From Cyclobacteriaceae bacterium (lineage in GTDB: Bacteria; Bacteroidota; Bacteroidia; Cytophagales; Cyclobacteriaceae): a stretch of DNA of 64,000 bases. The stretch is taken from NCBI GenBank assembly GCA_027533395.1, contig JAPZUF010000009.1, forward strand, positions 186,001-250,000, in the 5' to 3' direction. Below the pieces are notes generated by a model. The model made no database searches and was not told the origin of the DNA. It was given only the letters and a program-made list of their open reading frames with translations. Within the stretch, counting starts at the first letter, position 1. Every line of letters starts with the position of its first letter. Below are positions 1 to 64,000 of the stretch, piece after piece. The translations under genes were made by a program, and so were the position numbers.

Positions 1-87
1 AATGATTTCTGGCAAAAAATTGATCAGCTAAAAAGTTTTGGTGCGCAAGGCATCTTGGTAATACCTATTGAAAAAATGATTAAATAA
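1..87 (+). CDS. hisG: ATP phosphoribosyltransferase, C-terminal end (partial)
   Basis: Open frame from the first base to a TAA at 85-87, encoding 28 residues that end GILVIPIEKMIK. This ending, with a preceding W and a K-x-x-G-A-x-G-I-L stretch, is typical of the regulatory C-terminal domain of long-form HisG, which starts histidine synthesis by joining ATP and PRPP. It lies 11 bases before hisD, as expected for the first gene of the operon. Only the tail is present, so catalytic residues cannot be checked; the operon promoter and any attenuator lie outside the window. Confidence 0.85.
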   Translation, partial: NDFWQKIDQLKSFGAQGILVIPIEKMIK

Positions 88-98
88 CGCTTAATTAT

Positions 99-1388
99 AT
101 GCAGATATTTATTAATCCAGATCAACACCAGTGGAGTAAGCTTGCAACACGTCCGCAACTATCTCTTGAATTTTTAGAAAGTGCAACACGCAACATTTTA
201 GCGAGGGTGCAACAATCTGGCGATGCAGCGTTGTTCGCATTAACCGAACAGCACGATAAAGCTAAGTTACAATCCTTAGTTGTGAGTGAAGAAGAAATTC
301 AAACTGCCAACAGCAGATTGAGTGCAGACCTCAAGCTAGCTATCTTACAAGCCAAAGCGAATATCGAAAAATTTCACGCAGCACAATCACGAAACGAACA
401 TATAATTGAAACGATGCCCGGTGTTAAGTGTTGGCGCAAGGCCGTTCCAATTTCTAAAGTTGGTATTTATATTCCGGGTGGAACCGCTCCGTTGTTTTCT
501 ACTGTCTTAATGCTAGCTGTTCCCGCCTCATTAGCTGGTTGCAAAGAAATTATTTTATGCTCACCACCTGATAGCAGCGGACAGATTCATGATGCTATCT
601 TATTCGCTGCATCCGTTACAGGAGTTACCAAAATTATAAAAGCAGGAGGTGCGCAAGCGATAGCTGCCTTAGCGTATGGTACTGAATCTGTTCCTAAAGT
701 GCATAAAATTTTCGGACCGGGCAATCAGTATGTAACCAAAGCCAAACAATTGGTTAATCAAGAAGGAACGGCCATCGATATGCCTGCAGGACCATCAGAA
801 GTTTTAGTATTGGTTGATGAAAGTGCTGACCCTACTTTTGTTGCGGCCGACTTACTTGCACAAGCAGAACATGGCGTGGATAGCCAAGTAATGTTAGTAA
901 CAACCTCAAGAGAAATTATTAATCAGGTAGAAAAAGAAATTGATAAACAACTAAAAGCCTTACCAAGAAAAGAGTTAGCTCAACAAGCTTTGCAGAATAG
1001 CAGAGTTTTGTATTTCGCAGCACAAGAAACTGCGTTAGACTTTGTTAACTTCTATTCACCGGAACATTTAATCATCAATACAAAAAATGAAAACGAAGTT
1101 GTAGAGAAAATAACAGATGCAGGATCTGTTTTCATTGGTGCTTATACCCCGGAATCAGCTGGTGATTATGCTTCCGGAACGAATCATACTTTGCCTACCA
1201 ATGGCTATGCAAAAGCATATGCCGGAGTTTCATTAGATAGTTTTGTGAAAAACATTACGTATCAGCAAATCAGTGAAGAAGGTATTCAACATATCGGACC
1301 GATAGTAACAACCATGGCAGAAGCAGAATTACTAAAAGCACATGCCGAAGCCATCACCATTCGTTTACAAAAATTAAAGTCAAAATGA
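99..1388 (+). CDS. hisD: histidinol dehydrogenase HisD
   Basis: Catalyses the last two steps of histidine synthesis, oxidising L-histidinol to L-histidine with two NAD+, using a bound zinc. The 429-residue length is normal. Residues matching the E. coli zinc and catalytic set are all present at a constant offset of four: Q255, H258, E322, H323 (in SPEHLI), D356 and H415. The nucleotide-binding region around GIYIPGGTAPLFS lies near residue 130. The stop overlaps the hisC start in an ATGA, implying translational coupling. ATG at 99 is the only sensible start after the hisG stop. Confidence 0.97.
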   Translation: MQIFINPDQHQWSKLATRPQLSLEFLESATRNILARVQQSGDAALFALTEQHDKAKLQSLVVSEEEIQTANSRLSADLKLAILQAKANIEKFHAAQSRNEHIIETMPGVKCWRKAVPISKVGIYIPGGTAPLFSTVLMLAVPASLAGCKEIILCSPPDSSGQIHDAILFAASVTGVTKIIKAGGAQAIAALAYGTESVPKVHKIFGPGNQYVTKAKQLVNQEGTAIDMPAGPSEVLVLVDESADPTFVAADLLAQAEHGVDSQVMLVTTSREIINQVEKEIDKQLKALPRKELAQQALQNSRVLYFAAQETALDFVNFYSPEHLIINTKNENEVVEKITDAGSVFIGAYTPESAGDYASGTNHTLPTNGYAKAYAGVSLDSFVKNITYQQISEEGIQHIGPIVTTMAEAELLKAHAEAITIRLQKLKSK

Positions 1389-2425
1389 GTTTCTCGCTAG
1401 ACACAATCATTCGCAACAATATTAAACAGATGAAGCCTTACTCCTCTGCACGCGATGAATTTAAAGGAGAAGCCGATGTTTATTTAGATGCGAACGAAAA
1501 CCCATTTGAGAATGGTTACAATCGTTATCCTGACCCCTTACAAATCAAAGTAAAGGAGCGACTTGCTGCAATAAAAAATACTAAGGTTGAAAACATTATT
1601 CTTGGAAATGGTAGCGATGAGATAATCGATTTACTCATTAGAGCTTGTTGTGAACCCGGCAAAGATGCCATTCTTTTAGCTGAACCCACTTATGGCATGT
1701 ATGGTGTTTGTGCACAAGTGAATAACGTGGCTGTCAAGAAGATATCTCTTACTAAAGAATTCCAACTCGATTGGAATGCTATTCTCCAAGTTGATTTTTC
1801 AACTATAAAGATCACTTTCATTTGTTCGCCCAACAATCCGAGTGGGAATTTATTTAAAAAAGAAGATGTCATTTCATTGATTAAACAAAGTAAAGGAATT
1901 GTAGTAGTTGATGAAGCATATATTGATTTTGCAAACGATGAAGGATTTCTTCCCATGCTCAATCAATTTCCTAACCTTGTGGTGATGCAAACTTTTTCTA
2001 AAGCCTGGGGAATGGCCGGATTGCGTTTAGGAATTGGTTATGCATCAACTGAGTTGATTACAGTCTTAAATAAGATAAAATATCCATATAACATCAACAC
2101 TTTCACACAAAATTTCGCTTTACAACAACTTAGTCAGGTTGAAAATATTCGCAAGCAAGTGAACGAAATTTTAACAGAACGCGAAAAGCTAAAATTAGAT
2201 TTAGTTAATCTTCCATCTGTACTAAATATTTATCCTTCTGATGCCAACTTTCTTTTAGTAAAAGTAAATGATGCGAGAAAGATGTATCTTCGCTTGCAAC
2301 AGCAAGGCATCATCGTACGAGACAGATCGAATGTAATCTTATGTGATGACTGTTTACGCATAACTATCGGCACAGTAGATGAAAACAAAAAATTGATTGA
2401 AGCCATTCAACATTTCTCATTATAA
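1385..2425 (+). CDS. hisC: histidinol-phosphate aminotransferase HisC
   Basis: Fold-type I PLP aminotransferase that converts imidazole-acetol phosphate to histidinol phosphate with glutamate as amino donor. The 346 residues match the family length. The PLP lysine is K206 in the motif TFSKAWGMAGLRLG, and the upstream SPNNPSGN and VVDEAYIDF segments supply the cofactor-pocket Asn and the Asp/Tyr pair. The gene overlaps hisD by four bases and is followed after three bases by hisB. Family aminotransferases overlap in specificity, but the operon position fixes the role. Confidence 0.96.
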   Translation: MSFSLDTIIRNNIKQMKPYSSARDEFKGEADVYLDANENPFENGYNRYPDPLQIKVKERLAAIKNTKVENIILGNGSDEIIDLLIRACCEPGKDAILLAEPTYGMYGVCAQVNNVAVKKISLTKEFQLDWNAILQVDFSTIKITFICSPNNPSGNLFKKEDVISLIKQSKGIVVVDEAYIDFANDEGFLPMLNQFPNLVVMQTFSKAWGMAGLRLGIGYASTELITVLNKIKYPYNINTFTQNFALQQLSQVENIRKQVNEILTEREKLKLDLVNLPSVLNIYPSDANFLLVKVNDARKMYLRLQQQGIIVRDRSNVILCDDCLRITIGTVDENKKLIEAIQHFSL

Positions 2426-2428
2426 AAT

Positions 2429-3550
2429 ATGAATATGAAAAAAATTCTTTTCATCGATAGAGATGGAACATTGATTAAAGAACCTTCCGATGAACAGATC
2501 GATAGTTTTGAAAAGCTTGAATATTTACCTTTCGTTTTTCAAGGTTTAAGTCAAATAGCTAACGCTAATCTATACGAATTGGTCATCGTTACCAACCAAG
2601 ACGGATTAGGCACAGATAGATTTCCAGAAAATACATTTTGGCCGGCACATCAAAAAATGATGCAAGCTTTCGAAAACGAAGGCATTACTTTCTCTGCTGT
2701 TCACATAGATAAATCCTTTCCACACGAAAACTTACCAACGCGTAAGCCAGGCATAGGTATGTTAACAACTTACCTGAATGTACAGTATGACATCACTAAC
2801 TCACTTGTTATTGGTGATAGAGTTACAGATGTTATATTTGCCAAAAACTTAGGATGCAAAGCTATTTTTATCAACGATGGCAGCAAAGCCAATGAGGTTC
2901 AAACGCAAGGTCTAACTGATTTTCTTGCATTAACAACAACATCGTGGAAAGACATTGCTACTTTTATATTAAAACCAGAAAGAAAAGTTTCGCACATAAG
3001 AAAAACCAAAGAAACCGACATCTCTATCACCTTAAATTTAGATGGAACTGGCATAGCAAAAAATGAAACCGGACTTGGCTTTTTTGATCACATGCTCGAT
3101 CAACTAGCTAAACACGGTAACATCGATTTAGCTATTGTTTGCAAAGGAGATTTACATATTGACGAACACCACACCATAGAAGACACTGCGCTTGCATTGG
3201 GTGAAGCATTTGCGTTAGCCTTAACCGATAAGCGAGGGTTAGAACGTTATGGCTTCTGCTTACCTATGGATGACTGCCTGGCACAAGTAGCTATTGATTT
3301 TGGTGGAAGACCTTGGCTAGTGTGGGAGGCTACTTTTACTAGAGAAAAAATTGGAGAGATGCCTACCGAAATGTTTATGCATTTCTTTAAATCATTTTCA
3401 GATGCAGCTAAATGCAACCTCAATATAAAAGCAGAAGGTGGCAACGAACACCATAAAATAGAAGCCATCTTTAAAGCCTTTGCAAAATCTATAAAAATGG
3501 CCATCAAAAGGGAAGGCAATCAACTTCCATCAACCAAAGGTGTTTTATGA
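2429..3550 (+). CDS. hisB: bifunctional histidinol-phosphatase / imidazoleglycerol-phosphate dehydratase HisB
   Basis: A fusion of two histidine enzymes. Residues 1 to about 165 form a HAD-type phosphatase with the nucleophile motif IDRDGTLI (D10, D12) and a later GDRVTD acid motif; it hydrolyses histidinol phosphate. From about residue 190 the imidazoleglycerol-phosphate dehydratase domain carries the paired metal-binding motifs [13 protein letters not shown] and DEHHTIED, and near the C-terminus EGGNEHHK. The length of 373 is slightly above E. coli HisB (355). An alternative ATG lies two codons downstream at 2435. The stop overlaps hisH by four bases. Confidence 0.97.
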
Positions 3551-4137
3551 AAGTCGCTGTTATCAAATATAACGCTGGTAATATACGCTCGGTGGCGTAT
3601 GCATTGGAGCGCTTGCAAGTTGATTTTTCCATAACAGATGAACATGAAGAAATTCTAAAAGCGGATAAAGTAATTTTTCCAGGAGTTGGCGAGGCAAGTT
3701 CAACGATGCGCTATTTAAGAGATCATAAGTTGGATGAATTGATTAAATCACTGCAACAACCTGTTTTAGGTGTTTGTTTAGGTATGCAACTGATGTGCAA
3801 ATATTCTGAAGAAAACGATACTGCTTGTTTAGGCATTTTTGATGAAAAGGTAAAAAAATTTATTCCTCAACAAAAAGAAAAAGTACCTCATATGGGTTGG
3901 AACACCATCACCACAACCAATAGTTGGCTGGGTGAAAGTGTAAACAATCAATATGTCTATTTTGTACACGGGTATTATGTACCGGTTAATGAAAACACAG
4001 CAGCTATAGCACAATATATTCAGCCTTTTAGCGCAGCGTTAAAGAAAGATAATTTTTATGCAGTTCAATTTCATCCGGAGAAATCAGCAGAAACCGGACA
4101 GAAAATTTTAGAAAGTTTTTTAAATTCTAGATCATGA
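3547..4137 (+). CDS. hisH: imidazole glycerol phosphate synthase, glutaminase subunit HisH
   Basis: Class I glutamine amidotransferase that supplies ammonia to HisF. The catalytic triad is visible: C77 in GVCLGMQLM, and H176 and E178 in QFHPEKS. The length of 196 is normal. The start overlaps hisB and the stop overlaps hisA, each by four bases (ATGA), so the subunit should be made in step with its neighbours. The functional partner HisF is encoded two genes downstream. Confidence 0.96.
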
Positions 4138-4850
4138 TTATTTTTCCGGCTATCGATATCATAGAAGGCAAATGCGTGCGCTTAACGCAAGGCGATTATC
4201 AAGCTAAAACCATCTACCACGATAAACCTGCCGACATGGCAAAAATGTTTGAAGATGAGGGATTCTCTCACTTACATGTTGTAGATTTAGATGGTGCGCA
4301 AGCTGGCGCAATTAGAAATTGGCGTTCAATAGAAGAGATAACAAAATCAACCAACCTAAATGTCGATGTTGGCGGTGGCATTAAAACAGCATCAACTATT
4401 GAATCCTTATTAGAACTAGGTGTAAAACAAGTTAACTTAGGAAGCATCGCACACAAAGCCCCTGAACTGGTACAAGAATGGATGGAACAATTTGGAAACA
4501 ATACCATCATCATCAGTGCTGATGTACGCGATGAAAATATTGCTGTTCAAGGTTGGCAAAATCAATCCACTTCTAATGTATTCGATTTTATAAAAAATAA
4601 TCAGTGGGAAAAAGCGACCATCACTTGCACCGATATTCAAACAGATGGTATGCTTAGCGGACCCAACGTTAGTTTATATGCCAAACTAAGACAACAATTT
4701 CCACAAGCCAGTATCATAGCCAGTGGTGGTGTTGGGAATATAGAACATATCAAAGCTTTAAAAGAATTAAAAGTATTTGGTGTTATAGTAGGCAAGGCTA
4801 TTTACGAAAACAAAATCAGTTTAAAAGAATTACAAAGTTATGCTGGCTAA
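4134..4850 (+). CDS. hisA: ProFAR isomerase HisA
   Basis: Phosphoribosylformimino-5-aminoimidazole carboxamide ribotide isomerase, a TIM barrel of 238 residues. The first catalytic aspartate is D8 in [14 protein letters not shown]. The second-half acid lies in [14 protein letters not shown], and the phosphate-binding glycines are in DVGGGIK and ASGGVGN. It resembles hisF because both arose from the same half-barrel duplication; the ID-I-I-x-G-K N-terminus favours HisA over HisF. It overlaps hisF by eleven bases. Confidence 0.96.
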
Positions 4851-5592
4851 ACGCATTATTCCTTGCTTGGATATTAAAGATGGTAGAACTGTAAAAGGCA
4901 TCAACTTTGAAAACATGCGCGATGCCGGAGATCCGGTTGCCTTAGGAGAAAAGTACGCCAAAGAAGGTGCTGATGAATTGGTGTTTCTAGATATCTCTGC
5001 CACACAAGAGCAACGCAAAACTTTTGCCTCTCTTGTAAACGAAATCGCGCGCCACCTCAACATACCTTTTACGGTGGGTGGCGGCATCAGCTCCATTGCT
5101 GACGCAGAAAAATTATTAGAAGCAGGTGCAGATAAAGTAAGCATCAATTCATCTGCAGTGTACAATCCGGATTTAATCAATGAAATGGCAAAAGCTTTTG
5201 GTTCTCAATTTGTTGTCGTTGCCATCGATGCCAAAAAAGAAATTAATAACTGGGTAGTACATACACATGGTGGCAAAAAAGCAACAGATAAAAGATTGTA
5301 TTCATGGGCGTTAGAAACACAAGAGCGTGGTGCGGGAGAAATTTTATTTACCAGCATGAACCACGATGGTGCCAAACAAGGTTTCGCCAATGAGGCTTTA
5401 GAAAAACTACACCATGCTTTACAAATACCCGTTATTGCCAGCGGTGGCGCAGGCGATTACGGTCATTTCATGGATGTTTTTACATTAGGAAAAGCTGATG
5501 CCGCCTTAGCAGCTAGTGTTTTTCACTTTGGCGAAATCAGTGTGCCACAACTTAAATCATACTTACGCTCAAAACTTATATCGGTACGATAA
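4840..5592 (+). CDS. hisF: imidazole glycerol phosphate synthase, cyclase subunit HisF
   Basis: Cyclase subunit that uses ammonia from HisH to form imidazole glycerol phosphate and AICAR. The 250-residue TIM barrel has both catalytic aspartates: D11 in [15 protein letters not shown] and D130 in VVAIDAKKE. Phosphate-binding GGGI and [10 protein letters not shown] segments are present. The start lies eleven bases inside hisA, and the stop shares one base with the hisIE start (TAATG). AICAR produced here links the pathway to purine synthesis. Confidence 0.97.
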
Positions 5593-6206
5593 TGAATATT
5601 GAAACATTACGATTTGATAAATTGCAAGGTCTTATTCCTTGCATTGTTCAAGATAGCGAAACAAAAGCTGTGCTGATGCTAGGCTTCATGAACCAAGAAG
5701 CATTGGAAAAAACAATAGCTGAGAAAAGAGTTACTTTCTTCTCCCGATCTAAAAACAGGTTATGGACAAAAGGAGAAACTTCCGGTAATTTTTTAGAAGT
5801 AGAAAATATCATCGCAGATTGTGATCAGGATACGCTATTGATAGAAGCCAAACCCAAAGGTGTTGTTTGCCATACCGGAACTTCAACTTGCTTTGGCAAT
5901 TCTAGTCCGGATAAATTTTCATTAGCCAGCTTAGATGCTTTAATTCAGGATAGAAAGGTACATCCTATCGAGAAGTCATATACCAACACGTTATTAGCTG
6001 GTTCGATCAATAAAGTAGCGCAAAAAGTAGGTGAAGAAGCGGTAGAATTGGTAATCGAAAGCAAAGACAACGACAAAGATTTGTTTTTAGGGGAAGCAGC
6101 AGACTTAATGTATCATTTCTTAATATTGCTAGCCGCCAAAAATTATAGACTTAGTGATGTAGAAGAAGTGTTGGAGAAAAGATTTCGCAAAAAAACAACA
6201 GAATAA
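5592..6206 (+). CDS. hisI: bifunctional phosphoribosyl-AMP cyclohydrolase / phosphoribosyl-ATP pyrophosphatase HisIE
   Basis: A 204-residue fusion for steps two and three of the pathway. The N-terminal cyclohydrolase has FFSRSKNRLWTKGETSGN and the metal-binding aspartates and cysteines in DCDQDTLL and VCHTGTSTCF. The C-terminal pyrophosphohydrolase, from about residue 115, has the helical MazG-like motif VGEEAVELVIE followed by EAADLMYHFLILL. It is the last gene of the operon; no clear hairpin terminator is visible in the 93 bases before the next gene. Confidence 0.96.
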   Translation: MNIETLRFDKLQGLIPCIVQDSETKAVLMLGFMNQEALEKTIAEKRVTFFSRSKNRLWTKGETSGNFLEVENIIADCDQDTLLIEAKPKGVVCHTGTSTCFGNSSPDKFSLASLDALIQDRKVHPIEKSYTNTLLAGSINKVAQKVGEEAVELVIESKDNDKDLFLGEAADLMYHFLILLAAKNYRLSDVEEVLEKRFRKKTTE

Positions 6207-6299
6207 TACATCTAACTGTTAAATAAACTTCATAGTAACTTAACATAGGCTAAAAGTTAAAGTATCGATTAGCTGATACCTTTACGCGTGACCATCTTG

Positions 6300-8153
6300 A
6301 TGCGTTTTTTTAACTCCATTAGTAAGCGACTGTTTCTTGCACTTAGCATCGTTTTTATAACTGTTATTGGCATTTCTATTTTATCCTATCAGTTTAATCT
6401 CAAAAATAAAAAACTTTACGCGCTGGTCAATCAACTGGAAAGTCAACGTGTTAATGCTTTAGAGTTAGTTAAAAACGATTTAGACTTTCTTCGTTTCGAA
6501 ATTATCAATGCTGCATTCTACCAAAACAAACAATCCTACCATACACTTCGCCACGATACAATTTTAAAACAAGTATTAACTCAACATCAACTGCTTGAAA
6601 GCAAACTGCATGTTCTTAGCGAAGATCTTTCGACTGATATGGTAACCGCAGAAATTCAATTGCTACAATACGATACGCTCTTCAAAACCTTCAAAGATTT
6701 ACAAATCAAAAGGGGATTTAAAGATTTTGGCTTGGAAGGTAAAATGCGGAGATACGCTCATGAACTTGAAAATCACTCAGAAGATATTTCCATGGTTGAT
6801 GTTTTAACTTTGCGCAGACATGAGAAAGATTTCTTCCTTAGAAAAGAGGCCACCTATCAAAATAAATTTAATCAACTGATTAATTTAATCCTGCAGAACT
6901 TAAAGATTAAAAAGAGTTACAATCCTTATACCATTTATTTACTCACTTCTTACAAGCAATATTTTAACGAACTAGCCACCATCGATATTCAACTAGGGCA
7001 AGGTGCCGATCAAGGTTTAACAGGAAAGCTTAATCAGCAAGCACAATTGTTTTCAGCAACAATTGAAAAAACAGTATTGTTAGCCAATGCAAAGGCCGAG
7101 GAAGTCATTCGGCAGTCTTTGTATTCCAGTATATTAATTGGAACTTGTTTATTTCTGTTGGCAGGAATGCTTACATTTTTTACAGCATCGAGTTTAACTT
7201 TACCTATCAAGAAATTAAGTTTCTTAATGAGTAAATATTTTATTCGACAATCTATTCGTGAAAAAGACTTACCGAATCATTATCACATTTCTGAAATTCA
7301 GAATTTATCAGAATCATTTTTACTACTCACTAAAAAACTAAAAGCACAATTCGCGGATGCAGAAAAGAAATCTCAACTCATCGAAAAACGAAACAAAGAA
7401 TTGCAACAACTCAATGAAGAATTAGATCGATTCATCTATAGTTCAGCTCACGATTTAAAATCTCCTTTGGCATCACTTGAAGGGCTAATCTATTTATTTA
7501 AGTTGGATAATAAAGATGAAAGTCTACACCACTATTTCGATAAAATGAAAAAAAGTGTTGATCGAATGAATGGTTTTATTAAAGACATAACCGATTATGC
7601 TAAAAATAAACGACAACATATTCAACCAGAAATCATCAATCTGTCTTATCAGATAAAAGAAATTATCGATGCATTACAGTTTCTTCCTGAAATGAAAAAC
7701 ATCAACATTGAAATGGATATTGATGAAGCTAATAACTTTGTGACAACTGATAAAACTAGATTAGAAATTATATTAAAAAATATCATTTCAAATGCTATCA
7801 AATACTACGATCCACAAAAAGAAAATCCTAAAGTATATATCCACGTTAAGCAAGAAAGCTACGATGTTACAATAACCATTAAAGATAACGGCATTGGCAT
7901 CGCAACAGAACACTTACCCAAAATTTTTGATATGTTTTATCGCGCTGTAGAAAATGCAAAAGGCTCGGGTATTGGTTTATTTTTGGTAAAAGAATCTGTA
8001 AAAATGATTCGTGGCCACATTGAAGTACAGTCAGTTATTGGCCAAGGAACAACCTTTATTTTAAGCTTTCCATCTTTACTTCATGTAAATGTAAACCACT
8101 TACCAGAATCGGAGGCCCTACTTCCACTTTTAAAAGTAAAAACAAGCGTTTAA
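6300..8153 (+). CDS. membrane sensor histidine kinase (orphan)
   Basis: Two-TM sensor kinase of 617 residues. TM1 is at about 10-30 and TM2 at about 273-300, enclosing a mostly helical extracytoplasmic sensor of about 240 residues. A HAMP-like linker and coiled coil follow. The dimerisation/phosphoacceptor box is SSAHDLKSPL (H384), the N-box is NIISNAIKYY (N498), and the ATP-lid glycines are in DNGIGI and GSGIGLFLV. No response regulator is adjacent, so its partner is unknown. A GTG at 6288 would add four residues. The ATG at 6300 is preferred because TACCTTTA, one mismatch from the -7 consensus, lies at 6277-6284, very close to the GTG. Confidence 0.88.
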   Translation: MRFFNSISKRLFLALSIVFITVIGISILSYQFNLKNKKLYALVNQLESQRVNALELVKNDLDFLRFEIINAAFYQNKQSYHTLRHDTILKQVLTQHQLLESKLHVLSEDLSTDMVTAEIQLLQYDTLFKTFKDLQIKRGFKDFGLEGKMRRYAHELENHSEDISMVDVLTLRRHEKDFFLRKEATYQNKFNQLINLILQNLKIKKSYNPYTIYLLTSYKQYFNELATIDIQLGQGADQGLTGKLNQQAQLFSATIEKTVLLANAKAEEVIRQSLYSSILIGTCLFLLAGMLTFFTASSLTLPIKKLSFLMSKYFIRQSIREKDLPNHYHISEIQNLSESFLLLTKKLKAQFADAEKKSQLIEKRNKELQQLNEELDRFIYSSAHDLKSPLASLEGLIYLFKLDNKDESLHHYFDKMKKSVDRMNGFIKDITDYAKNKRQHIQPEIINLSYQIKEIIDALQFLPEMKNINIEMDIDEANNFVTTDKTRLEIILKNIISNAIKYYDPQKENPKVYIHVKQESYDVTITIKDNGIGIATEHLPKIFDMFYRAVENAKGSGIGLFLVKESVKMIRGHIEVQSVIGQGTTFILSFPSLLHVNVNHLPESEALLPLLKVKTSV

Positions 8154-8213
8154 TACCGTTTTTTGTCTCTTCCACTTGAATTTGTATAATTAAAAGTCCA
8201 ACTTTAGGGTTGA

Positions 8214-9050
8214 ATGCATACCACTTTGGGCTATATTTTTCATTTTCAGAGAACCCTCTTTCTGTTTTGGGTTTTGATTTTTCTTTTATTAGCTCAGGTA
8301 ACTTTCGCCCAAAATTACCATAAAGACAGAGCTCGATATTATAAAAATCAATACAAAAAAACGAACCCAACTTATAAGCGTGCTTGTAATTTGTTAGAGC
8401 GAAAGCATAAAAAAACAAAAAACAAAAAGGTACCGAAGCTTGCTGGCAAACCGAGAAAGTCTACACCTGTATTACAAGCAGAAGTAGAAACCATTGCTTC
8501 TTCTAAACCTATACCTCCTCCGTTAAAACCAAAACCTACTGCAACAACTGCCAAACCTACCTTTACGCCATCACCAATAGTTTCGAAAAAAACATTGGAT
8601 GAATTGCATAATAAAGAAGACCAGGTTTTAAAATTGAATAATCTCCCTGCACCTTCTTCAGAAAAACACGAAGAAATAAGAAGATTGGTAGCCAACACTT
8701 TAGCGAATAAAAAAGACAACGAACCAATAGAACTTGAGCCTTTGTATTTTACTTTCGATCAAGATGAGTTTTCTGTTGTTGATATGGATCCTTTTTTAAT
8801 TGCGGTTGAGTTTGCATTGCAAGGCAAACACATCCTTATTGAAGGGCACACAGATCATGAAGGAAAGGATGATTACAATGTTCAACTCTCCATTAAAAGA
8901 GTTGAGAAAATAAGACAACTCATGCAAGAGATGGGTGTACCTGATGATAGAATTTCAGTTGTTGGTTACGGTGAAGAAGTAACCGATCATACAGATAAAA
9001 CAGATGAAGGCCGGCAAAAAAACAGACGCGTAGATTTCAAAGCATTTTAA
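8214..9050 (+). CDS. OmpA-like peptidoglycan-binding envelope protein
   Basis: 278 residues. A hydrophobic signal segment spans about 14-31 and ends in TFAQ. A strongly basic stretch rich in K, R and Y follows (about 33-85), then a Pro/Lys-rich linker (about 100-130). The C-terminal OmpA/MotB domain covers about 175-278 and shows the family motif IEGHTDHEGKDDYN, the repeat YNVQLSIKRVEKI, and the terminal GRQKNRRVDF. Such domains bind diaminopimelate in peptidoglycan and tether the outer membrane. No beta-barrel is evident, so it is probably periplasmic or anchored by its N-terminus. A strong terminator follows at 9124. Confidence 0.85.
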   Translation: MHTTLGYIFHFQRTLFLFWVLIFLLLAQVTFAQNYHKDRARYYKNQYKKTNPTYKRACNLLERKHKKTKNKKVPKLAGKPRKSTPVLQAEVETIASSKPIPPPLKPKPTATTAKPTFTPSPIVSKKTLDELHNKEDQVLKLNNLPAPSSEKHEEIRRLVANTLANKKDNEPIELEPLYFTFDQDEFSVVDMDPFLIAVEFALQGKHILIEGHTDHEGKDDYNVQLSIKRVEKIRQLMQEMGVPDDRISVVGYGEEVTDHTDKTDEGRQKNRRVDFKAF

Positions 9051-9123
9051 AATTTCGTCTTTTAGTTTCCTTCACAAAATTCATTCTTGAACAACTAATG
9101 TTACTTGAACGATTGGAAATAAA

Positions 9124-9148
9124 AAAGCCGAAGAAATTCTTCGGCTTT
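9124..9148 (+). terminator. bidirectional intrinsic terminator between ompA-like gene and mdh
   Basis: Near-perfect inverted repeat with arms AAAGCCGAAGAA (9124-9135) and TTCTTCGGCTTT (9137-9148). It is flanked by an A-run on the left and a T-rich tract on the right. It sits between two convergent genes, 23 bases before the mdh stop, and so can end transcription from both sides. Confidence 0.8.
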
Positions 9149-9170
9149 CGTTTAAATTTTGGGTAAATAA

Positions 9171-10100
9171 TTATCCTAATTTTTCTAAAACATCCATTAC
9201 TTCTCTTACCGCTTTACGGCTCGATTCCAGTAAGGCTTTTTCTTCTGCATTCAAATCTAATTCTATCACTTTCTCTATACCATTTTTGCCTAACACAACC
9301 GGTACTCCTAAATAGCAATCATTGATGCCATATTCTCCTTCAAGTTTGATACAAACAGGGAAAACTCTTCTTTGATCTTTCACGATGGCTTCTACCATTT
9401 GCGCAGCGGCTGAGCCTGGTGCATACCAAGCAGAAGTTCCCATTAGTTTTACCAATTCCCCACCTCCTACTTTTGTTCTTTCTAATATGGCATTCAATTT
9501 ATCTTTGTCGATAAGTTCAGTCACCGGAATACCAGCTACAGTTGTATAGCGCGGTAGCGGCACCATAGTATCACCATGCCCACCCAACAACATGGCTTGA
9601 ATATCTTTAGGAGATACATTTAAAGCTTCAGCTAAAAAAGCTCTATAACGTGCTGTATCTAATATACCAGCCATTCCCATCACTTTAGTGCGAGGAAATT
9701 TTGAAGTGAGATGCGCCTGATAAGTCATTACATCCAAAGGATTAGATACAACGATGATGATGGCATTTGGCGAATGCTTTACTACGTTTTCAGTAACTGT
9801 TTTTACAATGCCGGCATTTGTTGTAATTAAATCATCGCGGCTCATGCCGGGTTTTCTCGGTAAACCGGAAGTAATGACCACAACATCAGAATTCGCTGTT
9901 TTGGTATAATCATTAGTTGAACCTATCGTACGAGAGTCGTACAAATCAATAGGCGCTTTTTGCCAGATATCAAGCGATTTTCCTTCGGCTAGTCCTTCCT
10001 TAATGTCTACCAAAACAATTTCGTTGGCTACTTCGCGGTAAGCCAAAACATCTGCACAGGTAGCGCCAACATTACCAGCGCCAACGACCGTAACTTTCAT
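9171..10100 (-). CDS. mdh: malate dehydrogenase
   Basis: NAD-dependent malate/oxaloacetate interconversion in the TCA cycle. The 309 residues are of the LDH-like MDH type. They include the Rossmann start VVGAGNVGATCA, D32 in LVDIKEG (favouring NAD over NADP), substrate arginines R82 and R88 in LPRKPGMSRDD, R151 with D148 in LDTARYR, and the catalytic histidine H175 in GGHGDTMVP. R82 in the active-site loop where lactate dehydrogenases carry Gln supports malate as substrate. It is a single gene, with 96 bases separating it from tilS upstream. Confidence 0.95.
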   Translation of the reverse strand: MKVTVVGAGNVGATCADVLAYREVANEIVLVDIKEGLAEGKSLDIWQKAPIDLYDSRTIGSTNDYTKTANSDVVVITSGLPRKPGMSRDDLITTNAGIVKTVTENVVKHSPNAIIIVVSNPLDVMTYQAHLTSKFPRTKVMGMAGILDTARYRAFLAEALNVSPKDIQAMLLGGHGDTMVPLPRYTTVAGIPVTELIDKDKLNAILERTKVGGGELVKLMGTSAWYAPGSAAAQMVEAIVKDQRRVFPVCIKLEGEYGINDCYLGVPVVLGKNGIEKVIELDLNAEEKALLESSRKAVREVMDVLEKLG

Positions 10101-10196
10101 ATCGATTGAGTTTAGTTAATAAAATGATAAAGCCCAGTTTGCTTTGTTTATTTGGGCGCGTGAATTTAGGATGACAATCGGCAAAAGAAAAAGATA

Positions 10197-11528
10197 TTAA
10201 TCATTTATTAAGGTGAAATTTATCTCGACCGCCATTTTGGTCTGCTCAGACAGTCGAAAATGTTCACTTTGGCGCTTTCCAACCAACCAAATGATTTTAT
10301 CTTCGGTTAATAAAACTGTTTGTTTATCTTTTTCTACTTGAGGTATTTTTAAGTCGATGAGGTAATCGCTCACATTTTTGGTTCCCTCTAAACCAAAGGG
10401 TTGAAATTTATCTCCTGCTTGCCAATTACGCCAAGTGAGTGGAAAAGGTAATAAGTCAGCATCGAAATAAGCACGATTAGGTGAGAAAACAACTTCTTCT
10501 TTTCTTACCAATTTTAATGCTAACAATTGATTACTTACTGCGTGAACACCACTTGCTTGTTGTATCAAAGGAAATTTTTGAGGTTCGGCCACTTTGAAAT
10601 TGATAATAAGAAATTGTCGGTCAACAACTAGCCTTGCAAATTCATTTTCGAATTGATTTCCCACGCGGGATAAATCACTTTTCGCAATGGCATCGCAATG
10701 GTCGTAGGAAAAACCATAGCCTTCTAACAATTCGTAAAGAATAGCAGTGCCATTTTCTAAAGCTTGTAAGCCCGCGATTGCGATCCGAAGTTCACCCTTG
10801 TTTTGTTCTACAAATTGCTTTTTAAATTCATTTACAGCCCAGGTTCTAAAGGCCGTTTCATCTTCTGTTTTCTTAATGGTTCTTTCAAAAGCCTTTTGCC
10901 AGGTAGGATGCCATTGATACAGATGAGGCAAAACCTCGTTTCTTAAAGTATTGCGTTTGTAATCATTTTTTTCGTTGCTACTATCTTCTCTCCAGTTGAT
11001 GTGATTAGTTTTTGCATAAGCAACAATTTCGTCTTTGTTAAAATATAAAAGTGGCCTAACAATATACAAATGAACCGGTCTTATACCCGCAAGTGAAAAC
11101 GGGCTACCTCCGTGCATAAAATTTAATAAAGCACTTTCGAAGCGATCATTAGCGTGATGAGCAGTAGCTACCCAATCAAATTGCCCCATCCTTTTTAAAA
11201 AATGAAACCAATGGTAACGTAATTCTCGCGCTGCCATTTGTATCGACATATTTTTTTCAGCTTTGTATTGAAGTGTATCGAAACTTTGCTCGAAAAAAGG
11301 AACATTAAGTTTTGTTGCAGTTTCCTTTACAAAGGCTGCGTCAGCATCCGATTCTTCTCCTCGTAATTGAAAATTACAATGTGCAATAGCAAATTGATAA
11401 CCTGCCTCCTTAAAGAGGTGAGCCATTACCATAGAATCGACTCCACCGCTTACGGCCAATAAAAATTTTTGTGATGCAGGATTTTGACCAGTTATTTCGG
11501 GAAGATGGCTTGTAAATTGCTTTATCAC
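10197..11528 (-). CDS. tilS: tRNA(Ile)-lysidine synthetase TilS
   Basis: Modifies C34 of the CAU-anticodon tRNA-Ile with lysine so that it reads AUA codons. The N-type ATP pyrophosphatase P-loop SGGVDS is at residues 27-32, followed by HCNFQLRGEESDADA and ATAHHANDRFE, both characteristic of TilS. A C-terminal domain of about 90 residues contains WRNWQAGDKFQPFG. The length is 443. The start is a GTG at 11528; a -7 promoter element at 11533-11540 lies only four bases upstream, so the transcript may be nearly leaderless. The gene is divergent from the OstA-like gene. Confidence 0.93.
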   Translation of the reverse strand: MIKQFTSHLPEITGQNPASQKFLLAVSGGVDSMVMAHLFKEAGYQFAIAHCNFQLRGEESDADAAFVKETATKLNVPFFEQSFDTLQYKAEKNMSIQMAARELRYHWFHFLKRMGQFDWVATAHHANDRFESALLNFMHGGSPFSLAGIRPVHLYIVRPLLYFNKDEIVAYAKTNHINWREDSSNEKNDYKRNTLRNEVLPHLYQWHPTWQKAFERTIKKTEDETAFRTWAVNEFKKQFVEQNKGELRIAIAGLQALENGTAILYELLEGYGFSYDHCDAIAKSDLSRVGNQFENEFARLVVDRQFLIINFKVAEPQKFPLIQQASGVHAVSNQLLALKLVRKEEVVFSPNRAYFDADLLPFPLTWRNWQAGDKFQPFGLEGTKNVSDYLIDLKIPQVEKDKQTVLLTEDKIIWLVGKRQSEHFRLSEQTKMAVEINFTLIND

Positions 11529-11532
11529 GCCA

Positions 11533-11540
11533 CAAAATTA
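11533..11540 (-). promoter_or_regulatory. candidate -7 promoter element for tilS
   Basis: On the minus strand this octamer reads TAATTTTG, an exact match to the Bacteroidota -7 consensus TAnnTTTG. It ends four bases before the tilS GTG. No convincing -33 TTG is seen at the usual spacing. If it is used, transcription would begin at or very near the start codon. Confidence 0.4.
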
Positions 11541-11579
11541 ACATTTCGAATTTAGGTTGTAGCTTGCAGACAAATAGTT

Positions 11580-13124
11580 ATGCGTTTTTATTCTAATAAG
11601 AGAAGTATTTTTTCCCTTTCTCCTTTGCTTTCAGCAATGGTTATGCTATTGCTTATCTTATCATTTGAATCTTTAGCCCAAAAAAGAGTTAAACTAGAAC
11701 ATGCCGACAGACTAAAACGTGGTGTCCGAGATAATGAAAAATATGAGCGTTTACTAGGAAACGTAGTTTTTACCCAAAATAAAACCACTATCTATTGCGA
11801 TAGCGCGCACTTTTTCAAAGAAAAAAACAGCATTACTGCCTTTGGTCGTATTCGCATCACAGAAGGAGATTCAGTTACAGTTACTGCCAATAACCTAGAG
11901 TACGATGGAAACTTACGTAAAGCTAAGCTTCGCAAAAATGTTGTGTTCACCAAACTGGCAACTGCTACCCTTTACACAGACTATCTCGATTACGACAGGC
12001 CTACCAACCTAGCCTATTATTTCAACAATGGAAAACTGGTTGATAGTGTTAATGTATTAACGAGCACGAAAGGTTATTACAATCTCAATAACAATCTGTC
12101 AGCCTTTAAGAAAGAGGTTGTTGTTACCAATCCCGATTACACGATGTATGCTGATAGCTTGCAATATAATTCGAAATCAAAAATCATTTATTTCGTAACG
12201 CCAACAACAGTTATTGATAAAGACAGCGCGAAATTTATTTATCAACAAGGCCAATACAACACGCAAGAGAAAAAATCAGATTTGAAGGAAGGTGCTGGGG
12301 AGAGTCTTTCTTATAAAATTAGCGGTAATCAATATAGTTTGGATGACCAAAAGAAAATTTATCGCGTGCGTGGCAATGTCGTAATGACATCCAAAGAGCA
12401 AAACTTAATTATCTATGGCCAAGCATCGGATGCTTATCGTTCGCAAAACATCGCTAAGGTCTACAACAATGCCTATCTCGCTAAAATTACCGATGAAGGC
12501 GATACACTTTTTTTATCTGCTGACACACTAGTATCGATTGATAGCACCGATCCAAAAAAGAAAAGAGTATTGGCCTACCACAATGTAAAAATCTTTAAAA
12601 AAGATTTACAAGGAATTGCTGATTCTCTTGAATATCGTTTGGCTGATTCACTTTTAGTTTTCTATAAAAAACCGGTTTTGTGGACCAACGACAATCAAAT
12701 GTCGGCAGACTCGGTGAGCATGCAAATTGAAAACAATACCATTAGAAGGATATTTTTAAAAACTAACGCATTTGTTGTTTCAGAAGATACAACCATTCAT
12801 GATTTCAATCAGATAAAAGGCAGAACCATGATTGCAGAAATTAAGAATCGAAAAATTGATAGAGTGCAAGTAAATGGCAATGCCGAAAATCTCTACTTCG
12901 CGCTCGATGAAAAAACCAAAGCGATGATGGGTATGAATAAAATGATCAGCAGCTCCATCCTCATCAAATTTAAGGAAGGCAAATTATTTACCTTTCACGC
13001 GTACGTAAAACCAGAGGCCAAATTTATTCCACCCCATGAGTTAACGCCTGAAGATAAAAAACTCAAAGGCTTCAATTGGCAATTAGACAAAAGACCAAAA
13101 AAGGAAGATGTCGTGAAGAATTAA
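11580..13124 (+). CDS. OstA/LptA-like LPS transport protein
   Basis: 514 residues with an N-terminal signal/TM segment (about 14-33, ending SLAQ). Repeated beta-strand units of the OstA/LptA jelly-roll type follow, for example NVVFTQNKTTIYCDSAHFF, GRIRITEGDSVTVTANNLEYDG and, again near the middle, GNVVMTSKEQNLIIYG. Proteins of this family bridge the periplasm and carry lipopolysaccharide to the outer membrane. It is much longer than E. coli LptA (185), as is common in Bacteroidota, where two or more OstA units are chained. It is divergent from tilS. Confidence 0.82.
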   Translation: MRFYSNKRSIFSLSPLLSAMVMLLLILSFESLAQKRVKLEHADRLKRGVRDNEKYERLLGNVVFTQNKTTIYCDSAHFFKEKNSITAFGRIRITEGDSVTVTANNLEYDGNLRKAKLRKNVVFTKLATATLYTDYLDYDRPTNLAYYFNNGKLVDSVNVLTSTKGYYNLNNNLSAFKKEVVVTNPDYTMYADSLQYNSKSKIIYFVTPTTVIDKDSAKFIYQQGQYNTQEKKSDLKEGAGESLSYKISGNQYSLDDQKKIYRVRGNVVMTSKEQNLIIYGQASDAYRSQNIAKVYNNAYLAKITDEGDTLFLSADTLVSIDSTDPKKKRVLAYHNVKIFKKDLQGIADSLEYRLADSLLVFYKKPVLWTNDNQMSADSVSMQIENNTIRRIFLKTNAFVVSEDTTIHDFNQIKGRTMIAEIKNRKIDRVQVNGNAENLYFALDEKTKAMMGMNKMISSSILIKFKEGKLFTFHAYVKPEAKFIPPHELTPEDKKLKGFNWQLDKRPKKEDVVKN

Positions 13125-13243
13125 ATTCATACACTAAAACTTGGCTTTAACCGTTAAAAATGCCAGCAGAAAAGTTTACAATATGGTCTAAACCGTGATT
13201 TCTTAGTGGATTAAACAAAATTTCATTTCTACCCATCATCTAT

Positions 13244-13251
13244 TATATTTG
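13244..13251 (+). promoter_or_regulatory. candidate -7 promoter element for bamD
   Basis: TATATTTG matches TAnnTTTG exactly and ends seven bases before the bamD ATG at 13259. Transcription would start at or just before the ATG. No matching -33 element is obvious in the expected interval. Confidence 0.4.
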
Positions 13252-13258
13252 CAGGCTT

Positions 13259-14071
13259 ATGCAGAACCGTATTTTGGTTTTTATCGGATTTTTAGCTCTT
13301 CTTTTCATTTCTGGCTGTAGTAAGTTTAGAAAAATCGAAAAAAGTGAGGATTGGCGCGTGAAATACGAAGCTGCCATCAATTATTACGAGAAAAAAGACT
13401 ACTACCGTTCTTCCGTACTTTTTGACCAGATTTTGCCAATTGTTCGTGGTTTACCTGAAGGTGAAAAGGTTCAGTTTTACCTTGGTTTCTGTCAATTTTA
13501 TGATAAAAACTATCTCTTCGCAGCAGAGTATTTCAAAACTTTTTTCACGACTTACGGACGAAGTGCCAGTGTAGAAGAAGCCCGGTATATGCATGCTTAT
13601 TCATTATACATGGCTTCGCCAGGTTCAAACCTCGACCAGTCGGCTAGTATCGAAGCGATGATTTCCATGCAGGATTTCTTAAATCGTTATCCACAAACTT
13701 CCTACCTAGATAAGGCAGTAGAAGTCATTAATAATATTCAAGTAAAGTTAGAAAAGAAGGGCTTTGAAAATGCCAAGCAATATTATCGAACTCGTTCTTA
13801 TAAAGCAGCTATCACTGCATTTGATAACTTTAAAAAGAATTTTCCTGATAGCAATCTTCATGAAGAAGCAGATTACTTAGTTATAGAATCAATCTATAAA
13901 TTGGCTGTACAAAGTTTCCAGTCAAAACAGAAAGAAAGATACCAACAAGTAGTAGATCGCTATTTGGAGTTTCTAGATAAGTATCCAAAAAGTAAATTCT
14001 TAAACCCGGCAGAGAAAATGTATGCCGACAGTATCATTCAATTAGCAAAACTTAAAAACGTAAATTCATAA
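13259..14071 (+). CDS. bamD: outer membrane protein assembly factor BamD
   Basis: Lipoprotein of 270 residues with lipobox ISGC (C20). It is built of TPR-like helical pairs, for example YEAAINYYEKKDYYRSSVLFDQILP and YRTRSYKAAITAFDNFKKNFPDS. BamD is the essential periplasmic adaptor of the BAM complex that folds outer-membrane beta-barrels. The gene runs directly into rpoZ (three-base gap) and then coaBC and a DUF4835 gene, an order I recognise from other Bacteroidota. It starts at the only ATG giving a complete signal peptide. Confidence 0.9.
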   Translation: MQNRILVFIGFLALLFISGCSKFRKIEKSEDWRVKYEAAINYYEKKDYYRSSVLFDQILPIVRGLPEGEKVQFYLGFCQFYDKNYLFAAEYFKTFFTTYGRSASVEEARYMHAYSLYMASPGSNLDQSASIEAMISMQDFLNRYPQTSYLDKAVEVINNIQVKLEKKGFENAKQYYRTRSYKAAITAFDNFKKNFPDSNLHEEADYLVIESIYKLAVQSFQSKQKERYQQVVDRYLEFLDKYPKSKFLNPAEKMYADSIIQLAKLKNVNS

Positions 14072-14074
14072 GCC

Positions 14075-14398
14075 ATGGCCACGAATCCATCCATCATTAC
14101 TCGCGACTTAGAAAGATTAATCGAACCAACTAACAATGTATATGAATCTGTTGTGGTTATCTCTAAGCGTGCGCGCCAAATCGCCTCCAACATCAAAGAA
14201 GAATTAAACAATAAACTGGCTGAGTTCGCTACAACGGTTGATAACCTTGAAGAAGTGTTCGAAAACCGTGAGCAAATCGAAATCTCTAAGTTTTATGAAC
14301 GCATGCCGAAACCAACTTCCACAGCGATTGAAGAATTTTTTGATAATAAATTGAATTTCAGAGTACGCGGTGAAAATGAAGACCGCCAAGAAGTTTAA
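14075..14398 (+). CDS. rpoZ: DNA-directed RNA polymerase subunit omega
   Basis: A 107-residue small subunit that helps assemble RNA polymerase. The RpoZ core ESVVVISKRARQIASNIK corresponds to the conserved second helix (usual motif Y-x-L-V-x-x-x-x-x-R-A-R-Q-I). The following ELNNKLAEF and the divergent acidic C-terminus are typical of the Bacteroidota form. It lies three bases after bamD and is followed by a terminator at 14420. Confidence 0.87.
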   Translation: MATNPSIITRDLERLIEPTNNVYESVVVISKRARQIASNIKEELNNKLAEFATTVDNLEEVFENREQIEISKFYERMPKPTSTAIEEFFDNKLNFRVRGENEDRQEV

Positions 14399-14419
14399 GA
14401 AAATTGTCGCCTAAACATC

Positions 14420-14461
14420 AAAGGTTCAGAATAAGTTAAATACCTTATTTCCTGAACCTTT
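14420..14461 (+). terminator. intrinsic terminator after bamD-rpoZ
   Basis: Inverted repeat AAAGGTTCAG (14420-14429) and CTGAACCTTT (14452-14461), with an additional inner pairing AATAAG/CTTATT, followed by a T-run at 14463-14469. It lies between rpoZ and coaBC, so coaBC needs its own promoter or read-through. Confidence 0.75.
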
Positions 14462-14481
14462 CTTTTTTTAATTTAGCCCTT

Positions 14482-15684
14482 ATGCTGAAGCAAAAAAAAA
14501 TAATTGTAGCTGTTACCGGAAGCATTGCTGCTTACAAATCCGCTTTGCTCGTTCGTTTATTGGTAAAAGCTGGTGCTGATGTTAAGGTAATTTTGACTGA
14601 AGATGCCAAAGCATTTATCACACCGTTAACTTTAGGTACACTTTCTAAAAATGAAGTTTACTCCTCATTTGCCAATCAGGAAAATGGCACCTGGCACAAC
14701 CATGTTGAATTAGGTATATGGGGAGACGCATTTGTGGTTGTTCCTGCAACAGCTAATACTCTGGCTAAAATGGCTAATGGAATTTGCGATAATCTCTTGC
14801 TGGCAACTTACTTATCAGCTAAATGTCCTGTTTTCTTTGCTCCGGCAATGGACTTAGATATGTTGCAACATCCAGCCACTCAAAAAAATATTCAAACCTT
14901 GATTTCTTTTGGCAACCATTTGATTAAACCAACCCATGGCGAACTGGCGAGTGGCTTAGTAGGTGAAGGTCGATTAGCAGAGCCGGAAGAAATTCTTGAA
15001 GTGTTAGAAAGCTTTTTTACACCAAAAAGATTAAGCGGTAAAAATGTTTTGATAACAGCAGGTCCAACTTACGAAGCCATTGACTCTGTTCGTTTCATTG
15101 GGAATTATTCTTCTGGGAAGATGGGATTTGCTCTGGCTGAAACCTTAGCTGCCGAAGGAGCTAAAGTAGAATTGGTGAGCGGACCTACACATCTTCAAAG
15201 TAAACATCATAACATCTCCTTACATCGTGTTAAAAATGCAGCAAGTATGTTTGGAGTTTGTGAAAAGTTTTTCGCACAATCCGATATTACTATTTTAGCA
15301 GCTGCTGTAGCCGATTATAAACCAGAAACCGTTGCTGATCAAAAAATCAAAAAGAAAGAAGAGCATTTCTCACTTCAATTAACTAAAACGATTGACATCG
15401 CGGCTACTTTAGGCAAACAGAAAAAAAGTAATCAAATCGTAGTTGGCTTTGCTTTGGAAACAGAAAACGAAGAAACCAACGCGTTAAAAAAGTTGGAATC
15501 GAAAAACCTGGATATGATTGTGTTAAATTCTTTACAAGAAGTAGGAGCAGGATTCGGACATGAAACGAATAAAGTAACCATCTACCAAAAAAATAAAAAC
15601 AAAATCAATTTTGATTTAAAAAATAAAAAAGAAGTTGCACGCGATATCGTTCAATGCATCGTTGATTACATAAATCCATCCTGA
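14482..15684 (+). CDS. coaBC: bifunctional phosphopantothenoylcysteine decarboxylase / phosphopantothenate-cysteine ligase CoaBC
   Basis: Performs two CoA synthesis steps: ligation of cysteine to phosphopantothenate (CoaB) and decarboxylation to phosphopantetheine (CoaC). The N-terminal FMN-binding CoaC domain has VTGSIAAYK, HNHVELG, PATANTLAKMANG and the decarboxylase motif APAMDLDM. The CoaB domain from about residue 185 has ITAGPTYEAIDSVRFIGN, SSGKMGFALAE, AAVADYKP and a C-terminal K-I-K-K-K. The 400 residues match Dfp-type proteins. A TAATTTAG sequence just upstream is a weak -7 candidate. CoaD of the same pathway is at 43939. Confidence 0.95.
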   Translation: MLKQKKIIVAVTGSIAAYKSALLVRLLVKAGADVKVILTEDAKAFITPLTLGTLSKNEVYSSFANQENGTWHNHVELGIWGDAFVVVPATANTLAKMANGICDNLLLATYLSAKCPVFFAPAMDLDMLQHPATQKNIQTLISFGNHLIKPTHGELASGLVGEGRLAEPEEILEVLESFFTPKRLSGKNVLITAGPTYEAIDSVRFIGNYSSGKMGFALAETLAAEGAKVELVSGPTHLQSKHHNISLHRVKNAASMFGVCEKFFAQSDITILAAAVADYKPETVADQKIKKKEEHFSLQLTKTIDIAATLGKQKKSNQIVVGFALETENEETNALKKLESKNLDMIVLNSLQEVGAGFGHETNKVTIYQKNKNKINFDLKNKKEVARDIVQCIVDYINPS

Positions 15685-15690
15685 TAAAAA

Positions 15691-16593
15691 ATGATGAGTC
15701 GCAGCTTCATATTGATTATCTTTCTTACAACTACGTTTAATTCTTTTGGTCAAGAACTGAATTGCAAAGTTTCCATTAACGTTGGGCCTAAAGTAGCCAC
15801 AACCGACCAAAGTGTTTTCAAGGATATGAAAATTGCTTTTGAGCAATTTTTAAATACCCGAAAATGGACAAACGATGCTTACAAAGCACACGAAAGAATC
15901 GCTTGTAATTTCCTCATCAATATAAATGAAATGCCTTCAATTGGGTCGTTTAAAGCATCCGTTCAAATTCAGGCTGCACGTCCTGTTTATCTGGCCAATT
16001 ATACTTCTTTAATTTTTAATTTTGCTGATCGCGATTGGGAATTTGAATATGTGGAATCTCAACCACTTGAGTTTAATGATAACACTTACATTTCTAATCT
16101 CACCAGTATGCTGGCATTCTATGCTTATGTTATTATTGGTGCGGATTACGATACATTCAGTGAATTAGGAGGAACTCCCTATTTTCAAAAAGCACAATTA
16201 GTGGTTAACAATGCACAAACTGCCAACAGAGAAGGTTGGCAAAGTTTAGGAAGCAATAGAAACCGATATTGGTTAGTCGAGAATTACATTAACGGTCAGG
16301 CACAAGATTTAAGAAAAGCGAATTATCGCTACCATAGATTGGGTTTAGATAATTTTCACAAAACACCTGACCAATCGCGAGAAGTAATTTTCAAATGTTT
16401 GCAAGACGTTAAAAAAGTTCGAGACATCAACCCTACAGCTATCCTTGTTATTTCATTTTTTGATGCTAAAGCCAAAGAATTGTCAAACATATTTTCAGAA
16501 GGTGAGCTTAACTTACGCAGGCAAGCTTATGATTTAATCACCACTCTCGATCCTGCCAATAAAGGTTCGTACGGAAAAATAATAGGAAATTAA
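15691..16593 (+). CDS. DUF4835 family exported protein
   Basis: 300 residues with a cleavable signal peptide (about 1-21, ending SFGQ). The mature N-terminus ELNCKVSINVGPKV and the middle VYLANYTSLIFNFADRDWEFEY are hallmarks of the DUF4835 family, a Bacteroidota periplasmic or outer-membrane protein with no established function. It lies six bases after coaBC and ends in a four-base convergent overlap with ald. Its constant position beside bamD, rpoZ and coaBC hints at an envelope role, which is inference only. A second ATG at 15694 is an equally possible start. Confidence 0.85.
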   Translation: MMSRSFILIIFLTTTFNSFGQELNCKVSINVGPKVATTDQSVFKDMKIAFEQFLNTRKWTNDAYKAHERIACNFLININEMPSIGSFKASVQIQAARPVYLANYTSLIFNFADRDWEFEYVESQPLEFNDNTYISNLTSMLAFYAYVIIGADYDTFSELGGTPYFQKAQLVVNNAQTANREGWQSLGSNRNRYWLVENYINGQAQDLRKANYRYHRLGLDNFHKTPDQSREVIFKCLQDVKKVRDINPTAILVISFFDAKAKELSNIFSEGELNLRRQAYDLITTLDPANKGSYGKIIGN

Positions 16594-17810
16594 AATCTGG
16601 CTGCCATCAATAATTCTATGTTTTTAAATTTCATTCCGAATTTTCTAGCCAGTGATTCATTCGTTAAACCACCATTGAAAGTGTAAACTCCTTTCATAAA
16701 TCCTTTGTGAGAGAATATCATTTTTTCAACACCACCTTCCTCTGCTGCTCGCAAAATGGTTGGCGTAAAAATATTACTTAATGCAGTAGCAGCAGTGTGA
16801 GAAACCCTTGAGGCAACATTGGGAACACAATAATGGATTACATCGTGTTTTTTGTATACAGGAGCGTTGAGTGTTGTCATCTCACTGGTCTCGATGCATC
16901 CACCCTGATCAATGCTGATGTCTATGATGATGGAGTCAGCCTTCATTCTTGTAACCATCTCTTCTGTCACCACTTGTCTGGCCCTCCCCTTTTCCGCTCT
17001 TAATGCTCCAATCAATACATCAGCAGTTTTTAACGTTTCAGATAAAGTAAGCGTATCAATTGTTGATGTATAAATCTGTTGACTCAACAATTGTTTGATT
17101 CTTCTTAATTTATACAAATGATTATCGAATATTTGTACGTCTGCACCCAATCCTAAAGCAGCTCTGGCTGCGTACTCTCCAACTGTTCCTGCTCCAATAA
17201 TCACCACTTTAGTAGGTGGCACGCCTGTGATTCCACCTAATATTACTCCTTTACCACTATTGGTTGTACTTAAATATTCGCTAGCAATTAACATCACAGA
17301 ACTTCCTGCAATTTCACTCATAGCACGAATAATAGGTATGCCTCCTACTTTATCTTCAATAAATTCAAATGCCAAAGCTGTAATTCTTTTCTTCAATAAG
17401 GCTTCTAAAGTTTCTACCTGTAAGTGCCCCAATTGAATAGCCGATATTAAGGCTTGGCCGGAGCGCATCAATTCAATTTCATCTAAGGAAGGTGGATCAA
17501 TTTTTAAAATAACTTCCGCCTTGTAAACTTCTTGTGGAGAATAAACAATTTTGGCACCGGCATCACTGTATTGTTTATCAGAAAATTTTGAACCTAAGCC
17601 TGCTTTTGTTTCTATCCACACTTCGTGTCCGTTGTTTACCAAAATAGCTACGGCATCAGGAGTTAAACTGATTCTGTTTTCGTAGGGCGAAATCTCTTTT
17701 GGTAAACCAATAAAAAAACGATGGTTCTTAGTGCTGACAGGCATCAGTTGCTCTTGTGGAGAAAAACTACTTTTCGCCAGTGTTTCGAATGTACTTTTCT
17801 TTTCAACCAT
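16590..17810 (-). CDS. ald: alanine dehydrogenase
   Basis: NAD-dependent oxidative deamination of L-alanine to pyruvate, in the family shared with transhydrogenase alpha subunits. 406 residues. The N-terminal catalytic domain has GLPKEISPYENRISLTPDAV, a substrate-binding lysine in VILKIDPPS and a histidine in AIQLGHLQ. The NAD domain has VVIIGAGTVGEYAARAALG followed by an acidic residue in IFDNH, favouring NAD. A tail of about 30 residues precedes the conserved start. The start overlaps the tsaE end by eight bases. PntA is an alternative, but no pntB follows and the membrane segments are missing. Confidence 0.87.
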   Translation of the reverse strand: MVEKKSTFETLAKSSFSPQEQLMPVSTKNHRFFIGLPKEISPYENRISLTPDAVAILVNNGHEVWIETKAGLGSKFSDKQYSDAGAKIVYSPQEVYKAEVILKIDPPSLDEIELMRSGQALISAIQLGHLQVETLEALLKKRITALAFEFIEDKVGGIPIIRAMSEIAGSSVMLIASEYLSTTNSGKGVILGGITGVPPTKVVIIGAGTVGEYAARAALGLGADVQIFDNHLYKLRRIKQLLSQQIYTSTIDTLTLSETLKTADVLIGALRAEKGRARQVVTEEMVTRMKADSIIIDISIDQGGCIETSEMTTLNAPVYKKHDVIHYCVPNVASRVSHTAATALSNIFTPTILRAAEEGGVEKMIFSHKGFMKGVYTFNGGLTNESLARKFGMKFKNIELLMAARF

Positions 17811-18240
17811 GTTGTGTTACTTGTATGGTTCTTTGGTTTTCATTTTCAATGGTAATTGAAACCTGCATCCATTGCTCTGGTAACAAATCCGGAATTCTTT
17901 CCGGCCATTCTATAAAACAATATTCATTGGAGTAAAAATATTCTTCTACCCCAATATCAAAAGCTTCTTGCTGATTCTTGATACGATAAAAATCGAAATG
18001 AAAAACGGATGACTGACTTTCGGTTTTGTATTCATTTACAATAGAAAAAGTCGGACTGCTCATGTTGTCTACTACTTGCAAAGCTTTGCAAAAAGATTTA
18101 ACAAAAGTTGTTTTTCCTGCTCCCATTTCTCCTAACATCAACCAGATTTTTAATGAATGTTGTGTTATCAATTTTTTAGCCAACTCATCTAAGTCTTTCA
18201 TCTCAACACTCTTAAATGTTTGTTGCATATCAACCTGCAT
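17803..18240 (-). CDS. tsaE: tRNA threonylcarbamoyladenosine biosynthesis ATPase TsaE
   Basis: A 145-residue P-loop protein that drives the TsaB-TsaD complex making t6A37 in ANN-decoding tRNAs. The Walker A is GEMGAGKTTFVK, followed by SSPTFSIVNEY, the HFDFYRI motif and FIEWPERI, all diagnostic of TsaE. It overlaps porX by eleven bases and ald by eight, so the three genes form a tightly coupled unit. Confidence 0.95.
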   Translation of the reverse strand: MQVDMQQTFKSVEMKDLDELAKKLITQHSLKIWLMLGEMGAGKTTFVKSFCKALQVVDNMSSPTFSIVNEYKTESQSSVFHFDFYRIKNQQEAFDIGVEEYFYSNEYCFIEWPERIPDLLPEQWMQVSITIENENQRTIQVTQHG

Positions 18241-19792
18241 TTTTGGGTGTTAAGGTTACTAAAGGAATAATAACTTCTTCTAAACTTACTCCTCCATGTT
18301 GAAAGGTATCTTTATAAAAGTTAACGTAATAGTTGTAGTTATTGGGATAAGCAAAAAATTGGTCTTCTGTTGCAAAAACATACGAAGTAGAAACATTCAA
18401 CTTAGGAAGAAAGAATTTTTCTGGTTTGGTTGCAACCATTACTTTATCTCCATCATAACTTAAATTTTTTCCTTGCTTGTATCTCAAGTTGGTGTTAACA
18501 CTTTTATCGCCAATAATTTTAAATGGCCGCTTTACACGAATCGTACCATGATCGGTAGTTATAATGACTTTACAAGGCAAATCAGAAAGTTTTTTAAACA
18601 TATCTAACAAAGGCGAATGCGTAAACCAAGATTTAGTTATGGAACGATAGGCAGATTCATCTGGTGCTAATTCGCGAATCATGGCCATATCAGTTCGAGC
18701 ATGCGAAAGCATGTCAACAAAATTGTAGACGATCACATTCAGATCATTTTTATACACATTTTGAAGAGTCTCAACCAAACTTCTTCCTTCTTCTAAGTTT
18801 TTAATTTTATGATAACTGAACTTGATATTGAGATTATTTCTTCTGATTTGTTTTTCTAAGAAATCCGCCTCTGCATTATTTTTCCCTTCATCATCTTCTT
18901 CGCTTACCCACAACTCTGGGTTGGTTTTTGCCATTTCTGACGGTAACATGCCGCTAAAAATTGCATTACGTGCATAGGCTGTTGTGGTGGGCAAAATAGA
19001 ATAATAGGTTTCTTCTTGTTGAACATCAAAATACTCTGCTAAGATGGGTTCAATGCCTTTCCACTGATCGAAACGTAAATTATCGATAACAAACATAAAA
19101 ACCGGTAATCCTTTACCTGTCTCTGTTAATACTTTTCGTTTCATTAACTGATGCGAGAGTAATGGCTTGGAAGTATTGGGATCGTTCAACCATTTTTCAT
19201 AATTGCGAATTACATATTTACAAAAGTTAGCATTGGCTTCTGCTTTTTGCATGTTCAATACTTCGGCCATGTCTTGGTTATCGGCATTATCCATTTCCAA
19301 TTCCCAGTACACAAGTTTTTTGTAAATATCCGCCCACTCTTCATGATTTAAATTATTCTGAAAAGCCAAACTTATTTTTTGGAACTCTTGCTGATAACTT
19401 AAATTCGTTTTCTCAATTACTAATCTTTTGTTATCTAAAATCTTCTTGACTGAAAGTAAAATCTGGCTGGGATTTAAGGGTTTGATGAGGTAGTCTGCAA
19501 TCTTGGAACCAATTGCCTCTTCCATAATTTGTTCTTCTTCGTTTTTGGTAATCATCACCACCGGCAAATTGGGTTTGGTGTTTTTAATGATACCCAAGGC
19601 TTCGAGACCCGACATACCAGGCATGTGTTCGTCTAAAAAAACCACATCGAAGTTTTTCTCATCGCAAAGCTCGATGGCATCGCTGGCATTATTAACAGGT
19701 GTAATGTCGTAACCCCGCTGTTCAAGAAACATGATATGCGGTTTCAGTAAATCTATTTCATCATCTGCCCAAAGTATGCTGTATCTTTGCAT
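18230..19792 (-). CDS. porX: PorX-type response regulator with PglZ domain
   Basis: 520 residues. The N-terminal receiver domain has the acidic pair D10/D11 in ILWADDEID, the phosphoacceptor D54 in FLDEHMPG and the conserved lysine in YLIKPLN. After a helical segment, the PglZ/alkaline-phosphatase-like domain (about 210-520) has FMFVIDNLRFDQW, NFVDMLSHAR and ITTDHGT metal-binding motifs. PorX regulates expression of the type IX secretion system in Bacteroidota, usually with the unlinked kinase PorY. ATG at 19792 is chosen; the upstream frame continues only to a TTG. The gene is divergent from the HD phosphohydrolase. Confidence 0.92.
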   Translation of the reverse strand: MQRYSILWADDEIDLLKPHIMFLEQRGYDITPVNNASDAIELCDEKNFDVVFLDEHMPGMSGLEALGIIKNTKPNLPVVMITKNEEEQIMEEAIGSKIADYLIKPLNPSQILLSVKKILDNKRLVIEKTNLSYQQEFQKISLAFQNNLNHEEWADIYKKLVYWELEMDNADNQDMAEVLNMQKAEANANFCKYVIRNYEKWLNDPNTSKPLLSHQLMKRKVLTETGKGLPVFMFVIDNLRFDQWKGIEPILAEYFDVQQEETYYSILPTTTAYARNAIFSGMLPSEMAKTNPELWVSEEDDEGKNNAEADFLEKQIRRNNLNIKFSYHKIKNLEEGRSLVETLQNVYKNDLNVIVYNFVDMLSHARTDMAMIRELAPDESAYRSITKSWFTHSPLLDMFKKLSDLPCKVIITTDHGTIRVKRPFKIIGDKSVNTNLRYKQGKNLSYDGDKVMVATKPEKFFLPKLNVSTSYVFATEDQFFAYPNNYNYYVNFYKDTFQHGGVSLEEVIIPLVTLTPKNAG

Positions 19793-19831
19793 GCCATCAT
19801 TTTTTACCAAGTTACTAAAATATCAGCCTAG

Positions 19832-21058
19832 GTGAATAAGAAAAAAATAATTAACGACCCTGTTTACGGATTTTTACATATACAATCTGATTTCATATTC
19901 GATATCATTCAGCATCCGTATTTTCAAAGACTTCGGCACATTAATCAATTGGGATTGTCTGAATACGTCTATCCTGGTGCCAGGCATACTCGCTTTCAAC
20001 ATGCTTTGGGCGCAATGCATTTAACCAACCGTGCCGTAGAATCCCTCAAAACAAAAGGAGTTGAAATCAGTGATGCCGAAGCTGAAGCCGTTCAATTAGC
20101 CGTTTTGTTACATGATATTGGCCATGGACCGTTTTCGCATACTTTGGAAGAATCGCTGTTAACTGGTATAAGACATGAAAGTATTTCTTATGTGCTGATG
20201 AATAAGTTGAATGATGAGTTTGATAGAAGACTTGACTTGGCACTGACCATTTTTAGAAACGCTTATCCAAGAAAATTCTTTCACCAGTTGGTCAGCAGTC
20301 AATTGGATATGGACCGATTGGATTACCTGAAAAGAGATTGCTTTTTTACCGGAGTAGAAGAAGGAACGATTGGTGTGGATCGCATCATAGCGATGCTAGC
20401 TGTTCATGAAGATGAACTAGTCGTAGAAGAAAAAGGCATCTATAACATTGAAAATTTTATAACATCGCGTAGGTTAATGTATTGGCAAGTTTACCTGCAC
20501 AAAACTGCAGTAGCCGCAGAGCGAATGTTAGTAAATGTAATTAAGCGAGCGAAGGCTTTAACCCAGGCCGGAGAAACAGTTCCGGCAAGTGATGCTTTGC
20601 AGTTTTTCTTATCTAAGTCTTATTCGATTGATGATTTTAACAACAATACTCAAGTAGCAGAAAACTTTGGCAAACTTGACGACCACGATATTTGGGGAGC
20701 AGTAAAGCTTTGGCAAGATTATCCTGATTTCATTTTATCTCATTTATCTACTGCCTTGTTACAGCGAAAATTATTTCAAATAAGATTTTCAAATGATGCC
20801 ATCAAGAAAGAATCCATCGAAAAAGTAAAGCAAGCCGTAGCCAACCAATACAATCTATTAAAGGCAGAAACTTCTTACTTGGTTTCTTTTGGGTCGGTGA
20901 GCAATGAAGCCTATACTGAAGGACAAAAAATAAATTTATTAATGAAAGATGGAAGATTAATAGACATCGCCCAGGCTTCAGATTTGCCAAACATACAGGC
21001 CTTATCGAAGGTGGTGAAAAAAAACTACCTCTGCTGGCCTAAAAATGTATCTTTGTAA
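19832..21058 (+). CDS. HD superfamily phosphohydrolase
   Basis: 408 residues with a GTG start in frame with the conserved N-terminus KIINDPVYGF. The HD metal site is complete: H57 in RFQHALG, H94 and D95 in LLHDIGHGPFSH, and the distal aspartate in SQLDMDRLDYL. This is the dNTPase/SAMHD1-like subgroup often annotated as an HD phosphohydrolase; its substrate in Bacteroidota is unproven. It is divergent from porX with a 39-base gap and is followed by lpxD. Confidence 0.85.
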   Translation: MNKKKIINDPVYGFLHIQSDFIFDIIQHPYFQRLRHINQLGLSEYVYPGARHTRFQHALGAMHLTNRAVESLKTKGVEISDAEAEAVQLAVLLHDIGHGPFSHTLEESLLTGIRHESISYVLMNKLNDEFDRRLDLALTIFRNAYPRKFFHQLVSSQLDMDRLDYLKRDCFFTGVEEGTIGVDRIIAMLAVHEDELVVEEKGIYNIENFITSRRLMYWQVYLHKTAVAAERMLVNVIKRAKALTQAGETVPASDALQFFLSKSYSIDDFNNNTQVAENFGKLDDHDIWGAVKLWQDYPDFILSHLSTALLQRKLFQIRFSNDAIKKESIEKVKQAVANQYNLLKAETSYLVSFGSVSNEAYTEGQKINLLMKDGRLIDIAQASDLPNIQALSKVVKKNYLCWPKNVSL

Positions 21059-21112
21059 GAATAGGTTCACTACATTACAAGATTAATCATTAAGCCATCT
21101 CTGTCTCTTTTT

Positions 21113-22150
21113 ATGGAGTTTACAATAGATCAAATTGCAGCCATGTTAGGCGGCCAAGTGCAAGGAAAAAGCACGGAAAAAATTAGCATGTTGGCCAAAA
21201 TTCAAGATGCGAAACCAGGTCAACTATCCTTTTTATCTAACCCAAAATACGAGCAATTCATTTATACAACCCAAGCTTCAGCGGTTATTGTTAAAAAGGA
21301 TTTTGTACCGAAAAAAGAAATTACAACAGCGCTCATTTTAGTTGACGATCCTTATGTAAGTTTCACTGTTTTGCTAGAGGAATACCATAAGCTTATCAGT
21401 TTTCAAAAGCATGGTGTAGAAGAACCTTCTTTTGTTGGAAAAGATGTTCAAATAGGAAAAGGTATTTACAGAGGCGCGTTTTCATACATTGGCAACCACG
21501 CCAACATCGGCAACAATGTAAAAATTTATCCTCACGTTTATATTGGCGATAATGTGGTGATTGGCGATAATACCATTATCCACTCAGGCGTAAAAATTTA
21601 TTCAGATACCCGCATCGGAAGTAATTGTGTAATCCATGCAGGAACTGTAATTGGCAGCGATGGATTTGGTTTTGCGCCACAAGCTGATGGTTCTTACAAA
21701 ACTATTCCACAGCTTGGCAATGTAGTGATTGGAGATGATGTTGCCATCGGTGCTAACACCGTGATCGATTGCGCTACTCTTTTTGGAGATTCAACAGTAA
21801 TCAACAAAGGTGTAAAACTCGATAACCTGATTCAGATTGCCCATAATGTAGAAATCGGAAAGAATACGGTTATAGCAGCTCAATCCGGGGTTTCTGGCTC
21901 TTCTAAAGTAGGCGAAAATTGTATGATTGCCGGACAGGTAGGTATTGCCGGCCACCTGGTTATCGCTAATAAAACCAGCATAGGCGCTCAAGCCGGGGTT
22001 TCTAAATCCATTTCAGAAGAAGGTCAAAGATTAATTGGCTATCCTGTTCTCGATATCCGCGAATACTTTAAATCTTACGCTATTTTCAAGAAACTACCTG
22101 AAATCAATAGCCGTTTAGCTGATTTGGAGAAAAAATTGGGTAACAACTAA
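21113..22150 (+). CDS. lpxD: UDP-3-O-(3-hydroxyacyl)glucosamine N-acyltransferase LpxD
   Basis: Third step of lipid A synthesis, transferring a hydroxyacyl chain from ACP to the 2-amino group. The N-terminal uridine-binding domain (about 1-100) is followed by left-handed beta-helix hexapeptide repeats such as VYIGDNVVIGDNTIIHSG. The catalytic histidine is H244 in IQIAHNVEIG. A C-terminal helix (INSRLADLEKKLG) completes the trimer. The length of 345 is normal. It leads the lpxD, lpxC-fabZ, lpxA cluster. Confidence 0.96.
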   Translation: MEFTIDQIAAMLGGQVQGKSTEKISMLAKIQDAKPGQLSFLSNPKYEQFIYTTQASAVIVKKDFVPKKEITTALILVDDPYVSFTVLLEEYHKLISFQKHGVEEPSFVGKDVQIGKGIYRGAFSYIGNHANIGNNVKIYPHVYIGDNVVIGDNTIIHSGVKIYSDTRIGSNCVIHAGTVIGSDGFGFAPQADGSYKTIPQLGNVVIGDDVAIGANTVIDCATLFGDSTVINKGVKLDNLIQIAHNVEIGKNTVIAAQSGVSGSSKVGENCMIAGQVGIAGHLVIANKTSIGAQAGVSKSISEEGQRLIGYPVLDIREYFKSYAIFKKLPEINSRLADLEKKLGNN

Positions 22151-22231
22151 AACGTTTGAATCACACAAAAAAACGAGCAGTTGGTTTATACCAATAAATC
22201 GGGCTAAATTGCGAACTTTTAGTTTGTAAAC

Positions 22232-23629
22232 ATGCTCAATATCAAACAGCAAACAATCCAAAAATCGGTTACCATTTCCGGTGTAGGTCTTCATACGGGT
22301 GCGCCCACTCGCATGACCTTCGTTCCTGCTAAACCCAACCACGGCATCAAATTCCAAAGAATTGATTTGCCAGGTTCACCCATCATCGATGCTGACTGTG
22401 ATAATGTTGTTGATGTTTCTCGAGGTACTACCATTGAACAAAGTGGCGGCCGCGTAAGCACAATCGAACATACTTTAGCTGCACTTGTAGGGTTAGAAAT
22501 CGATAATGTATTGATTCAATTAGACGGCCCCGAATGCCCGATCATGGATGGCAGCTCCATTGAGTTTGTCAATATTCTAAAAGAAGCTGGCACCGAGGAA
22601 CAAAATGCTTTACGCGACTTCTTCGATGTTCACGAACCCATCTTTTACCGAGAAGCAGCACGCAACGTAGAAATTGCAGCATTACCATTGGATGATTATC
22701 GTGTTACTGTAATGGTTGATTATAACTCTCCTGTATTAGGTAGCCAACATGCTTCTATAACCGACATCAGACAATTCGAAAAAGAAATTGCTTCTTGCCG
22801 TACATTTTGTTTTTTGCATGAGTTAGAAATGCTTTACAAAAACAATTTGATAAGAGGTGGAGATTTAAACAACGCCATCGTTATTGTCGATAGAGTTGTT
22901 AAAGAAGATGAACTCGCCAGTATTGCTAAAATGTTAGGTAAACCTAAAGTAGAAGTAAAACACGAAGGCATTTTAAACAATGTTGAACTTCGATATAAAA
23001 ATGAACCTGCACGCCACAAATTATTAGACGTTGTAGGAGATTTAGCCCTAGCAGGCAGACCTTTAAAGGCACAAGTTTTAGCAGCCAGACCAGGCCATGC
23101 AGCCAACGTAGCTTTCGCAAAAAAGTTGAAGAAAGCGATGGCAGAAGCCGACAAACAAGGAAGACCTAAATACAATCCGAGTTTGCCTCCGGTAATGGAC
23201 ATTAACAAAATATCTGCTACCCTTCCGCATCGTTATCCATTCCTATTAATTGATAAAATCATTTATCTGGATAATGAAAGTGTGGCTGGTGTGAAAAATG
23301 TAACCATGAACGAAAACTTCTTCCAAGGACATTTTCCTGGCAACCCTGTAATGCCCGGTGTGTTACAGGTAGAAGCCATGGCACAAATTGGAGGTATCTT
23401 AGTTTTACATACTGTTCCAGATCCTGAGAATTATTGGACTTACTTTTTAGGTATAGAGAATTTCAGATTTAGAAAAATGGTTTTACCGGGTGATACGCTT
23501 GTAATACAATGCGACTTACTTGCCCCCATTAAAAGAGGTATTGCCAAAATGAGCGGACGCGCTTATGTAGGCAATACTTTAGTTTGTGAAGGAACCATGA
23601 TTGCCAGCATAGTTAGAAAAAATCCATGA
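22232..23629 (+). CDS. lpxC: bifunctional UDP-3-O-acyl-GlcNAc deacetylase / 3-hydroxyacyl-ACP dehydratase (LpxC-FabZ fusion)
   Basis: 465 residues. The N-terminal LpxC half (about 1-305) is the zinc deacetylase committing to lipid A, with zinc ligands H80 in TIEHTLA and H262/D266 in RHKLLDVVGD. The C-terminal FabZ half (about 318-465) has LPHRYPFLLIDKI and the active-site pair H367 in GHFPGNPVMPG and E381 in QVEAMAQIGG; it dehydrates 3-hydroxyacyl-ACP for fatty acid synthesis. Both enzymes draw on the same 3-hydroxyacyl-ACP pool, so the fusion ties two competing pathways. This fusion is known in Bacteroidota. It overlaps lpxA by four bases. Confidence 0.97.
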   Translation: MLNIKQQTIQKSVTISGVGLHTGAPTRMTFVPAKPNHGIKFQRIDLPGSPIIDADCDNVVDVSRGTTIEQSGGRVSTIEHTLAALVGLEIDNVLIQLDGPECPIMDGSSIEFVNILKEAGTEEQNALRDFFDVHEPIFYREAARNVEIAALPLDDYRVTVMVDYNSPVLGSQHASITDIRQFEKEIASCRTFCFLHELEMLYKNNLIRGGDLNNAIVIVDRVVKEDELASIAKMLGKPKVEVKHEGILNNVELRYKNEPARHKLLDVVGDLALAGRPLKAQVLAARPGHAANVAFAKKLKKAMAEADKQGRPKYNPSLPPVMDINKISATLPHRYPFLLIDKIIYLDNESVAGVKNVTMNENFFQGHFPGNPVMPGVLQVEAMAQIGGILVLHTVPDPENYWTYFLGIENFRFRKMVLPGDTLVIQCDLLAPIKRGIAKMSGRAYVGNTLVCEGTMIASIVRKNP

Positions 23630-24408
23630 GCCAATATCCTTTAGCCAACGTTCACCCTGAAGCAAAAATTGGTGCCAACGTTATTATAGAACCATTTGCC
23701 ACTGTTCAAAAAGATGTAGTAATCGGAGACGGTTGCTGGATTGGCCCGGGAGCCATTCTTTGGGAAGGAACAAGATTAGGTAAAAATGTAAAGATTTATC
23801 CCGGAGCCTCAGTTTCTTCTATTCCACAAGATTTAAAATTCTCTGGCGAGAAAACTGAAACATATATTGGTGACAATACTGTTATTCGAGAATATGTTAC
23901 CATTAGCCGAGGTACAGTTGACAAATTAAAAACTGTTATAGGCAAAAATTGCTTACTGATGGCATATGTGCACGTTGCTCACGATTGCATCATTGGTAAC
24001 AATTGTATTTTGGTTAACACAGTACAAGTAGCCGGTCATGTTACTATTGATGATTGGGCTATCATTGGTGGAGCTTCTGCCTTGCATCAGTTTGTAAAAG
24101 TGGGTGCACATGTCATGTTATCGGGTGGTTCTTTAGTTCGTAAAGATGTCCCTCCTTTTACTAAAGCTGCTCGAGAGCCACTTACTTACGCGGGTATCAA
24201 CACAGTAGGTTTAAAGAGAAGAGGTTTTACAACTGAAAAGATTAATGAGATTCAGGAAATTTACCGCTACGTATTTATGAAAGGTTTAAACAACTCTAAA
24301 GCCTTAGAGATGATTGAAGCCGAACTACCTGCTAGTGATGAAAGAGATATCATCGTTAAATTCATCAGAGAATCAGAGCGGGGCATTATGAAGGGTTACG
24401 GTAATTAA
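23626..24408 (+). CDS. lpxA: UDP-N-acetylglucosamine acyltransferase LpxA
   Basis: First step of lipid A synthesis. 260 residues of hexapeptide repeats forming a left-handed beta helix, with the catalytic histidine H119 in VHVAHDCIIGNN and the C-terminal helical region containing INTVGLKRRGF. Its coupling to lpxC-fabZ by ATGA overlap places the first two committed enzymes in one translation unit. Confidence 0.96.
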   Translation: MSQYPLANVHPEAKIGANVIIEPFATVQKDVVIGDGCWIGPGAILWEGTRLGKNVKIYPGASVSSIPQDLKFSGEKTETYIGDNTVIREYVTISRGTVDKLKTVIGKNCLLMAYVHVAHDCIIGNNCILVNTVQVAGHVTIDDWAIIGGASALHQFVKVGAHVMLSGGSLVRKDVPPFTKAAREPLTYAGINTVGLKRRGFTTEKINEIQEIYRYVFMKGLNNSKALEMIEAELPASDERDIIVKFIRESERGIMKGYGN

Positions 24409-24416
24409 CCTAACCT

Positions 24417-25052
24417 ATGTCATCTCAAGCATTAAGTATACAGCTGGTTGCTAAAAACTTAGGTAAAAGATTTCGCAACGAGTGGATATTTAAAAACTTT
24501 GACTACGACTTCCAAGCAGGTAACGTATATGCTATAACAGGAGCCAATGGCTCAGGAAAATCGACCTTATTACAATTATTATGGGCACAAACGCTTCCAA
24601 CAACAGGAAGCGTTTCTTATTTACTAAACAATCAAGAAATTGAAGTACAAAGCATATATCAACAAGTTGCCATTGTTGCTCCTTATTTAGAGCTGATTGA
24701 AGAATTTACTTTAGAGGAATTGGTTCAATTTCACTTTAAATTGAGAAAACCCATAGAAGGAATTAATGTTAAAGACATTATAACTTTACTTCATCTAAAT
24801 CATGCGTCACTTAAACAGATAGGCAACTTTTCTTCTGGTATGAGGCAACGGGTAAAGCTAGGCTTAGCTGTTTTAACTGAAAAAAAAGTGTTGTTCTTAG
24901 ATGAGCCGTACACCAACTTAGATGAAACATCATGTTTGTGGGCTGAGGATTTAATTAAAAAATATCCCACAGATCTTACATTCATTGCCTCTAATGACAA
25001 AAATGAATACAGACATGCCGATCAGGTAATTGATATGCATACCTTTAAATAG
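24417..25052 (+). CDS. ABC transporter ATP-binding protein
   Basis: A 211-residue single nucleotide-binding domain: Walker A GANGSGKSTLLQL, Q-loop region, signature FSSGMRQRVKLGLAVL, and Walker B VLFLDEPYTNLD. No permease is encoded beside it, so the transported substrate is unknown. It lies eight bases after lpxA, suggesting co-transcription with lipid A genes; a role in LPS or lipid export would be guesswork. The switch histidine is replaced (ASNDKNEY), which may reduce turnover. Confidence 0.85.
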   Translation: MSSQALSIQLVAKNLGKRFRNEWIFKNFDYDFQAGNVYAITGANGSGKSTLLQLLWAQTLPTTGSVSYLLNNQEIEVQSIYQQVAIVAPYLELIEEFTLEELVQFHFKLRKPIEGINVKDIITLLHLNHASLKQIGNFSSGMRQRVKLGLAVLTEKKVLFLDEPYTNLDETSCLWAEDLIKKYPTDLTFIASNDKNEYRHADQVIDMHTFK

Positions 25053-25109
25053 AGCCTAGGTTACTTAAAGGTTAAAAATTGTCATTTATCACCAAATTTT
25101 AATAAAATA

Positions 25110-25139
25110 TTTGAGAAACGAAGTAATTCCCTATTTTTG
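25110..25139 (+). promoter_or_regulatory. Bacteroidota-type promoter of the first lipoprotein gene
   Basis: TTTG at 25110-25113, an 18-base spacer, and TATTTTTG at 25132-25139. Both boxes match the -33/-7 consensus TTTG and TAnnTTTG exactly. Transcription should start around 25145, which supports a start codon at 25159 or 25168 rather than the upstream TTG. Confidence 0.65.
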
Positions 25140-25158
25140 GATATTAAAACAAGAAAAA

Positions 25159-25641
25159 ATGAACGTAATGAAGCGACTTGCATGGTTTTTATTGGCAGTA
25201 TTAGCAGTTGGATTAGCAGCTTGTGGTAAAAGTGATGATGCCAAACCAATCAATCAAACTAAATTAGAAGAGTTAAGCAAAACTTGGTCTTTAACAAGTG
25301 CAAAGCTTGATGGAAATGATAGAAACGATTTTACAAACGTTACTTTAACAATATCGGGTTCATTTAATGGTGCCAATCCTTTAGGACCTTATGACTATGA
25401 TTTCAACGGAACTTTCCCTAATCCAAGCCCTTGGCCAACCGATGGCGAATGGACATTTTCTGATGAAAATGCTACAAGTATCATACGTGGCGGAGACTCG
25501 CAAGTAGTTACTTACGCTGTTTCTGGTAATCAATTGACTTTAACCATTTCTGGTTACAGTGGTCCTGGTTTTACTGGTGGTTCGTTTTCTAGAACTAAGG
25601 CCGTTACGGGAACGTGGATTTTTACTTTTACAGCGCAATAA
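25159..25641 (+). CDS. small lipoprotein, paralogue of 31401-31901
   Basis: 160 residues with a lipoprotein signal (C22 in GLAAC). The mature part begins GKSDDAKPINQTKLEELSK, with TWSLTSAKLDG next. It looks like a lipocalin-like small beta-sandwich domain of unknown function; the WSLTSAKLDG start resembles DUF5004-type lipoproteins, which is a weak impression. The last 70 or so residues are almost identical to the paralogue at 31401. ATG at 25159 follows a clear promoter; 25168 is an alternative. Confidence 0.8.
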   Translation: MNVMKRLAWFLLAVLAVGLAACGKSDDAKPINQTKLEELSKTWSLTSAKLDGNDRNDFTNVTLTISGSFNGANPLGPYDYDFNGTFPNPSPWPTDGEWTFSDENATSIIRGGDSQVVTYAVSGNQLTLTISGYSGPGFTGGSFSRTKAVTGTWIFTFTAQ

Positions 25642-25667
25642 ATAGCAAAAACTTAATTTTGATAAAG

Positions 25668-25685
25668 AGCCACCTTAGGGTGGCT
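25668..25685 (+). terminator. intrinsic terminator after first lipoprotein gene
   Basis: Arms AGCCACC (25668-25674) and GGTGGCT (25679-25685) with loop TTAG, followed by a T-run. It lies 27 bases past the stop codon. Confidence 0.8.
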
Positions 25686-25758
25686 TTTTTGTTTTCAATT
25701 TAAAAAATGAATTTCTGCGCTTTTCTTATTATAGGTGTCGGCTTTAAATCCTAAAAAT

Positions 25759-25843
25759 CACCTCACCCCGACCTCATGCTTCGTTCACCCATCTCCATTG
25801 GAGAGGAGAAGCCTGGCTGCCAATAGGCTGAGGTGTGAGGTTT
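25759..25843. repeat. REP-like intergenic element with terminal inverted repeat
   Basis: A locally GC-richer block in AT-rich surroundings, beginning CACCTCACCCCGACCTC and ending GAGGTGTGAGGT, so the ends are imperfect inverted copies. The centre has CTCCATTGGAGAGGAG, also partly self-complementary. The wording resembles dispersed intergenic repeats I know from Bacteroidota genomes, but only one copy is seen here. Confidence 0.5.
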
Positions 25844-26221
25844 AATTTAAAGGATGATATTCTCAATTAGGACTTGATGCGTATACTTACATTTCTTAAT
25901 GAGAAAAATTCCAATACTTAAACTGATAGACAAAAAGTTTAAAATGGTGCAGGTAATTAAAGTTGGATCCAATCACTTGAAGTAACTATTCGTTGTTGCA
26001 AATTAAATTGAAATAATTTTAAGTAATCAATCACTATAGATCAGCGTTATTTTTAATAAGACTATTCCATATTATTACTAGTGTTTTTCATTTTTTTGGT
26101 TTAAGTAATTATTACCTCTAAGCATGAATTGTAACTTTACCTTAACACAGATGTAATCTTACTTTCAGTTTTTTTAAAGTTGGGTTAAGTTTATTTGCTG
26201 TCAAATCAAATAAACCAATCC

Positions 26222-29200
26222 ATGAGAAGAATTCTACAATTTACTCTCCTAACTTTTATTACCCTTTGCTCGTTGCCTGGTTTTGGGCAGTTTACTACAG
26301 GTAATCTGGTAGTATTACAAGCCGAGGCTTCAGCTAACAATACAACTTGCAGTATTGTTGAAATTAATAAAAACGCTTCAGGCCAGTCTGCCCTTACTAC
26401 AACCATTATAAATGGTACAGGTGTAAACGCATTTAGGATTTCCGGAAGCGCAACCTCAACAGGATATCTTTCGCATAGTAATGATAGAAGCTTGGTGGTT
26501 TTTAATGGTGCGAATTCAGAAACTACTTCATCCAATGTAAATACACTAAACCCAAGAGGTGTAGCTACACTAAATGCCGATCAAATTTTCACTATTCAAA
26601 CTACTTATACTGGTATTTCAGGTAACCAAACAAGAAGTGCCACAAGCCTTAATAACACAGATTGGTTTATTGCAGACCAAGGAGGTATTTATACCAATAA
26701 TGCAACTGCAGCAAGTCCAACAGGAAACTTCAGAAGCATAAAGCCTTTTGGCGGAATTGTTTATGTAGCACAAGCAAGCAGTACTGTAACCACAATACAA
26801 GTAAGCACAGTTTCTGCTGCCACAGGAGGAACAATAACTGGCTTGCCGGGACTTATAAACAATGCCAGCATACAAGATTTTTATTTGATTGCATCGGGCA
26901 ATAATGGAGATACTTTTGATGTGTTATATGTGCTTTCTGCTACCAGCAATACAGCAGGTAATATTTCTAAATATGCTTTGGTTAATGGCACTTGGACTGC
27001 CAACGGTTCGTACGTAACCAATTTTGGTGGTTTTAGTTTAGCCGCAGAAAGAACAGGTAATGAAGCAAACTTATATGTTACAACAGGACAAGGCGCATTA
27101 ACCGCCAATAGTGTTATTAAACTCACTGATGCTTCAGGCTTTAATGCAGACATCAATATTACAACAGCCAATAATGTTTCGCTTTACACGGCACCTTCAG
27201 GTAAAATTGTTAAGGGCATTAATTTCACACCGGTAAAGCAAACTCAGCCTGGCGATTTGGCTTTTGTTGGTTTAAATGCCGAAAACAATGATGATTATTC
27301 TCTTGTTGCACTTCACACCATACCCGAAAACAGTACGTTTTATTTTAGAGATGACGAGTGGAACGGATCTGCGCTTGGAGCAGGTGGTGCCTTTATAGAT
27401 GCTGCCGAAAGCTCTTTCCAATGGAACACCGGTAGTACAGCAATTGAAGCAGGAACAGTAATTTCATTCAATAACATTGGTAATTCTACATTAGCAACAG
27501 TATCTGTAGGATTAATAACGTATATTAATACAGCCAATACAGGTGTAGGTGGCAACGATGAGGCTATCTTCGTTTACAGAGGAACTGATGTTAATACACC
27601 TACAAGTTTTATCACAGCTTTCGGAAAAGGAGTAAATGCATTTGGTACTGCAGGACTTAACGGAACCGGACTTACCGAAGGTGCAACCGCAGTTTACTTT
27701 TCTGCTGGTATCGATATTGCTGCATATAATGGCCAACGCACTGGTTTAATGGTAAACGATTTTCAAACAGCTATAAACAACTCAATAAATTGGATTACAG
27801 AAGATGGAAGTGGAGACCAATATAACAATAGCATACAACCCGACACTCCCTTTAGCACAACGGCTTTTACATTTAGTGCCGGAGATGTTACTCCTCCCTC
27901 TGTTATATCAGTAGCAATTACAAGTCTTACAACAATAGATGTAACCTACAGCGAATCGGTAACAAATGCATCTGCAACTGCATTGGCCAACTACACCTTA
28001 ACACAAGGTGCAACTGTAACTAACATTACATACAACAATACTACACGCAAGGCAACCCTTACAGTAAGTACATTAAGCTATGGACTAAGCTATACTTTAA
28101 CAATTAATGGAATTGAAGATGGCTCAGGCAACAGTATTACAACGGCCTTTGTTAGCCCTGTTTTAATCTTTAACAATGCAACACCTTCTTTAGTAATAAC
28201 GGAAATAATGTATAATGCTCTAAACATACCACAAGCCGATGCCTTAGAGTTTATAGAAATACACAACACCAGTAACGATGTTATACAAGCTGGTGGCTTG
28301 CGAATAAAAGATGCAAACAACTTTGATTTTTCTTTACCAGAAACAACTATACCAGCCAACGGATTTTTATTATTGGCAACAGATAAGGCAGGTGCCGAAG
28401 CATTCTACATAGGTAAAACATTTTTAGATTTACCTGTTACCGGCAATGTGCTTAGCAACGGAGGTGAACTTATTCAATTGCTGAACAGCCTTGGTACAAT
28501 TATCGATGAAGTTAATTATGATGATGTAGCACCTTGGCCTACCGATGCAGACGAGAAAGGTTTCTCACTGGAATTATACCGAGCAGATTTGGATAATAAT
28601 GTTGGCAGTAACTGGGGCTTGCCTTCGCAAAGTGTAGGAACATTATCGGGTACAACAATTTTTGCCACACCAGGGAATTTTTCAGCCGCTCTTCCGCCCA
28701 TATCATTTTTAACAGAGACTACCACAACAACAGAAAACGCAGCGGGTGCAATTAATATTAACTTAAGAATCGCATTTAGCGATCCGGCCAATTCTTCAAC
28801 AGTAGAAGTTATGGTTACAAGTGGTACTGCAATACTAAATCAAGATTATACTTTTACTAGTCCGGTTGCAACCTTTCCTGCAAACAATAGTGCCAACCAA
28901 AGTATATCGATTAACATCCTGGATAACACCAACGCAACTCAAGATAAATATCTAGTACTTGAAATAAAAAATCCTGGCAATGCATCTTTGGGCGCTATTA
29001 AAAGACACGTCATATTTATAAAAGATAACGATAGAACAGCCATTAACCCAAGCAACGCGCTCAACTTAAATTTCACCAGTAATTTTAAAGTTCCAGAAAC
29101 AGGAAGTTCTGCAGAAATATCTGCCTACGACCCTGATAGCAAAAGACTGTTCGTAGTAAATTCACTTTTAAATAAATTGGAAATTCTAAACTTCGCTAAC

Positions 29201-31333
29201 CCCGAAGTCATTACTCGAATTACATCGGTTAGCATGGCTCCTTATGGTGCAGGTATAAATAGTGTAGCAGTAAAAAATGGTATTGTTGCCGTTGCATTAG
29301 AAAACACCAATGAAACCAACGGAAAGGTTGCATTTTTTACAACCGAAGGCGTGCATCAAGTATCTATTGATGCAGGAAATCTACCAGACATGGTAACATT
29401 TTCGCCCGATGGAAAGTATGTGCTTACGGCAAACGAAGGCCAACCCATTTTTTATACGCCAACGTTAAACGATCCGGAAGGAAGCATAACCATCATAGAT
29501 ATATCGGGTGGAATATCCAATTTAACACAAGCCAATGCCACTCAGGTAAACTTCAATGCTTTCGATTCTCAGATGGCTTCATTAAAAACTGCAGGAGTTC
29601 GAATATTCGGTCCGGGTTCATCCGTGTCGCAAGATCTTGAACCAGAATTTATAACAGTTTCAGCAGACTCTAAAAAAGCTTGGGTAACCTTGCAAGAGAA
29701 TAATGCAGTTGCTTTTATCGACCTAACTACTAAAACCATTACAGATATTAAGCCATTAGGATTAAAGGATTATTCAATGCCTGAAAATACATTTGATGCT
29801 TCAGATGTTTCTGGCGAGCCTTTCTTCGGAACATGGAAAATTAAAGGTATGTATATGCCTGATGCAATTGCCTCATTTGAAGTTGCCGGAATTCCATACT
29901 TAATTACAGCTAACGAAGGCGATGCAAGAGAATATACAGGAATTACAGACGAAGTATCGTTTGCTTCTTTAAACTTAGATGCAACCGCATTTCCTGATGC
30001 GGCAGTTCTAAAGAACAATTCTTTATTAGGTAGACTATTGGTAACAAATAAAAATGGCGATACCGATGGCGATGGCGATTATGACGAAGTATACGCCTAC
30101 GGTGCACGTTCTTTTACAATCTGGAATGGAGTAACAGGTGCAAAAGTTTTTGATAGTGGTAACCAAATTGAAAGAATAACAGCCGAAGATCCTGTATGGG
30201 GAGCTTTCTTTAATGCAAACAATAGCACTGGTGCACCAGTAAGGAAGAACAGAAGCGATAACAAAGGACCAGAACCCGAAGGAGTTGTTGTTGCAACTAT
30301 AAATGGAAAACAATATGCATTTATAGGCCTCGAAAGAATTGGTGGTGTACTTACTTACGATGTAACCAACCCATCTGCACCTATTTTTGTAGGATACGAC
30401 AATAACCGTTCGCTGGTACCGGCACCAACTGATGATCTTGGAACGGAAGGAATAATTTACATCTCTCCGAAAGAAAGCCCCAATGGTAATGCACTTGTTA
30501 TACTTGCCAATGAAATAAGTGGAACCATAAGTGTTTACACAATTGAAGGTGTTCAGTTTATAGATAAACCAACAGCAATTGCTGCTACGGCAATTAGTAC
30601 AAGCAGTTTTACAGCTAATTGGAATGCAGTAACCGATGCAACTTCCTATCAGCTAGACGTATCAACAGATAACTTTTTAACTTTTGTAGAAGGGTTTAAT
30701 AATAAAACAATAAATGGTACAACTGCAGTTATAAATAACCTAGTATCAGCAACAGCCTATCAGTATAGAGTAAGAGCATTAAAAAATATAAACATCTCGG
30801 AAAATTCGAATACTATTATTGCAACAACCAATGCCGTGCCCGCACCTGTTGCAACAGCACCAACGGGTATAACAGGTATAAGTTTTACCGCCAACTGGAA
30901 TGCGGTAACCGATGCAACTGGTTATAGAATTGATGTGAGTGAAAACGGTTTTAATACTTACGTACAAGGATTCGAGAATAAATCAGTAACCGGTACTTCT
31001 GCAAACATTACTGGTTTGGCCGATGGTAAAGCGTATTCCTATAGAATAAGGGCAGAAATTGGTACGAATGTTTCCGTAAACTCTAACACGATTGAAGTTG
31101 TAATTACAAGCGTTACCCCAGAAAAACAAATCGGCTACAAGGTTTTTCCTAACCCAGCACATAATGAAATAAACTTTTCTAAACCAATAGATTTTGTTTT
31201 ACTTACTAATACAGGAGTTGTTGTGAAACAAGGAAAAAATACTTCAACTGTTTTTGTTGGCGATTTAGAAGAAGGAATCTATCTATTAAAAGATGTTAAG
31301 GGTAACGTTTCTAAAATTAGCATCAAAAGATAA
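26222..31333 (+). CDS. large T9SS-exported multidomain surface protein (lamin-tail, Calx-beta, choice-of-anchor I, FN3 x2, type A sorting domain)
   Basis: 1703 residues. Signal peptide at 1-22 (ends GFGQ). Residues about 25-340 are a repetitive beta-rich region without a family I recognise. A second beta domain is at about 345-560 and a bacterial Ig-like domain at about 568-650. A lamin-tail domain (655-798) shows LVITEIMYN and EFIEIHN. Calx-beta-like (824-938) is followed by a choice-of-anchor I beta-propeller region (about 947-1443) with DGDGDYDE calcium-type ligands. Two FN3 domains (1449-1628) share TANWNAVTDAT. The T9SS type A C-terminal domain (1637-1703) has VFPNPAHNEINF and ends in ISIKR. 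Export is therefore across the outer membrane. ATG at 26222 is chosen over an upstream TTG. Ligand or enzymatic activity is unknown. Confidence 0.88.
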   Translation: MRRILQFTLLTFITLCSLPGFGQFTTGNLVVLQAEASANNTTCSIVEINKNASGQSALTTTIINGTGVNAFRISGSATSTGYLSHSNDRSLVVFNGANSETTSSNVNTLNPRGVATLNADQIFTIQTTYTGISGNQTRSATSLNNTDWFIADQGGIYTNNATAASPTGNFRSIKPFGGIVYVAQASSTVTTIQVSTVSAATGGTITGLPGLINNASIQDFYLIASGNNGDTFDVLYVLSATSNTAGNISKYALVNGTWTANGSYVTNFGGFSLAAERTGNEANLYVTTGQGALTANSVIKLTDASGFNADINITTANNVSLYTAPSGKIVKGINFTPVKQTQPGDLAFVGLNAENNDDYSLVALHTIPENSTFYFRDDEWNGSALGAGGAFIDAAESSFQWNTGSTAIEAGTVISFNNIGNSTLATVSVGLITYINTANTGVGGNDEAIFVYRGTDVNTPTSFITAFGKGVNAFGTAGLNGTGLTEGATAVYFSAGIDIAAYNGQRTGLMVNDFQTAINNSINWITEDGSGDQYNNSIQPDTPFSTTAFTFSAGDVTPPSVISVAITSLTTIDVTYSESVTNASATALANYTLTQGATVTNITYNNTTRKATLTVSTLSYGLSYTLTINGIEDGSGNSITTAFVSPVLIFNNATPSLVITEIMYNALNIPQADALEFIEIHNTSNDVIQAGGLRIKDANNFDFSLPETTIPANGFLLLATDKAGAEAFYIGKTFLDLPVTGNVLSNGGELIQLLNSLGTIIDEVNYDDVAPWPTDADEKGFSLELYRADLDNNVGSNWGLPSQSVGTLSGTTIFATPGNFSAALPPISFLTETTTTTENAAGAININLRIAFSDPANSSTVEVMVTSGTAILNQDYTFTSPVATFPANNSANQSISINILDNTNATQDKYLVLEIKNPGNASLGAIKRHVIFIKDNDRTAINPSNALNLNFTSNFKVPETGSSAEISAYDPDSKRLFVVNSLLNKLEILNFANPEVITRITSVSMAPYGAGINSVAVKNGIVAVALENTNETNGKVAFFTTEGVHQVSIDAGNLPDMVTFSPDGKYVLTANEGQPIFYTPTLNDPEGSITIIDISGGISNLTQANATQVNFNAFDSQMASLKTAGVRIFGPGSSVSQDLEPEFITVSADSKKAWVTLQENNAVAFIDLTTKTITDIKPLGLKDYSMPENTFDASDVSGEPFFGTWKIKGMYMPDAIASFEVAGIPYLITANEGDAREYTGITDEVSFASLNLDATAFPDAAVLKNNSLLGRLLVTNKNGDTDGDGDYDEVYAYGARSFTIWNGVTGAKVFDSGNQIERITAEDPVWGAFFNANNSTGAPVRKNRSDNKGPEPEGVVVATINGKQYAFIGLERIGGVLTYDVTNPSAPIFVGYDNNRSLVPAPTDDLGTEGIIYISPKESPNGNALVILANEISGTISVYTIEGVQFIDKPTAIAATAISTSSFTANWNAVTDATSYQLDVSTDNFLTFVEGFNNKTINGTTAVINNLVSATAYQYRVRALKNINISENSNTIIATTNAVPAPVATAPTGITGISFTANWNAVTDATGYRIDVSENGFNTYVQGFENKSVTGTSANITGLADGKAYSYRIRAEIGTNVSVNSNTIEVVITSVTPEKQIGYKVFPNPAHNEINFSKPIDFVLLTNTGVVVKQGKNTSTVFVGDLEEGIYLLKDVKGNVSKISIKR

Positions 31334-31400
31334 TTTTAATGTTGTAGAAATAAGTGTGAAAAAAATGAATTAGGAATTAACTAAAACGATAGATTAAAAA

Positions 31401-31901
31401 ATGATTAAACATATTTTTAGAATGAAATTATCTGCAAAAAAAATAATCTTAAGCGCATGTGCTGGCTTGCTTTTAATGGCTTGTGGAAAAGATGATAGCC
31501 CCAAACCCCTAAACGAAGTAAAATTAGGCGAACTAAGCAAAACTTGGAATCTTACCGAAGCCAAATTAGATGGAACAACACGGAACGACTTTCAAAATGT
31601 GAAACTCACTATTTCCGGTTCGTTCAACTCTGCTAATCCGCTAGGCCCTTATAACTTCGATTTTGTTGGTACTTTTCCTAACCCTAGCCCTTGGCCAACC
31701 GATGGCGAATGGACTTTTTCTGATGAAAATGCCACAAGCATCATTCGTAGTGGAGATTCGCAAGTAGTTACTTACGCTGTTTCTGGCAATCAATTGACTT
31801 TAACCATTTCTGGTTACAGTGGTCCTGGTTTTACTGGTGGTTCGTTTTCAAGAACTAAAGCAGTTACAGGAACGTGGATTTTTACTTTTACAGCGCAATA
31901 A
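31401..31901 (+). CDS. small lipoprotein, paralogue of 25159-25641
   Basis: 166 residues with lipobox LMAC (C28). ATG at 31422 would give a shorter, more usual signal peptide. The N-terminal half differs moderately from the copy at 25159, whereas from about FPNPSPWPTDG to the C-terminus the two are nearly identical, differing at one residue in FSDENATSIIRSGDSQVV. Function unknown. It follows the large T9SS gene by 67 bases and could be co-transcribed with it. A terminator follows at 31924. Confidence 0.8.
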   Translation: MIKHIFRMKLSAKKIILSACAGLLLMACGKDDSPKPLNEVKLGELSKTWNLTEAKLDGTTRNDFQNVKLTISGSFNSANPLGPYNFDFVGTFPNPSPWPTDGEWTFSDENATSIIRSGDSQVVTYAVSGNQLTLTISGYSGPGFTGGSFSRTKAVTGTWIFTFTAQ

Positions 31902-31923
31902 TCTTTAATTGAATAAGATATTA

Positions 31924-31945
31924 AAAGCCACATCACTGTGGCTTT
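31924..31945 (+). terminator. intrinsic terminator after second lipoprotein gene
   Basis: Arms AAAGCCACA (31924-31932) and TGTGGCTTT (31937-31945), loop TCAC, followed by a long T-run. Its core GCCAC/GTGGC resembles the terminator after the paralogue at 25668. Confidence 0.8.
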
Positions 31946-32054
31946 TTTTTATTATGTTTCTATCAGCTCTGTATTGATAAAATCATTTGTTGTTTATCTT
32001 TTATTGTTTACATCTAGCAAAAAGTTCTTATTTGATCTTTGAGTTCATAAAAAT

Positions 32055-32133
32055 GCGTTAGCGATAGTAGCCACGACTTTGTCGTGGCGGATAGCGCGGC
32101 CCAGCCTAGCCTTTCTGGCTAGGCTGGGAACGC
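32055..32133. repeat. three-way-junction inverted-repeat element
   Basis: Three nested or adjacent perfect inverted repeats. The outer arms are GCGTT (32055-32059) and AACGC (32129-32133). One hairpin is CCACGAC-TTT-GTCGTGG (32071-32087). The other has twelve-base arms CCCAGCCTAGCC (32100-32111) and GGCTAGGCTGGG (32117-32128). The segments TAGCGATAG and GGATAGCGCGG lie in the linkers. There is no T-run after it, so it is not a typical terminator. It is much more GC-rich than the flanks. It could be a REP-type repeat or a structured RNA. Confidence 0.55.
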
Positions 32134-32286
32134 CCAATAATCTCATATTATCATTTATAAATTCACAGATTTTAAATATACTATAACTATGAATTGTCTG
32201 AAAAGAAGTTTACGCTAGGCTATATAATTCAATGAAAATTTAGAGTTGATTGATTCTAACTTATAGAATTTTGATATCGATAAATT

Positions 32287-34650
32287 CTATTTTAACACAA
32301 CAATGGTTACTCCATCTCCACCTCTTTCAATATGCTCATCACCATAAGAGGCAATGGCTTTATAAGTTTTCAACTTATCGCGAACTAGTTTTCTCAAGAT
32401 GCCTTCGCCTTTGCCATGCAAAATTTTTAGCTGACCTGCTGCTAGCAAAATGGCATCATCTAAAAATACTTCAAGTAATTGAATGGCTTCTTCTCCCCGT
32501 TTGCCGCGTAAATCTAATACCGGACTAAACCTGGTTTGTTTTTCTAATACATTAATACCACTTTGTTTTAATCTAGTAGCTATTTCCTTTTGTTGTGGTT
32601 GTGCACTTTCTTCTAATTTTTGCAAAGGCACAACTGTTTTTAATTCGCCAAATTGCACAATTGCATTTTTACCTTGTATTTCTAAAATAGTGCCGCTGCT
32701 GTGTTGCCCGATTAATCGCACACGGTCTCCTTCTCTTAAAACTATTTTCTTTTCTGGCGAAGGAAGATTGTCTTTGCTTACTTGTCTGGTTAAATCTTGT
32801 AATGACTTTCTTACTTTAAGCGTTTCTTTTTTCTCGGCTTTATTTTCTTTGATGTGTCTGATGGTTTTCTCTATTTCTTTATTCGTGGTCTGAAGCAATT
32901 GCAAGGCTTCCTCCTTCGCTTTTTGAATGATGATTTTCTTTTTGCTGTTTAATTCATCACTCAACGATTGGTACTTGATTTGCAATTCTTGCAGCTGCTT
33001 TTCTTTTTGTTGTAGATCGCGCGATTTACTTTCTTGTAATTGTTTTTCTGCCTCTAATTCTCGCGCTAATTTTTCATAACCTGCTAAATCGCTACCGACT
33101 ACGGCTTCGGCTTTTTTTAACAAAGTTTCGGGTAAGCCAATATTCTTAGCAATTTCTAATGCAAATGAACTGCCCGGTTTTCCTATTTCGAGTTGATATA
33201 ATGGTTTAAGAATTTTTTCATCGAAGCGCATGGCTCCATTTCTTATACCTGAAGCGTTGGCTGCAAATAATTTTAAATTGTAATAATGGGTAGTAGCTAC
33301 TCCCCAAACTTTTCTTTTAACCAACTCTTGCAGTATTACCTCGGCAATGGCACCTCCAAAATTAGGATCTGTACCACTGCCTAATTCGTCCATTAAAACT
33401 AAACTGTGTTGGTTGGCTCGTTGCAAAAACAATTTCATATTTTGCAAATGGCTGCTATAGGTACTTAAATCATTTTCTATAGATTGTTGATCACCAATGT
33501 CTAATAAAATGTTATTGAAAACTCCGGCAGTAGAATAATCAGCCAAAGGAATCAATAATCCATTTTGTAACATGTATTGAAGTAAACCAACTGTTTTTAA
33601 ACAAACTGACTTACCGCCTGCATTGGGACCAGAGACAAGCAACATGGCCGCGTCTTCTTCTAATTTTATGTTGAGTGGAATTACCTCTTTTTTCCCTTTA
33701 AAAGTATAAATCAATACAGGATGTTTGGCTTGTTGCCAATGTAAAGCAGGTTGATTGATAAAAATCGGTTTAACTGCTCTCAGCTCGAGAGCCATTTTGG
33801 CTTTTGCTCGAATGAAATCCAAACGTGCTAAAAAACTAAAAGCAATGTTTAATTCAGGTAGAGCTAGTCGAATAGTGTTAGTTAGTTCTTTTAAAATACG
33901 AATGACTTCTCTTCTTTCAGCATGCTCTAATTCTCGAATAGCATTATTGGCATCCAACATTTCTGCTGGTTCCATAAACACCGTTTGACCCGTTGCCGAT
34001 TCATCTAACACAAAACCTTTTAGTCTTCTTTTATGCTCTGCCAAAACCGGTATCACCACTCTTCCATCGCGAATGGTTGGCAGGGCTCCATCAGGAACCC
34101 ATTTTTCACTCACAGCCATTCTAAAAATTTGCTCGGCCATTCTGCGCACTGTATGTTGCTCATCGCGCAATTTTTTTCTTACTCTGCCAAGTTCAGAGGA
34201 AGCATTGTCTTTTACATGACTGGCATCATCAATTTTTTCGTTGATAGATTTTCTGATGACATCTTGTTGTTGTACATCGCTGCTTAAGGCAAAGAGATGC
34301 GGAAACAGTTCGCTATTCTTTTTTAAAAATATAATGCTGCTTTGTAGCGTATCTAAGGCTAAAGAAAATTGACGCAGTTCGTGCGCTTCCAAAAAATTAC
34401 CTTCTATAGCTGCGCGGTAAAACCAATCTTGCGGGTCGTAAAAATGGTTAGAAGGAAAATCCAGACTTCTTTCAAATAAATCTTTGAACTCTTTTACCAG
34501 ATTTAACTCTTTGTCAACTTCCTCAAAGGAAGATGAAAATTGCATGGCTTCGGCTAACCGCTGCGAAGCGCCAGAAGAACAAAATTGTATGAGTCTGTTA
34601 CGAACAAAATCAAATCCTATTTTACTTTCAAAATTATCCGGATAAACCAT
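32287..34650 (-). CDS. mutS2: MutS2 family protein (endonuclease / ribosome-rescue ATPase)
   Basis: 787 residues. The N-terminal helical lever and clamp region (about 1-310) precedes the MutS-type ATPase with Walker A SGPNAGGKSVCLKTVG, then LLDIGDQQSIENDLSTYSSH and LVLMDELGSGTDPNFGGA. A coiled coil (about 515-625) and a KOW-like segment (REGDRVRLIGQHSSGTI) precede the C-terminal Smr domain with LDLRGKRGEEA and LHGKGEGIL. MutS2 is linked to suppression of recombination and, more recently, to splitting of collided ribosomes; it lacks the mismatch-recognition domain of MutS1. The DUF4296 lipoprotein lies three bases upstream. Confidence 0.94.
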   Translation of the reverse strand: MVYPDNFESKIGFDFVRNRLIQFCSSGASQRLAEAMQFSSSFEEVDKELNLVKEFKDLFERSLDFPSNHFYDPQDWFYRAAIEGNFLEAHELRQFSLALDTLQSSIIFLKKNSELFPHLFALSSDVQQQDVIRKSINEKIDDASHVKDNASSELGRVRKKLRDEQHTVRRMAEQIFRMAVSEKWVPDGALPTIRDGRVVIPVLAEHKRRLKGFVLDESATGQTVFMEPAEMLDANNAIRELEHAERREVIRILKELTNTIRLALPELNIAFSFLARLDFIRAKAKMALELRAVKPIFINQPALHWQQAKHPVLIYTFKGKKEVIPLNIKLEEDAAMLLVSGPNAGGKSVCLKTVGLLQYMLQNGLLIPLADYSTAGVFNNILLDIGDQQSIENDLSTYSSHLQNMKLFLQRANQHSLVLMDELGSGTDPNFGGAIAEVILQELVKRKVWGVATTHYYNLKLFAANASGIRNGAMRFDEKILKPLYQLEIGKPGSSFALEIAKNIGLPETLLKKAEAVVGSDLAGYEKLARELEAEKQLQESKSRDLQQKEKQLQELQIKYQSLSDELNSKKKIIIQKAKEEALQLLQTTNKEIEKTIRHIKENKAEKKETLKVRKSLQDLTRQVSKDNLPSPEKKIVLREGDRVRLIGQHSSGTILEIQGKNAIVQFGELKTVVPLQKLEESAQPQQKEIATRLKQSGINVLEKQTRFSPVLDLRGKRGEEAIQLLEVFLDDAILLAAGQLKILHGKGEGILRKLVRDKLKTYKAIASYGDEHIERGGDGVTIVVLK

Positions 34651-34653
34651 GCG

Positions 34654-35037
34654 CTATTTAACCTGAGAATTGAGTTTCTGTTCTTTCAAATTAAGAGAAT
34701 CAACCACCCGACTGAAAATAATTTCTAATTGCTCGGGCTTGTTCCCATAATAATCGAGTGAAGCATTAAATACAGTATCTGTCATTCCTAATTTTTTAAA
34801 GATGATAGGATTTGCTTTTTCAAATATTTTTCTAGCCGAATCTCTGGGTAAGTTCAGGTTGATGATTTTACTTTCTGCAAGGTAAACTTCTATCATAGCT
34901 CGCACGATTTCGTCTTCAGTTAAAAGCTTCTCCGGTTTGTTTTCCTGCGAACAAGAGGCGAATGCTGCGAATAAGAGGATTAACAACCACTTACAAAATA
35001 TTTGTAACCGCGGAGGCATTTTTTCATTGAAATACAT
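34654..35037 (-). CDS. DUF4296 family lipoprotein
   Basis: 127 residues. The signal segment ends in the lipobox FASC (C29). The mature part has LLTEDEIVRAMIEVYLAESKI, which is the hallmark of the DUF4296 family, and FNASLDYYGNKPEQLEIIFSRVVDSL. It is an outer-membrane or periplasmic lipoprotein confined largely to Bacteroidota; function unknown. The start is uncertain: ATG at 35037 lies inside a ten-base tandem duplication, and ATG at 35019 (MPPRLQIF) is an alternative. It is co-directional with mutS2. Confidence 0.8.
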   Translation of the reverse strand: MYFNEKMPPRLQIFCKWLLILLFAAFASCSQENKPEKLLTEDEIVRAMIEVYLAESKIINLNLPRDSARKIFEKANPIIFKKLGMTDTVFNASLDYYGNKPEQLEIIFSRVVDSLNLKEQKLNSQVK

Positions 35038-35054
35038 TGAAATACTTATTTTTG
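35027..35054 (+). promoter_or_regulatory. candidate promoter of the Bat-like operon
   Basis: TTG at 35027-35029, a 17-base spacer, and TATTTTTG at 35047-35054, which matches TAnnTTTG. It lies about 45 bases before the DUF58 start at 35100 and overlaps the 5' end of the divergent DUF4296 gene. Confidence 0.4.
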
Positions 35055-35099
35055 GGGTTAGCTATAACCATTAATGAGCAAATATACGGCCTAAATGAG

Positions 35100-35978
35100 A
35101 TGAAAGCGCTGCTGAAGAAATTAAGGAATTACGAAATACGCATCAGAAAGGCAATTAATAGCCACATGATGGGTGATTTTCATTCCATTTTTAAGGGCTC
35201 AGGTCTTGAATTTGATGATGTTAGACCTTATCAATATGGAGACGATATTCGCAGCATCGATTGGAATGTTTCCGCCAAAGGCCATGGTTTATTTGTGAAG
35301 ACATTTAAAGAAGATAAAGAACAAACTGTTTTTTTTATTCTCGATGTCAGTGCCTCTCAAAATATTGGCAGTGAAGGAAGAATGAAAGCTGATGTGGGCA
35401 AAGAAATTTGTGGCGTGCTTTCCTTAGCAGCTACCAAAGAGCACAGCCATGTTGGATTAATCTGCTTCTCAGATCAAAACGAATTATACCTTCGACCGTT
35501 AAAAGGTTCACTTCAAGCCTACGAAATCATTACTGCTTTAGCCCGATTGCAACCAGCATCAAAAAAAACAAATCTTAAAAAAGCTGTTTCGTTTGCAGTG
35601 AACATCATCAAAAGAAAAAGTGTGATCATTTTGATTTCAGACTTTATCGATGGAGAAAATTACTACCAAGATTTAAAAGCATTGGCCAAGAGACACGATT
35701 TAGTAATGATACAAATCAGCGATAAGCGAGAAACGCAATTACCTAAGTTGGGTATCATACCCGTGCAAGATAAAGAATCAGGAAAAACACTTTGGGTCAA
35801 TACTTCTTTTGGAGATTTTAGAGAAAAGGTTTCGCATCAAGTGCACACTAAAACAAAAGAATTAGCAGACTTCAGCCGAAAACATCAAATTAATCTTATA
35901 TCATTAGATACACAAGAAGATTACGTTCCTCAATTGCTTAAACTTTTCAAAATCAGAAACCGTGCGATGAAAGTGTAG
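35100..35978 (+). CDS. DUF58 domain protein (Bat/aerotolerance-type operon)
   Basis: 292 residues from ATG at 35100; the longer frame begins at a TTG and adds an unlikely N-terminus. The DUF58 motif appears as EFDDVRPYQYGDDIRSIDWN near residue 40. A von Willebrand A-like fold follows, with FFILDVSASQN and VIILISDFIDG. DUF58 proteins accompany MoxR ATPases and VWA proteins in Bat operons thought to support envelope stress tolerance. Here the two downstream genes fit that scheme, but no moxR precedes it: the upstream neighbour is divergent. Confidence 0.87.
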   Translation: MKALLKKLRNYEIRIRKAINSHMMGDFHSIFKGSGLEFDDVRPYQYGDDIRSIDWNVSAKGHGLFVKTFKEDKEQTVFFILDVSASQNIGSEGRMKADVGKEICGVLSLAATKEHSHVGLICFSDQNELYLRPLKGSLQAYEIITALARLQPASKKTNLKKAVSFAVNIIKRKSVIILISDFIDGENYYQDLKALAKRHDLVMIQISDKRETQLPKLGIIPVQDKESGKTLWVNTSFGDFREKVSHQVHTKTKELADFSRKHQINLISLDTQEDYVPQLLKLFKIRNRAMKV

Positions 35979-35979
35979 T

Positions 35980-36891
35980 ATGAAAACGACTTTGAAAATT
36001 ATTTTACTTATCATTTTATTTTTCAATTTGGGCAATGTATTGGCGCAAGATGTAAAGGTGCACGGTGTTTTTATACAAGATAGTTTAATAGTTGGAGATC
36101 AGGTTAATTTTTACCTAAGTGCAAAATATCCGAAATCAAAAGTTATCTTCTTTCCTGATTCAACTTGGCAATTGGGAAAATTTGAATTTGTAAAGAAACA
36201 ATATTTCCCAACACAAACCATTAATGGCATCAGTACGGATAGCGCGATTTATACGATAACTTCTTTTGAAATAGATTCGATACAAACGCTTCGCCTTCCG
36301 GTATATCAAATCAATACTTTCGATTCTACTTTTTTTTATAGTGAAACAGATTCTATTTTTTTAACTGAACTTGTTAACACACCTCTGCCAGATACATTGC
36401 AGGCACAAAATCTTCCTCTTAAAACAAACACTACTTATCAACCTGTTAGTTGGTTGTTAAATTATCCATTCATAACATTTATTGTTTGCCTATTAATTCT
36501 GACAGCTGTTTTCATGTGGGTATTCTTTGGAAAGAAAATTACAAATCGATACACATTGAAAAGACTCAATCGACTGCACGAAGAATTTGTTAAACAATTC
36601 ATCCAATTAGAAAACGAACTGAAACTGAATTTTTCTTCAGCAACTGCCGAACTACTCATCACACATTGGAAAAAGTATTTAGAAAACCTAGATAAAAAAC
36701 CTTACACCAGATTAACGGTAAAAGAATTAAGTTTAATTCAATCCAACGAAACGCTGATTCAACACCTTCGCTCTTTCGATGCTGCTGTATACGGGCATAG
36801 AACCGAAGTACAAGAAGATACCCATTACCTCAAAGAATATGCTGAGTTAACTTTTCAAGAAAAATTGAAAGCCTTCAAAAATGAAAAATAA
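35980..36891 (+). CDS. exported single-TM protein of a Bat-like operon
   Basis: 303 residues. Signal peptide at 1-22 (VLAQ). An extracytoplasmic beta-rich domain of about 140 residues is followed by a TM helix at about 163-185 and a cytoplasmic helical domain containing LNRLHEEFVKQFIQLENELK. The layout matches the DUF4381/BatD-like partner usually found between DUF58 and VWA genes, but I recognise no diagnostic motif, so the family is inferred from position. It starts one base after the DUF58 stop and overlaps the VWA gene by eleven bases. Confidence 0.7.
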   Translation: MKTTLKIILLIILFFNLGNVLAQDVKVHGVFIQDSLIVGDQVNFYLSAKYPKSKVIFFPDSTWQLGKFEFVKKQYFPTQTINGISTDSAIYTITSFEIDSIQTLRLPVYQINTFDSTFFYSETDSIFLTELVNTPLPDTLQAQNLPLKTNTTYQPVSWLLNYPFITFIVCLLILTAVFMWVFFGKKITNRYTLKRLNRLHEEFVKQFIQLENELKLNFSSATAELLITHWKKYLENLDKKPYTRLTVKELSLIQSNETLIQHLRSFDAAVYGHRTEVQEDTHYLKEYAELTFQEKLKAFKNEK

Positions 36892-37930
36892 CGAACAGCT
36901 ATACGATTGGTTATCATTAGAGTGGTTTTTTCCTTCCACCCTATCAGCTTATGATTGGGAGCAACTTTGGATTTTATACTGCGTACCAGGGGTTTTGCTT
37001 TTATTTATCATTCGTTGGTTGATTAGGCATCGCTTCAATCAAAAATTACCTATTGCTTTAGAAAAGAAAGATGTACATACCACACCTTGGGCTTTAGTAA
37101 GACTTATTCCGGATTTTGTTTTGATGCTGGTGCTAACATTACTTTTGATTGCATTAGCCCGACCTCAAAGAACAAATGAAAAAGTAGAACAGTTTACTGA
37201 AGGGATTGATATTATGTTGGCTTTGGATATTTCTCAATCCATGCAAATTTCTGATTTCGAACCCAACCGCTTAGAGGTTGCTAAAATTGTTGCTAAAAAA
37301 TTTATTTCCGGTAGAAAACAAGATAGAATTGGCTTAGTAGTTTTTTCAGGTGATGCTTTTTCTTTGGCTCCTTTAACTACCGATTATGAATTACTAAATA
37401 AATATTTTGAAGAAGTAAATTTTGACATGATTGAAAACAAGGGCACAGCCATCGGCAGTGCTTTAGGTGTTGTAATCAATAGAATGGGGGAATCAGAAAC
37501 CAAATCGAAAGTGGCTATTTTATTAAGCGATGGCGATAGTAATGCCGGTAATATCGATCCTATTACTGCGGCTGAATTAGCAGCAGCTTACGGAATAAAA
37601 ATATATACCATTATAGTTGGAAGAGAAGGCATGGTGCCCTATGGAAAAGACTTTTTTGGCAGACCGAACATGATTGAAAACACAGTAAATGAAACAACCA
37701 TGCGGAAAATAGCTGATATTGGTGGAGGCATTTTTTTTAGGGTGCAAGATGAAGAAGCCTTACAACAAGTTTTTAATCAAATTAATGAATTCGAAAAAGC
37801 TGAAATCAAAGAAACACGCTATAAAGATACTTCAGACTATTACCAACACTATTTAAGATGGGCCATTGTACTACTTTTGATTTGGCTCGCCTTGAAATCT
37901 TCTTTCATGAGTAATATTTTACAAGATTAA
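36881..37930 (+). CDS. BatA-like von Willebrand factor A membrane protein
   Basis: 349 residues with TM segments at about 27-46 and 75-95 and near the C-terminus (about 327-343). The VWA domain between them carries a MIDAS metal site: ALDISQSM (D-x-S-x-S), a threonine in PLTTDYE, and LLSDGDSNAG. Short motifs such as ARPQRTNEKVEQFTEGIDI are typical of BatA. It probably forms a membrane complex with the two preceding gene products. BatB, BatC and BatE homologues are absent. The stop overlaps the convergent LysE gene by four bases. Confidence 0.88.
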   Translation: MKNNEQLYDWLSLEWFFPSTLSAYDWEQLWILYCVPGVLLLFIIRWLIRHRFNQKLPIALEKKDVHTTPWALVRLIPDFVLMLVLTLLLIALARPQRTNEKVEQFTEGIDIMLALDISQSMQISDFEPNRLEVAKIVAKKFISGRKQDRIGLVVFSGDAFSLAPLTTDYELLNKYFEEVNFDMIENKGTAIGSALGVVINRMGESETKSKVAILLSDGDSNAGNIDPITAAELAAAYGIKIYTIIVGREGMVPYGKDFFGRPNMIENTVNETTMRKIADIGGGIFFRVQDEEALQQVFNQINEFEKAEIKETRYKDTSDYYQHYLRWAIVLLLIWLALKSSFMSNILQD

Positions 37931-38559
37931 TGCGCTTGCAAAACATCTGCATAGATAACCAAACGCAGACCAAAAAAAATTAAAACAATTCCTAGAATAA
38001 TATTCAAACGTTGAATGGCTTTTGCCGTAATTAAAATCCTAAGTTGATCAGCAAGCTTAGCTTTAATCAAATCGGTAATAAAAACTGTGCAAACAATAGC
38101 TGTAAAATATACAAAGGCTTGCCAAGGTTGTGTATAACCAAATTCTGTAGATGCAAAACCTACAGTTCCAATCCAAAACAACAAAACCATTGGGCTTAAT
38201 CCATTGATAAGAAATCCTTTAGCTGCCAATCGAAAAGGACTACGTACCTTTATATGTTCTGGATGAAAATTTAACAAGTTTCTGCTTTTAATAAACAAGT
38301 AGTAACAACCAAATAAGATTAAAATGCCTCCACCAAAATAAGCTAGTCTTTCTTTAGCAATTGGGTTTTCAAAAAATTGGTAGAGGCCTAAATAAGAAAT
38401 TAAGATGTAAACAGTATCGCTTAAAGAAACACCTAATGCCACCCACGCACCAGAACGAAAGCCACGTTCCATGCTAGTTTGGATAATGGTAAAAAATACT
38501 GGCCCAATTAACAAAGCCAGTACAACACCAGAAACAATGCCATTAAGTACGATCTGCAT
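37927..38559 (-). CDS. LysE/RhtB family amino acid exporter
   Basis: 210 residues with about six hydrophobic helices. The N-terminus GIVSGVVLALLIGPVFFTIIQTSMERG with the glycine/proline signature is characteristic of the LysE superfamily. The substrate is unknown; relatives export lysine, threonine, homoserine and derivatives. The start lies 17 bases inside the end of the upstream GH3-type gene, implying translational coupling and a possible link between the two products. Confidence 0.87.
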   Translation of the reverse strand: MQIVLNGIVSGVVLALLIGPVFFTIIQTSMERGFRSGAWVALGVSLSDTVYILISYLGLYQFFENPIAKERLAYFGGGILILFGCYYLFIKSRNLLNFHPEHIKVRSPFRLAAKGFLINGLSPMVLLFWIGTVGFASTEFGYTQPWQAFVYFTAIVCTVFITDLIKAKLADQLRILITAKAIQRLNIILGIVLIFFGLRLVIYADVLQAH

Positions 38560-40099
38560 TCAGAATAGGTTGGATAAATGTTTTCCAATCTTCCAATTGT
38601 GTGTTCTTTAATACACGTGGGAATTTATTTTGTCCGCCCACCTTGCCTTTTGACTCCATCCAATTGTAAAATGCTTTAACGGGCAACACATCTACCATTA
38701 CTTCTTTTAAAGCTGCACTTCTTTCCACTGCATAATCATCGTTCAGCTCTTTTAGTTTAGCATCTATTTTATCTTTCACTTCTTTAGCGCTCACTTTGCT
38801 ATCGGTACCAATAAACCAATGATGTGCGAATAAACTTTCGTAAGGAATCCCTGCCACTGTAAACTCAGGTATCGCGATGTTCATTTCATCAGCAACCATT
38901 TCAATTGCCTTATTCATATTATCAACCGACAAATGTTCACCACACAAACTCAAGAAATGTTTGGTTCTTCCTGTAATCACAATTTCGGCATCATCCTTCG
39001 ATACAAATTTAATAGTGTCGCCAATTAAGTATCTCCAGGCGCCAGAGCAAGTGGAAAGTAAAATCGCGTATTCTTTACCTTCTTCAACCTGGTCGATCAT
39101 AAAGGATTCTGCATCGGGTAATACATCTCCGTTTGCGTCAAAGTTTTTACTTTCGAAAGGAACAAACTCATAAAAGATTCCATTGTTCAAAACCAGTCGC
39201 ATAGATCTTCTATTTGGCAAAGCCTGAAAGGCAATAAAGCCTTCCGAAGCCAAATAAGTTTCTATATAAAAAATGGGTTTACCTAAAAGTTTTTCAAAAC
39301 CTTTTCTGTATGGATCAAAAGAAACACCACCATGAACATATACCTGAAGGTTAGGCCAGACTTCATGAATGTTTTTTACTTTATGCTTTTCAATTACTTT
39401 TTCCATTAAGATTTGCAACCATGCAGGCACTCCTACAATAATTCCAATATCCCAATCAGGAGCTTTTGTGGCAATTTCATTTAGTTTAGCATCCCAATTT
39501 CTGTTTTTTGCAATTTTTTTTCCAGGCTTATAAAAATGTTGAAACCAAAATGGCAATCGCGCGGCTTGTATCCCACTTAAGTCGCCTTCGAAATAGCTTC
39601 CTTTTTTGTTAAGATGCGTTGAACCCCCTAACATTAAGATACCTGAGGTAAAAACATCTGGTGGTAAATCATATTTAGATAATGTAAGAATTTGACGAAC
39701 ACTGGTTTTTTGTATGGCTTTCGTCATGTCCTTAGTAACGGGGATATACTTAGACGAAGCCTCTGAGGTGCCTGAACTCAAAGCAAAATATTTTACTCTG
39801 CCTGGCCAAGTAACATTTTTAACACCACGCAAGGCAAGCTTCCACCAATCTGCATACATTTTATTGTAAGTGTGCAGAGGGACTGATTGTTTGAATTGTT
39901 GGTAGAAGTCGCTTCCACCTTTTCTAAAACTCTTTAAAATGCCTGGAAAGTTATAATACTTTCCAAATTCAGTGTTGCTGGCCGTTATTAACAATTCTTT
40001 CAGTTCTTTCTTTTGCAAATCTGCCGGTGAAGTGTACTCTTCTTCCAACATCTCTCGTAACCTGATTCCTTTTTTTAATAATGTGCCGAGTATCGCCAT
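38543..40099 (-). CDS. GH3 family acyl-adenylate amido synthetase-like protein
   Basis: 518 residues from ATG at 40099 (MAILGTLLKKG); a longer frame would start at TTG inside yggS. Motifs match the GH3 family: ALSSGTSEASSKYIPVT (P-loop-like), the SEGF-IAF region, YEFVPFE, and YAILLSTCSGAWRYLIGDTIKF (ATP-binding Y-x-x-G-D). GH3 enzymes in plants adenylate jasmonate or auxin and conjugate them to amino acids. Bacterial members are common in Bacteroidota, but their substrates are not established. The gene is coupled by overlap to a LysE exporter. Confidence 0.88.
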   Translation of the reverse strand: MAILGTLLKKGIRLREMLEEEYTSPADLQKKELKELLITASNTEFGKYYNFPGILKSFRKGGSDFYQQFKQSVPLHTYNKMYADWWKLALRGVKNVTWPGRVKYFALSSGTSEASSKYIPVTKDMTKAIQKTSVRQILTLSKYDLPPDVFTSGILMLGGSTHLNKKGSYFEGDLSGIQAARLPFWFQHFYKPGKKIAKNRNWDAKLNEIATKAPDWDIGIIVGVPAWLQILMEKVIEKHKVKNIHEVWPNLQVYVHGGVSFDPYRKGFEKLLGKPIFYIETYLASEGFIAFQALPNRRSMRLVLNNGIFYEFVPFESKNFDANGDVLPDAESFMIDQVEEGKEYAILLSTCSGAWRYLIGDTIKFVSKDDAEIVITGRTKHFLSLCGEHLSVDNMNKAIEMVADEMNIAIPEFTVAGIPYESLFAHHWFIGTDSKVSAKEVKDKIDAKLKELNDDYAVERSAALKEVMVDVLPVKAFYNWMESKGKVGGQNKFPRVLKNTQLEDWKTFIQPILNADRT

Positions 40100-40120
40100 C
40101 TTTCTATCGATTTTACCTTG

Positions 40121-40128
40121 TAATTTTG
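40121..40128 (+). promoter_or_regulatory. candidate -7 promoter element for yggS
   Basis: TAATTTTG matches TAnnTTTG and lies 15 bases before the yggS ATG, in the 44-base gap between divergent GH3 and yggS starts. No matching TTG was seen at -33. Confidence 0.4.
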
Positions 40129-40143
40129 AGCCGTTAAAAATAC

Positions 40144-40818
40144 ATGATTCTGAAAGAAAAACTAGCAAGAATTACTCAGGACTTGCCTGCTACCTGCAAG
40201 TTAATTGCGGTGAGCAAAACGCATCCTGTTGAAGCCATTGTAGAAGCTTACCAAGCCGGACAAAGAATTTTCGGAGAAAACAAGGTACAGGAGTTGGTTC
40301 CTAAATATGAAAAACTTCCAAAGGATATTCAATGGCATTTAATTGGCCATTTGCAAAGTAACAAGGTAAAGTATATCGCTCCGTTTATTATCCTGATTCA
40401 TTCGGTAGATAGTTTCAAGTTGTTAGAAGAAATTAACAAACAAGCCAAGAAACACAATCGAATTATTCACTGTTTGTTGCAAATACATATTGCAGCGGAA
40501 GAAACTAAGTTTGGATTAAATGAAACTGAATTATTTCAATTGATTGAACAGACCGGGAAATCTGATTTTACAAATGTAAAGATTGTTGGCTTGATGGGCA
40601 TGGCTACTCTAACAGATGAGGTTGAAAAAATAAAACAAGAGTTTGCAGGGTTAAAAAGACTGTTCGAAACCTTAAAGTCTAAAGCATTACCTCCTCAATT
40701 TGAAATGAAAGAACTTTCGATGGGTATGAGCAGCGATTACCAAATTGCTATACAAGAAGGAAGCACTTTTGTGCGTGTGGGTTCCGCTATTTTCGGACAA
40801 AGAAATTACACGATATGA
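40144..40818 (+). CDS. YggS/PLPBP family PLP homeostasis protein
   Basis: 224-residue single-domain PLP-binding TIM barrel. The PLP lysine is K25 in IAVSKTHP. FGENKVQEL, WHLIGHLQSNKVKYIAP, and the C-terminal LSMGMSSDYQIAIQEGSTFVRVGSAIFG phosphate-binding segment are diagnostic. The family buffers pyridoxal phosphate and has no known catalytic activity. Its stop overlaps the DUF423 gene by four bases. Confidence 0.95.
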   Translation: MILKEKLARITQDLPATCKLIAVSKTHPVEAIVEAYQAGQRIFGENKVQELVPKYEKLPKDIQWHLIGHLQSNKVKYIAPFIILIHSVDSFKLLEEINKQAKKHNRIIHCLLQIHIAAEETKFGLNETELFQLIEQTGKSDFTNVKIVGLMGMATLTDEVEKIKQEFAGLKRLFETLKSKALPPQFEMKELSMGMSSDYQIAIQEGSTFVRVGSAIFGQRNYTI

Positions 40819-41183
40819 AAAAAACACTTTTACTGGCGGCTGTATTAGGTTTTACTGCTGTTGCCATTGGTGCCTTTGGCGCACACGCTTTAAAAAACTT
40901 ACTGGAAAGTAACGGTCGAACCCTAACGTTTGAGTTAGCCAACCGCTATCATTTTTTTCATGCTTTAGCTTTATTGTCCATTAGTTTCCAAAAGGAAATT
41001 TCAGCACACTGGACAAGTTTATTATGGTTGTTGGGCATCATTCTTTTTTCAGGCAGTTTATATGTGCTGGCCATATTTAATCTTACAACCATTGCTTGGT
41101 TAACACCCATTGGAGGAGTTTTTCTTTTAGCTGGTTGGTTCAGTTTAATTTGGAAAGCCATCAAATTAAAAAAGCCTGTTTAA
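40815..41183 (+). CDS. DUF423 family membrane protein
   Basis: 122 residues with four predicted TM helices. AIGAFGAHALKN near the N-terminus and NRYHFFHALALL in the centre are the signature of DUF423 (YwdK/YgdD-like) proteins of unknown function. It is coupled to yggS. Its TAA stop lies inside the loop of the terminator hairpin at 41170-41192. Confidence 0.9.
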   Translation: MKKTLLLAAVLGFTAVAIGAFGAHALKNLLESNGRTLTFELANRYHFFHALALLSISFQKEISAHWTSLLWLLGIILFSGSLYVLAIFNLTTIAWLTPIGGVFLLAGWFSLIWKAIKLKKPV

Positions 41184-41192
41184 CAGGCTTTT
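41170..41192 (+). terminator. bidirectional terminator overlapping the DUF423 stop codon
   Basis: Arms AAAAGCCTGTT (41170-41180) and AACAGGCTTTT (41182-41192) separated by one base, so the effective loop is TTTAA. The DUF423 stop (41181-41183) falls in this loop. A T-rich tract follows, and the convergent DUF1573 gene ends at 41219. Confidence 0.78.
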
Positions 41193-41218
41193 CTTCTATT
41201 ATCATTTTTTGAAATCAT

Positions 41219-41620
41219 CTACTGAGGTTTCCTCTCTAATACTTCTGTTGTAAAAGTGATTTTAGCATCATTAACCGCGTTTGAAATAATGGTAATAGGT
41301 TTGTTTTGCATGCCCATTTTACCAGTGCTGTTAAAGGCCACCGTTAATTCACCTTTGCCTCCGGGCATAACCGGATCTTTCGGCCAACCTTTAGGGGTTG
41401 TACAACCACAACTTACCTGAACATTAGTAATGATTAAAGGCTCGTTACCAGTATTAGTAAATCGAAAAGTATGTTCCACAACATCGCCTTGAGTGATTTT
41501 ACCAAAATCATGAGAAGCCTTTTCCCAAGTTATTACCGGACCAGTTTGCTTAGCCACAGTTTGCGCTAAAGCAACTGAACCCATCAAAACAAAAGCAATC
41601 AAATACAAAAACTTATTCAT
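41219..41620 (-). CDS. DUF1573 family exported protein
   Basis: 133 residues: signal peptide at 1-20 (ending VALAQ), then an immunoglobulin-like DUF1573 domain with FGKITQGDVVEHTFRFTN, the conserved CGCTTP motif and PGGKGELTVAFN. DUF1573 proteins are abundant periplasmic or surface proteins in Bacteroidota without assigned function. It is divergent from the Nudix gene and has a promoter element at 41637-41644. Confidence 0.9.
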   Translation of the reverse strand: MNKFLYLIAFVLMGSVALAQTVAKQTGPVITWEKASHDFGKITQGDVVEHTFRFTNTGNEPLIITNVQVSCGCTTPKGWPKDPVMPGGKGELTVAFNSTGKMGMQNKPITIISNAVNDAKITFTTEVLERKPQ

Positions 41621-41636
41621 AGCGTTGAATTTTAGA

Positions 41637-41644
41637 CAAATTTA
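41637..41644 (-). promoter_or_regulatory. candidate -7 promoter element for the DUF1573 gene
   Basis: On the minus strand this reads TAAATTTG, an exact TAnnTTTG match, 16 bases before the DUF1573 ATG. The -33 region is less clear. Confidence 0.4.
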
Positions 41645-41720
41645 TGATTAACAATCAACTATTTTGCCACAATAACGAATTTTAACACAAAAGCAGGCGC
41701 AAAAGACAAAAAAACTTTGA

Positions 41721-42176
41721 ATGGAAGCTGAAATCATCCAAAAATATGGGAATAAAGTTAGAGTAAGGGTTTGTGGCTTGTGTTGGCACCAATCCAGATT
41801 GCTAATGGTAAACCATAAAGGTTTAAGAGAAGGTGATTTTTGGGCACCCCCAGGCGGTGGACTTGAGTTTGGCGAAACTTTGGAGCAAGTACTAATAAGA
41901 GAATTTAAAGAAGAAACAGGTTTAAATGTAACTATCGGTCAATTTCTATTTATTCACGAACACATTCAAAAACCACTTCACGCCATTGAGATATTTTATC
42001 AGGTAACTCTATTGAGTGGCGAATTGAACATCGGAAAGGACCCCGAAACAGAAACAAAAGTAATAAGCGATGTAAGGTGGATGGATATAGAAGAAATTGA
42101 AAAAATAGCACCAGTTGAGAAGCATCGGTTCTTTTCAACATCAAAACTTTCCTTTGATTGGAGAAAAATAGGCTGA
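41721..42176 (+). CDS. Nudix hydrolase
   Basis: 151 residues with a complete Nudix box, GGGLEFGETLEQVLIREFKE followed by ETG, fitting G-x5-E-x7-R-E-U-x-E-E-x-G-U. It probably hydrolyses a nucleoside diphosphate derivative; the substrate cannot be read from the sequence. VRVCGLCWHQSRLLMVNHKG precedes the box. It is divergent from DUF1573 and stands alone. Confidence 0.88.
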   Translation: MEAEIIQKYGNKVRVRVCGLCWHQSRLLMVNHKGLREGDFWAPPGGGLEFGETLEQVLIREFKEETGLNVTIGQFLFIHEHIQKPLHAIEIFYQVTLLSGELNIGKDPETETKVISDVRWMDIEEIEKIAPVEKHRFFSTSKLSFDWRKIG

Positions 42177-42239
42177 TACAGCCAATTATTGTAATTTAAA
42201 CGCGAAAATTCCTATACTTGTAGCTTAAATTGTTTACCA

Positions 42240-43052
42240 ATGAACCTTACCAAAATTGTTTCATTCATCCTATTATTACTTAGCTTATCGCTGGCCTATT
42301 ATTTATATAATTCTATCGACTCGACAATAGAAGAAAGAAAAGCCATTGCTGCCACAGAGGCAATCATCATTGATAAGTTATCCATCATCCGCGAAGCTGA
42401 AAAAGTTTATTTAGAACAACATGGTAAATACACCAGCAGCTGGGATACCTTGACCAACTTTATTGAAAACGGAATTGTACCGATAATTGTAAAACGTGAT
42501 AGTATCATACCTCTCGGTTATGGTCAAGAAAAAGTAATTCAATTGGTTGACACTATTGGTAAAGTATCTGCAAAAGAGAAAATTTTCAATAAAATCTATA
42601 ATATCACGGCTGCAGATAATGGAAATCTTATTGAAATCTCAGTAAAGCCGGGCGACAAAGTTGTAAAAGGCGCTAAGTCTTACAAACTAAAAAGAGAAGG
42701 TAATGATAAGGTTGATGAATTTTCATTCCTTGAGCCAGGAACTGTTAACCAAGTAGCCAGAATTGAACCAGGCACAAAAATCAGCAAAGGTCAATTACTA
42801 GTATCTTTCACAAAGATTCAGTTTAATGATAAGATTGATATTAAAACACTCGGTCAATTACCAAACTCTGATAAAACCTTCGACATTTTTACAGATGTGA
42901 TTAACCGAAATGGTATTAAAGTCTCTGTTATCGAAGTTAAAGATCCTAACCCTATCAATCCGGAAAGAAGAGAAAGCAACGAAGCTAAAAACAGAAAGCC
43001 ACTTCGATTTGGTTCTCGTTCAGATGTTAGTACAGCAGGTAACTGGGAATAA
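42240..43052 (+). CDS. uncharacterised single-TM protein with pilin-like and lipoyl-like segments
   Basis: 270 residues. N-terminal TM at about 5-24. The next stretch, KLSIIREAEKVYLEQHGKYT then SSWDTLTNFI, resembles the post-helix pattern of type II pseudopilins and related membrane proteins. The middle has two turns that look like barrel-sandwich (lipoyl/HlyD-type) halves: SVKPGDKVVKGAK and RIEPGTKISKGQLLVSF. The basic C-terminal tail looks disordered. No family recognised. It lies two bases before a DUF3822 gene and is probably its membrane partner. Most of the chain should be extracytoplasmic. Confidence 0.7.
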   Translation: MNLTKIVSFILLLLSLSLAYYLYNSIDSTIEERKAIAATEAIIIDKLSIIREAEKVYLEQHGKYTSSWDTLTNFIENGIVPIIVKRDSIIPLGYGQEKVIQLVDTIGKVSAKEKIFNKIYNITAADNGNLIEISVKPGDKVVKGAKSYKLKREGNDKVDEFSFLEPGTVNQVARIEPGTKISKGQLLVSFTKIQFNDKIDIKTLGQLPNSDKTFDIFTDVINRNGIKVSVIEVKDPNPINPERRESNEAKNRKPLRFGSRSDVSTAGNWE

Positions 43053-43054
43053 TT

Positions 43055-43933
43055 GTGCAGGCAAAAACTTCATCATTTAGGTTAATTAAAAAAATCAAGG
43101 ACGACCGCTTTGATGAAGAAAACCTCCAACAATATCAACTATTTCTCAACTTTGGTATTCGAGATTTTCAAATTCTTATCATTGGCGAAGACCAACGCGT
43201 TATACAAGTAGAAGATTATGTTCTTCCTGAGGTTGCCTCTCAGGAAGAGCTTTTTAATACACTTACTTCCATTTTTGAAGCACATGAAGTTTTAGGTGCA
43301 GGTTTTTGGAAAAAAGTAACAGCATCCTTCAAAACTCAAAAATTTGTTCAGGTACCCAAAGCTTTATTTCTTGATGAAGGAAAGGAAGAATACCTGAAAT
43401 TCAATGCTTCTTTTGATGCCGAGACAGAGACTATTTTGAAACAAGAACATCGATTACAAGATGCAGTTACTGTTTTTGCCATACCTAGTATCTTCCACAA
43501 GTGGTTAAGCGCACTTTATGGAAAGACTCAACTCGAGTTTTCTCACCAAAGCGCAGCTCTCATAGAAGGTTTTCTGGGATTTGCCTACAAAGGAAAATCA
43601 ACACCGATTTATATTTATATCGATCGTTTTAAACTCCACATTGCAGTTTGTAAAAAGAACAAATTGATATTTTACAATCAGTTTGTAATCAAACACTTTG
43701 AAGATTACATACGCTACATCATGTTGGTATTAAAATCACTCAACATGAATCAGCAAAGCAGCGAAGTTGTAGTATGGGGATATATCGGTAAAAATTCTCC
43801 GCACTATCACGAATTTTACAAATACATTAAAAATGTAACTTTTGGTGAAAGACCTCCCACCTTAAAATTTGGTTACATGTTTGATGAATTACAGGAACAC
43901 CATTTCTTCGATTTATACAGCATCAAACAATAG
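43055..43933 (+). CDS. DUF3822 family protein (actin-like fold)
   Basis: 292 residues starting at GTG 43055; no in-frame ATG exists nearby. The segment YIYIDRFKLHIAVCKKNKLI followed by FYNQFVIKHFEDYIRYIMLV resembles the second half of ASKHA proteins such as PilM, as described for DUF3822. No complete ATP-binding phosphate motif is visible, so ATPase activity is doubtful. It is flanked by the membrane protein at 42240 and by coaD. The function is unknown. Confidence 0.82.
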   Translation: MQAKTSSFRLIKKIKDDRFDEENLQQYQLFLNFGIRDFQILIIGEDQRVIQVEDYVLPEVASQEELFNTLTSIFEAHEVLGAGFWKKVTASFKTQKFVQVPKALFLDEGKEEYLKFNASFDAETETILKQEHRLQDAVTVFAIPSIFHKWLSALYGKTQLEFSHQSAALIEGFLGFAYKGKSTPIYIYIDRFKLHIAVCKKNKLIFYNQFVIKHFEDYIRYIMLVLKSLNMNQQSSEVVVWGYIGKNSPHYHEFYKYIKNVTFGERPPTLKFGYMFDELQEHHFFDLYSIKQ

Positions 43934-43938
43934 ACCTG

Positions 43939-44397
43939 ATGCCAAAAAAGATAGCCATTTTCCCAGGTTCTTTCGATCCCTTTACTAAAGGTCACGAAGA
44001 CATTGTATTGCGTGGACTTCAGTTGTTTGACGAGATCATTATCGCCATTGGTTATAATAGTAACAAAAGTGTTCGATACTTTGAGATTAACAACATGATT
44101 GAGAAGATTAAAGAAACTTTTAAAGAATACAATAACATCCATGTTGATACTTATGCCGAGCTAACGGCTACATACGCCCAAAAACACAAAGCCAATTATT
44201 TATTACGTGGTTTAAGAAATACTACCGACTTTGAATACGAAAACAGTATATCGCAAGTAAACAGGAAATTACACGCAGATTTAGAATCTGTTTTTTTAAT
44301 TACTACACCACAACTTGCGTGGATTAGTTCTTCCATTATTAGAGAAGTACACCGTTATGGTGGAGATGTTTCGCAGTTTTTACCTTACAAACTCTAA
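43939..44397 (+). CDS. coaD: phosphopantetheine adenylyltransferase CoaD
   Basis: Fourth step of CoA synthesis: ATP plus 4'-phosphopantetheine gives dephospho-CoA. 152 residues. The nucleotidyltransferase motif is FPGSFDPFTKGHEDI (T-x-G-H), with LLRGLRNTTDFEYE for pantetheine/ATP binding and the C-terminal WISSSIIREV (usual ISSS-x-x-R-E). It lies six bases after DUF3822 and converges with a CoA-type Nudix gene with a four-base stop overlap. Confidence 0.95.
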   Translation: MPKKIAIFPGSFDPFTKGHEDIVLRGLQLFDEIIIAIGYNSNKSVRYFEINNMIEKIKETFKEYNNIHVDTYAELTATYAQKHKANYLLRGLRNTTDFEYENSISQVNRKLHADLESVFLITTPQLAWISSSIIREVHRYGGDVSQFLPYKL

Positions 44398-45038
44398 AAC
44401 TTTTCTTTCAAAATCATCCTTAGTTCGTTAAGCATCATAGCGGTTGCTCCCCAAACTATTTCATTCTCAATTTCGAAATGAGGTGCCCACATTTTGAAAC
44501 GACCAGCAGCCAGAATTTCTTTTTCCTTTGCCACTTGGTCTGCCAACAAATTCGTAAGTGTTCCGAAAATAATTTTTTCTACTTCGCGATTGTCTTTTAT
44601 GAACTCAACGGGTTGATGAAGTAAACCGATTACAGGTCGCACGATAAAGTTACTTGGAATCACAAAGAATTCTGAGAGTTTACCAACCACTTCAATTTTA
44701 TCTTGTGGCACACCAATTTCTTCAAATCCTTCTCTTAAAGCAGTTTCAACTTCACTTTCACCTTCTTCTGCTTTTCCTCCCGGCAAACTAATTTGTCCGC
44801 TGTGCGCTCCGAGATATTCTTGTCGTTTAATTAAAGGAAATGCAATTTCTCCATTTCGCTCTGTTAATAAAATTAAGACACTTCCAGGCTTAGGTGGTAA
44901 ACTATGTTTGAAGTTAGGAATTATATTTCCATTTGGCCTAGCGCGCATCACATCATGCGCTATGTGACCAGGCAATTGTTGTGTTAACCTTTTTGATAGA
45001 AAATCTCTGATGTTTAATATAGAAAGTTCTTTAATCAT
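44394..45038 (-). CDS. CoA pyrophosphatase-like Nudix hydrolase
   Basis: 214 residues. The NuCoA (UPF0035) motif LGAHSGQISLPGGKAEEGE runs into the Nudix box ETALREGFEEIG. This combination marks the NUDT7/YeaB group that cleaves CoA and its derivatives to 3',5'-ADP and phosphopantetheine. It shares one base with the upstream TPR gene and overlaps coaD at the stop codons, so a CoA-degrading and a CoA-making gene face each other. Confidence 0.88.
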   Translation of the reverse strand: MIKELSILNIRDFLSKRLTQQLPGHIAHDVMRARPNGNIIPNFKHSLPPKPGSVLILLTERNGEIAFPLIKRQEYLGAHSGQISLPGGKAEEGESEVETALREGFEEIGVPQDKIEVVGKLSEFFVIPSNFIVRPVIGLLHQPVEFIKDNREVEKIIFGTLTNLLADQVAKEKEILAAGRFKMWAPHFEIENEIVWGATAMMLNELRMILKEKF

Positions 45039-45967
45039 TATTGATTGGCAACCGCTATAAGTGAGTCTAAGTCTTCAACAAAATCATCTAACTTTCTTGC
45101 TTGCTCAAACAAACGAGCTGCATTGACTTTATCGTTTTTACCTAAATAATAGATTCCTTTATTACGATAAACCCATGCATTGTAAGGATCTTGCAAAATA
45201 CTTTGATTAAAATCTTCTAGTGCTTCCTTCTCCTTTTGTTGAAGTAAATAAATAAATCCTCTGTTATTTAAGGCAAAAGCATCTTTAGGTGAGATTTTCA
45301 ATGCCTTGTTTACAGCTAATAAGGCTTCATCTAATTGTTTTCTTTTAATTAATACTAAGGCTTTTGTATTGTAAGCGTTTGCTAAACTATCGTTAATCAA
45401 AATCGCATCTTCAATTAATGCTTCTGCTTCTTTAAGTTTATTCTGATAATAATATACAGAAGCTAAATTTACTTTGGCTTCTGCACTTTGACTATTTTTA
45501 TTTAAACTTAAAATAAATGCCTGTTCAGCCTTTTTAAAATCCTTCATCCTGGCATACACTAAGCCTCTTGCAAAATGTAAAGCAAAAGTATCAGAATTAA
45601 TTTTCGCTACTTCACTTAAATCTTGCAAAGCATTGTAATACTCTTTTAGCTCATAAAATGTATTGGCTCTGTTAAACAAAGCTGTTTGCCAATTAGGCTT
45701 ACAAGCTAAGGTTTGACTATAAAAATCTAAGGCTTTGCTATACTGTTGTTGATTGTAATACAAAGTGCCCAAATTATTTAGAGCATCAGCAAAACAAGAA
45801 TCAAGTTTTACTGCCTCAGAAAAATAATATTGAGCCTGTTGAATATCTTGTTTTTGTAATGCCTCATTACCTTTTATCAAAAATCGTTGTACTTTAATTT
45901 CCGTACTTTCTATACAGGAAACTAAAAGAAACAAACTAAGTACAATTACTATTTTACGCATATTCAT
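45038..45967 (-). CDS. TPR repeat lipoprotein
   Basis: 309 residues. The lipoprotein signal has the lipobox LLVSC (C18). The rest is about eight consecutive tetratricopeptide repeats, for example AQYYFSEAVKLDSCFADALN, LGTLYYNQQQYSKALDFYSQ and ALEDFNQSILQDPYNAWVYR. It is probably a periplasmic protein-interaction scaffold; no partner is implied beyond the neighbouring Nudix gene, with which it is coupled by a one-base overlap. Confidence 0.88.
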   Translation of the reverse strand: MNMRKIVIVLSLFLLVSCIESTEIKVQRFLIKGNEALQKQDIQQAQYYFSEAVKLDSCFADALNNLGTLYYNQQQYSKALDFYSQTLACKPNWQTALFNRANTFYELKEYYNALQDLSEVAKINSDTFALHFARGLVYARMKDFKKAEQAFILSLNKNSQSAEAKVNLASVYYYQNKLKEAEALIEDAILINDSLANAYNTKALVLIKRKQLDEALLAVNKALKISPKDAFALNNRGFIYLLQQKEKEALEDFNQSILQDPYNAWVYRNKGIYYLGKNDKVNAARLFEQARKLDDFVEDLDSLIAVANQ

Positions 45968-46008
45968 ACAACCGATAAAATTATAGAATTGTTCGGTGGA
46001 TAATAAAA

Positions 46009-47022
46009 TTAAAGATCAAAAAATTTAAAGATGGTTTCGTGATAATATTTCTCGGTAGGATTAAGAATAGGATTTCCTAAAGATGGTTGGTTAATAGCAT
46101 CAGGAAAATGTTGTGCTTCAAAACAGATTGCTGCATGTTTAGGCAAACCTATATTTTTTAAATGATTTCCAGTGTAAACATGTAAAGCTGGTTGATTGGT
46201 GTACACAGACATAGCCCGCTTTTCGTATTCATTGATAAGTTTTGCTATTGGTGTTTGAAGAAGTTTGTTAGTTTCCCAACTGTGATCAATGCCTTCGCCA
46301 ATAACCAATTGAGGATGATTTTGAGAAAGTATATCTTGTATACGCACTACATTGCGGAAATCGAAAGGAGTTTGCTCAACGTTTAATAAACCTTGATTGG
46401 GAATTTGATTCTCATCTACTGGTGCAAAACGACTCGAATTTATTTGTAAAAAATTATTCACGATAGTTGTTTTAACTTCAGATAAGTTAAAATAGCTATG
46501 TTGCGTTAGGTTAACTATTGTAGTTGAATTAGTTTTAGCTTTAAAAATTACTTTTAAAGCATTTTCCATTAACTGGTATATTACGTTTACATGTAATTCT
46601 CCTGGGTAACCTTCTTCTCCATGTTCACTAATATAAGAAAGAAAAAGAGAAGGATAATTTTCAAAGGTATCTATTTCTATATTCCAAAATTGCTGATCGA
46701 AACCATATAGTCCACCGTGAAGGTGATTGTGACTATTATTTTTAGATAACTGTATGAGTTTATCTTCTAATTTAAATGCACCATTTCTTATTCTATTCGC
46801 ATAACGACCTACAATTGCGCCCAAGTAAGCAGAATTGGGCAAATATTGTTCCAGTGAGGGATAGCCGATAACTGTATCAACCAAGCCTGTGCGAAAATGA
46901 AATTGTAAGGAAGTAATAATTCCTCCTAAGTTTATAGCTGATAAGGAAAGGCCTTCGCTATTTTTGATTGTGTAGCTATAGACTTGCTTGCCCGAAGGTA
47001 ATTTACCAAATTCTTTTCTCAT
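46009..47022 (-). CDS. galM: aldose 1-epimerase (galactose mutarotase)
   Basis: Interconverts alpha and beta anomers of galactose, feeding GalK. 337 residues from ATG at 47022; this start overlaps the galK stop in an ATGA, whereas a longer frame would begin 21 bases upstream. Family motifs are GRYANRIRNGAF, HLHGGLYGFD, LTQHSYFNLS (catalytic histidine) and the C-terminal CFEAQHFPDAINQP (catalytic glutamate). It is the second gene of a galK-galM pair. Confidence 0.93.
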   Translation of the reverse strand: MRKEFGKLPSGKQVYSYTIKNSEGLSLSAINLGGIITSLQFHFRTGLVDTVIGYPSLEQYLPNSAYLGAIVGRYANRIRNGAFKLEDKLIQLSKNNSHNHLHGGLYGFDQQFWNIEIDTFENYPSLFLSYISEHGEEGYPGELHVNVIYQLMENALKVIFKAKTNSTTIVNLTQHSYFNLSEVKTTIVNNFLQINSSRFAPVDENQIPNQGLLNVEQTPFDFRNVVRIQDILSQNHPQLVIGEGIDHSWETNKLLQTPIAKLINEYEKRAMSVYTNQPALHVYTGNHLKNIGLPKHAAICFEAQHFPDAINQPSLGNPILNPTEKYYHETIFKFFDL

Positions 47023-48170
47023 ACTATTGGTTGCAAGATACATCCACTTGCATCATCAATAGTAACTTCGTAATGTTTTAGGTTTATCGCAAATGTCTTG
47101 TTATAATTTTCTACTAGATTGGGAAGGATTCGGTCAAATTCAGAAGTATTAACCAAGGCCAAAACACAGCCACCAAAACCTGCACCCATCATCCTCGCAC
47201 CTAATACGGAAGAAGACTTTTGCAATTCTTCAACTATAAAATCTATTTCCTTGCAACTTACTTCGTACAATTTAGATAAGCCGTGGTGTGTTGCATTCAT
47301 TAGCGATCCTAATGCTTTTATATTTTTACTTTTAATAACAGAAACCGCTAATTGTGTTCGTTCTATTTCCTGTATAACATACTGGCATCTTCGCTTTATT
47401 TCTTCATTTTGAATAACCTGAATCATTTCCAAGCTAACTTCTCTGAACGAATGCACGTTAGTAAATTGTGATTTTATGATGCTTAATCCTTCCTCACATG
47501 ACTGCCTTCTTTTGTTATACGCAGAGTTATCTAACATATGCTTTACACCACTATCCAATAAAACTAACTTTTCTTTTAAAAATTGAATAGGTACATACTC
47601 CACTTCATTGCTTAGGCAATCCATCACAAGAACATGAGAAGCCTTGCCTCGTAATGAAGCTGTTTGATCCATTAATCCACATTTAACACCTGCGTATTCG
47701 TGCTCCGACCATTGGGCTATTTTAGCCAGCTCTTCTAAGGAAAAATTCAGTCCTAAAAAGTTTTGCAAGGCTAATGCGAAACTACAAGACAATGCAGCTG
47801 AAGAAGAAAGACCGGCACCAATCGGAATATTGCTAAGTATTGTACAGTCAAAAAAAGGTATAGCAATACCATGCTGACTAAACTTATCCATAACACCCAG
47901 TAAATAATTGACCCAAGCTTTATCACCTGATTGCTTTTGAATTTGCTCTATACTAACAATTGGATGATGGTCTGATGAAAATCGAAATTCATTTTTGTTA
48001 TTAAACTTAATACCAGATATGGTTTTAAACTGAATGGATGCCGGCAAAACAAATCCATGGTTATAATCAATGTGCTCTCCTAATAAGTTAATTCTAGCAG
48101 ATGCCCAAGCAAGAACATCGAATAATTCATTAGAATTAAGGACATCAGAAACCAATGAAGGATATTTCAT
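47019..48170 (-). CDS. galK: galactokinase
   Basis: GHMP kinase phosphorylating galactose at C1. 383 residues from ATG at 48170; the longer frame starts at TTG. Motif 1 is ASARINLLGEHIDYNHGFVL (substrate residues R26, E32, H33, D35), the ATP-binding motif 2 is PIGAGLSSSAAL, and motif 3 is MMGAGFGGCVLAL. The catalytic aspartate lies in CGLMDQTAS. galT and galE are not in the window, so the rest of the Leloir pathway is elsewhere. A short palindrome at 48250-48267 may be an operator. Confidence 0.94.
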   Translation of the reverse strand: MKYPSLVSDVLNSNELFDVLAWASARINLLGEHIDYNHGFVLPASIQFKTISGIKFNNKNEFRFSSDHHPIVSIEQIQKQSGDKAWVNYLLGVMDKFSQHGIAIPFFDCTILSNIPIGAGLSSSAALSCSFALALQNFLGLNFSLEELAKIAQWSEHEYAGVKCGLMDQTASLRGKASHVLVMDCLSNEVEYVPIQFLKEKLVLLDSGVKHMLDNSAYNKRRQSCEEGLSIIKSQFTNVHSFREVSLEMIQVIQNEEIKRRCQYVIQEIERTQLAVSVIKSKNIKALGSLMNATHHGLSKLYEVSCKEIDFIVEELQKSSSVLGARMMGAGFGGCVLALVNTSEFDRILPNLVENYNKTFAINLKHYEVTIDDASGCILQPIV

Positions 48171-48249
48171 AGGTATAAGCAACGAATAAAAATGATAAAG
48201 AAAAAACCACTCAACCTAATTAACCAAAATTTAACATAAGTTTATAGGC

Positions 48250-48267
48250 TTGGTAAATATATACCAA
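48250..48267. promoter_or_regulatory. possible operator upstream of galK
   Basis: Inverted repeat TTGGTA-AATATA-TACCAA, 80 bases upstream of the galK start in the 140-base gap after the ABC-F gene. The two six-base arms are perfect. It could bind a sugar-responsive repressor, but no regulator gene is adjacent, and a six-base palindrome can occur by chance. Confidence 0.25.
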
Positions 48268-48310
48268 CGTTACCTTACATTAAATTTTAAAAGATATTCC
48301 ACCCTAATTA

Positions 48311-49966
<1,656 letters not shown>

Positions 49967-50136
49967 TTATCCATTAAATCACTGAACAAAATAAAATTGC
50001 CCGATCATGCAGTAGCCCTATGTAATTGCCTGACTAACAAAGTTTAAAATCTTATTTTAACTTAGAGATACTGGAATACCCAAATAAAAAAAGCCTAGAA
50101 CCTTTTTTTACAGGTCAAAATTTTAAAAGCAACGTA

Positions 50137-50165
50137 TTGCTTTTTATGAAAAAATTCTACCTTTG
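50137..50165 (+). promoter_or_regulatory. promoter of tRNA-Gln
   Basis: TTG at 50137-50139, an 18-base spacer, and TACCTTTG at 50158-50165, an exact TAnnTTTG. It ends 25 bases before the mature tRNA 5' end, leaving a short leader for RNase P removal. Confidence 0.65.
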
Positions 50166-50190
50166 CAGACCCAAATTTTGGGCAAGGTAT

Positions 50191-50261
50191 TGTCCTATGG
50201 TGTAATGGTAACACAGCAGATTTTGATTCTGCTTTTCTAGGTTCGAATCCTAGTAGGACAA
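50191..50261 (+). tRNA. tRNA-Gln (anticodon TTG)
   Basis: The cloverleaf closes by hand. Acceptor TGTCCTA pairs with TAGGACA (50254-50260) with discriminator A50261. D-arm GTGT/ACAC; anticodon arm GCAGA/TCTGC with loop TTTTGAT and anticodon TTG at 50223-50225; T-arm CTAGG-TTCGAAT-CCTAG. 71 bases; CCA is not encoded (the next bases are CAA). It reads CAA/CAG. Confidence 0.96.
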
Positions 50262-50268
50262 CAAAAAG

Positions 50269-50298
50269 AATCCCGCCTCGACCCCTCGGGGTGGGATT
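50269..50298 (+). terminator. terminator after tRNA-Gln
   Basis: Stem AATCCCGCC-TC with GGGGTGGGATT (50269-50298), including two G-T wobbles, followed by a short T-run. It starts eight bases after the tRNA and precedes prs, so prs probably has a separate promoter or relies on read-through. Confidence 0.7.
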
Positions 50299-50352
50299 TT
50301 TAGTTATAGGGATTTTGGGTATTTTAAATGAAAACCCACAACCAAAAATAAA

Positions 50353-51282
50353 ATGGCAGTAAAACTTTTCAGCGGCAGATCTACCCTTTACCTGGCAGAA
50401 AAAATCGCCCACTCTTATGGTGAGCCGCTGGGCGAAGTAAAATACCAGACTTTCAGCGATGGCGAGATGTGTCCCATTATTACTGAATCGGTTCGCGGTC
50501 ACGAAGTATTTCTAATTCAATCAACTTTCCCTCCTACTGATAACCTAATGGAGTTACTGTTGATGGTCGATGCTGCTAAAAGAGCTAGTGCGCAAAATGT
50601 AAATGTTGTTATCCCCTATTTTGGCTATGCACGTCAGGATAGAAAAGATAAACCTCGCGTTGCTATTGCAGCTAAGATGATTGCCAACTTGATCTCTGCT
50701 GCAGGTGCTTCTCGCATTATGACATGCGATTTACATGCAGATCAGATTCAAGGTTTCTTTGATATTCCGGTTGATCATCTAGATGGTGCTTTCATTTTTG
50801 TGCCATATCTGAAATCACTTCAGTTAGAAAATATCATGTTTGCTTCCCCGGATGTAGGAGGCATCAAACGTGCGAGAAGTTTTGCGAAATTTTTTGAAGC
50901 TGATTTGGCTGTATGTGATAAATACAGAAAAGAAGCCAATAAAATAGAATCGATGCGTTTGATTGGCGAGGTAGAAGGAAAAGATGTTGTATTAGTTGAT
51001 GACCTAGTTGATACAGCCGGCACTATATGCAAAGCCGCAGCACTTTTAAAGGAAAAAGGAGCTAACTCGGTGCGCGCAGTTTGTACACATGCAGTTTTAA
51101 GCGGCAATGCTTACGAAAACATCGAGAATTCTGTATTAGAAGAATTGGTTGTAACCGATACCATTCCTTTAAAACAAAAAACCAATAAAATTAAAGTACT
51201 CACTGTTTCTGATTTGTTCGCGAAAGCTATTCGTAAAATACACGATCACGAATCCATCAGTTCTTTATTCATGCGTTTATAA
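50353..51282 (+). CDS. prs: ribose-phosphate pyrophosphokinase
   Basis: Makes PRPP from ribose 5-phosphate and ATP for histidine, nucleotide and NAD synthesis. 309 residues. The N-terminus FSGRSTLYLAEKIA, the ATP-binding flexible loop YARQDRKDKPR, the metal-binding DLHADQIQGFFDIPVDHL and the PRPP-binding VLVDDLVDTAGT are all present. The ATG at 50353 gives the usual N-terminus. Its product is the substrate of HisG at the left end of the window. Confidence 0.96.
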   Translation: MAVKLFSGRSTLYLAEKIAHSYGEPLGEVKYQTFSDGEMCPIITESVRGHEVFLIQSTFPPTDNLMELLLMVDAAKRASAQNVNVVIPYFGYARQDRKDKPRVAIAAKMIANLISAAGASRIMTCDLHADQIQGFFDIPVDHLDGAFIFVPYLKSLQLENIMFASPDVGGIKRARSFAKFFEADLAVCDKYRKEANKIESMRLIGEVEGKDVVLVDDLVDTAGTICKAAALLKEKGANSVRAVCTHAVLSGNAYENIENSVLEELVVTDTIPLKQKTNKIKVLTVSDLFAKAIRKIHDHESISSLFMRL

Positions 51283-51310
51283 TTTAACTAACCATAAACA
51301 ATTAACAATT

Positions 51311-51985
51311 ATGAAAACCATAGAGATTATAGGGTATAAAAGAGCAAATCTCGGAAAGGCTGACTCTAAGAAAATCAGAGAAGAAGGCAATGTTCCATGC
51401 GTGTTGTACGGAGATAATGAGCAAATTCATTTCTACGCTCCCATGATTCTTTTCCGCGAATTAGTATATACCAACGAAGCACACTTCGTGTTAGTTAATG
51501 TAGAAGGCAAAGAATACAAAGCCATCTTACAAGAAGTACAATTCCATCCTGTAAGTGAAATCATTTTACACGCAGATTTCTTGCGCATCAGCGATGATCG
51601 CAAAATCAAAATGCAAATTCCAGTTCGCTTAGTAGGAAATGCGCCAGGTGTTTCTAAAGGTGGAACACTTATCCGCAAACGCGCTGCTTTAAAAGTTTAT
51701 GGCTTCCCTAAAGATATGCCTGATCATATTGATGTAAGTGTTGCAGAACTTGATTTCCACCATGCTGTAAAAGTTGGTGATATGGATATTGCTGGTCTAG
51801 AATTCTTAGATCCTAAAGCCGCTGCTATTGCTGCTGTAGAAGTTCCTCGTGCTGCTCGCATGGCCGCTGAAGAAGCTGCTAAGGCTGCGGAAACTCCTGC
51901 TGCAGGTGCTACTGCTGCCGCTAAACCAGCTGCAGGTGCTAAGCCAGCTGCTGCTTCTGCTAAGAAAGAAGAAGGTAAGAAGTAA
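51311..51985 (+). CDS. rplY: 50S ribosomal protein L25 (CTC form)
   Basis: 224 residues. The N-terminal 5S-rRNA-binding L25 domain has RANLGKADSKKIREEGNVPCVLYG, and the TL5/CTC C-terminal beta domain extends to about residue 183. A terminal tail of about 40 residues consists mostly of Ala with Lys, Pro, Glu and Gly, with repeated GCT codons. Such tails are common in Bacteroidota L25 and lie outside the ribosome-binding fold. It follows prs by 28 bases and is ended by a terminator at 52003. Confidence 0.94.
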   Translation: MKTIEIIGYKRANLGKADSKKIREEGNVPCVLYGDNEQIHFYAPMILFRELVYTNEAHFVLVNVEGKEYKAILQEVQFHPVSEIILHADFLRISDDRKIKMQIPVRLVGNAPGVSKGGTLIRKRAALKVYGFPKDMPDHIDVSVAELDFHHAVKVGDMDIAGLEFLDPKAAAIAAVEVPRAARMAAEEAAKAAETPAAGATAAAKPAAGAKPAAASAKKEEGKK

Positions 51986-52002
51986 GCTAATTGATTCTAT
52001 AC

Positions 52003-52032
52003 AAAACCTTTCTGCTTAAACAGAAAGGTTTT
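52003..52032 (+). terminator. intrinsic terminator after rplY
   Basis: Arms AAAACCTTTCTG (52003-52014) and CAGAAAGGTTTT (52021-52032), six-base loop, followed by a run of T. It lies between rplY and pth. Confidence 0.85.
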
Positions 52033-52049
52033 TTTTATTTTTATACTTT

Positions 52050-52610
52050 ATGAAATTTTTAATCGCTTGTTTAGGAAACATCGGACCTGAGTATGAACTC
52101 ACACGCCATAACATTGGCTTTCTGATTGCCGTCCGACTAGCGGATTTACATAAAATAGATTTCAGTTTAGAAAGACATGCCTACTATACTTTATTAAAAT
52201 ACAAAGGCAAAAGCATAAACATCATTAAACCTACTACGTACATGAATGCGAGTGGTAAAGCTGTTGCTTATTGGATGCAAGAGCTTTCTATACCTAAAGA
52301 AAATGTATTAGTTGTGATGGATGATTTAGCCTTGCCTTTTGGCACATTGCGCATGCGAGGCAAAGGCAGTTCTGCCGGACACAATGGTTTAAAAAGTATT
52401 GAACAATTTTTAAGCGGACAAGATTACGCTCGCCTGCGCTTTGGTATAGGTAGTGAATTTGGAAAAGGTCAGCAAGTAGATTATGTGTTAGGAAATTTTT
52501 CTAAAAGTGAAATTGATGCTTTACCCATTTATATGGATAAAGCCGGGGAAATGATTTTATCTTTTTGCACTACCGGCTTAGCAAATACAATGACTAAATT
52601 CAACAGTTAA
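52050..52610 (+). CDS. pth: peptidyl-tRNA hydrolase
   Basis: Releases peptides from prematurely dropped peptidyl-tRNA. 186 residues. Active-site residues are N10 in CLGNIG, H20 in TRHNIGF, the asparagine in TYMNASGKAV and the aspartate in VVMDDLALPFG; GSSAGHNGLKS is present. The usual GLGNPG is CLGNIG here, a mild change that leaves the catalytic asparagine intact. It starts 17 bases after the rplY terminator. Confidence 0.95.
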   Translation: MKFLIACLGNIGPEYELTRHNIGFLIAVRLADLHKIDFSLERHAYYTLLKYKGKSINIIKPTTYMNASGKAVAYWMQELSIPKENVLVVMDDLALPFGTLRMRGKGSSAGHNGLKSIEQFLSGQDYARLRFGIGSEFGKGQQVDYVLGNFSKSEIDALPIYMDKAGEMILSFCTTGLANTMTKFNS

Positions 52611-52702
52611 CGTTTGCATGACTAATATCAATTTTTAGTCTGACAATCTTGAGGATGATAATCTGTTGCTTGAAGTACCTTTATTCAAGTAAATAAAATG
52701 TT

Positions 52703-53446
52703 ATGAAAACCATCCTTATCCCCATAGACTTTCAATCAGCATCTGTTACAGCCATCAATTATGCGAGGGCATTATATCAAAAAGAAAATGTGCATATCGA
52801 ATTATTGCACGTTATGCCAGAGTTAAATGAAAATTTGCAATTGCAAGCTTATAATCAATTTAAAACTTTACAAGAAACAGTTTTAAAAGATTGGCATGCC
52901 CATGTTAGACTTTCTATCACAGGTGGTAAGATTATAGAAAAAATTCAGGAAGCCATCAAACAAATTAAACCACAGTTAGTGTTGATTGGGTTATCAGGTA
53001 AGGCAATGGTAAAAGAGTTATTAAAACTTACTGATGCTCCATTGTTAATTATTCCGAAAGGAAACAATAAAACAAATATTGAAAACATAGTGTATGCCAA
53101 CGACTTTAAAGAAATCCAAGTTGGCAATGTTTTAGAACCCTTGCGTGATGTAGCCCAAAACAGCAAAGCAAAGGTAGATGTATTACACATCGAAAAAGAA
53201 TATAAACCTAAAGTAGATGAAGCCGAAGAATCACTAGAATATTATCTTGAATTGGTGAACCATGAATATGTGTTTATCAAGAGTGATGATTTTCCTTCTG
53301 CTATTCAAGATTATGTACACAAAAACAAAATTGATTTACTAACCCTTTTACTTCGCGACCACGGACAAAATGAAAACAATTCTAAAGGTAAATTAGTGGC
53401 GCGCTTGTTAGAAGAAACAGATGTGCCTATTTTAAGCTTAGTGTAA
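52703..53446 (+). CDS. universal stress protein family protein (tandem)
   Basis: 247 residues with two Usp-like units. The first (about 1-115) has MKTILIPIDFQSASVTAINY and LVLIGLSGKAMVKELLKLTD followed by PLLIIPKG. The second (about 118-247) has NIVYANDFKEIQ and ends ARLLEETDVPILSLV. The ATP-binding glycine motif G-x2-G-x9-G-S is weak in both. It is probably a stress-related cytoplasmic protein of unknown target. The terminator at 53469 separates it from metG. Confidence 0.85.
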   Translation: MKTILIPIDFQSASVTAINYARALYQKENVHIELLHVMPELNENLQLQAYNQFKTLQETVLKDWHAHVRLSITGGKIIEKIQEAIKQIKPQLVLIGLSGKAMVKELLKLTDAPLLIIPKGNNKTNIENIVYANDFKEIQVGNVLEPLRDVAQNSKAKVDVLHIEKEYKPKVDEAEESLEYYLELVNHEYVFIKSDDFPSAIQDYVHKNKIDLLTLLLRDHGQNENNSKGKLVARLLEETDVPILSLV

Positions 53447-53468
53447 AATGAAATGCATCTTAGAAAAA

Positions 53469-53495
53469 ATAAAACCGGCTCATCACCGGTTTTAT
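53469..53495 (+). terminator. bidirectional terminator between usp and metG
   Basis: Arms ATAAAACCGG (53469-53478) and CCGGTTTTAT (53486-53495) around loop CTCATCA, with A- and T-rich flanks. It sits between convergent genes. Confidence 0.8.
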
Positions 53496-53498
53496 CTT

Positions 53499-55595
53499 TT
53501 AAGCAACAGTTGCTCCAGGATTCACTTCATCATCTGGTAATACCAATCTTAATTTTCCTTGTGCATCTTCCGCCATTAAAATCATGCCTTGCGATTCAAA
53601 ACCCATCATTTTACGTGGAGCCAGATTAGCAACAAAAGTTACTTGTTTTCCAATCATTTGTTTCGGTGTGTAATGTTTGGCTATGCCACTTAAAATAGTT
53701 CTTGTGTCAACACCACTTTCTACGGTTAACTTCAAAAGTTTATCAGACTTCTCCATTTTTTCGGCAGCTACAACTTTACCAATTCTAATATCGATTTTAG
53801 CAAAGTCATCGAATACAATGGTTGCCTTAATGGGTTTTATTGCGCTTGTCTCTTGTGCCGCTTCCATTTTTTTCTTTTTTACTGATTGTAACTTTTCTAC
53901 TTGCTTAGCAATATCTTCATCTTCCACATTTCTGAATAACAATTCAGGTTGATTCAGCTGATGTCCTTCTTTTAATGGTTCAATCAATTCTTCATTGTTC
54001 CAGAATTTTTTAGAATCTTTACTATCAATATTCAATTGCTTTAACATAGACAACGATGCATCCGGCAGAAAAGGTTGGCAAGCAAAAGCAATATTACCAA
54101 CCACCATTAACGAATAATTTAATATGCCGGCCACTGCTTCCATATCTTCTTTAGCTAGCTTCCACGGTTCTGTATCGGCTAAAAATTTATTGCCAACGCG
54201 AGCTAAATTCATCATGTGGAATTGTGCATCTCTGAATCTGAATTCATCCAATGCGCGATTCATTTCTTTGATGGATGTATTGAGATTATTGTGCGCATCA
54301 TGGTAAAGGGATAATATTCTTTCTCGTTTTTCTGTAGTAGGTTTTATTTCTTCAGCAGAAGGAACCTTACCATCAAAGTATTTCCAGGTCAATACCATTA
54401 CTCGATTTACAAAATTACCGAGTATGGCTACTAATTCGCTGTTTACTTTTTGCTGATAATCTTTCCAAGTAAAATCTGCATCTTTTGTCTCAGGAGAAAT
54501 AGAGGTAATGGTATAGCGTAACTCATCTTTTCTATTGGGAAAATCAACTAAATATTCGTGTAACCAAACTGCATGATTTCGAGAAGTTGAAAGTTTATCT
54601 CCTTCTAAATTTAAAAACTCGTTAGCAGGAACATTATCCGGAAGTATAAAACTTCCTTCGGCTTTTAACATAGCAGGAAAAATAATGCAATGAAAAACGA
54701 TGTTGTCTTTTCCAATAAAATGTATTAAACGTGTTTCAGGATCTTTCCAATATTTTTCCCAATCTTTCCCTTTTAATTCTTTTGTGGCAGAGATATACCC
54801 TATTGGCGCATCGAACCAAACATATAACACTTTTCCTTTTGCATCTTCTCTAGGAACAGGTATACCCCACTCTAAATCCCGCGTAATGGAACGTGGTTGT
54901 AATCCTTGATCAATCCAAGATTTACATTGGCCATATACATTGCTTTTCCAATCTTTCGCATGTCCTTCAATTAGCCAATCCTTCAGCCATGCTTCAAATT
55001 TATTGAGAGGAAAATACCAATGCTTAGTTGGTTTTAGAACGGGCGTAGCTCCAGAAACAGTTGATTTTGGATTAATAAGTTGGCGTGGACTAAGTGATGT
55101 TCCACACTTCTCGCATTGGTCGCCATACGCGTTTGTATGGCCGCAATTTGGGCACGTTCCTGAAATGTAACGATCTGCTAAAAAAATATTTTCTTTCTCA
55201 TCATAATATTGTTCTGATGTTTCTTCTAAAAAAATATTTTGTTCATCAATCTTTTTGAAAAATTCTTGTGCAGTTTGGTAATGAATTTCATTAGACGTTC
55301 GTGAATAAATATCGAAACTGATACCAAAATCTTCAAATGCTTTTTTCATCAAAGCATGATACTTATCAACAAACTGTCTAGGAGAGATTCCTTCTTTTTT
55401 CGCACCTAATGTTATGGCAACTCCATGTTCATCTGAGCCACAAACGAAGGCTACATCTTCACCTTTTAATCGCAGGTAACGTGCGTAAATATCAGAGGGT
55501 AAATAAGCACCAGCCACATGCCCTATGTGAATGGGACCATTAGCATAAGGCAAGGCCGCCGTGATCGTATATCTCTTAAATTTCTTTTCAGCCAT
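53499..55595 (-). CDS. metG: methionyl-tRNA synthetase
   Basis: Charges tRNA-Met. 698 residues from ATG at 55595 ([10 protein letters not shown]); a longer frame adds six unlikely residues. The class I HIGH motif is [12 protein letters not shown], the zinc knuckle [18 protein letters not shown] has the four-cysteine form, and the KMSKS loop appears as GDKLSTSRN. The C-terminal EMAP/Trbp111-type tRNA-binding domain (about 590-698) has [15 protein letters not shown]. The length fits the long bacterial form. Confidence 0.96.
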
Positions 55596-55665
55596 AAGGT
55601 GCGAATTTCGCAATAATCGCTTAATGGAAAAAGATAAATTACGAGGTTAAAGAATTATTCAACTA

Positions 55666-57696
55666 TTAATTTCTGTCTCTTGGCTTTTCGATGCGTGCAG
55701 GATCTGGAACCATTGGCAAATCGAATAGAAATTCGGTAAATGAAAAATCTTCTGCGCGGTTGAAATGAATTTCTCCTTGTATTTTTCGAGTTGATATGGC
55801 CGCTATAAATAAACCCATGCCTCCTGTTAGAGAACGTTCGGAACCTCTTGTGAACATATGGAACAGCGAATCTTCATCGAGGTTGATGGGTATTCCAACA
55901 CCATTATCTCGGATTTTAATTTGAATTTCTTTTCCTTTGTTTATTACTTCAATTTTAACATACGATTCAATTCTTGGCGATTCGTTGTAATATTTAAAAG
56001 CATTATCGATAACACTTGACATTGCATAATAGAACAAGTTAGGTTCAGTTTTAAATTCAGGAGTTGGGTCAATGTGAAATTGTACATCAATTGGTTTGAT
56101 GCGTTGTATTTGTGTTTGATTTTGTAAAATACCTTTTATAACCCACTCTATATCCACAGAAACAGGGCGAACATGTGTATTATAAATTTCGTTGACGCGA
56201 GAAAACTTATCTAAAACTTGATTAAGCTGTGAGGAGGTAATATCCAACTTATGCAAAAACGACAATGCAATTGGATCTTTTACATCCATAATGGCGATGT
56301 TGCAAACTCCTTTTAAAGTTGCAAGTGGCCCGCGGATATCATGCGAAGTTTTGTAAACAAGATTATCCAACTCATCATTCACTTGTTTTAAGTTATGATT
56401 GGCTTTGATTAATTCCTTAGTCTTCTTTTCTACTTCTAAGGCTAGTTTAGCGTTAAGTTTCTTAATCATGCGGCTGTTGCGCATAATTAAATAGATAAAT
56501 GCAAATGCCATTACCACGATAAAGGCAATGGCGTAGTTTAAACTTCTTTGAGCTTTGATAATTTTTTCATTATCGCGTATGGTTGATAGGTTTTCGCGTT
56601 CAGCATATTTAGCTTGAACATCCGCTAGATTTTTAATGAGTTCTTCGCTCATTAAACTATCGCGAAGTTGAATATACTTATTACTGTATTGGGTTGAGAT
56701 TTCAAAATCGTTTTTAAGCGAATAAATTTTAGCGTTCTTTTTATAAATATCTGCTAGGTTCTGATAATAGTATGACGACAGAGCCAGTTTTTCAGCTTCA
56801 AGCAAAACTCCAAGGGCTTTATCTAATTTATTTTGCTTTTCGTAAACTTCAGCTAAGCCTTTTAATGATTCGATTTGCAGTAATTTTTCATCTTGTTCCT
56901 TTGATAATCGAATAGCTTCGATAAAATATCTTTCAGATTCTTCTAATTTATTGTTTGCAAGATTAATTATTCCAAAACAACATGCAGCAGACATCTTAAG
57001 ATCTGTAGCGCAATCATCTTTACAGATATTTAGTCCTTTAATCAAATAAGCTTCTGCTGTTGGTAAATCGCCTAATTGGTTATAGCAAAGAGCCATATTG
57101 ATATAAAGACGATCTAAATCAAATTTATTATTAACTGAGTTCTTCAGTTCTAAAGATCTTCTATAATATTCTAAAGCTCCTTCATAATTTTTAAGTTTAA
57201 AATAAACAAGTCCGATATTATTACAAGTAATACTCATATCTTCCTTATTCCCTAACTTTTCATTAATCGTTAAGGCTTCGAAATTGGCTTGTAAAGCCAA
57301 ATCATACTGTGCTGAATAAGTATAAGAAAGAGCTTTAAGGTTGATGATTTTACTTAACTCTTCGTAATAATTATTTCGTTTTGCAATTCCATACGCATCA
57401 TTAAGCACTACTAAGTTTTCTTTTTCTTTAGACATTCTTCGAAGTATAAATGCCTTAGCATATAATATCCTTGTTATAGCCAGACTATCTTTTATCCGAT
57501 AAGAAATATCTAGCGCTTTTTCTGAAGCATCTAAAGCAAGTTGAGGGTTTCTGCTGAATTCACTTCTCATAAAAGTAAGAATGGCCTCAACCTTTTCTTT
57601 ATCATTCGAATCTCCAACTGCTGATAAAAGTGAATCGATTTGAGCTTTGGCAGGAAGTGAAAATATTATAAAACAAAAAATAATGAATGCTCTCAT
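55666..57696 (-). CDS. TPR-containing sensor histidine kinase (orphan)
   Basis: 676 residues. Signal peptide at 1-18 (PAKAQ). A periplasmic domain of about eight TPR repeats (about 50-370) includes NNIGLVYFKLKNYEGALEYY. One TM is at about 392-410, followed by a coiled coil. The phosphoacceptor motif is YKTSHDIRGPLATL (H452), and the ATP-binding motifs are VIDNAFKYY, DNGVGIP and GGMGLFIAA. No receiver domain and no regulator are adjacent. It is divergent from two tiny exported-peptide genes across 132 bases. The kinase core resembles that of 6300-8153. Confidence 0.9.
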   Translation of the reverse strand: MRAFIIFCFIIFSLPAKAQIDSLLSAVGDSNDKEKVEAILTFMRSEFSRNPQLALDASEKALDISYRIKDSLAITRILYAKAFILRRMSKEKENLVVLNDAYGIAKRNNYYEELSKIINLKALSYTYSAQYDLALQANFEALTINEKLGNKEDMSITCNNIGLVYFKLKNYEGALEYYRRSLELKNSVNNKFDLDRLYINMALCYNQLGDLPTAEAYLIKGLNICKDDCATDLKMSAACCFGIINLANNKLEESERYFIEAIRLSKEQDEKLLQIESLKGLAEVYEKQNKLDKALGVLLEAEKLALSSYYYQNLADIYKKNAKIYSLKNDFEISTQYSNKYIQLRDSLMSEELIKNLADVQAKYAERENLSTIRDNEKIIKAQRSLNYAIAFIVVMAFAFIYLIMRNSRMIKKLNAKLALEVEKKTKELIKANHNLKQVNDELDNLVYKTSHDIRGPLATLKGVCNIAIMDVKDPIALSFLHKLDITSSQLNQVLDKFSRVNEIYNTHVRPVSVDIEWVIKGILQNQTQIQRIKPIDVQFHIDPTPEFKTEPNLFYYAMSSVIDNAFKYYNESPRIESYVKIEVINKGKEIQIKIRDNGVGIPINLDEDSLFHMFTRGSERSLTGGMGLFIAAISTRKIQGEIHFNRAEDFSFTEFLFDLPMVPDPARIEKPRDRN

Positions 57697-57828
57697 TTTG
57701 GCACAGAAGTAGGGTAGTTAAAAAAATAAGTAAAAATGATTAAGAGAGCCAACCGACATTTGTAACATCAATTTTAATAAAAAGTAACCTAACAAAAAAA
57801 CTATTATAAAATTATAAACCCCACACTT

Positions 57829-57960
57829 ATGAAAAAGTATTTACTAATGATCGCTTTCTTAATGACAGTTGCTTTAACACTATCATCTTGCACAGAAGAG
57901 GAAGTAAAGCCAGCAGATAAAAATTCTGACTATGCAACTGGAAGCGCTAAAATGTTTTAA
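57829..57960 (+). CDS. small lipoprotein peptide, 43 residues
   Basis: ATG at 57829, TAA at 57958-57960. The sequence begins MKKYLLMIAFLMTVALTLSS and continues with the lipobox cysteine C21, so the mature lipopeptide would be only 23 residues: acidic (TEEEV) and ending ATGSAKMF. No family recognised. Evidence that it is real: a textbook lipoprotein signal, a similar second peptide eleven codons' spacing downstream, and a terminator after the pair. It may be processed or sensed at the cell surface; this is inference. Confidence 0.65.
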   Translation: MKKYLLMIAFLMTVALTLSSCTEEEVKPADKNSDYATGSAKMF

Positions 57961-57970
57961 GTATAAGGCC

Positions 57971-58120
57971 ATGAAAAAAAACATATATTGGATTGCATTA
58001 ATAGCTTTGGTGGTATTATCTGCGTCCTTTACATTTGGTAGAAAAAAATCTGTAACAGTTGTCTCTCAATCTGCCGAAACAGAAGTAGCAGGTGGTTTAG
58101 GTTCAGCTCAATCATTCTAG
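57971..58120 (+). CDS. small exported peptide, 49 residues
   Basis: ATG at 57971, ten bases after the first peptide gene. A longer frame from 57932 overlaps that gene and lacks a sensible start. N-terminal MKKNIYWIALIALVVLSASF is a signal or membrane anchor; a basic GRKKS turn follows, then an acidic part and the ending GGLGSAQSF. The C-terminal G-S-A-x-x-F matches the end of the upstream peptide. No family recognised. A terminator follows 20 bases later. Confidence 0.6.
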   Translation: MKKNIYWIALIALVVLSASFTFGRKKSVTVVSQSAETEVAGGLGSAQSF

Positions 58121-58590
58121 TTTTTCTTCCATTTAACTTGAGGCAAAGTATTTCGTAGAAAATACTTTGCCTTTTCGTTTTTATAGGTTTCTAACTTGGC
58201 CAAGGTATTTTACTTGAGACCAATCTCAAGGATTGTTCTCACTGAAACATAGTATGTTTACTTTTGATTTAATTAATTATCTAAATCGAAATAGATTAAA
58301 ACTAAGTTTTTAACTCGTTCAAAATGAATTTAGACTTTCATTAAATAGATTACTCAATATGGTTTAATGATGAAAATGAATGTAATGGCCGTTGTTACCA
58401 TTTTTAAAAAACAACCACCTGAAGCCATCTTAATTACAAGTAAATGATTATCCCCAACAGTCAACGTTCTAAAATAATCCGTACGTTTCTTTAGCTCATT
58501 AAAGTTACTACGCTTAAAATAGAGGTAACGTATTGAGATTTACTTCGTTATTTTGGTAGAATATGTGATAAAATCATGCAAAATATTACC
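58121..58590. other. 470-base intergenic region
   Basis: Holds the terminator above, then a small hairpin CTTGAGA-CCAA-TCTCAAG at 58213-58230 without a T-run, and AT-rich sequence up to the bioB stop. The longest open frame noticed is 26 codons (58367-58447), with no supporting signal. I see no other feature. Confidence 0.55.
58141..58172 (+). terminator. intrinsic terminator after the small-peptide pair
   Basis: Perfect thirteen-base arms AGGCAAAGTATTT (58141-58153) and AAATACTTTGCCT (58160-58172), loop CGTAGA, followed by a T-rich tract. It marks the two peptide genes as a separate transcription unit. Confidence 0.85.
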
Positions 58591-59577
58591 TCAAAGAACC
58601 ACCTGTTTTACCAAATTTTCTTTGTGAGAAGGTCTAGGTTTCAATTGTAAAATCTGAAACATCTGCTTATCATCCACATAGGCAGGATTAGGTGTAGTTA
58701 GCAATTTATCACCAGCGAAGATGCTGTTTGCACCTGCCATAAAGCATAGTGCTTGTTCTTCTACACTCATTCGCACGCGACCTGCAGAAAGGCGTACCAT
58801 CGCTTTAGGCATAATTATTCTAGCTGTTGCAATCATGCGAATCATCTCCCAAACCGATACTTTTTCCTGATCTTCTAACGGGGTGCCTTCTACCGGAACT
58901 AATGCATTAACTGGAACTGACTCTGGATGCTCAGGCAAAGTAGCCAAGGTGTGCAACATTCCAATTCTATCTTCTTCTTTCTCGCCCATTCCAATAATTC
59001 CTCCAGAACAAACAGAAATTTTTGCCTTGCGCACGTTTTCTAATGTATCCAAGCGATCGCCATAATTTCTGGATGTAATGATATCTTGATAGAATTCTTC
59101 ACTTGTATCCAGGTTATGGTTGTAAGCGTATAAACCGGCATCTTTCAATTTTTGTGCTTGCTCTGGGCTTAACATTCCTAATGTACAACACACTTCCATT
59201 CCCATTTGGCTAACGCCTTTTACCATGTCTAATACCTTGTCAAAGTCTTTATTATCTCGAACTTCGCGCCACGCTGCACCCATACAAAAACGTGTGCTAC
59301 CTGCTTCTTTGGCTTCGATGGCTTTCTCCATCACCTCTCCTACTTCCATTAACTTATGCACTTTAACATCGGTATGATATCGAGCAGCTTGTGGGCAATA
59401 AGCGCAATCTTCCGGGCAACCACCTGTTTTTACAGACAACAAAGTACACACTTGCACCTCACTTGCTTCGTGGTATTGCCTATGAACAGTGCCCGCATTA
59501 TAAATTAAATCAAGAACAGGAGTGTTATAAATTTTTTCAATTTCTTCTCTTGTCCAGTTGTTTCTGATTACGCTCAT
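58591..59577 (-). CDS. bioB: biotin synthase
   Basis: Radical SAM enzyme inserting sulfur into dethiobiotin. 328 residues. The SAM-cluster motif C54-x3-C58-x2-C61 is in [12 protein letters not shown]; the [2Fe-2S] site residues lie in [15 protein letters not shown] and [13 protein letters not shown], with the arginine in [10 protein letters not shown]. It follows sppA by two bases in the same direction. No other bio genes are nearby, so it is probably co-transcribed with sppA by chance of position. Confidence 0.96.
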
Positions 59578-59579
59578 GC

Positions 59580-61331
59580 TTAGTGTATATTAAGTTGATA
59601 AGGCATACGCGCTTGCATACCTGATAATTGTTGAAGTGTTTTGGCTTGTTGATAAATTGGATAATACATGCCTAATTCATTTTGCAATGTTTTGTTTTTT
59701 GCATTGTCCTCCATATCTGACATCAATTGTTCTAACAATGGTTTTCTTTTAGGAAGAAACTTAGTCTTATAGTCATCCGTTATGTTTGCTTTTTGTGCAG
59801 CTAACAAAATAGCATCATCTAATCCTCCTAGTACATCGACCAATTTTCTATCTAAAGCTTGTGCTCCAGTCCAAACTCTGCCTGATGCCACTTTTTTCAA
59901 ATCCTCAATCGCCATACCTCTACCATCTGCCGCCTTACCTGTGAAGGTATCATATCCTTCTTCTGTTTTCTTTTGCCAGATAGCTTTTTCAGCTTCTGTA
60001 AGGGAACGACTTACTGTTATCAATTCTCCAAATTCACCTGTTTTTACTTCTTCGCTGGTTATACCTAGCTTGTTATTTAATAAACCACTAGCATCGAATA
60101 AAATAGAGAAGATACCAATTGAACCTGTTATGGTGTGAGGTTGAGCTACAATTGTGTCGCAAGCCATAGCCATATAATAACCGCCAGAGGCCGCGTAATC
60201 GCCCATAGATGCGATAACAGGTTTTGTTTGCGCTGCTAATGAAACTTCTCTCCATATTTTATCTGAAGCAATGAAACTTCCACCAGGTGAATTAATACGT
60301 ATCACAATGGCTTTTACTTTATCACTTAGTCTTGCCTTTTTTATTTCATTTGCAAAAGCATCGCCTCCAATGGTGTTTTCATCTCCTTTACCGGGCACAA
60401 TTTCTCCTTCACCAACAATTACAGCAATTTCATTTTTAGATGATTTGTAGGTGCTAATAGCCTTTTGGTACTTATTTAACTTTATATAAGCAATGCTCTG
60501 TTTTTCTGTTAGCCCAATTTTATTTTTAATAATGTTTTCAAACTCATCTTGATAAAGAAGACTATCAATTAAGCCAGCTTCAACAGCTTGTTTTGCATTT
60601 CTGATAGTCATTTTATCTGCCATCTCCATCAGCTTGGTTTTATCTAACTTTCTAGATTCCGCTACTTTTTCAACAACGTATCCATATAGGCTTTCTATCG
60701 TTTCTTGCAATTGAAGTTTACTTGCTTCGCTCATTTTATCTAGCATAAAAGGCTCAACTGCACTTTTAAATTCGCCAACCCTGAAAATTTGAGGCTTGAT
60801 TTCTAACTTATCAAACATCCTTTTGAAAAAAGTAACTTCTATGGCAAGTCCATTCCATTCGATATCTCCAACGGGATGTAGAAAAACTTTATCAGCGGCT
60901 GAAGCCACATAATAAGCTGATTCAGACAAGTAATCGCTGTAGGCATAAACCCATTTTCCGCTTGCTTTAAAATCGATTATTGCGTTTCTAATTTCTTCGA
61001 GAGAGGCATAACCAGTCATAGGAAAATTTACCTGAAGCACAATACCTTCAATTTTTGGATCTTCTTTAGCTTTCAGAAGCGTGTTTTTTAAATCAATCAC
61101 ACCTACCGTTAAAATATCATTGCCTAAAACCGGTATACCTTCGAATGGATTCTCTGCTTGCAATTCATTGATTTGTCCGTCTAAATTGATTTTCAATACA
61201 GATTTTTCCTGTACAACGACTTGCTCTTCTGAGCTTAATGCTGCAATAAAACCAAAGAAAAGGAAGAATGAGCCGATAAAAAAGACTGTAAGCGCTAAAA
61301 AGCTTGCGAAAAACGTTTTCCAAAATCCCAT
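59580..61331 (-). CDS. sppA: signal peptide peptidase SppA (67K type)
   Basis: 583 residues with an N-terminal TM (about 5-33) and two tandem ClpP-like domains. The catalytic dyad is split as in E. coli SppA: K189 in GEFKSAVEP in the first domain and nucleophile S382 in [11 protein letters not shown] in the second. INSPGGSF and [10 protein letters not shown] are also typical. It degrades cleaved signal peptides in the inner membrane, which suits a bacterium with many exported proteins. It is divergent from folK. Confidence 0.94.
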
Positions 61332-61348
61332 ACACTACAATTAAGTTT

Positions 61349-61356
61349 CAAAAATA
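61349..61356 (-). promoter_or_regulatory. candidate -7 promoter element for sppA-bioB
   Basis: On the minus strand it reads TATTTTTG, an exact TAnnTTTG match 17 bases before the sppA ATG. A TTTT is placed 19 bases further upstream where TTTG is expected. Confidence 0.4.
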
Positions 61357-61414
61357 GTAAAACAATCTAGTGTATAAAAAGTATGTTTAATTTGAAGATA
61401 ATTACAAGTTTGGA

Positions 61415-61903
61415 ATGATATTTTTAGGTTTAGGATCAAATCTGGGAAACAGAGAGAACAACATAAAAGCGAGCCTCCATTTTTTACAAAAAAACGGAGT
61501 GATGATACAAGAACTATCCTCAGTATACGAAACTGATGCTTGGGGCAATTCTAATCAGGAATCATATTTAAATATGGTAGTTGGTGTGGAAACAGAGTTA
61601 AGTGTGGAACAATTGCTTGCTACTTGTTTGGTAGCTGAAAAGGAAGCAGGTAGAGTAAGGTTAGAAAAATGGGGACCTAGAATTATTGATATTGATATTA
61701 TTCTATATGAAAACAAAATTATCAACAGTGATAATTTAATTGTTCCACATCCATTATTTGCAGAAAGAAAATTTGTGTTGATTCCATTAGCAGAAATTGC
61801 ACCCAACTTGGTCGACCCCATTTCAAAAAAAAGCATTGTTGAATTGCTTCAACAATGCCCTGATAAGCTTGAAGTAAAGTTTTATTCGACTATTACCTTA
61901 TAA
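61415..61903 (+). CDS. folK: 6-hydroxymethyl-dihydropterin pyrophosphokinase
   Basis: Folate synthesis: transfers pyrophosphate from ATP to hydroxymethyl-dihydropterin. 162 residues. The N-terminus IFLGLGSNLGNRENNI, the central YETDAWG, and the signature KWGPRIIDIDIILYE are all typical, followed by VPHPLFAERKFVLIPLAEIAP. It is divergent from sppA and overlaps the convergent fabD by six bases. Confidence 0.96.
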   Translation: MIFLGLGSNLGNRENNIKASLHFLQKNGVMIQELSSVYETDAWGNSNQESYLNMVVGVETELSVEQLLATCLVAEKEAGRVRLEKWGPRIIDIDIILYENKIINSDNLIVPHPLFAERKFVLIPLAEIAPNLVDPISKKSIVELLQQCPDKLEVKFYSTITL

Positions 61904-62773
61904 ACTAGCAACTTCAACTTGAGGTGAAATTTTCTTCACTAAACCTTGCAAAACTTTGCCAGGCCCACACTCGATGTAGTTTGTTGCGCCATTGTTTGTC
62001 ATGTTGATGACTGATTGTGTCCATCTAACAGGTGCAGTTAATTGAGAAACTAAATTTTTCTTTATTGTTGCCACATCTGTTGCCGCTTGTGCGCTTACAT
62101 TTTGGTAAACAGGACAAGCCGGTGTTTTAAAATCAGTTGATTCAATCGCTTCAGCTAATTCCTGGCGTGCAGGTTCCATTAATGGAGAGTGAAATGCTCC
62201 ACCTACTTGTAAAATCATGGCTCGTTTTGCACCTGCGGCTTTCAATTTTTCACAAGCTACTTCAACACCTTTTAAACTACCTGATATAACTAACTGACCA
62301 GGGCAATTATAATTTGCTGCAACAACAATTTCTTCTTTTATCGATGAACAAACTTCTTCAACAACTTTATCATCTAAGCCTAATACTGCTGCCATAGTTG
62401 ATGGTTGCAGCTCACAAGCTTTTTGCATAGCAGCGGCTCGTTTACTGACTAAGATTAATCCATCTCTGAACGAAAGGGTTTTGTTCGCTACCAATGCAGA
62501 AAACTCTCCTAAAGAATGGCCTGCTACCATATCAGGATTAAAGGAAGTGTTTGATAATGCAACTGCAACAGAATGAATAAAAACTGCTGGCTGAGTTACT
62601 TTCGTTTCTTTTAATTCTTCAGCTGTGCCATTAAACATTGTTTGGGTAATGTTGAATCCGAGAATATCATTAGCTTCATCGAATAATGATTTTGCCACAG
62701 CATTACTTTCGTATAAATCTTTGCCCATTCCAGTGAATTGCGCGCCCTGTCCGGGAAAAATGTAGGCTTTCAT
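61898..62773 (-). CDS. fabD: malonyl-CoA:ACP transacylase FabD
   Basis: Loads malonyl units onto ACP for fatty acid synthesis. 291 residues. N-terminal IFPGQGAQFTGMGKDLY, nucleophile S87 in GHSLGE, R112, and catalytic H195 in GGAFHSPLM. It is a stand-alone gene; other fab genes are elsewhere except the FabZ domain at 22232. A TAGTTTTG on the minus strand at 62796-62803 may be its promoter -7 box. Confidence 0.96.
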   Translation of the reverse strand: MKAYIFPGQGAQFTGMGKDLYESNAVAKSLFDEANDILGFNITQTMFNGTAEELKETKVTQPAVFIHSVAVALSNTSFNPDMVAGHSLGEFSALVANKTLSFRDGLILVSKRAAAMQKACELQPSTMAAVLGLDDKVVEEVCSSIKEEIVVAANYNCPGQLVISGSLKGVEVACEKLKAAGAKRAMILQVGGAFHSPLMEPARQELAEAIESTDFKTPACPVYQNVSAQAATDVATIKKNLVSQLTAPVRWTQSVINMTNNGATNYIECGPGKVLQGLVKKISPQVEVASL

Positions 62774-62819
62774 ATGCGTTAGGTTTATTTCATCACAAAA
62801 CTAACAAACCTTTTTAAAC

Positions 62820-63212
62820 TTAAGTATCCAAAAATTTTTCCGTGAAAGCTGGTGATGGTATCATACATGAGTCCTTCTTACCAAAAATTCTATAACGGTT
62901 TTTGGCGATGATATTATAAAACCAATCTCTGATAAATGGCGGAATAATAATGAAAACATAAAATATCGGCCACATTCCTGAAAGTTCTCTAGCGATTAGT
63001 AATGCGGCTGCGCTTTTGGTATATAATTTATCTTCATTAAGCAACACAATCGACTCTAACTTATCAACATCGATGTGTTTACTTAAATTATTTTTAGCAA
63101 ATGAGGATTGTAATGAAGCAAACTTAAATTTATTCTTCTTGTCTCTTTTAATGATGAATTGAACTGAGTTATTACAAAGATTACAAACACCATCAAAAAA
63201 AATAATCATCAT
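62820..63212 (-). CDS. DCC family thiol-disulfide oxidoreductase-like protein (DUF393)
   Basis: 130 residues. IIFFDGVCNLCNNSVQFI at the N-terminus carries the D-x-x-C-x-x-C motif that names the DCC family, and FASLQSSFAKNN follows. A hydrophobic stretch (WPIFYVFIIIPPFIRDW) is in the C-terminal half. A thioredoxin-like fold is likely; the substrate is unknown. It starts immediately after the stop of the T9SS protein gene (no gap), so the two are probably co-transcribed. A second ATG is one codon downstream. Confidence 0.88.
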   Translation of the reverse strand: MMIIFFDGVCNLCNNSVQFIIKRDKKNKFKFASLQSSFAKNNLSKHIDVDKLESIVLLNEDKLYTKSAAALLIARELSGMWPIFYVFIIIPPFIRDWFYNIIAKNRYRIFGKKDSCMIPSPAFTEKFLDT

Positions 63213-64000
63213 TTAACGGATTAAGTGTACCCAACTTTTGATGGTTTTATTCCGCTTGGCAGGATCAACAGAATCGAATGTAACATCTGCACTGTAGTAA
63301 TATACCCCAGCTGGCAGTAAACTTTTGTTATTGTCTCTTCCATCCCAATCAATAAAAATGGTGTTCTCACTATTTACACTATTAGATGATTCATAGTCAT
63401 AAACAAGATTTCCCCACCTATTGTACACTTTGAACACCACCTTCTTTACAAAGCGAGCACACTTCTCTATGCTTACTGGTGTACAATCACCTGATAATGT
63501 CTCACCTGTTGGAACAGAACGATAGGCGCTAAATTTATCATTGCAGCCATCATTATTAGGTGTAAATACATTGGGTAATTCATAGAAAGGACAATTATCA
63601 TTACAAGTAGCTTCACTCAAAACACTTTCGTTACCTGATCTATCTATTGCCGATATCTTGTAACATTTTGCAAATGAAGTAAGTCCTGCATCAATATAAA
63701 ATGTATCTCTTGTGTACCTAATTCCATTGGGCAATACTAAGGGAAGATTATCCACCAAGCTATAAGTACCATCTGTAGAATTTGCTGTATATACTCTGTA
63801 ACCAATTATATCATCGCCACATTCATCCGGTCTGTTCCATTTGATTGTGTTACTAAATTCACTTGCTCCACAATTGGCAGGATCTGCAAAGTAAGCAGCG
63901 CAATCTTTTTGTCCTTCCAATTGTACAACCGGAGAACAAGTGGGTGGCTCTTCATCGTTAGGCTGAGCACATTGTACTTGAGAATAATTTTCTAAAGGCT
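63213..64000 (-). CDS. T9SS protein with gliding-motility-associated C-terminal domain (partial)
   Basis: The frame stays open to the window edge, so this is the C-terminal 262 residues of a longer protein. A Cys-rich linker (PPTCSPVV) is followed by an FN3-like domain (IKWNRPDECGDDIIGYRVY), then the gliding-motility C-terminal (type B T9SS) domain with LPNVFTPNNDGCNDKFSAY, VYNRWGNLVYDYE and PAGVYYYSADV. Such proteins are exported by T9SS, and some are large adhesins; function here is unknown. Confidence 0.88.
   Translation of the reverse strand, partial: PLENYSQVQCAQPNDEEPPTCSPVVQLEGQKDCAAYFADPANCGASEFSNTIKWNRPDECGDDIIGYRVYTANSTDGTYSLVDNLPLVLPNGIRYTRDTFYIDAGLTSFAKCYKISAIDRSGNESVLSEATCNDNCPFYELPNVFTPNNDGCNDKFSAYRSVPTGETLSGDCTPVSIEKCARFVKKVVFKVYNRWGNLVYDYESSNSVNSENTIFIDWDGRDNNKSLLPAGVYYYSADVTFDSVDPAKRNKTIKSWVHLIR

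Follow-up and report, generated by a model that had tools for sequence, protein, structure and literature searches.

What do two very short exported peptides do beside a sensor kinase, when they differ elsewhere and end in nearly the same six residues? The stretch of DNA analysed here (the window, 64,000 nucleotides) raises that question. The first-pass annotation had described two tandem ORFs of 43 and 49 amino acids, ten bases apart and ending in GSAKMF and GSAQSF, closed by a terminator and divergent from a TPR histidine kinase, and had proposed that they encode signal peptides or small modulators of that kinase. Its coordinates for the two ORFs proved exact, and both the kinase and the terminator are present where it had put them; the observation came out stronger than the annotation had put it. 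The elements of the locus are the following:

55666..57696, minus strand: TPR sensor histidine kinase of 676 amino acids, from Pfam matches, with H, N and G boxes present.
56632..57639, minus strand: predicted periplasmic TPR superhelix, kinase residues ~20-355, from an AlphaFold2 model.
57697..57828, no strand assigned: divergent intergenic region with the putative P1 promoter, from a candidate -7 element.
57829..57960, plus strand: P1, small lipoprotein of 43 amino acids (MKKYLLMIAFLMTVALTLSSC/TEEEVKPADKNSDYATGSAKMF), an ORF with a lipobox.
57940..57957, plus strand: P1 C-terminal tail GSAKMF, from comparison with P2 tails.
57971..58120, plus strand: P2, exported or membrane-anchored peptide of 49 amino acids (MKKNIYWIALIALVVLSASFTFGRKK...EVAGGLGSAQSF), an ORF with no lipobox.
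58100..58117, plus strand: P2 C-terminal tail GSAQSF, behind a conserved GG-[FL] motif, from motif conservation.
58141..58172, plus strand: intrinsic terminator closing the P1-P2 unit, an inverted repeat of 13-14 bp with a T-run downstream.

Both N-termini had been read as a signal or anchor helix. This holds for P2, whose hydrophobic N-terminus resembles that of P1 without a lipobox and is followed by a linker and a GG-L tail. The P1 helix is instead a lipoprotein signal peptide: MKK and a hydrophobic stretch lead into the lipobox LSSC, with cleavage predicted before Cys21, and then come TEEEVKP and a short tail. A lipobox followed by an acidic stretch is found in 132 of the 136 P1 copies of the family, most of which have T, S or A at +2 and E/K-E-E at +3 to +5 (TEEE in the window), and CTEEEVxP is invariant in the five genomes of the genus. 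The LES rule describes a polar or charged residue and then at least two acidic residues at +2 to +6 after the cysteine (PMC5080379), and P1 has this arrangement. A surface-export signal is probably present in P1, its surface location being deduced from LES rules derived from other genera. In P2, a [GS]G-hydrophobic motif lies near the C-terminus in 87 of 94 copies (consensus GGFVSEDKF). We rejected the idea that P2 carries a GG-leader (C39), since the export helix precedes the GG, which stands 7-9 residues from the end.

Neither P1 nor P2 has a family above the cut-offs of Pfam, NCBIfam or PHROGs. Like the PG1828 family lipoprotein (NCBIfam NF050142), P1 is a short lipoprotein, but the score of the window's P1, 18.2 bits, falls short of the 50-bit cut-off, and the match is confined to the signal peptide and the stretch after it up to position 34; weak similarity to this profile occurs in 9 of 23 P1 members (best E 1.6e-5). 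Matches of P1 to a frog skin peptide and to PHROGs were discarded as signal-peptide noise, and an Enterococcus-type pheromone within the P1 signal peptide was excluded because signal peptides diverge freely among array copies. Upstream of P1, GACATTTG at 57755-57762 is a candidate -7 element that on visual inspection fits the Bacteroidota TAnnTTTG element, and a TTTG element lies 5' of P1 in many relatives. The folding energy of the terminator is -17.6 kcal/mol (z -3.9 relative to shuffled sequences).

Conservation shows that the pair is not a chance product. P1, P2 and the kinase keep an identical order in 5 of 5 genomes of the genus (the G004 kinase is only ~30% identical), and a P2 profile search found the module in 88 genomes from ten genera of one Cytophagales family. 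Each genome contributed one parsed locus, with one to five P1 copies, then one or two P2 copies, and the kinase was divergent in all 82 loci with enough contig; in the remaining six loci, the contig ends no more than ~0.7 kb from the peptides. Between close species pairs, dN/dS of P1 and P2 is mostly 0.02-0.2 and at most 0.43, far below 1 (for P2 against its G003 homologue, dN is 0.12 and dS 1.11). By these ratios, both genes are under purifying selection.

The distribution of the peptides follows one group of kinases. Inside the family, kinases scoring above ~237 bits carry peptides (G023, G008 and G007, described below, are among them), and paralogues below that score, including one in the window's own genome, do not; among related TPR kinases from other families of the order, 0 of 27 had such peptides. 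P2 profile searches at order and class level gave nothing convincing outside the family, many weak matches being signal-peptide similarity within long ORFs. The genes metG and sppA adjoin the module in about three quarters of loci, the window included; both are housekeeping genes, and no further gene was seen constantly linked to it.

Several loci depart from the usual layout. In G023 and G008, P1 stands without P2 beside the kinase. In L225 (G007), ~290-640 bases upstream of the kinase, there are a P1-like peptide with CTEEEVKP...SEGLHLRDR and a P2-like one ending EGITERERY. Six loci of genus g36 (L155, L156, L145, L158, L178 and L160) carry two tandem P2 copies with very similar tails of the GFxLEDxNQF type, mirroring the usual P1 arrays. 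In L012 (G002), the kinase ORF at 3921-6000 is split over two frames, through either a frameshift error or a broken gene. Elsewhere in the family, other genera also have small lipoproteins of 50-62 amino acids adjoining TPR-rich proteins (L056 2017-2187, L057 1772-1930, L058 1929-2111, L060 1994-2182, L061 1969-2142 and L049 1501-1674), which suggests a wider lipopeptide-TPR theme. In L056 and L057 the adjoining TPR protein is itself lipoprotein-like, and in L060 the TPR protein next to the 62-residue lipoprotein (2546-3598) scores 26.4 bits for Pfam RNPP_C, whose cut-off is 26.5. L052 (G016) has an array of three near-identical 52-residue lipoproteins at 1991-2559, with near-identical C-terminal regions and no TPR kinase adjacent.

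Do the P1 and P2 tails of a species belong together? They were compared with an end-anchored score over the last eight residues in 82 distinct P1-P2 pairs. The mean score was 5.17, against 1.68 (sd 0.48) when P2 was shuffled among species and 3.51 (sd 0.39) when it was shuffled within the genus, and in both designs 0 of 5000 shuffles reached the observed value. The eight residues preceding the tail, and the signal region, showed no excess similarity between P1 and P2. In the window, no foreign P2 tail outscores the species' own against the P1 tail GSAKMF, and the likeness of the two ends is thus beyond chance. Matched tails elsewhere include GHVSERI and GFGSERI (G533), VSDRL and VSETRL (G657), and VKDDPGF and TKDDTTF (G551). 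The match is an excess at population level, 2.43 against 1.93 identical residues per eight, and it is weak in some species (P1 ...PIKE with P2 ...EDTDQWK).

The annotation had explained the shared ends by duplication and selection. Selection on the tails survives, in purifying form; duplication does not. Where P1 and P2 tail residues are identical, their codons agree at a rate of 39%, against 41% in mismatched pairs, so the likeness lies at the amino-acid level and is not DNA copying; the serine shared by the window pair is AGC in one gene and TCA in the other. Because P1 and P2 differ elsewhere and use unrelated codons for identical residues, the shared tail looks like amino-acid-level convergence and not the trace of a duplication.

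The tandem P1 copies tell how tightly the tails are held within a species. Their tails are mostly identical and change by synonymous substitution only, and their signal peptides diverge: in the G655 array the last ten codons show 32 synonymous and 0 nonsynonymous differences, against 31 synonymous and 60 nonsynonymous in the signal peptide. Many other arrays behave in the same way, the exceptions being mostly arrays with length-shifted tails. Gene conversion or recent duplication as the source of the shared tails was ruled out by these synonymous differences together with the background level of P1-P2 codon identity. Between species, 81 distinct P1 tails occur in 88 loci. This species-specific diversification, combined with the frozen arrays, favours a role of the tails in recognition. 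In arrays G087 and G138, differing residues are appended after a common core, so that recognition may not depend on the free C-terminus.

If the tails are recognised, is the kinase the partner? Its domain order is a signal peptide (AKA, with Q after the cut), the TPR sensor, a transmembrane helix at ~388-408, HisKA and HATPase_c. With a signal peptide and one transmembrane helix, its TPRs should be periplasmic. In partial Mantel tests on 59 loci, with neighbour-gene (metG, bioB, sppA) and catalytic-domain distance removed, tail distance correlated with TPR distance (r 0.34 for P1 and 0.49 for P2; 0 of 1000 permutations), and on the same loci tail distance did not correlate with catalytic-domain distance once TPR distance was removed. 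Removing TPR distance also leaves no clear correlation between P1 and P2 tails (the observed value is equalled or exceeded in 155 of 1000 permutations), as a common receptor for both would predict. Signal-peptide distances likewise track the TPR domain and the kinase, so co-inheritance of the module accounts for part of the tail-TPR correlation. At the level of single residues, covariation of the tails with TPR columns was not concentrated on the groove-lining helices (p 0.71). Together with the conserved linkage, the co-divergence supports the original proposal that the peptides are signals to, or small modulators of, the divergent kinase.

The annotation had also suggested that the periplasmic TPR domain could bind peptides, a suggestion that the predicted fold strengthens. 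The AlphaFold2 model of kinase residues 1-400, made from a 65-row alignment, has a pLDDT of 92 and a pTM of 0.85. Its best structural match is APPBP2 with a C-degron peptide (Z 31.4). Rap with pheromone (Z 28), RapF with peptide (Z 27), NprR (Z 26.4) and AimR (Z 21.4) also match, the Rap, NprR and AimR alignments covering ~290-330 residues, as do TSK/BRU1, MalT and LGN-peptide complexes. The sensor is thus predicted to be a superhelix of RRNPP/C-degron-receptor type, a resemblance at the level of the fold, and TPR superhelices in general accommodate many ligands. Conserved asparagines (N119, N159, N160 and N200) sit on the first helices of the TPR repeats, which line the groove; in RRNPP receptors comparable asparagines hold peptide backbones. 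C225 and C229 are 99% conserved and compatible with a periplasmic disulfide.

On balance, we think it probable that the locus is a self-contained peptide-sensing module in which the periplasmic TPR domain has the tails as its ligands and they determine how active the kinase is, a reading built on sequence comparison and a predicted structure. P1 would be made as a prolipoprotein, cut before Cys21 and anchored by lipid; P2 would be exported by Sec and then released into the periplasm or retained by its N-terminal helix. Both would carry a species-specific end motif of the GG-hydrophobic-x-S-E/D-x-x-F type, and the divergent kinase would place its TPR superhelix in the periplasm, where the tails would occupy the groove and so set its activity. 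P1, at the surface or outer membrane, and P2, in the periplasm or at the inner membrane, would present one ligand in two places, and the kinase would therefore read the supply, release or location of P1 and P2. The acidic start of P1 is similar to the signal for lipoprotein export in Bacteroidota, so the P1 tail may be exposed outside the cell or shed; that of P2 would remain periplasmic. We infer the export routes, the binding of tails to the TPR domain and the sign of regulation, and consider release of the tail from P1 and its exchange between cells speculative. Autocrine sensing is the minimum claim.

Could the kinase instead monitor lipoprotein sorting or the state of the outer membrane, with no signal passing between cells? 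P1 would then be reporter cargo, comparable to the lipoproteins of NlpE-Cpx or RcsF-Rcs, and P2, at the inner membrane or in the periplasm, a reference ligand, the tails still binding the TPR domain. The conserved acidic residues after the P1 cysteine and the non-lipidated state of P2 suit such envelope surveillance, and a tail common to P1 and P2 is expected if the sensor compares location and not identity. However, a generic stress reporter needs no separate tail for nearly every species, and arrays of up to five P1 copies with frozen tails are left unexplained; we regard this explanation as unlikely. We consider it improbable that P1 and P2 are small membrane modulators in the style of MgrB or SafA, whose helices or bodies touch the transmembrane segment or linker of the kinase while the tails just aid docking or stability. 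They are indeed short single-helix proteins adjoining a kinase, and their signal regions co-diverge with it, but within arrays the P1 signal peptides diverge freely and the tails are fixed, lipoprotein processing should remove the P1 helix, and tail distance tracks the TPR and not the catalytic domain. It is very improbable that the tails are recognised by another partner, for instance a surface-assembly factor or a C-terminal protease, which is itself regulated or sensed by the kinase, the linkage being purely regulatory: many tails do end in a single aromatic residue, which is typical of PDZ or protease recognition, but no other gene was seen constantly linked to the module, the frequent neighbours metG and sppA being housekeeping genes, and tail divergence tracks the TPR domain specifically.

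As a peptide-sensing module, the locus recalls the RRNPP systems (Rap-Phr, NprR-NprX, PlcR-PapR and AimR-AimP). Common to both are a TPR superhelix as receptor (predicted here), short exported propeptides encoded beside it (here with secretion past the inner membrane presumed), a C-terminal part that is the variable signal, and co-divergence of receptor and peptide. Unlike the cytoplasmic RRNPP receptors, the kinase combines a signal peptide with a transmembrane helix and a histidine kinase domain, has no HTH or phosphatase output, and should hold its TPRs in the periplasm; of the two carriers, one is a lipoprotein and the other a further exported peptide, and the host is a Gram-negative Bacteroidota. 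RRNPP peptides are re-imported by an oligopeptide permease, whereas a periplasmic sensor would need no inner-membrane import. The module works like a peptide-TPR receptor system and fails RRNPP membership on receptor location and output. An RRNPP survey (PMC10075063) was confined to Firmicutes genomes.

The Gram-positive AgrCD and ComCDE systems likewise encode a short exported peptide next to a sensor kinase, but their sensor is a polytopic membrane domain (HPK10) in place of a TPR domain, and the module has two carrier types with one tail. Processing genes of the AgrB or GG-leader ABC type were not seen beside the module in the window, and the GG of P2, unlike that of Agr/Com leaders, lies near the C-terminus behind a signal helix and not in a cytoplasmic leader. 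Within the Bacteroidota, PorA-PorXY of Porphyromonas gingivalis is a histidine kinase pathway that depends on an exported surface protein; PorA is a larger T9SS CTD protein, in contrast to short peptides without a CTD and a TPR sensor (PMC7712824). FimS-type TPR histidine kinases (NCBIfam NF053520) are similar to the kinase, which matches most of that profile at 112.6 bits, far under the 600-bit equivalog cut-off. A kinase search of genome contigs gave a Flammeovirgaceae MAG as the sole close named record, and in the literature covered, which included few subscription journals and preprints, we found no described Bacteroidota lipopeptide-TPR kinase system. Recurrence of the trio in nearly 90 related bacteria suggests a peptide-signalling circuit of Bacteroidota that has not been described before.

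TPR histidine kinases are numerous in the Bacteroidota, and we know of no identified ligands for them. For one subfamily, the locus supplies a candidate ligand that is genetically encoded and has a specific epitope of 6-8 residues, and it illustrates how comparative evidence can support both the reality and the function of genes of 40-50 codons that family libraries lack. A more tentative possibility, about which we remain doubtful, is species-specific peptide communication across the whole family, with a surface lipopeptide and a periplasmic peptide sharing a pherotype-like tail that a periplasmic RRNPP-like TPR kinase reads. If the ligand reading holds, the locus would carry RRNPP-like peptide reception over to a periplasmic sensor kinase and to a Gram-negative phylum, potentially as a new class if binding is shown.
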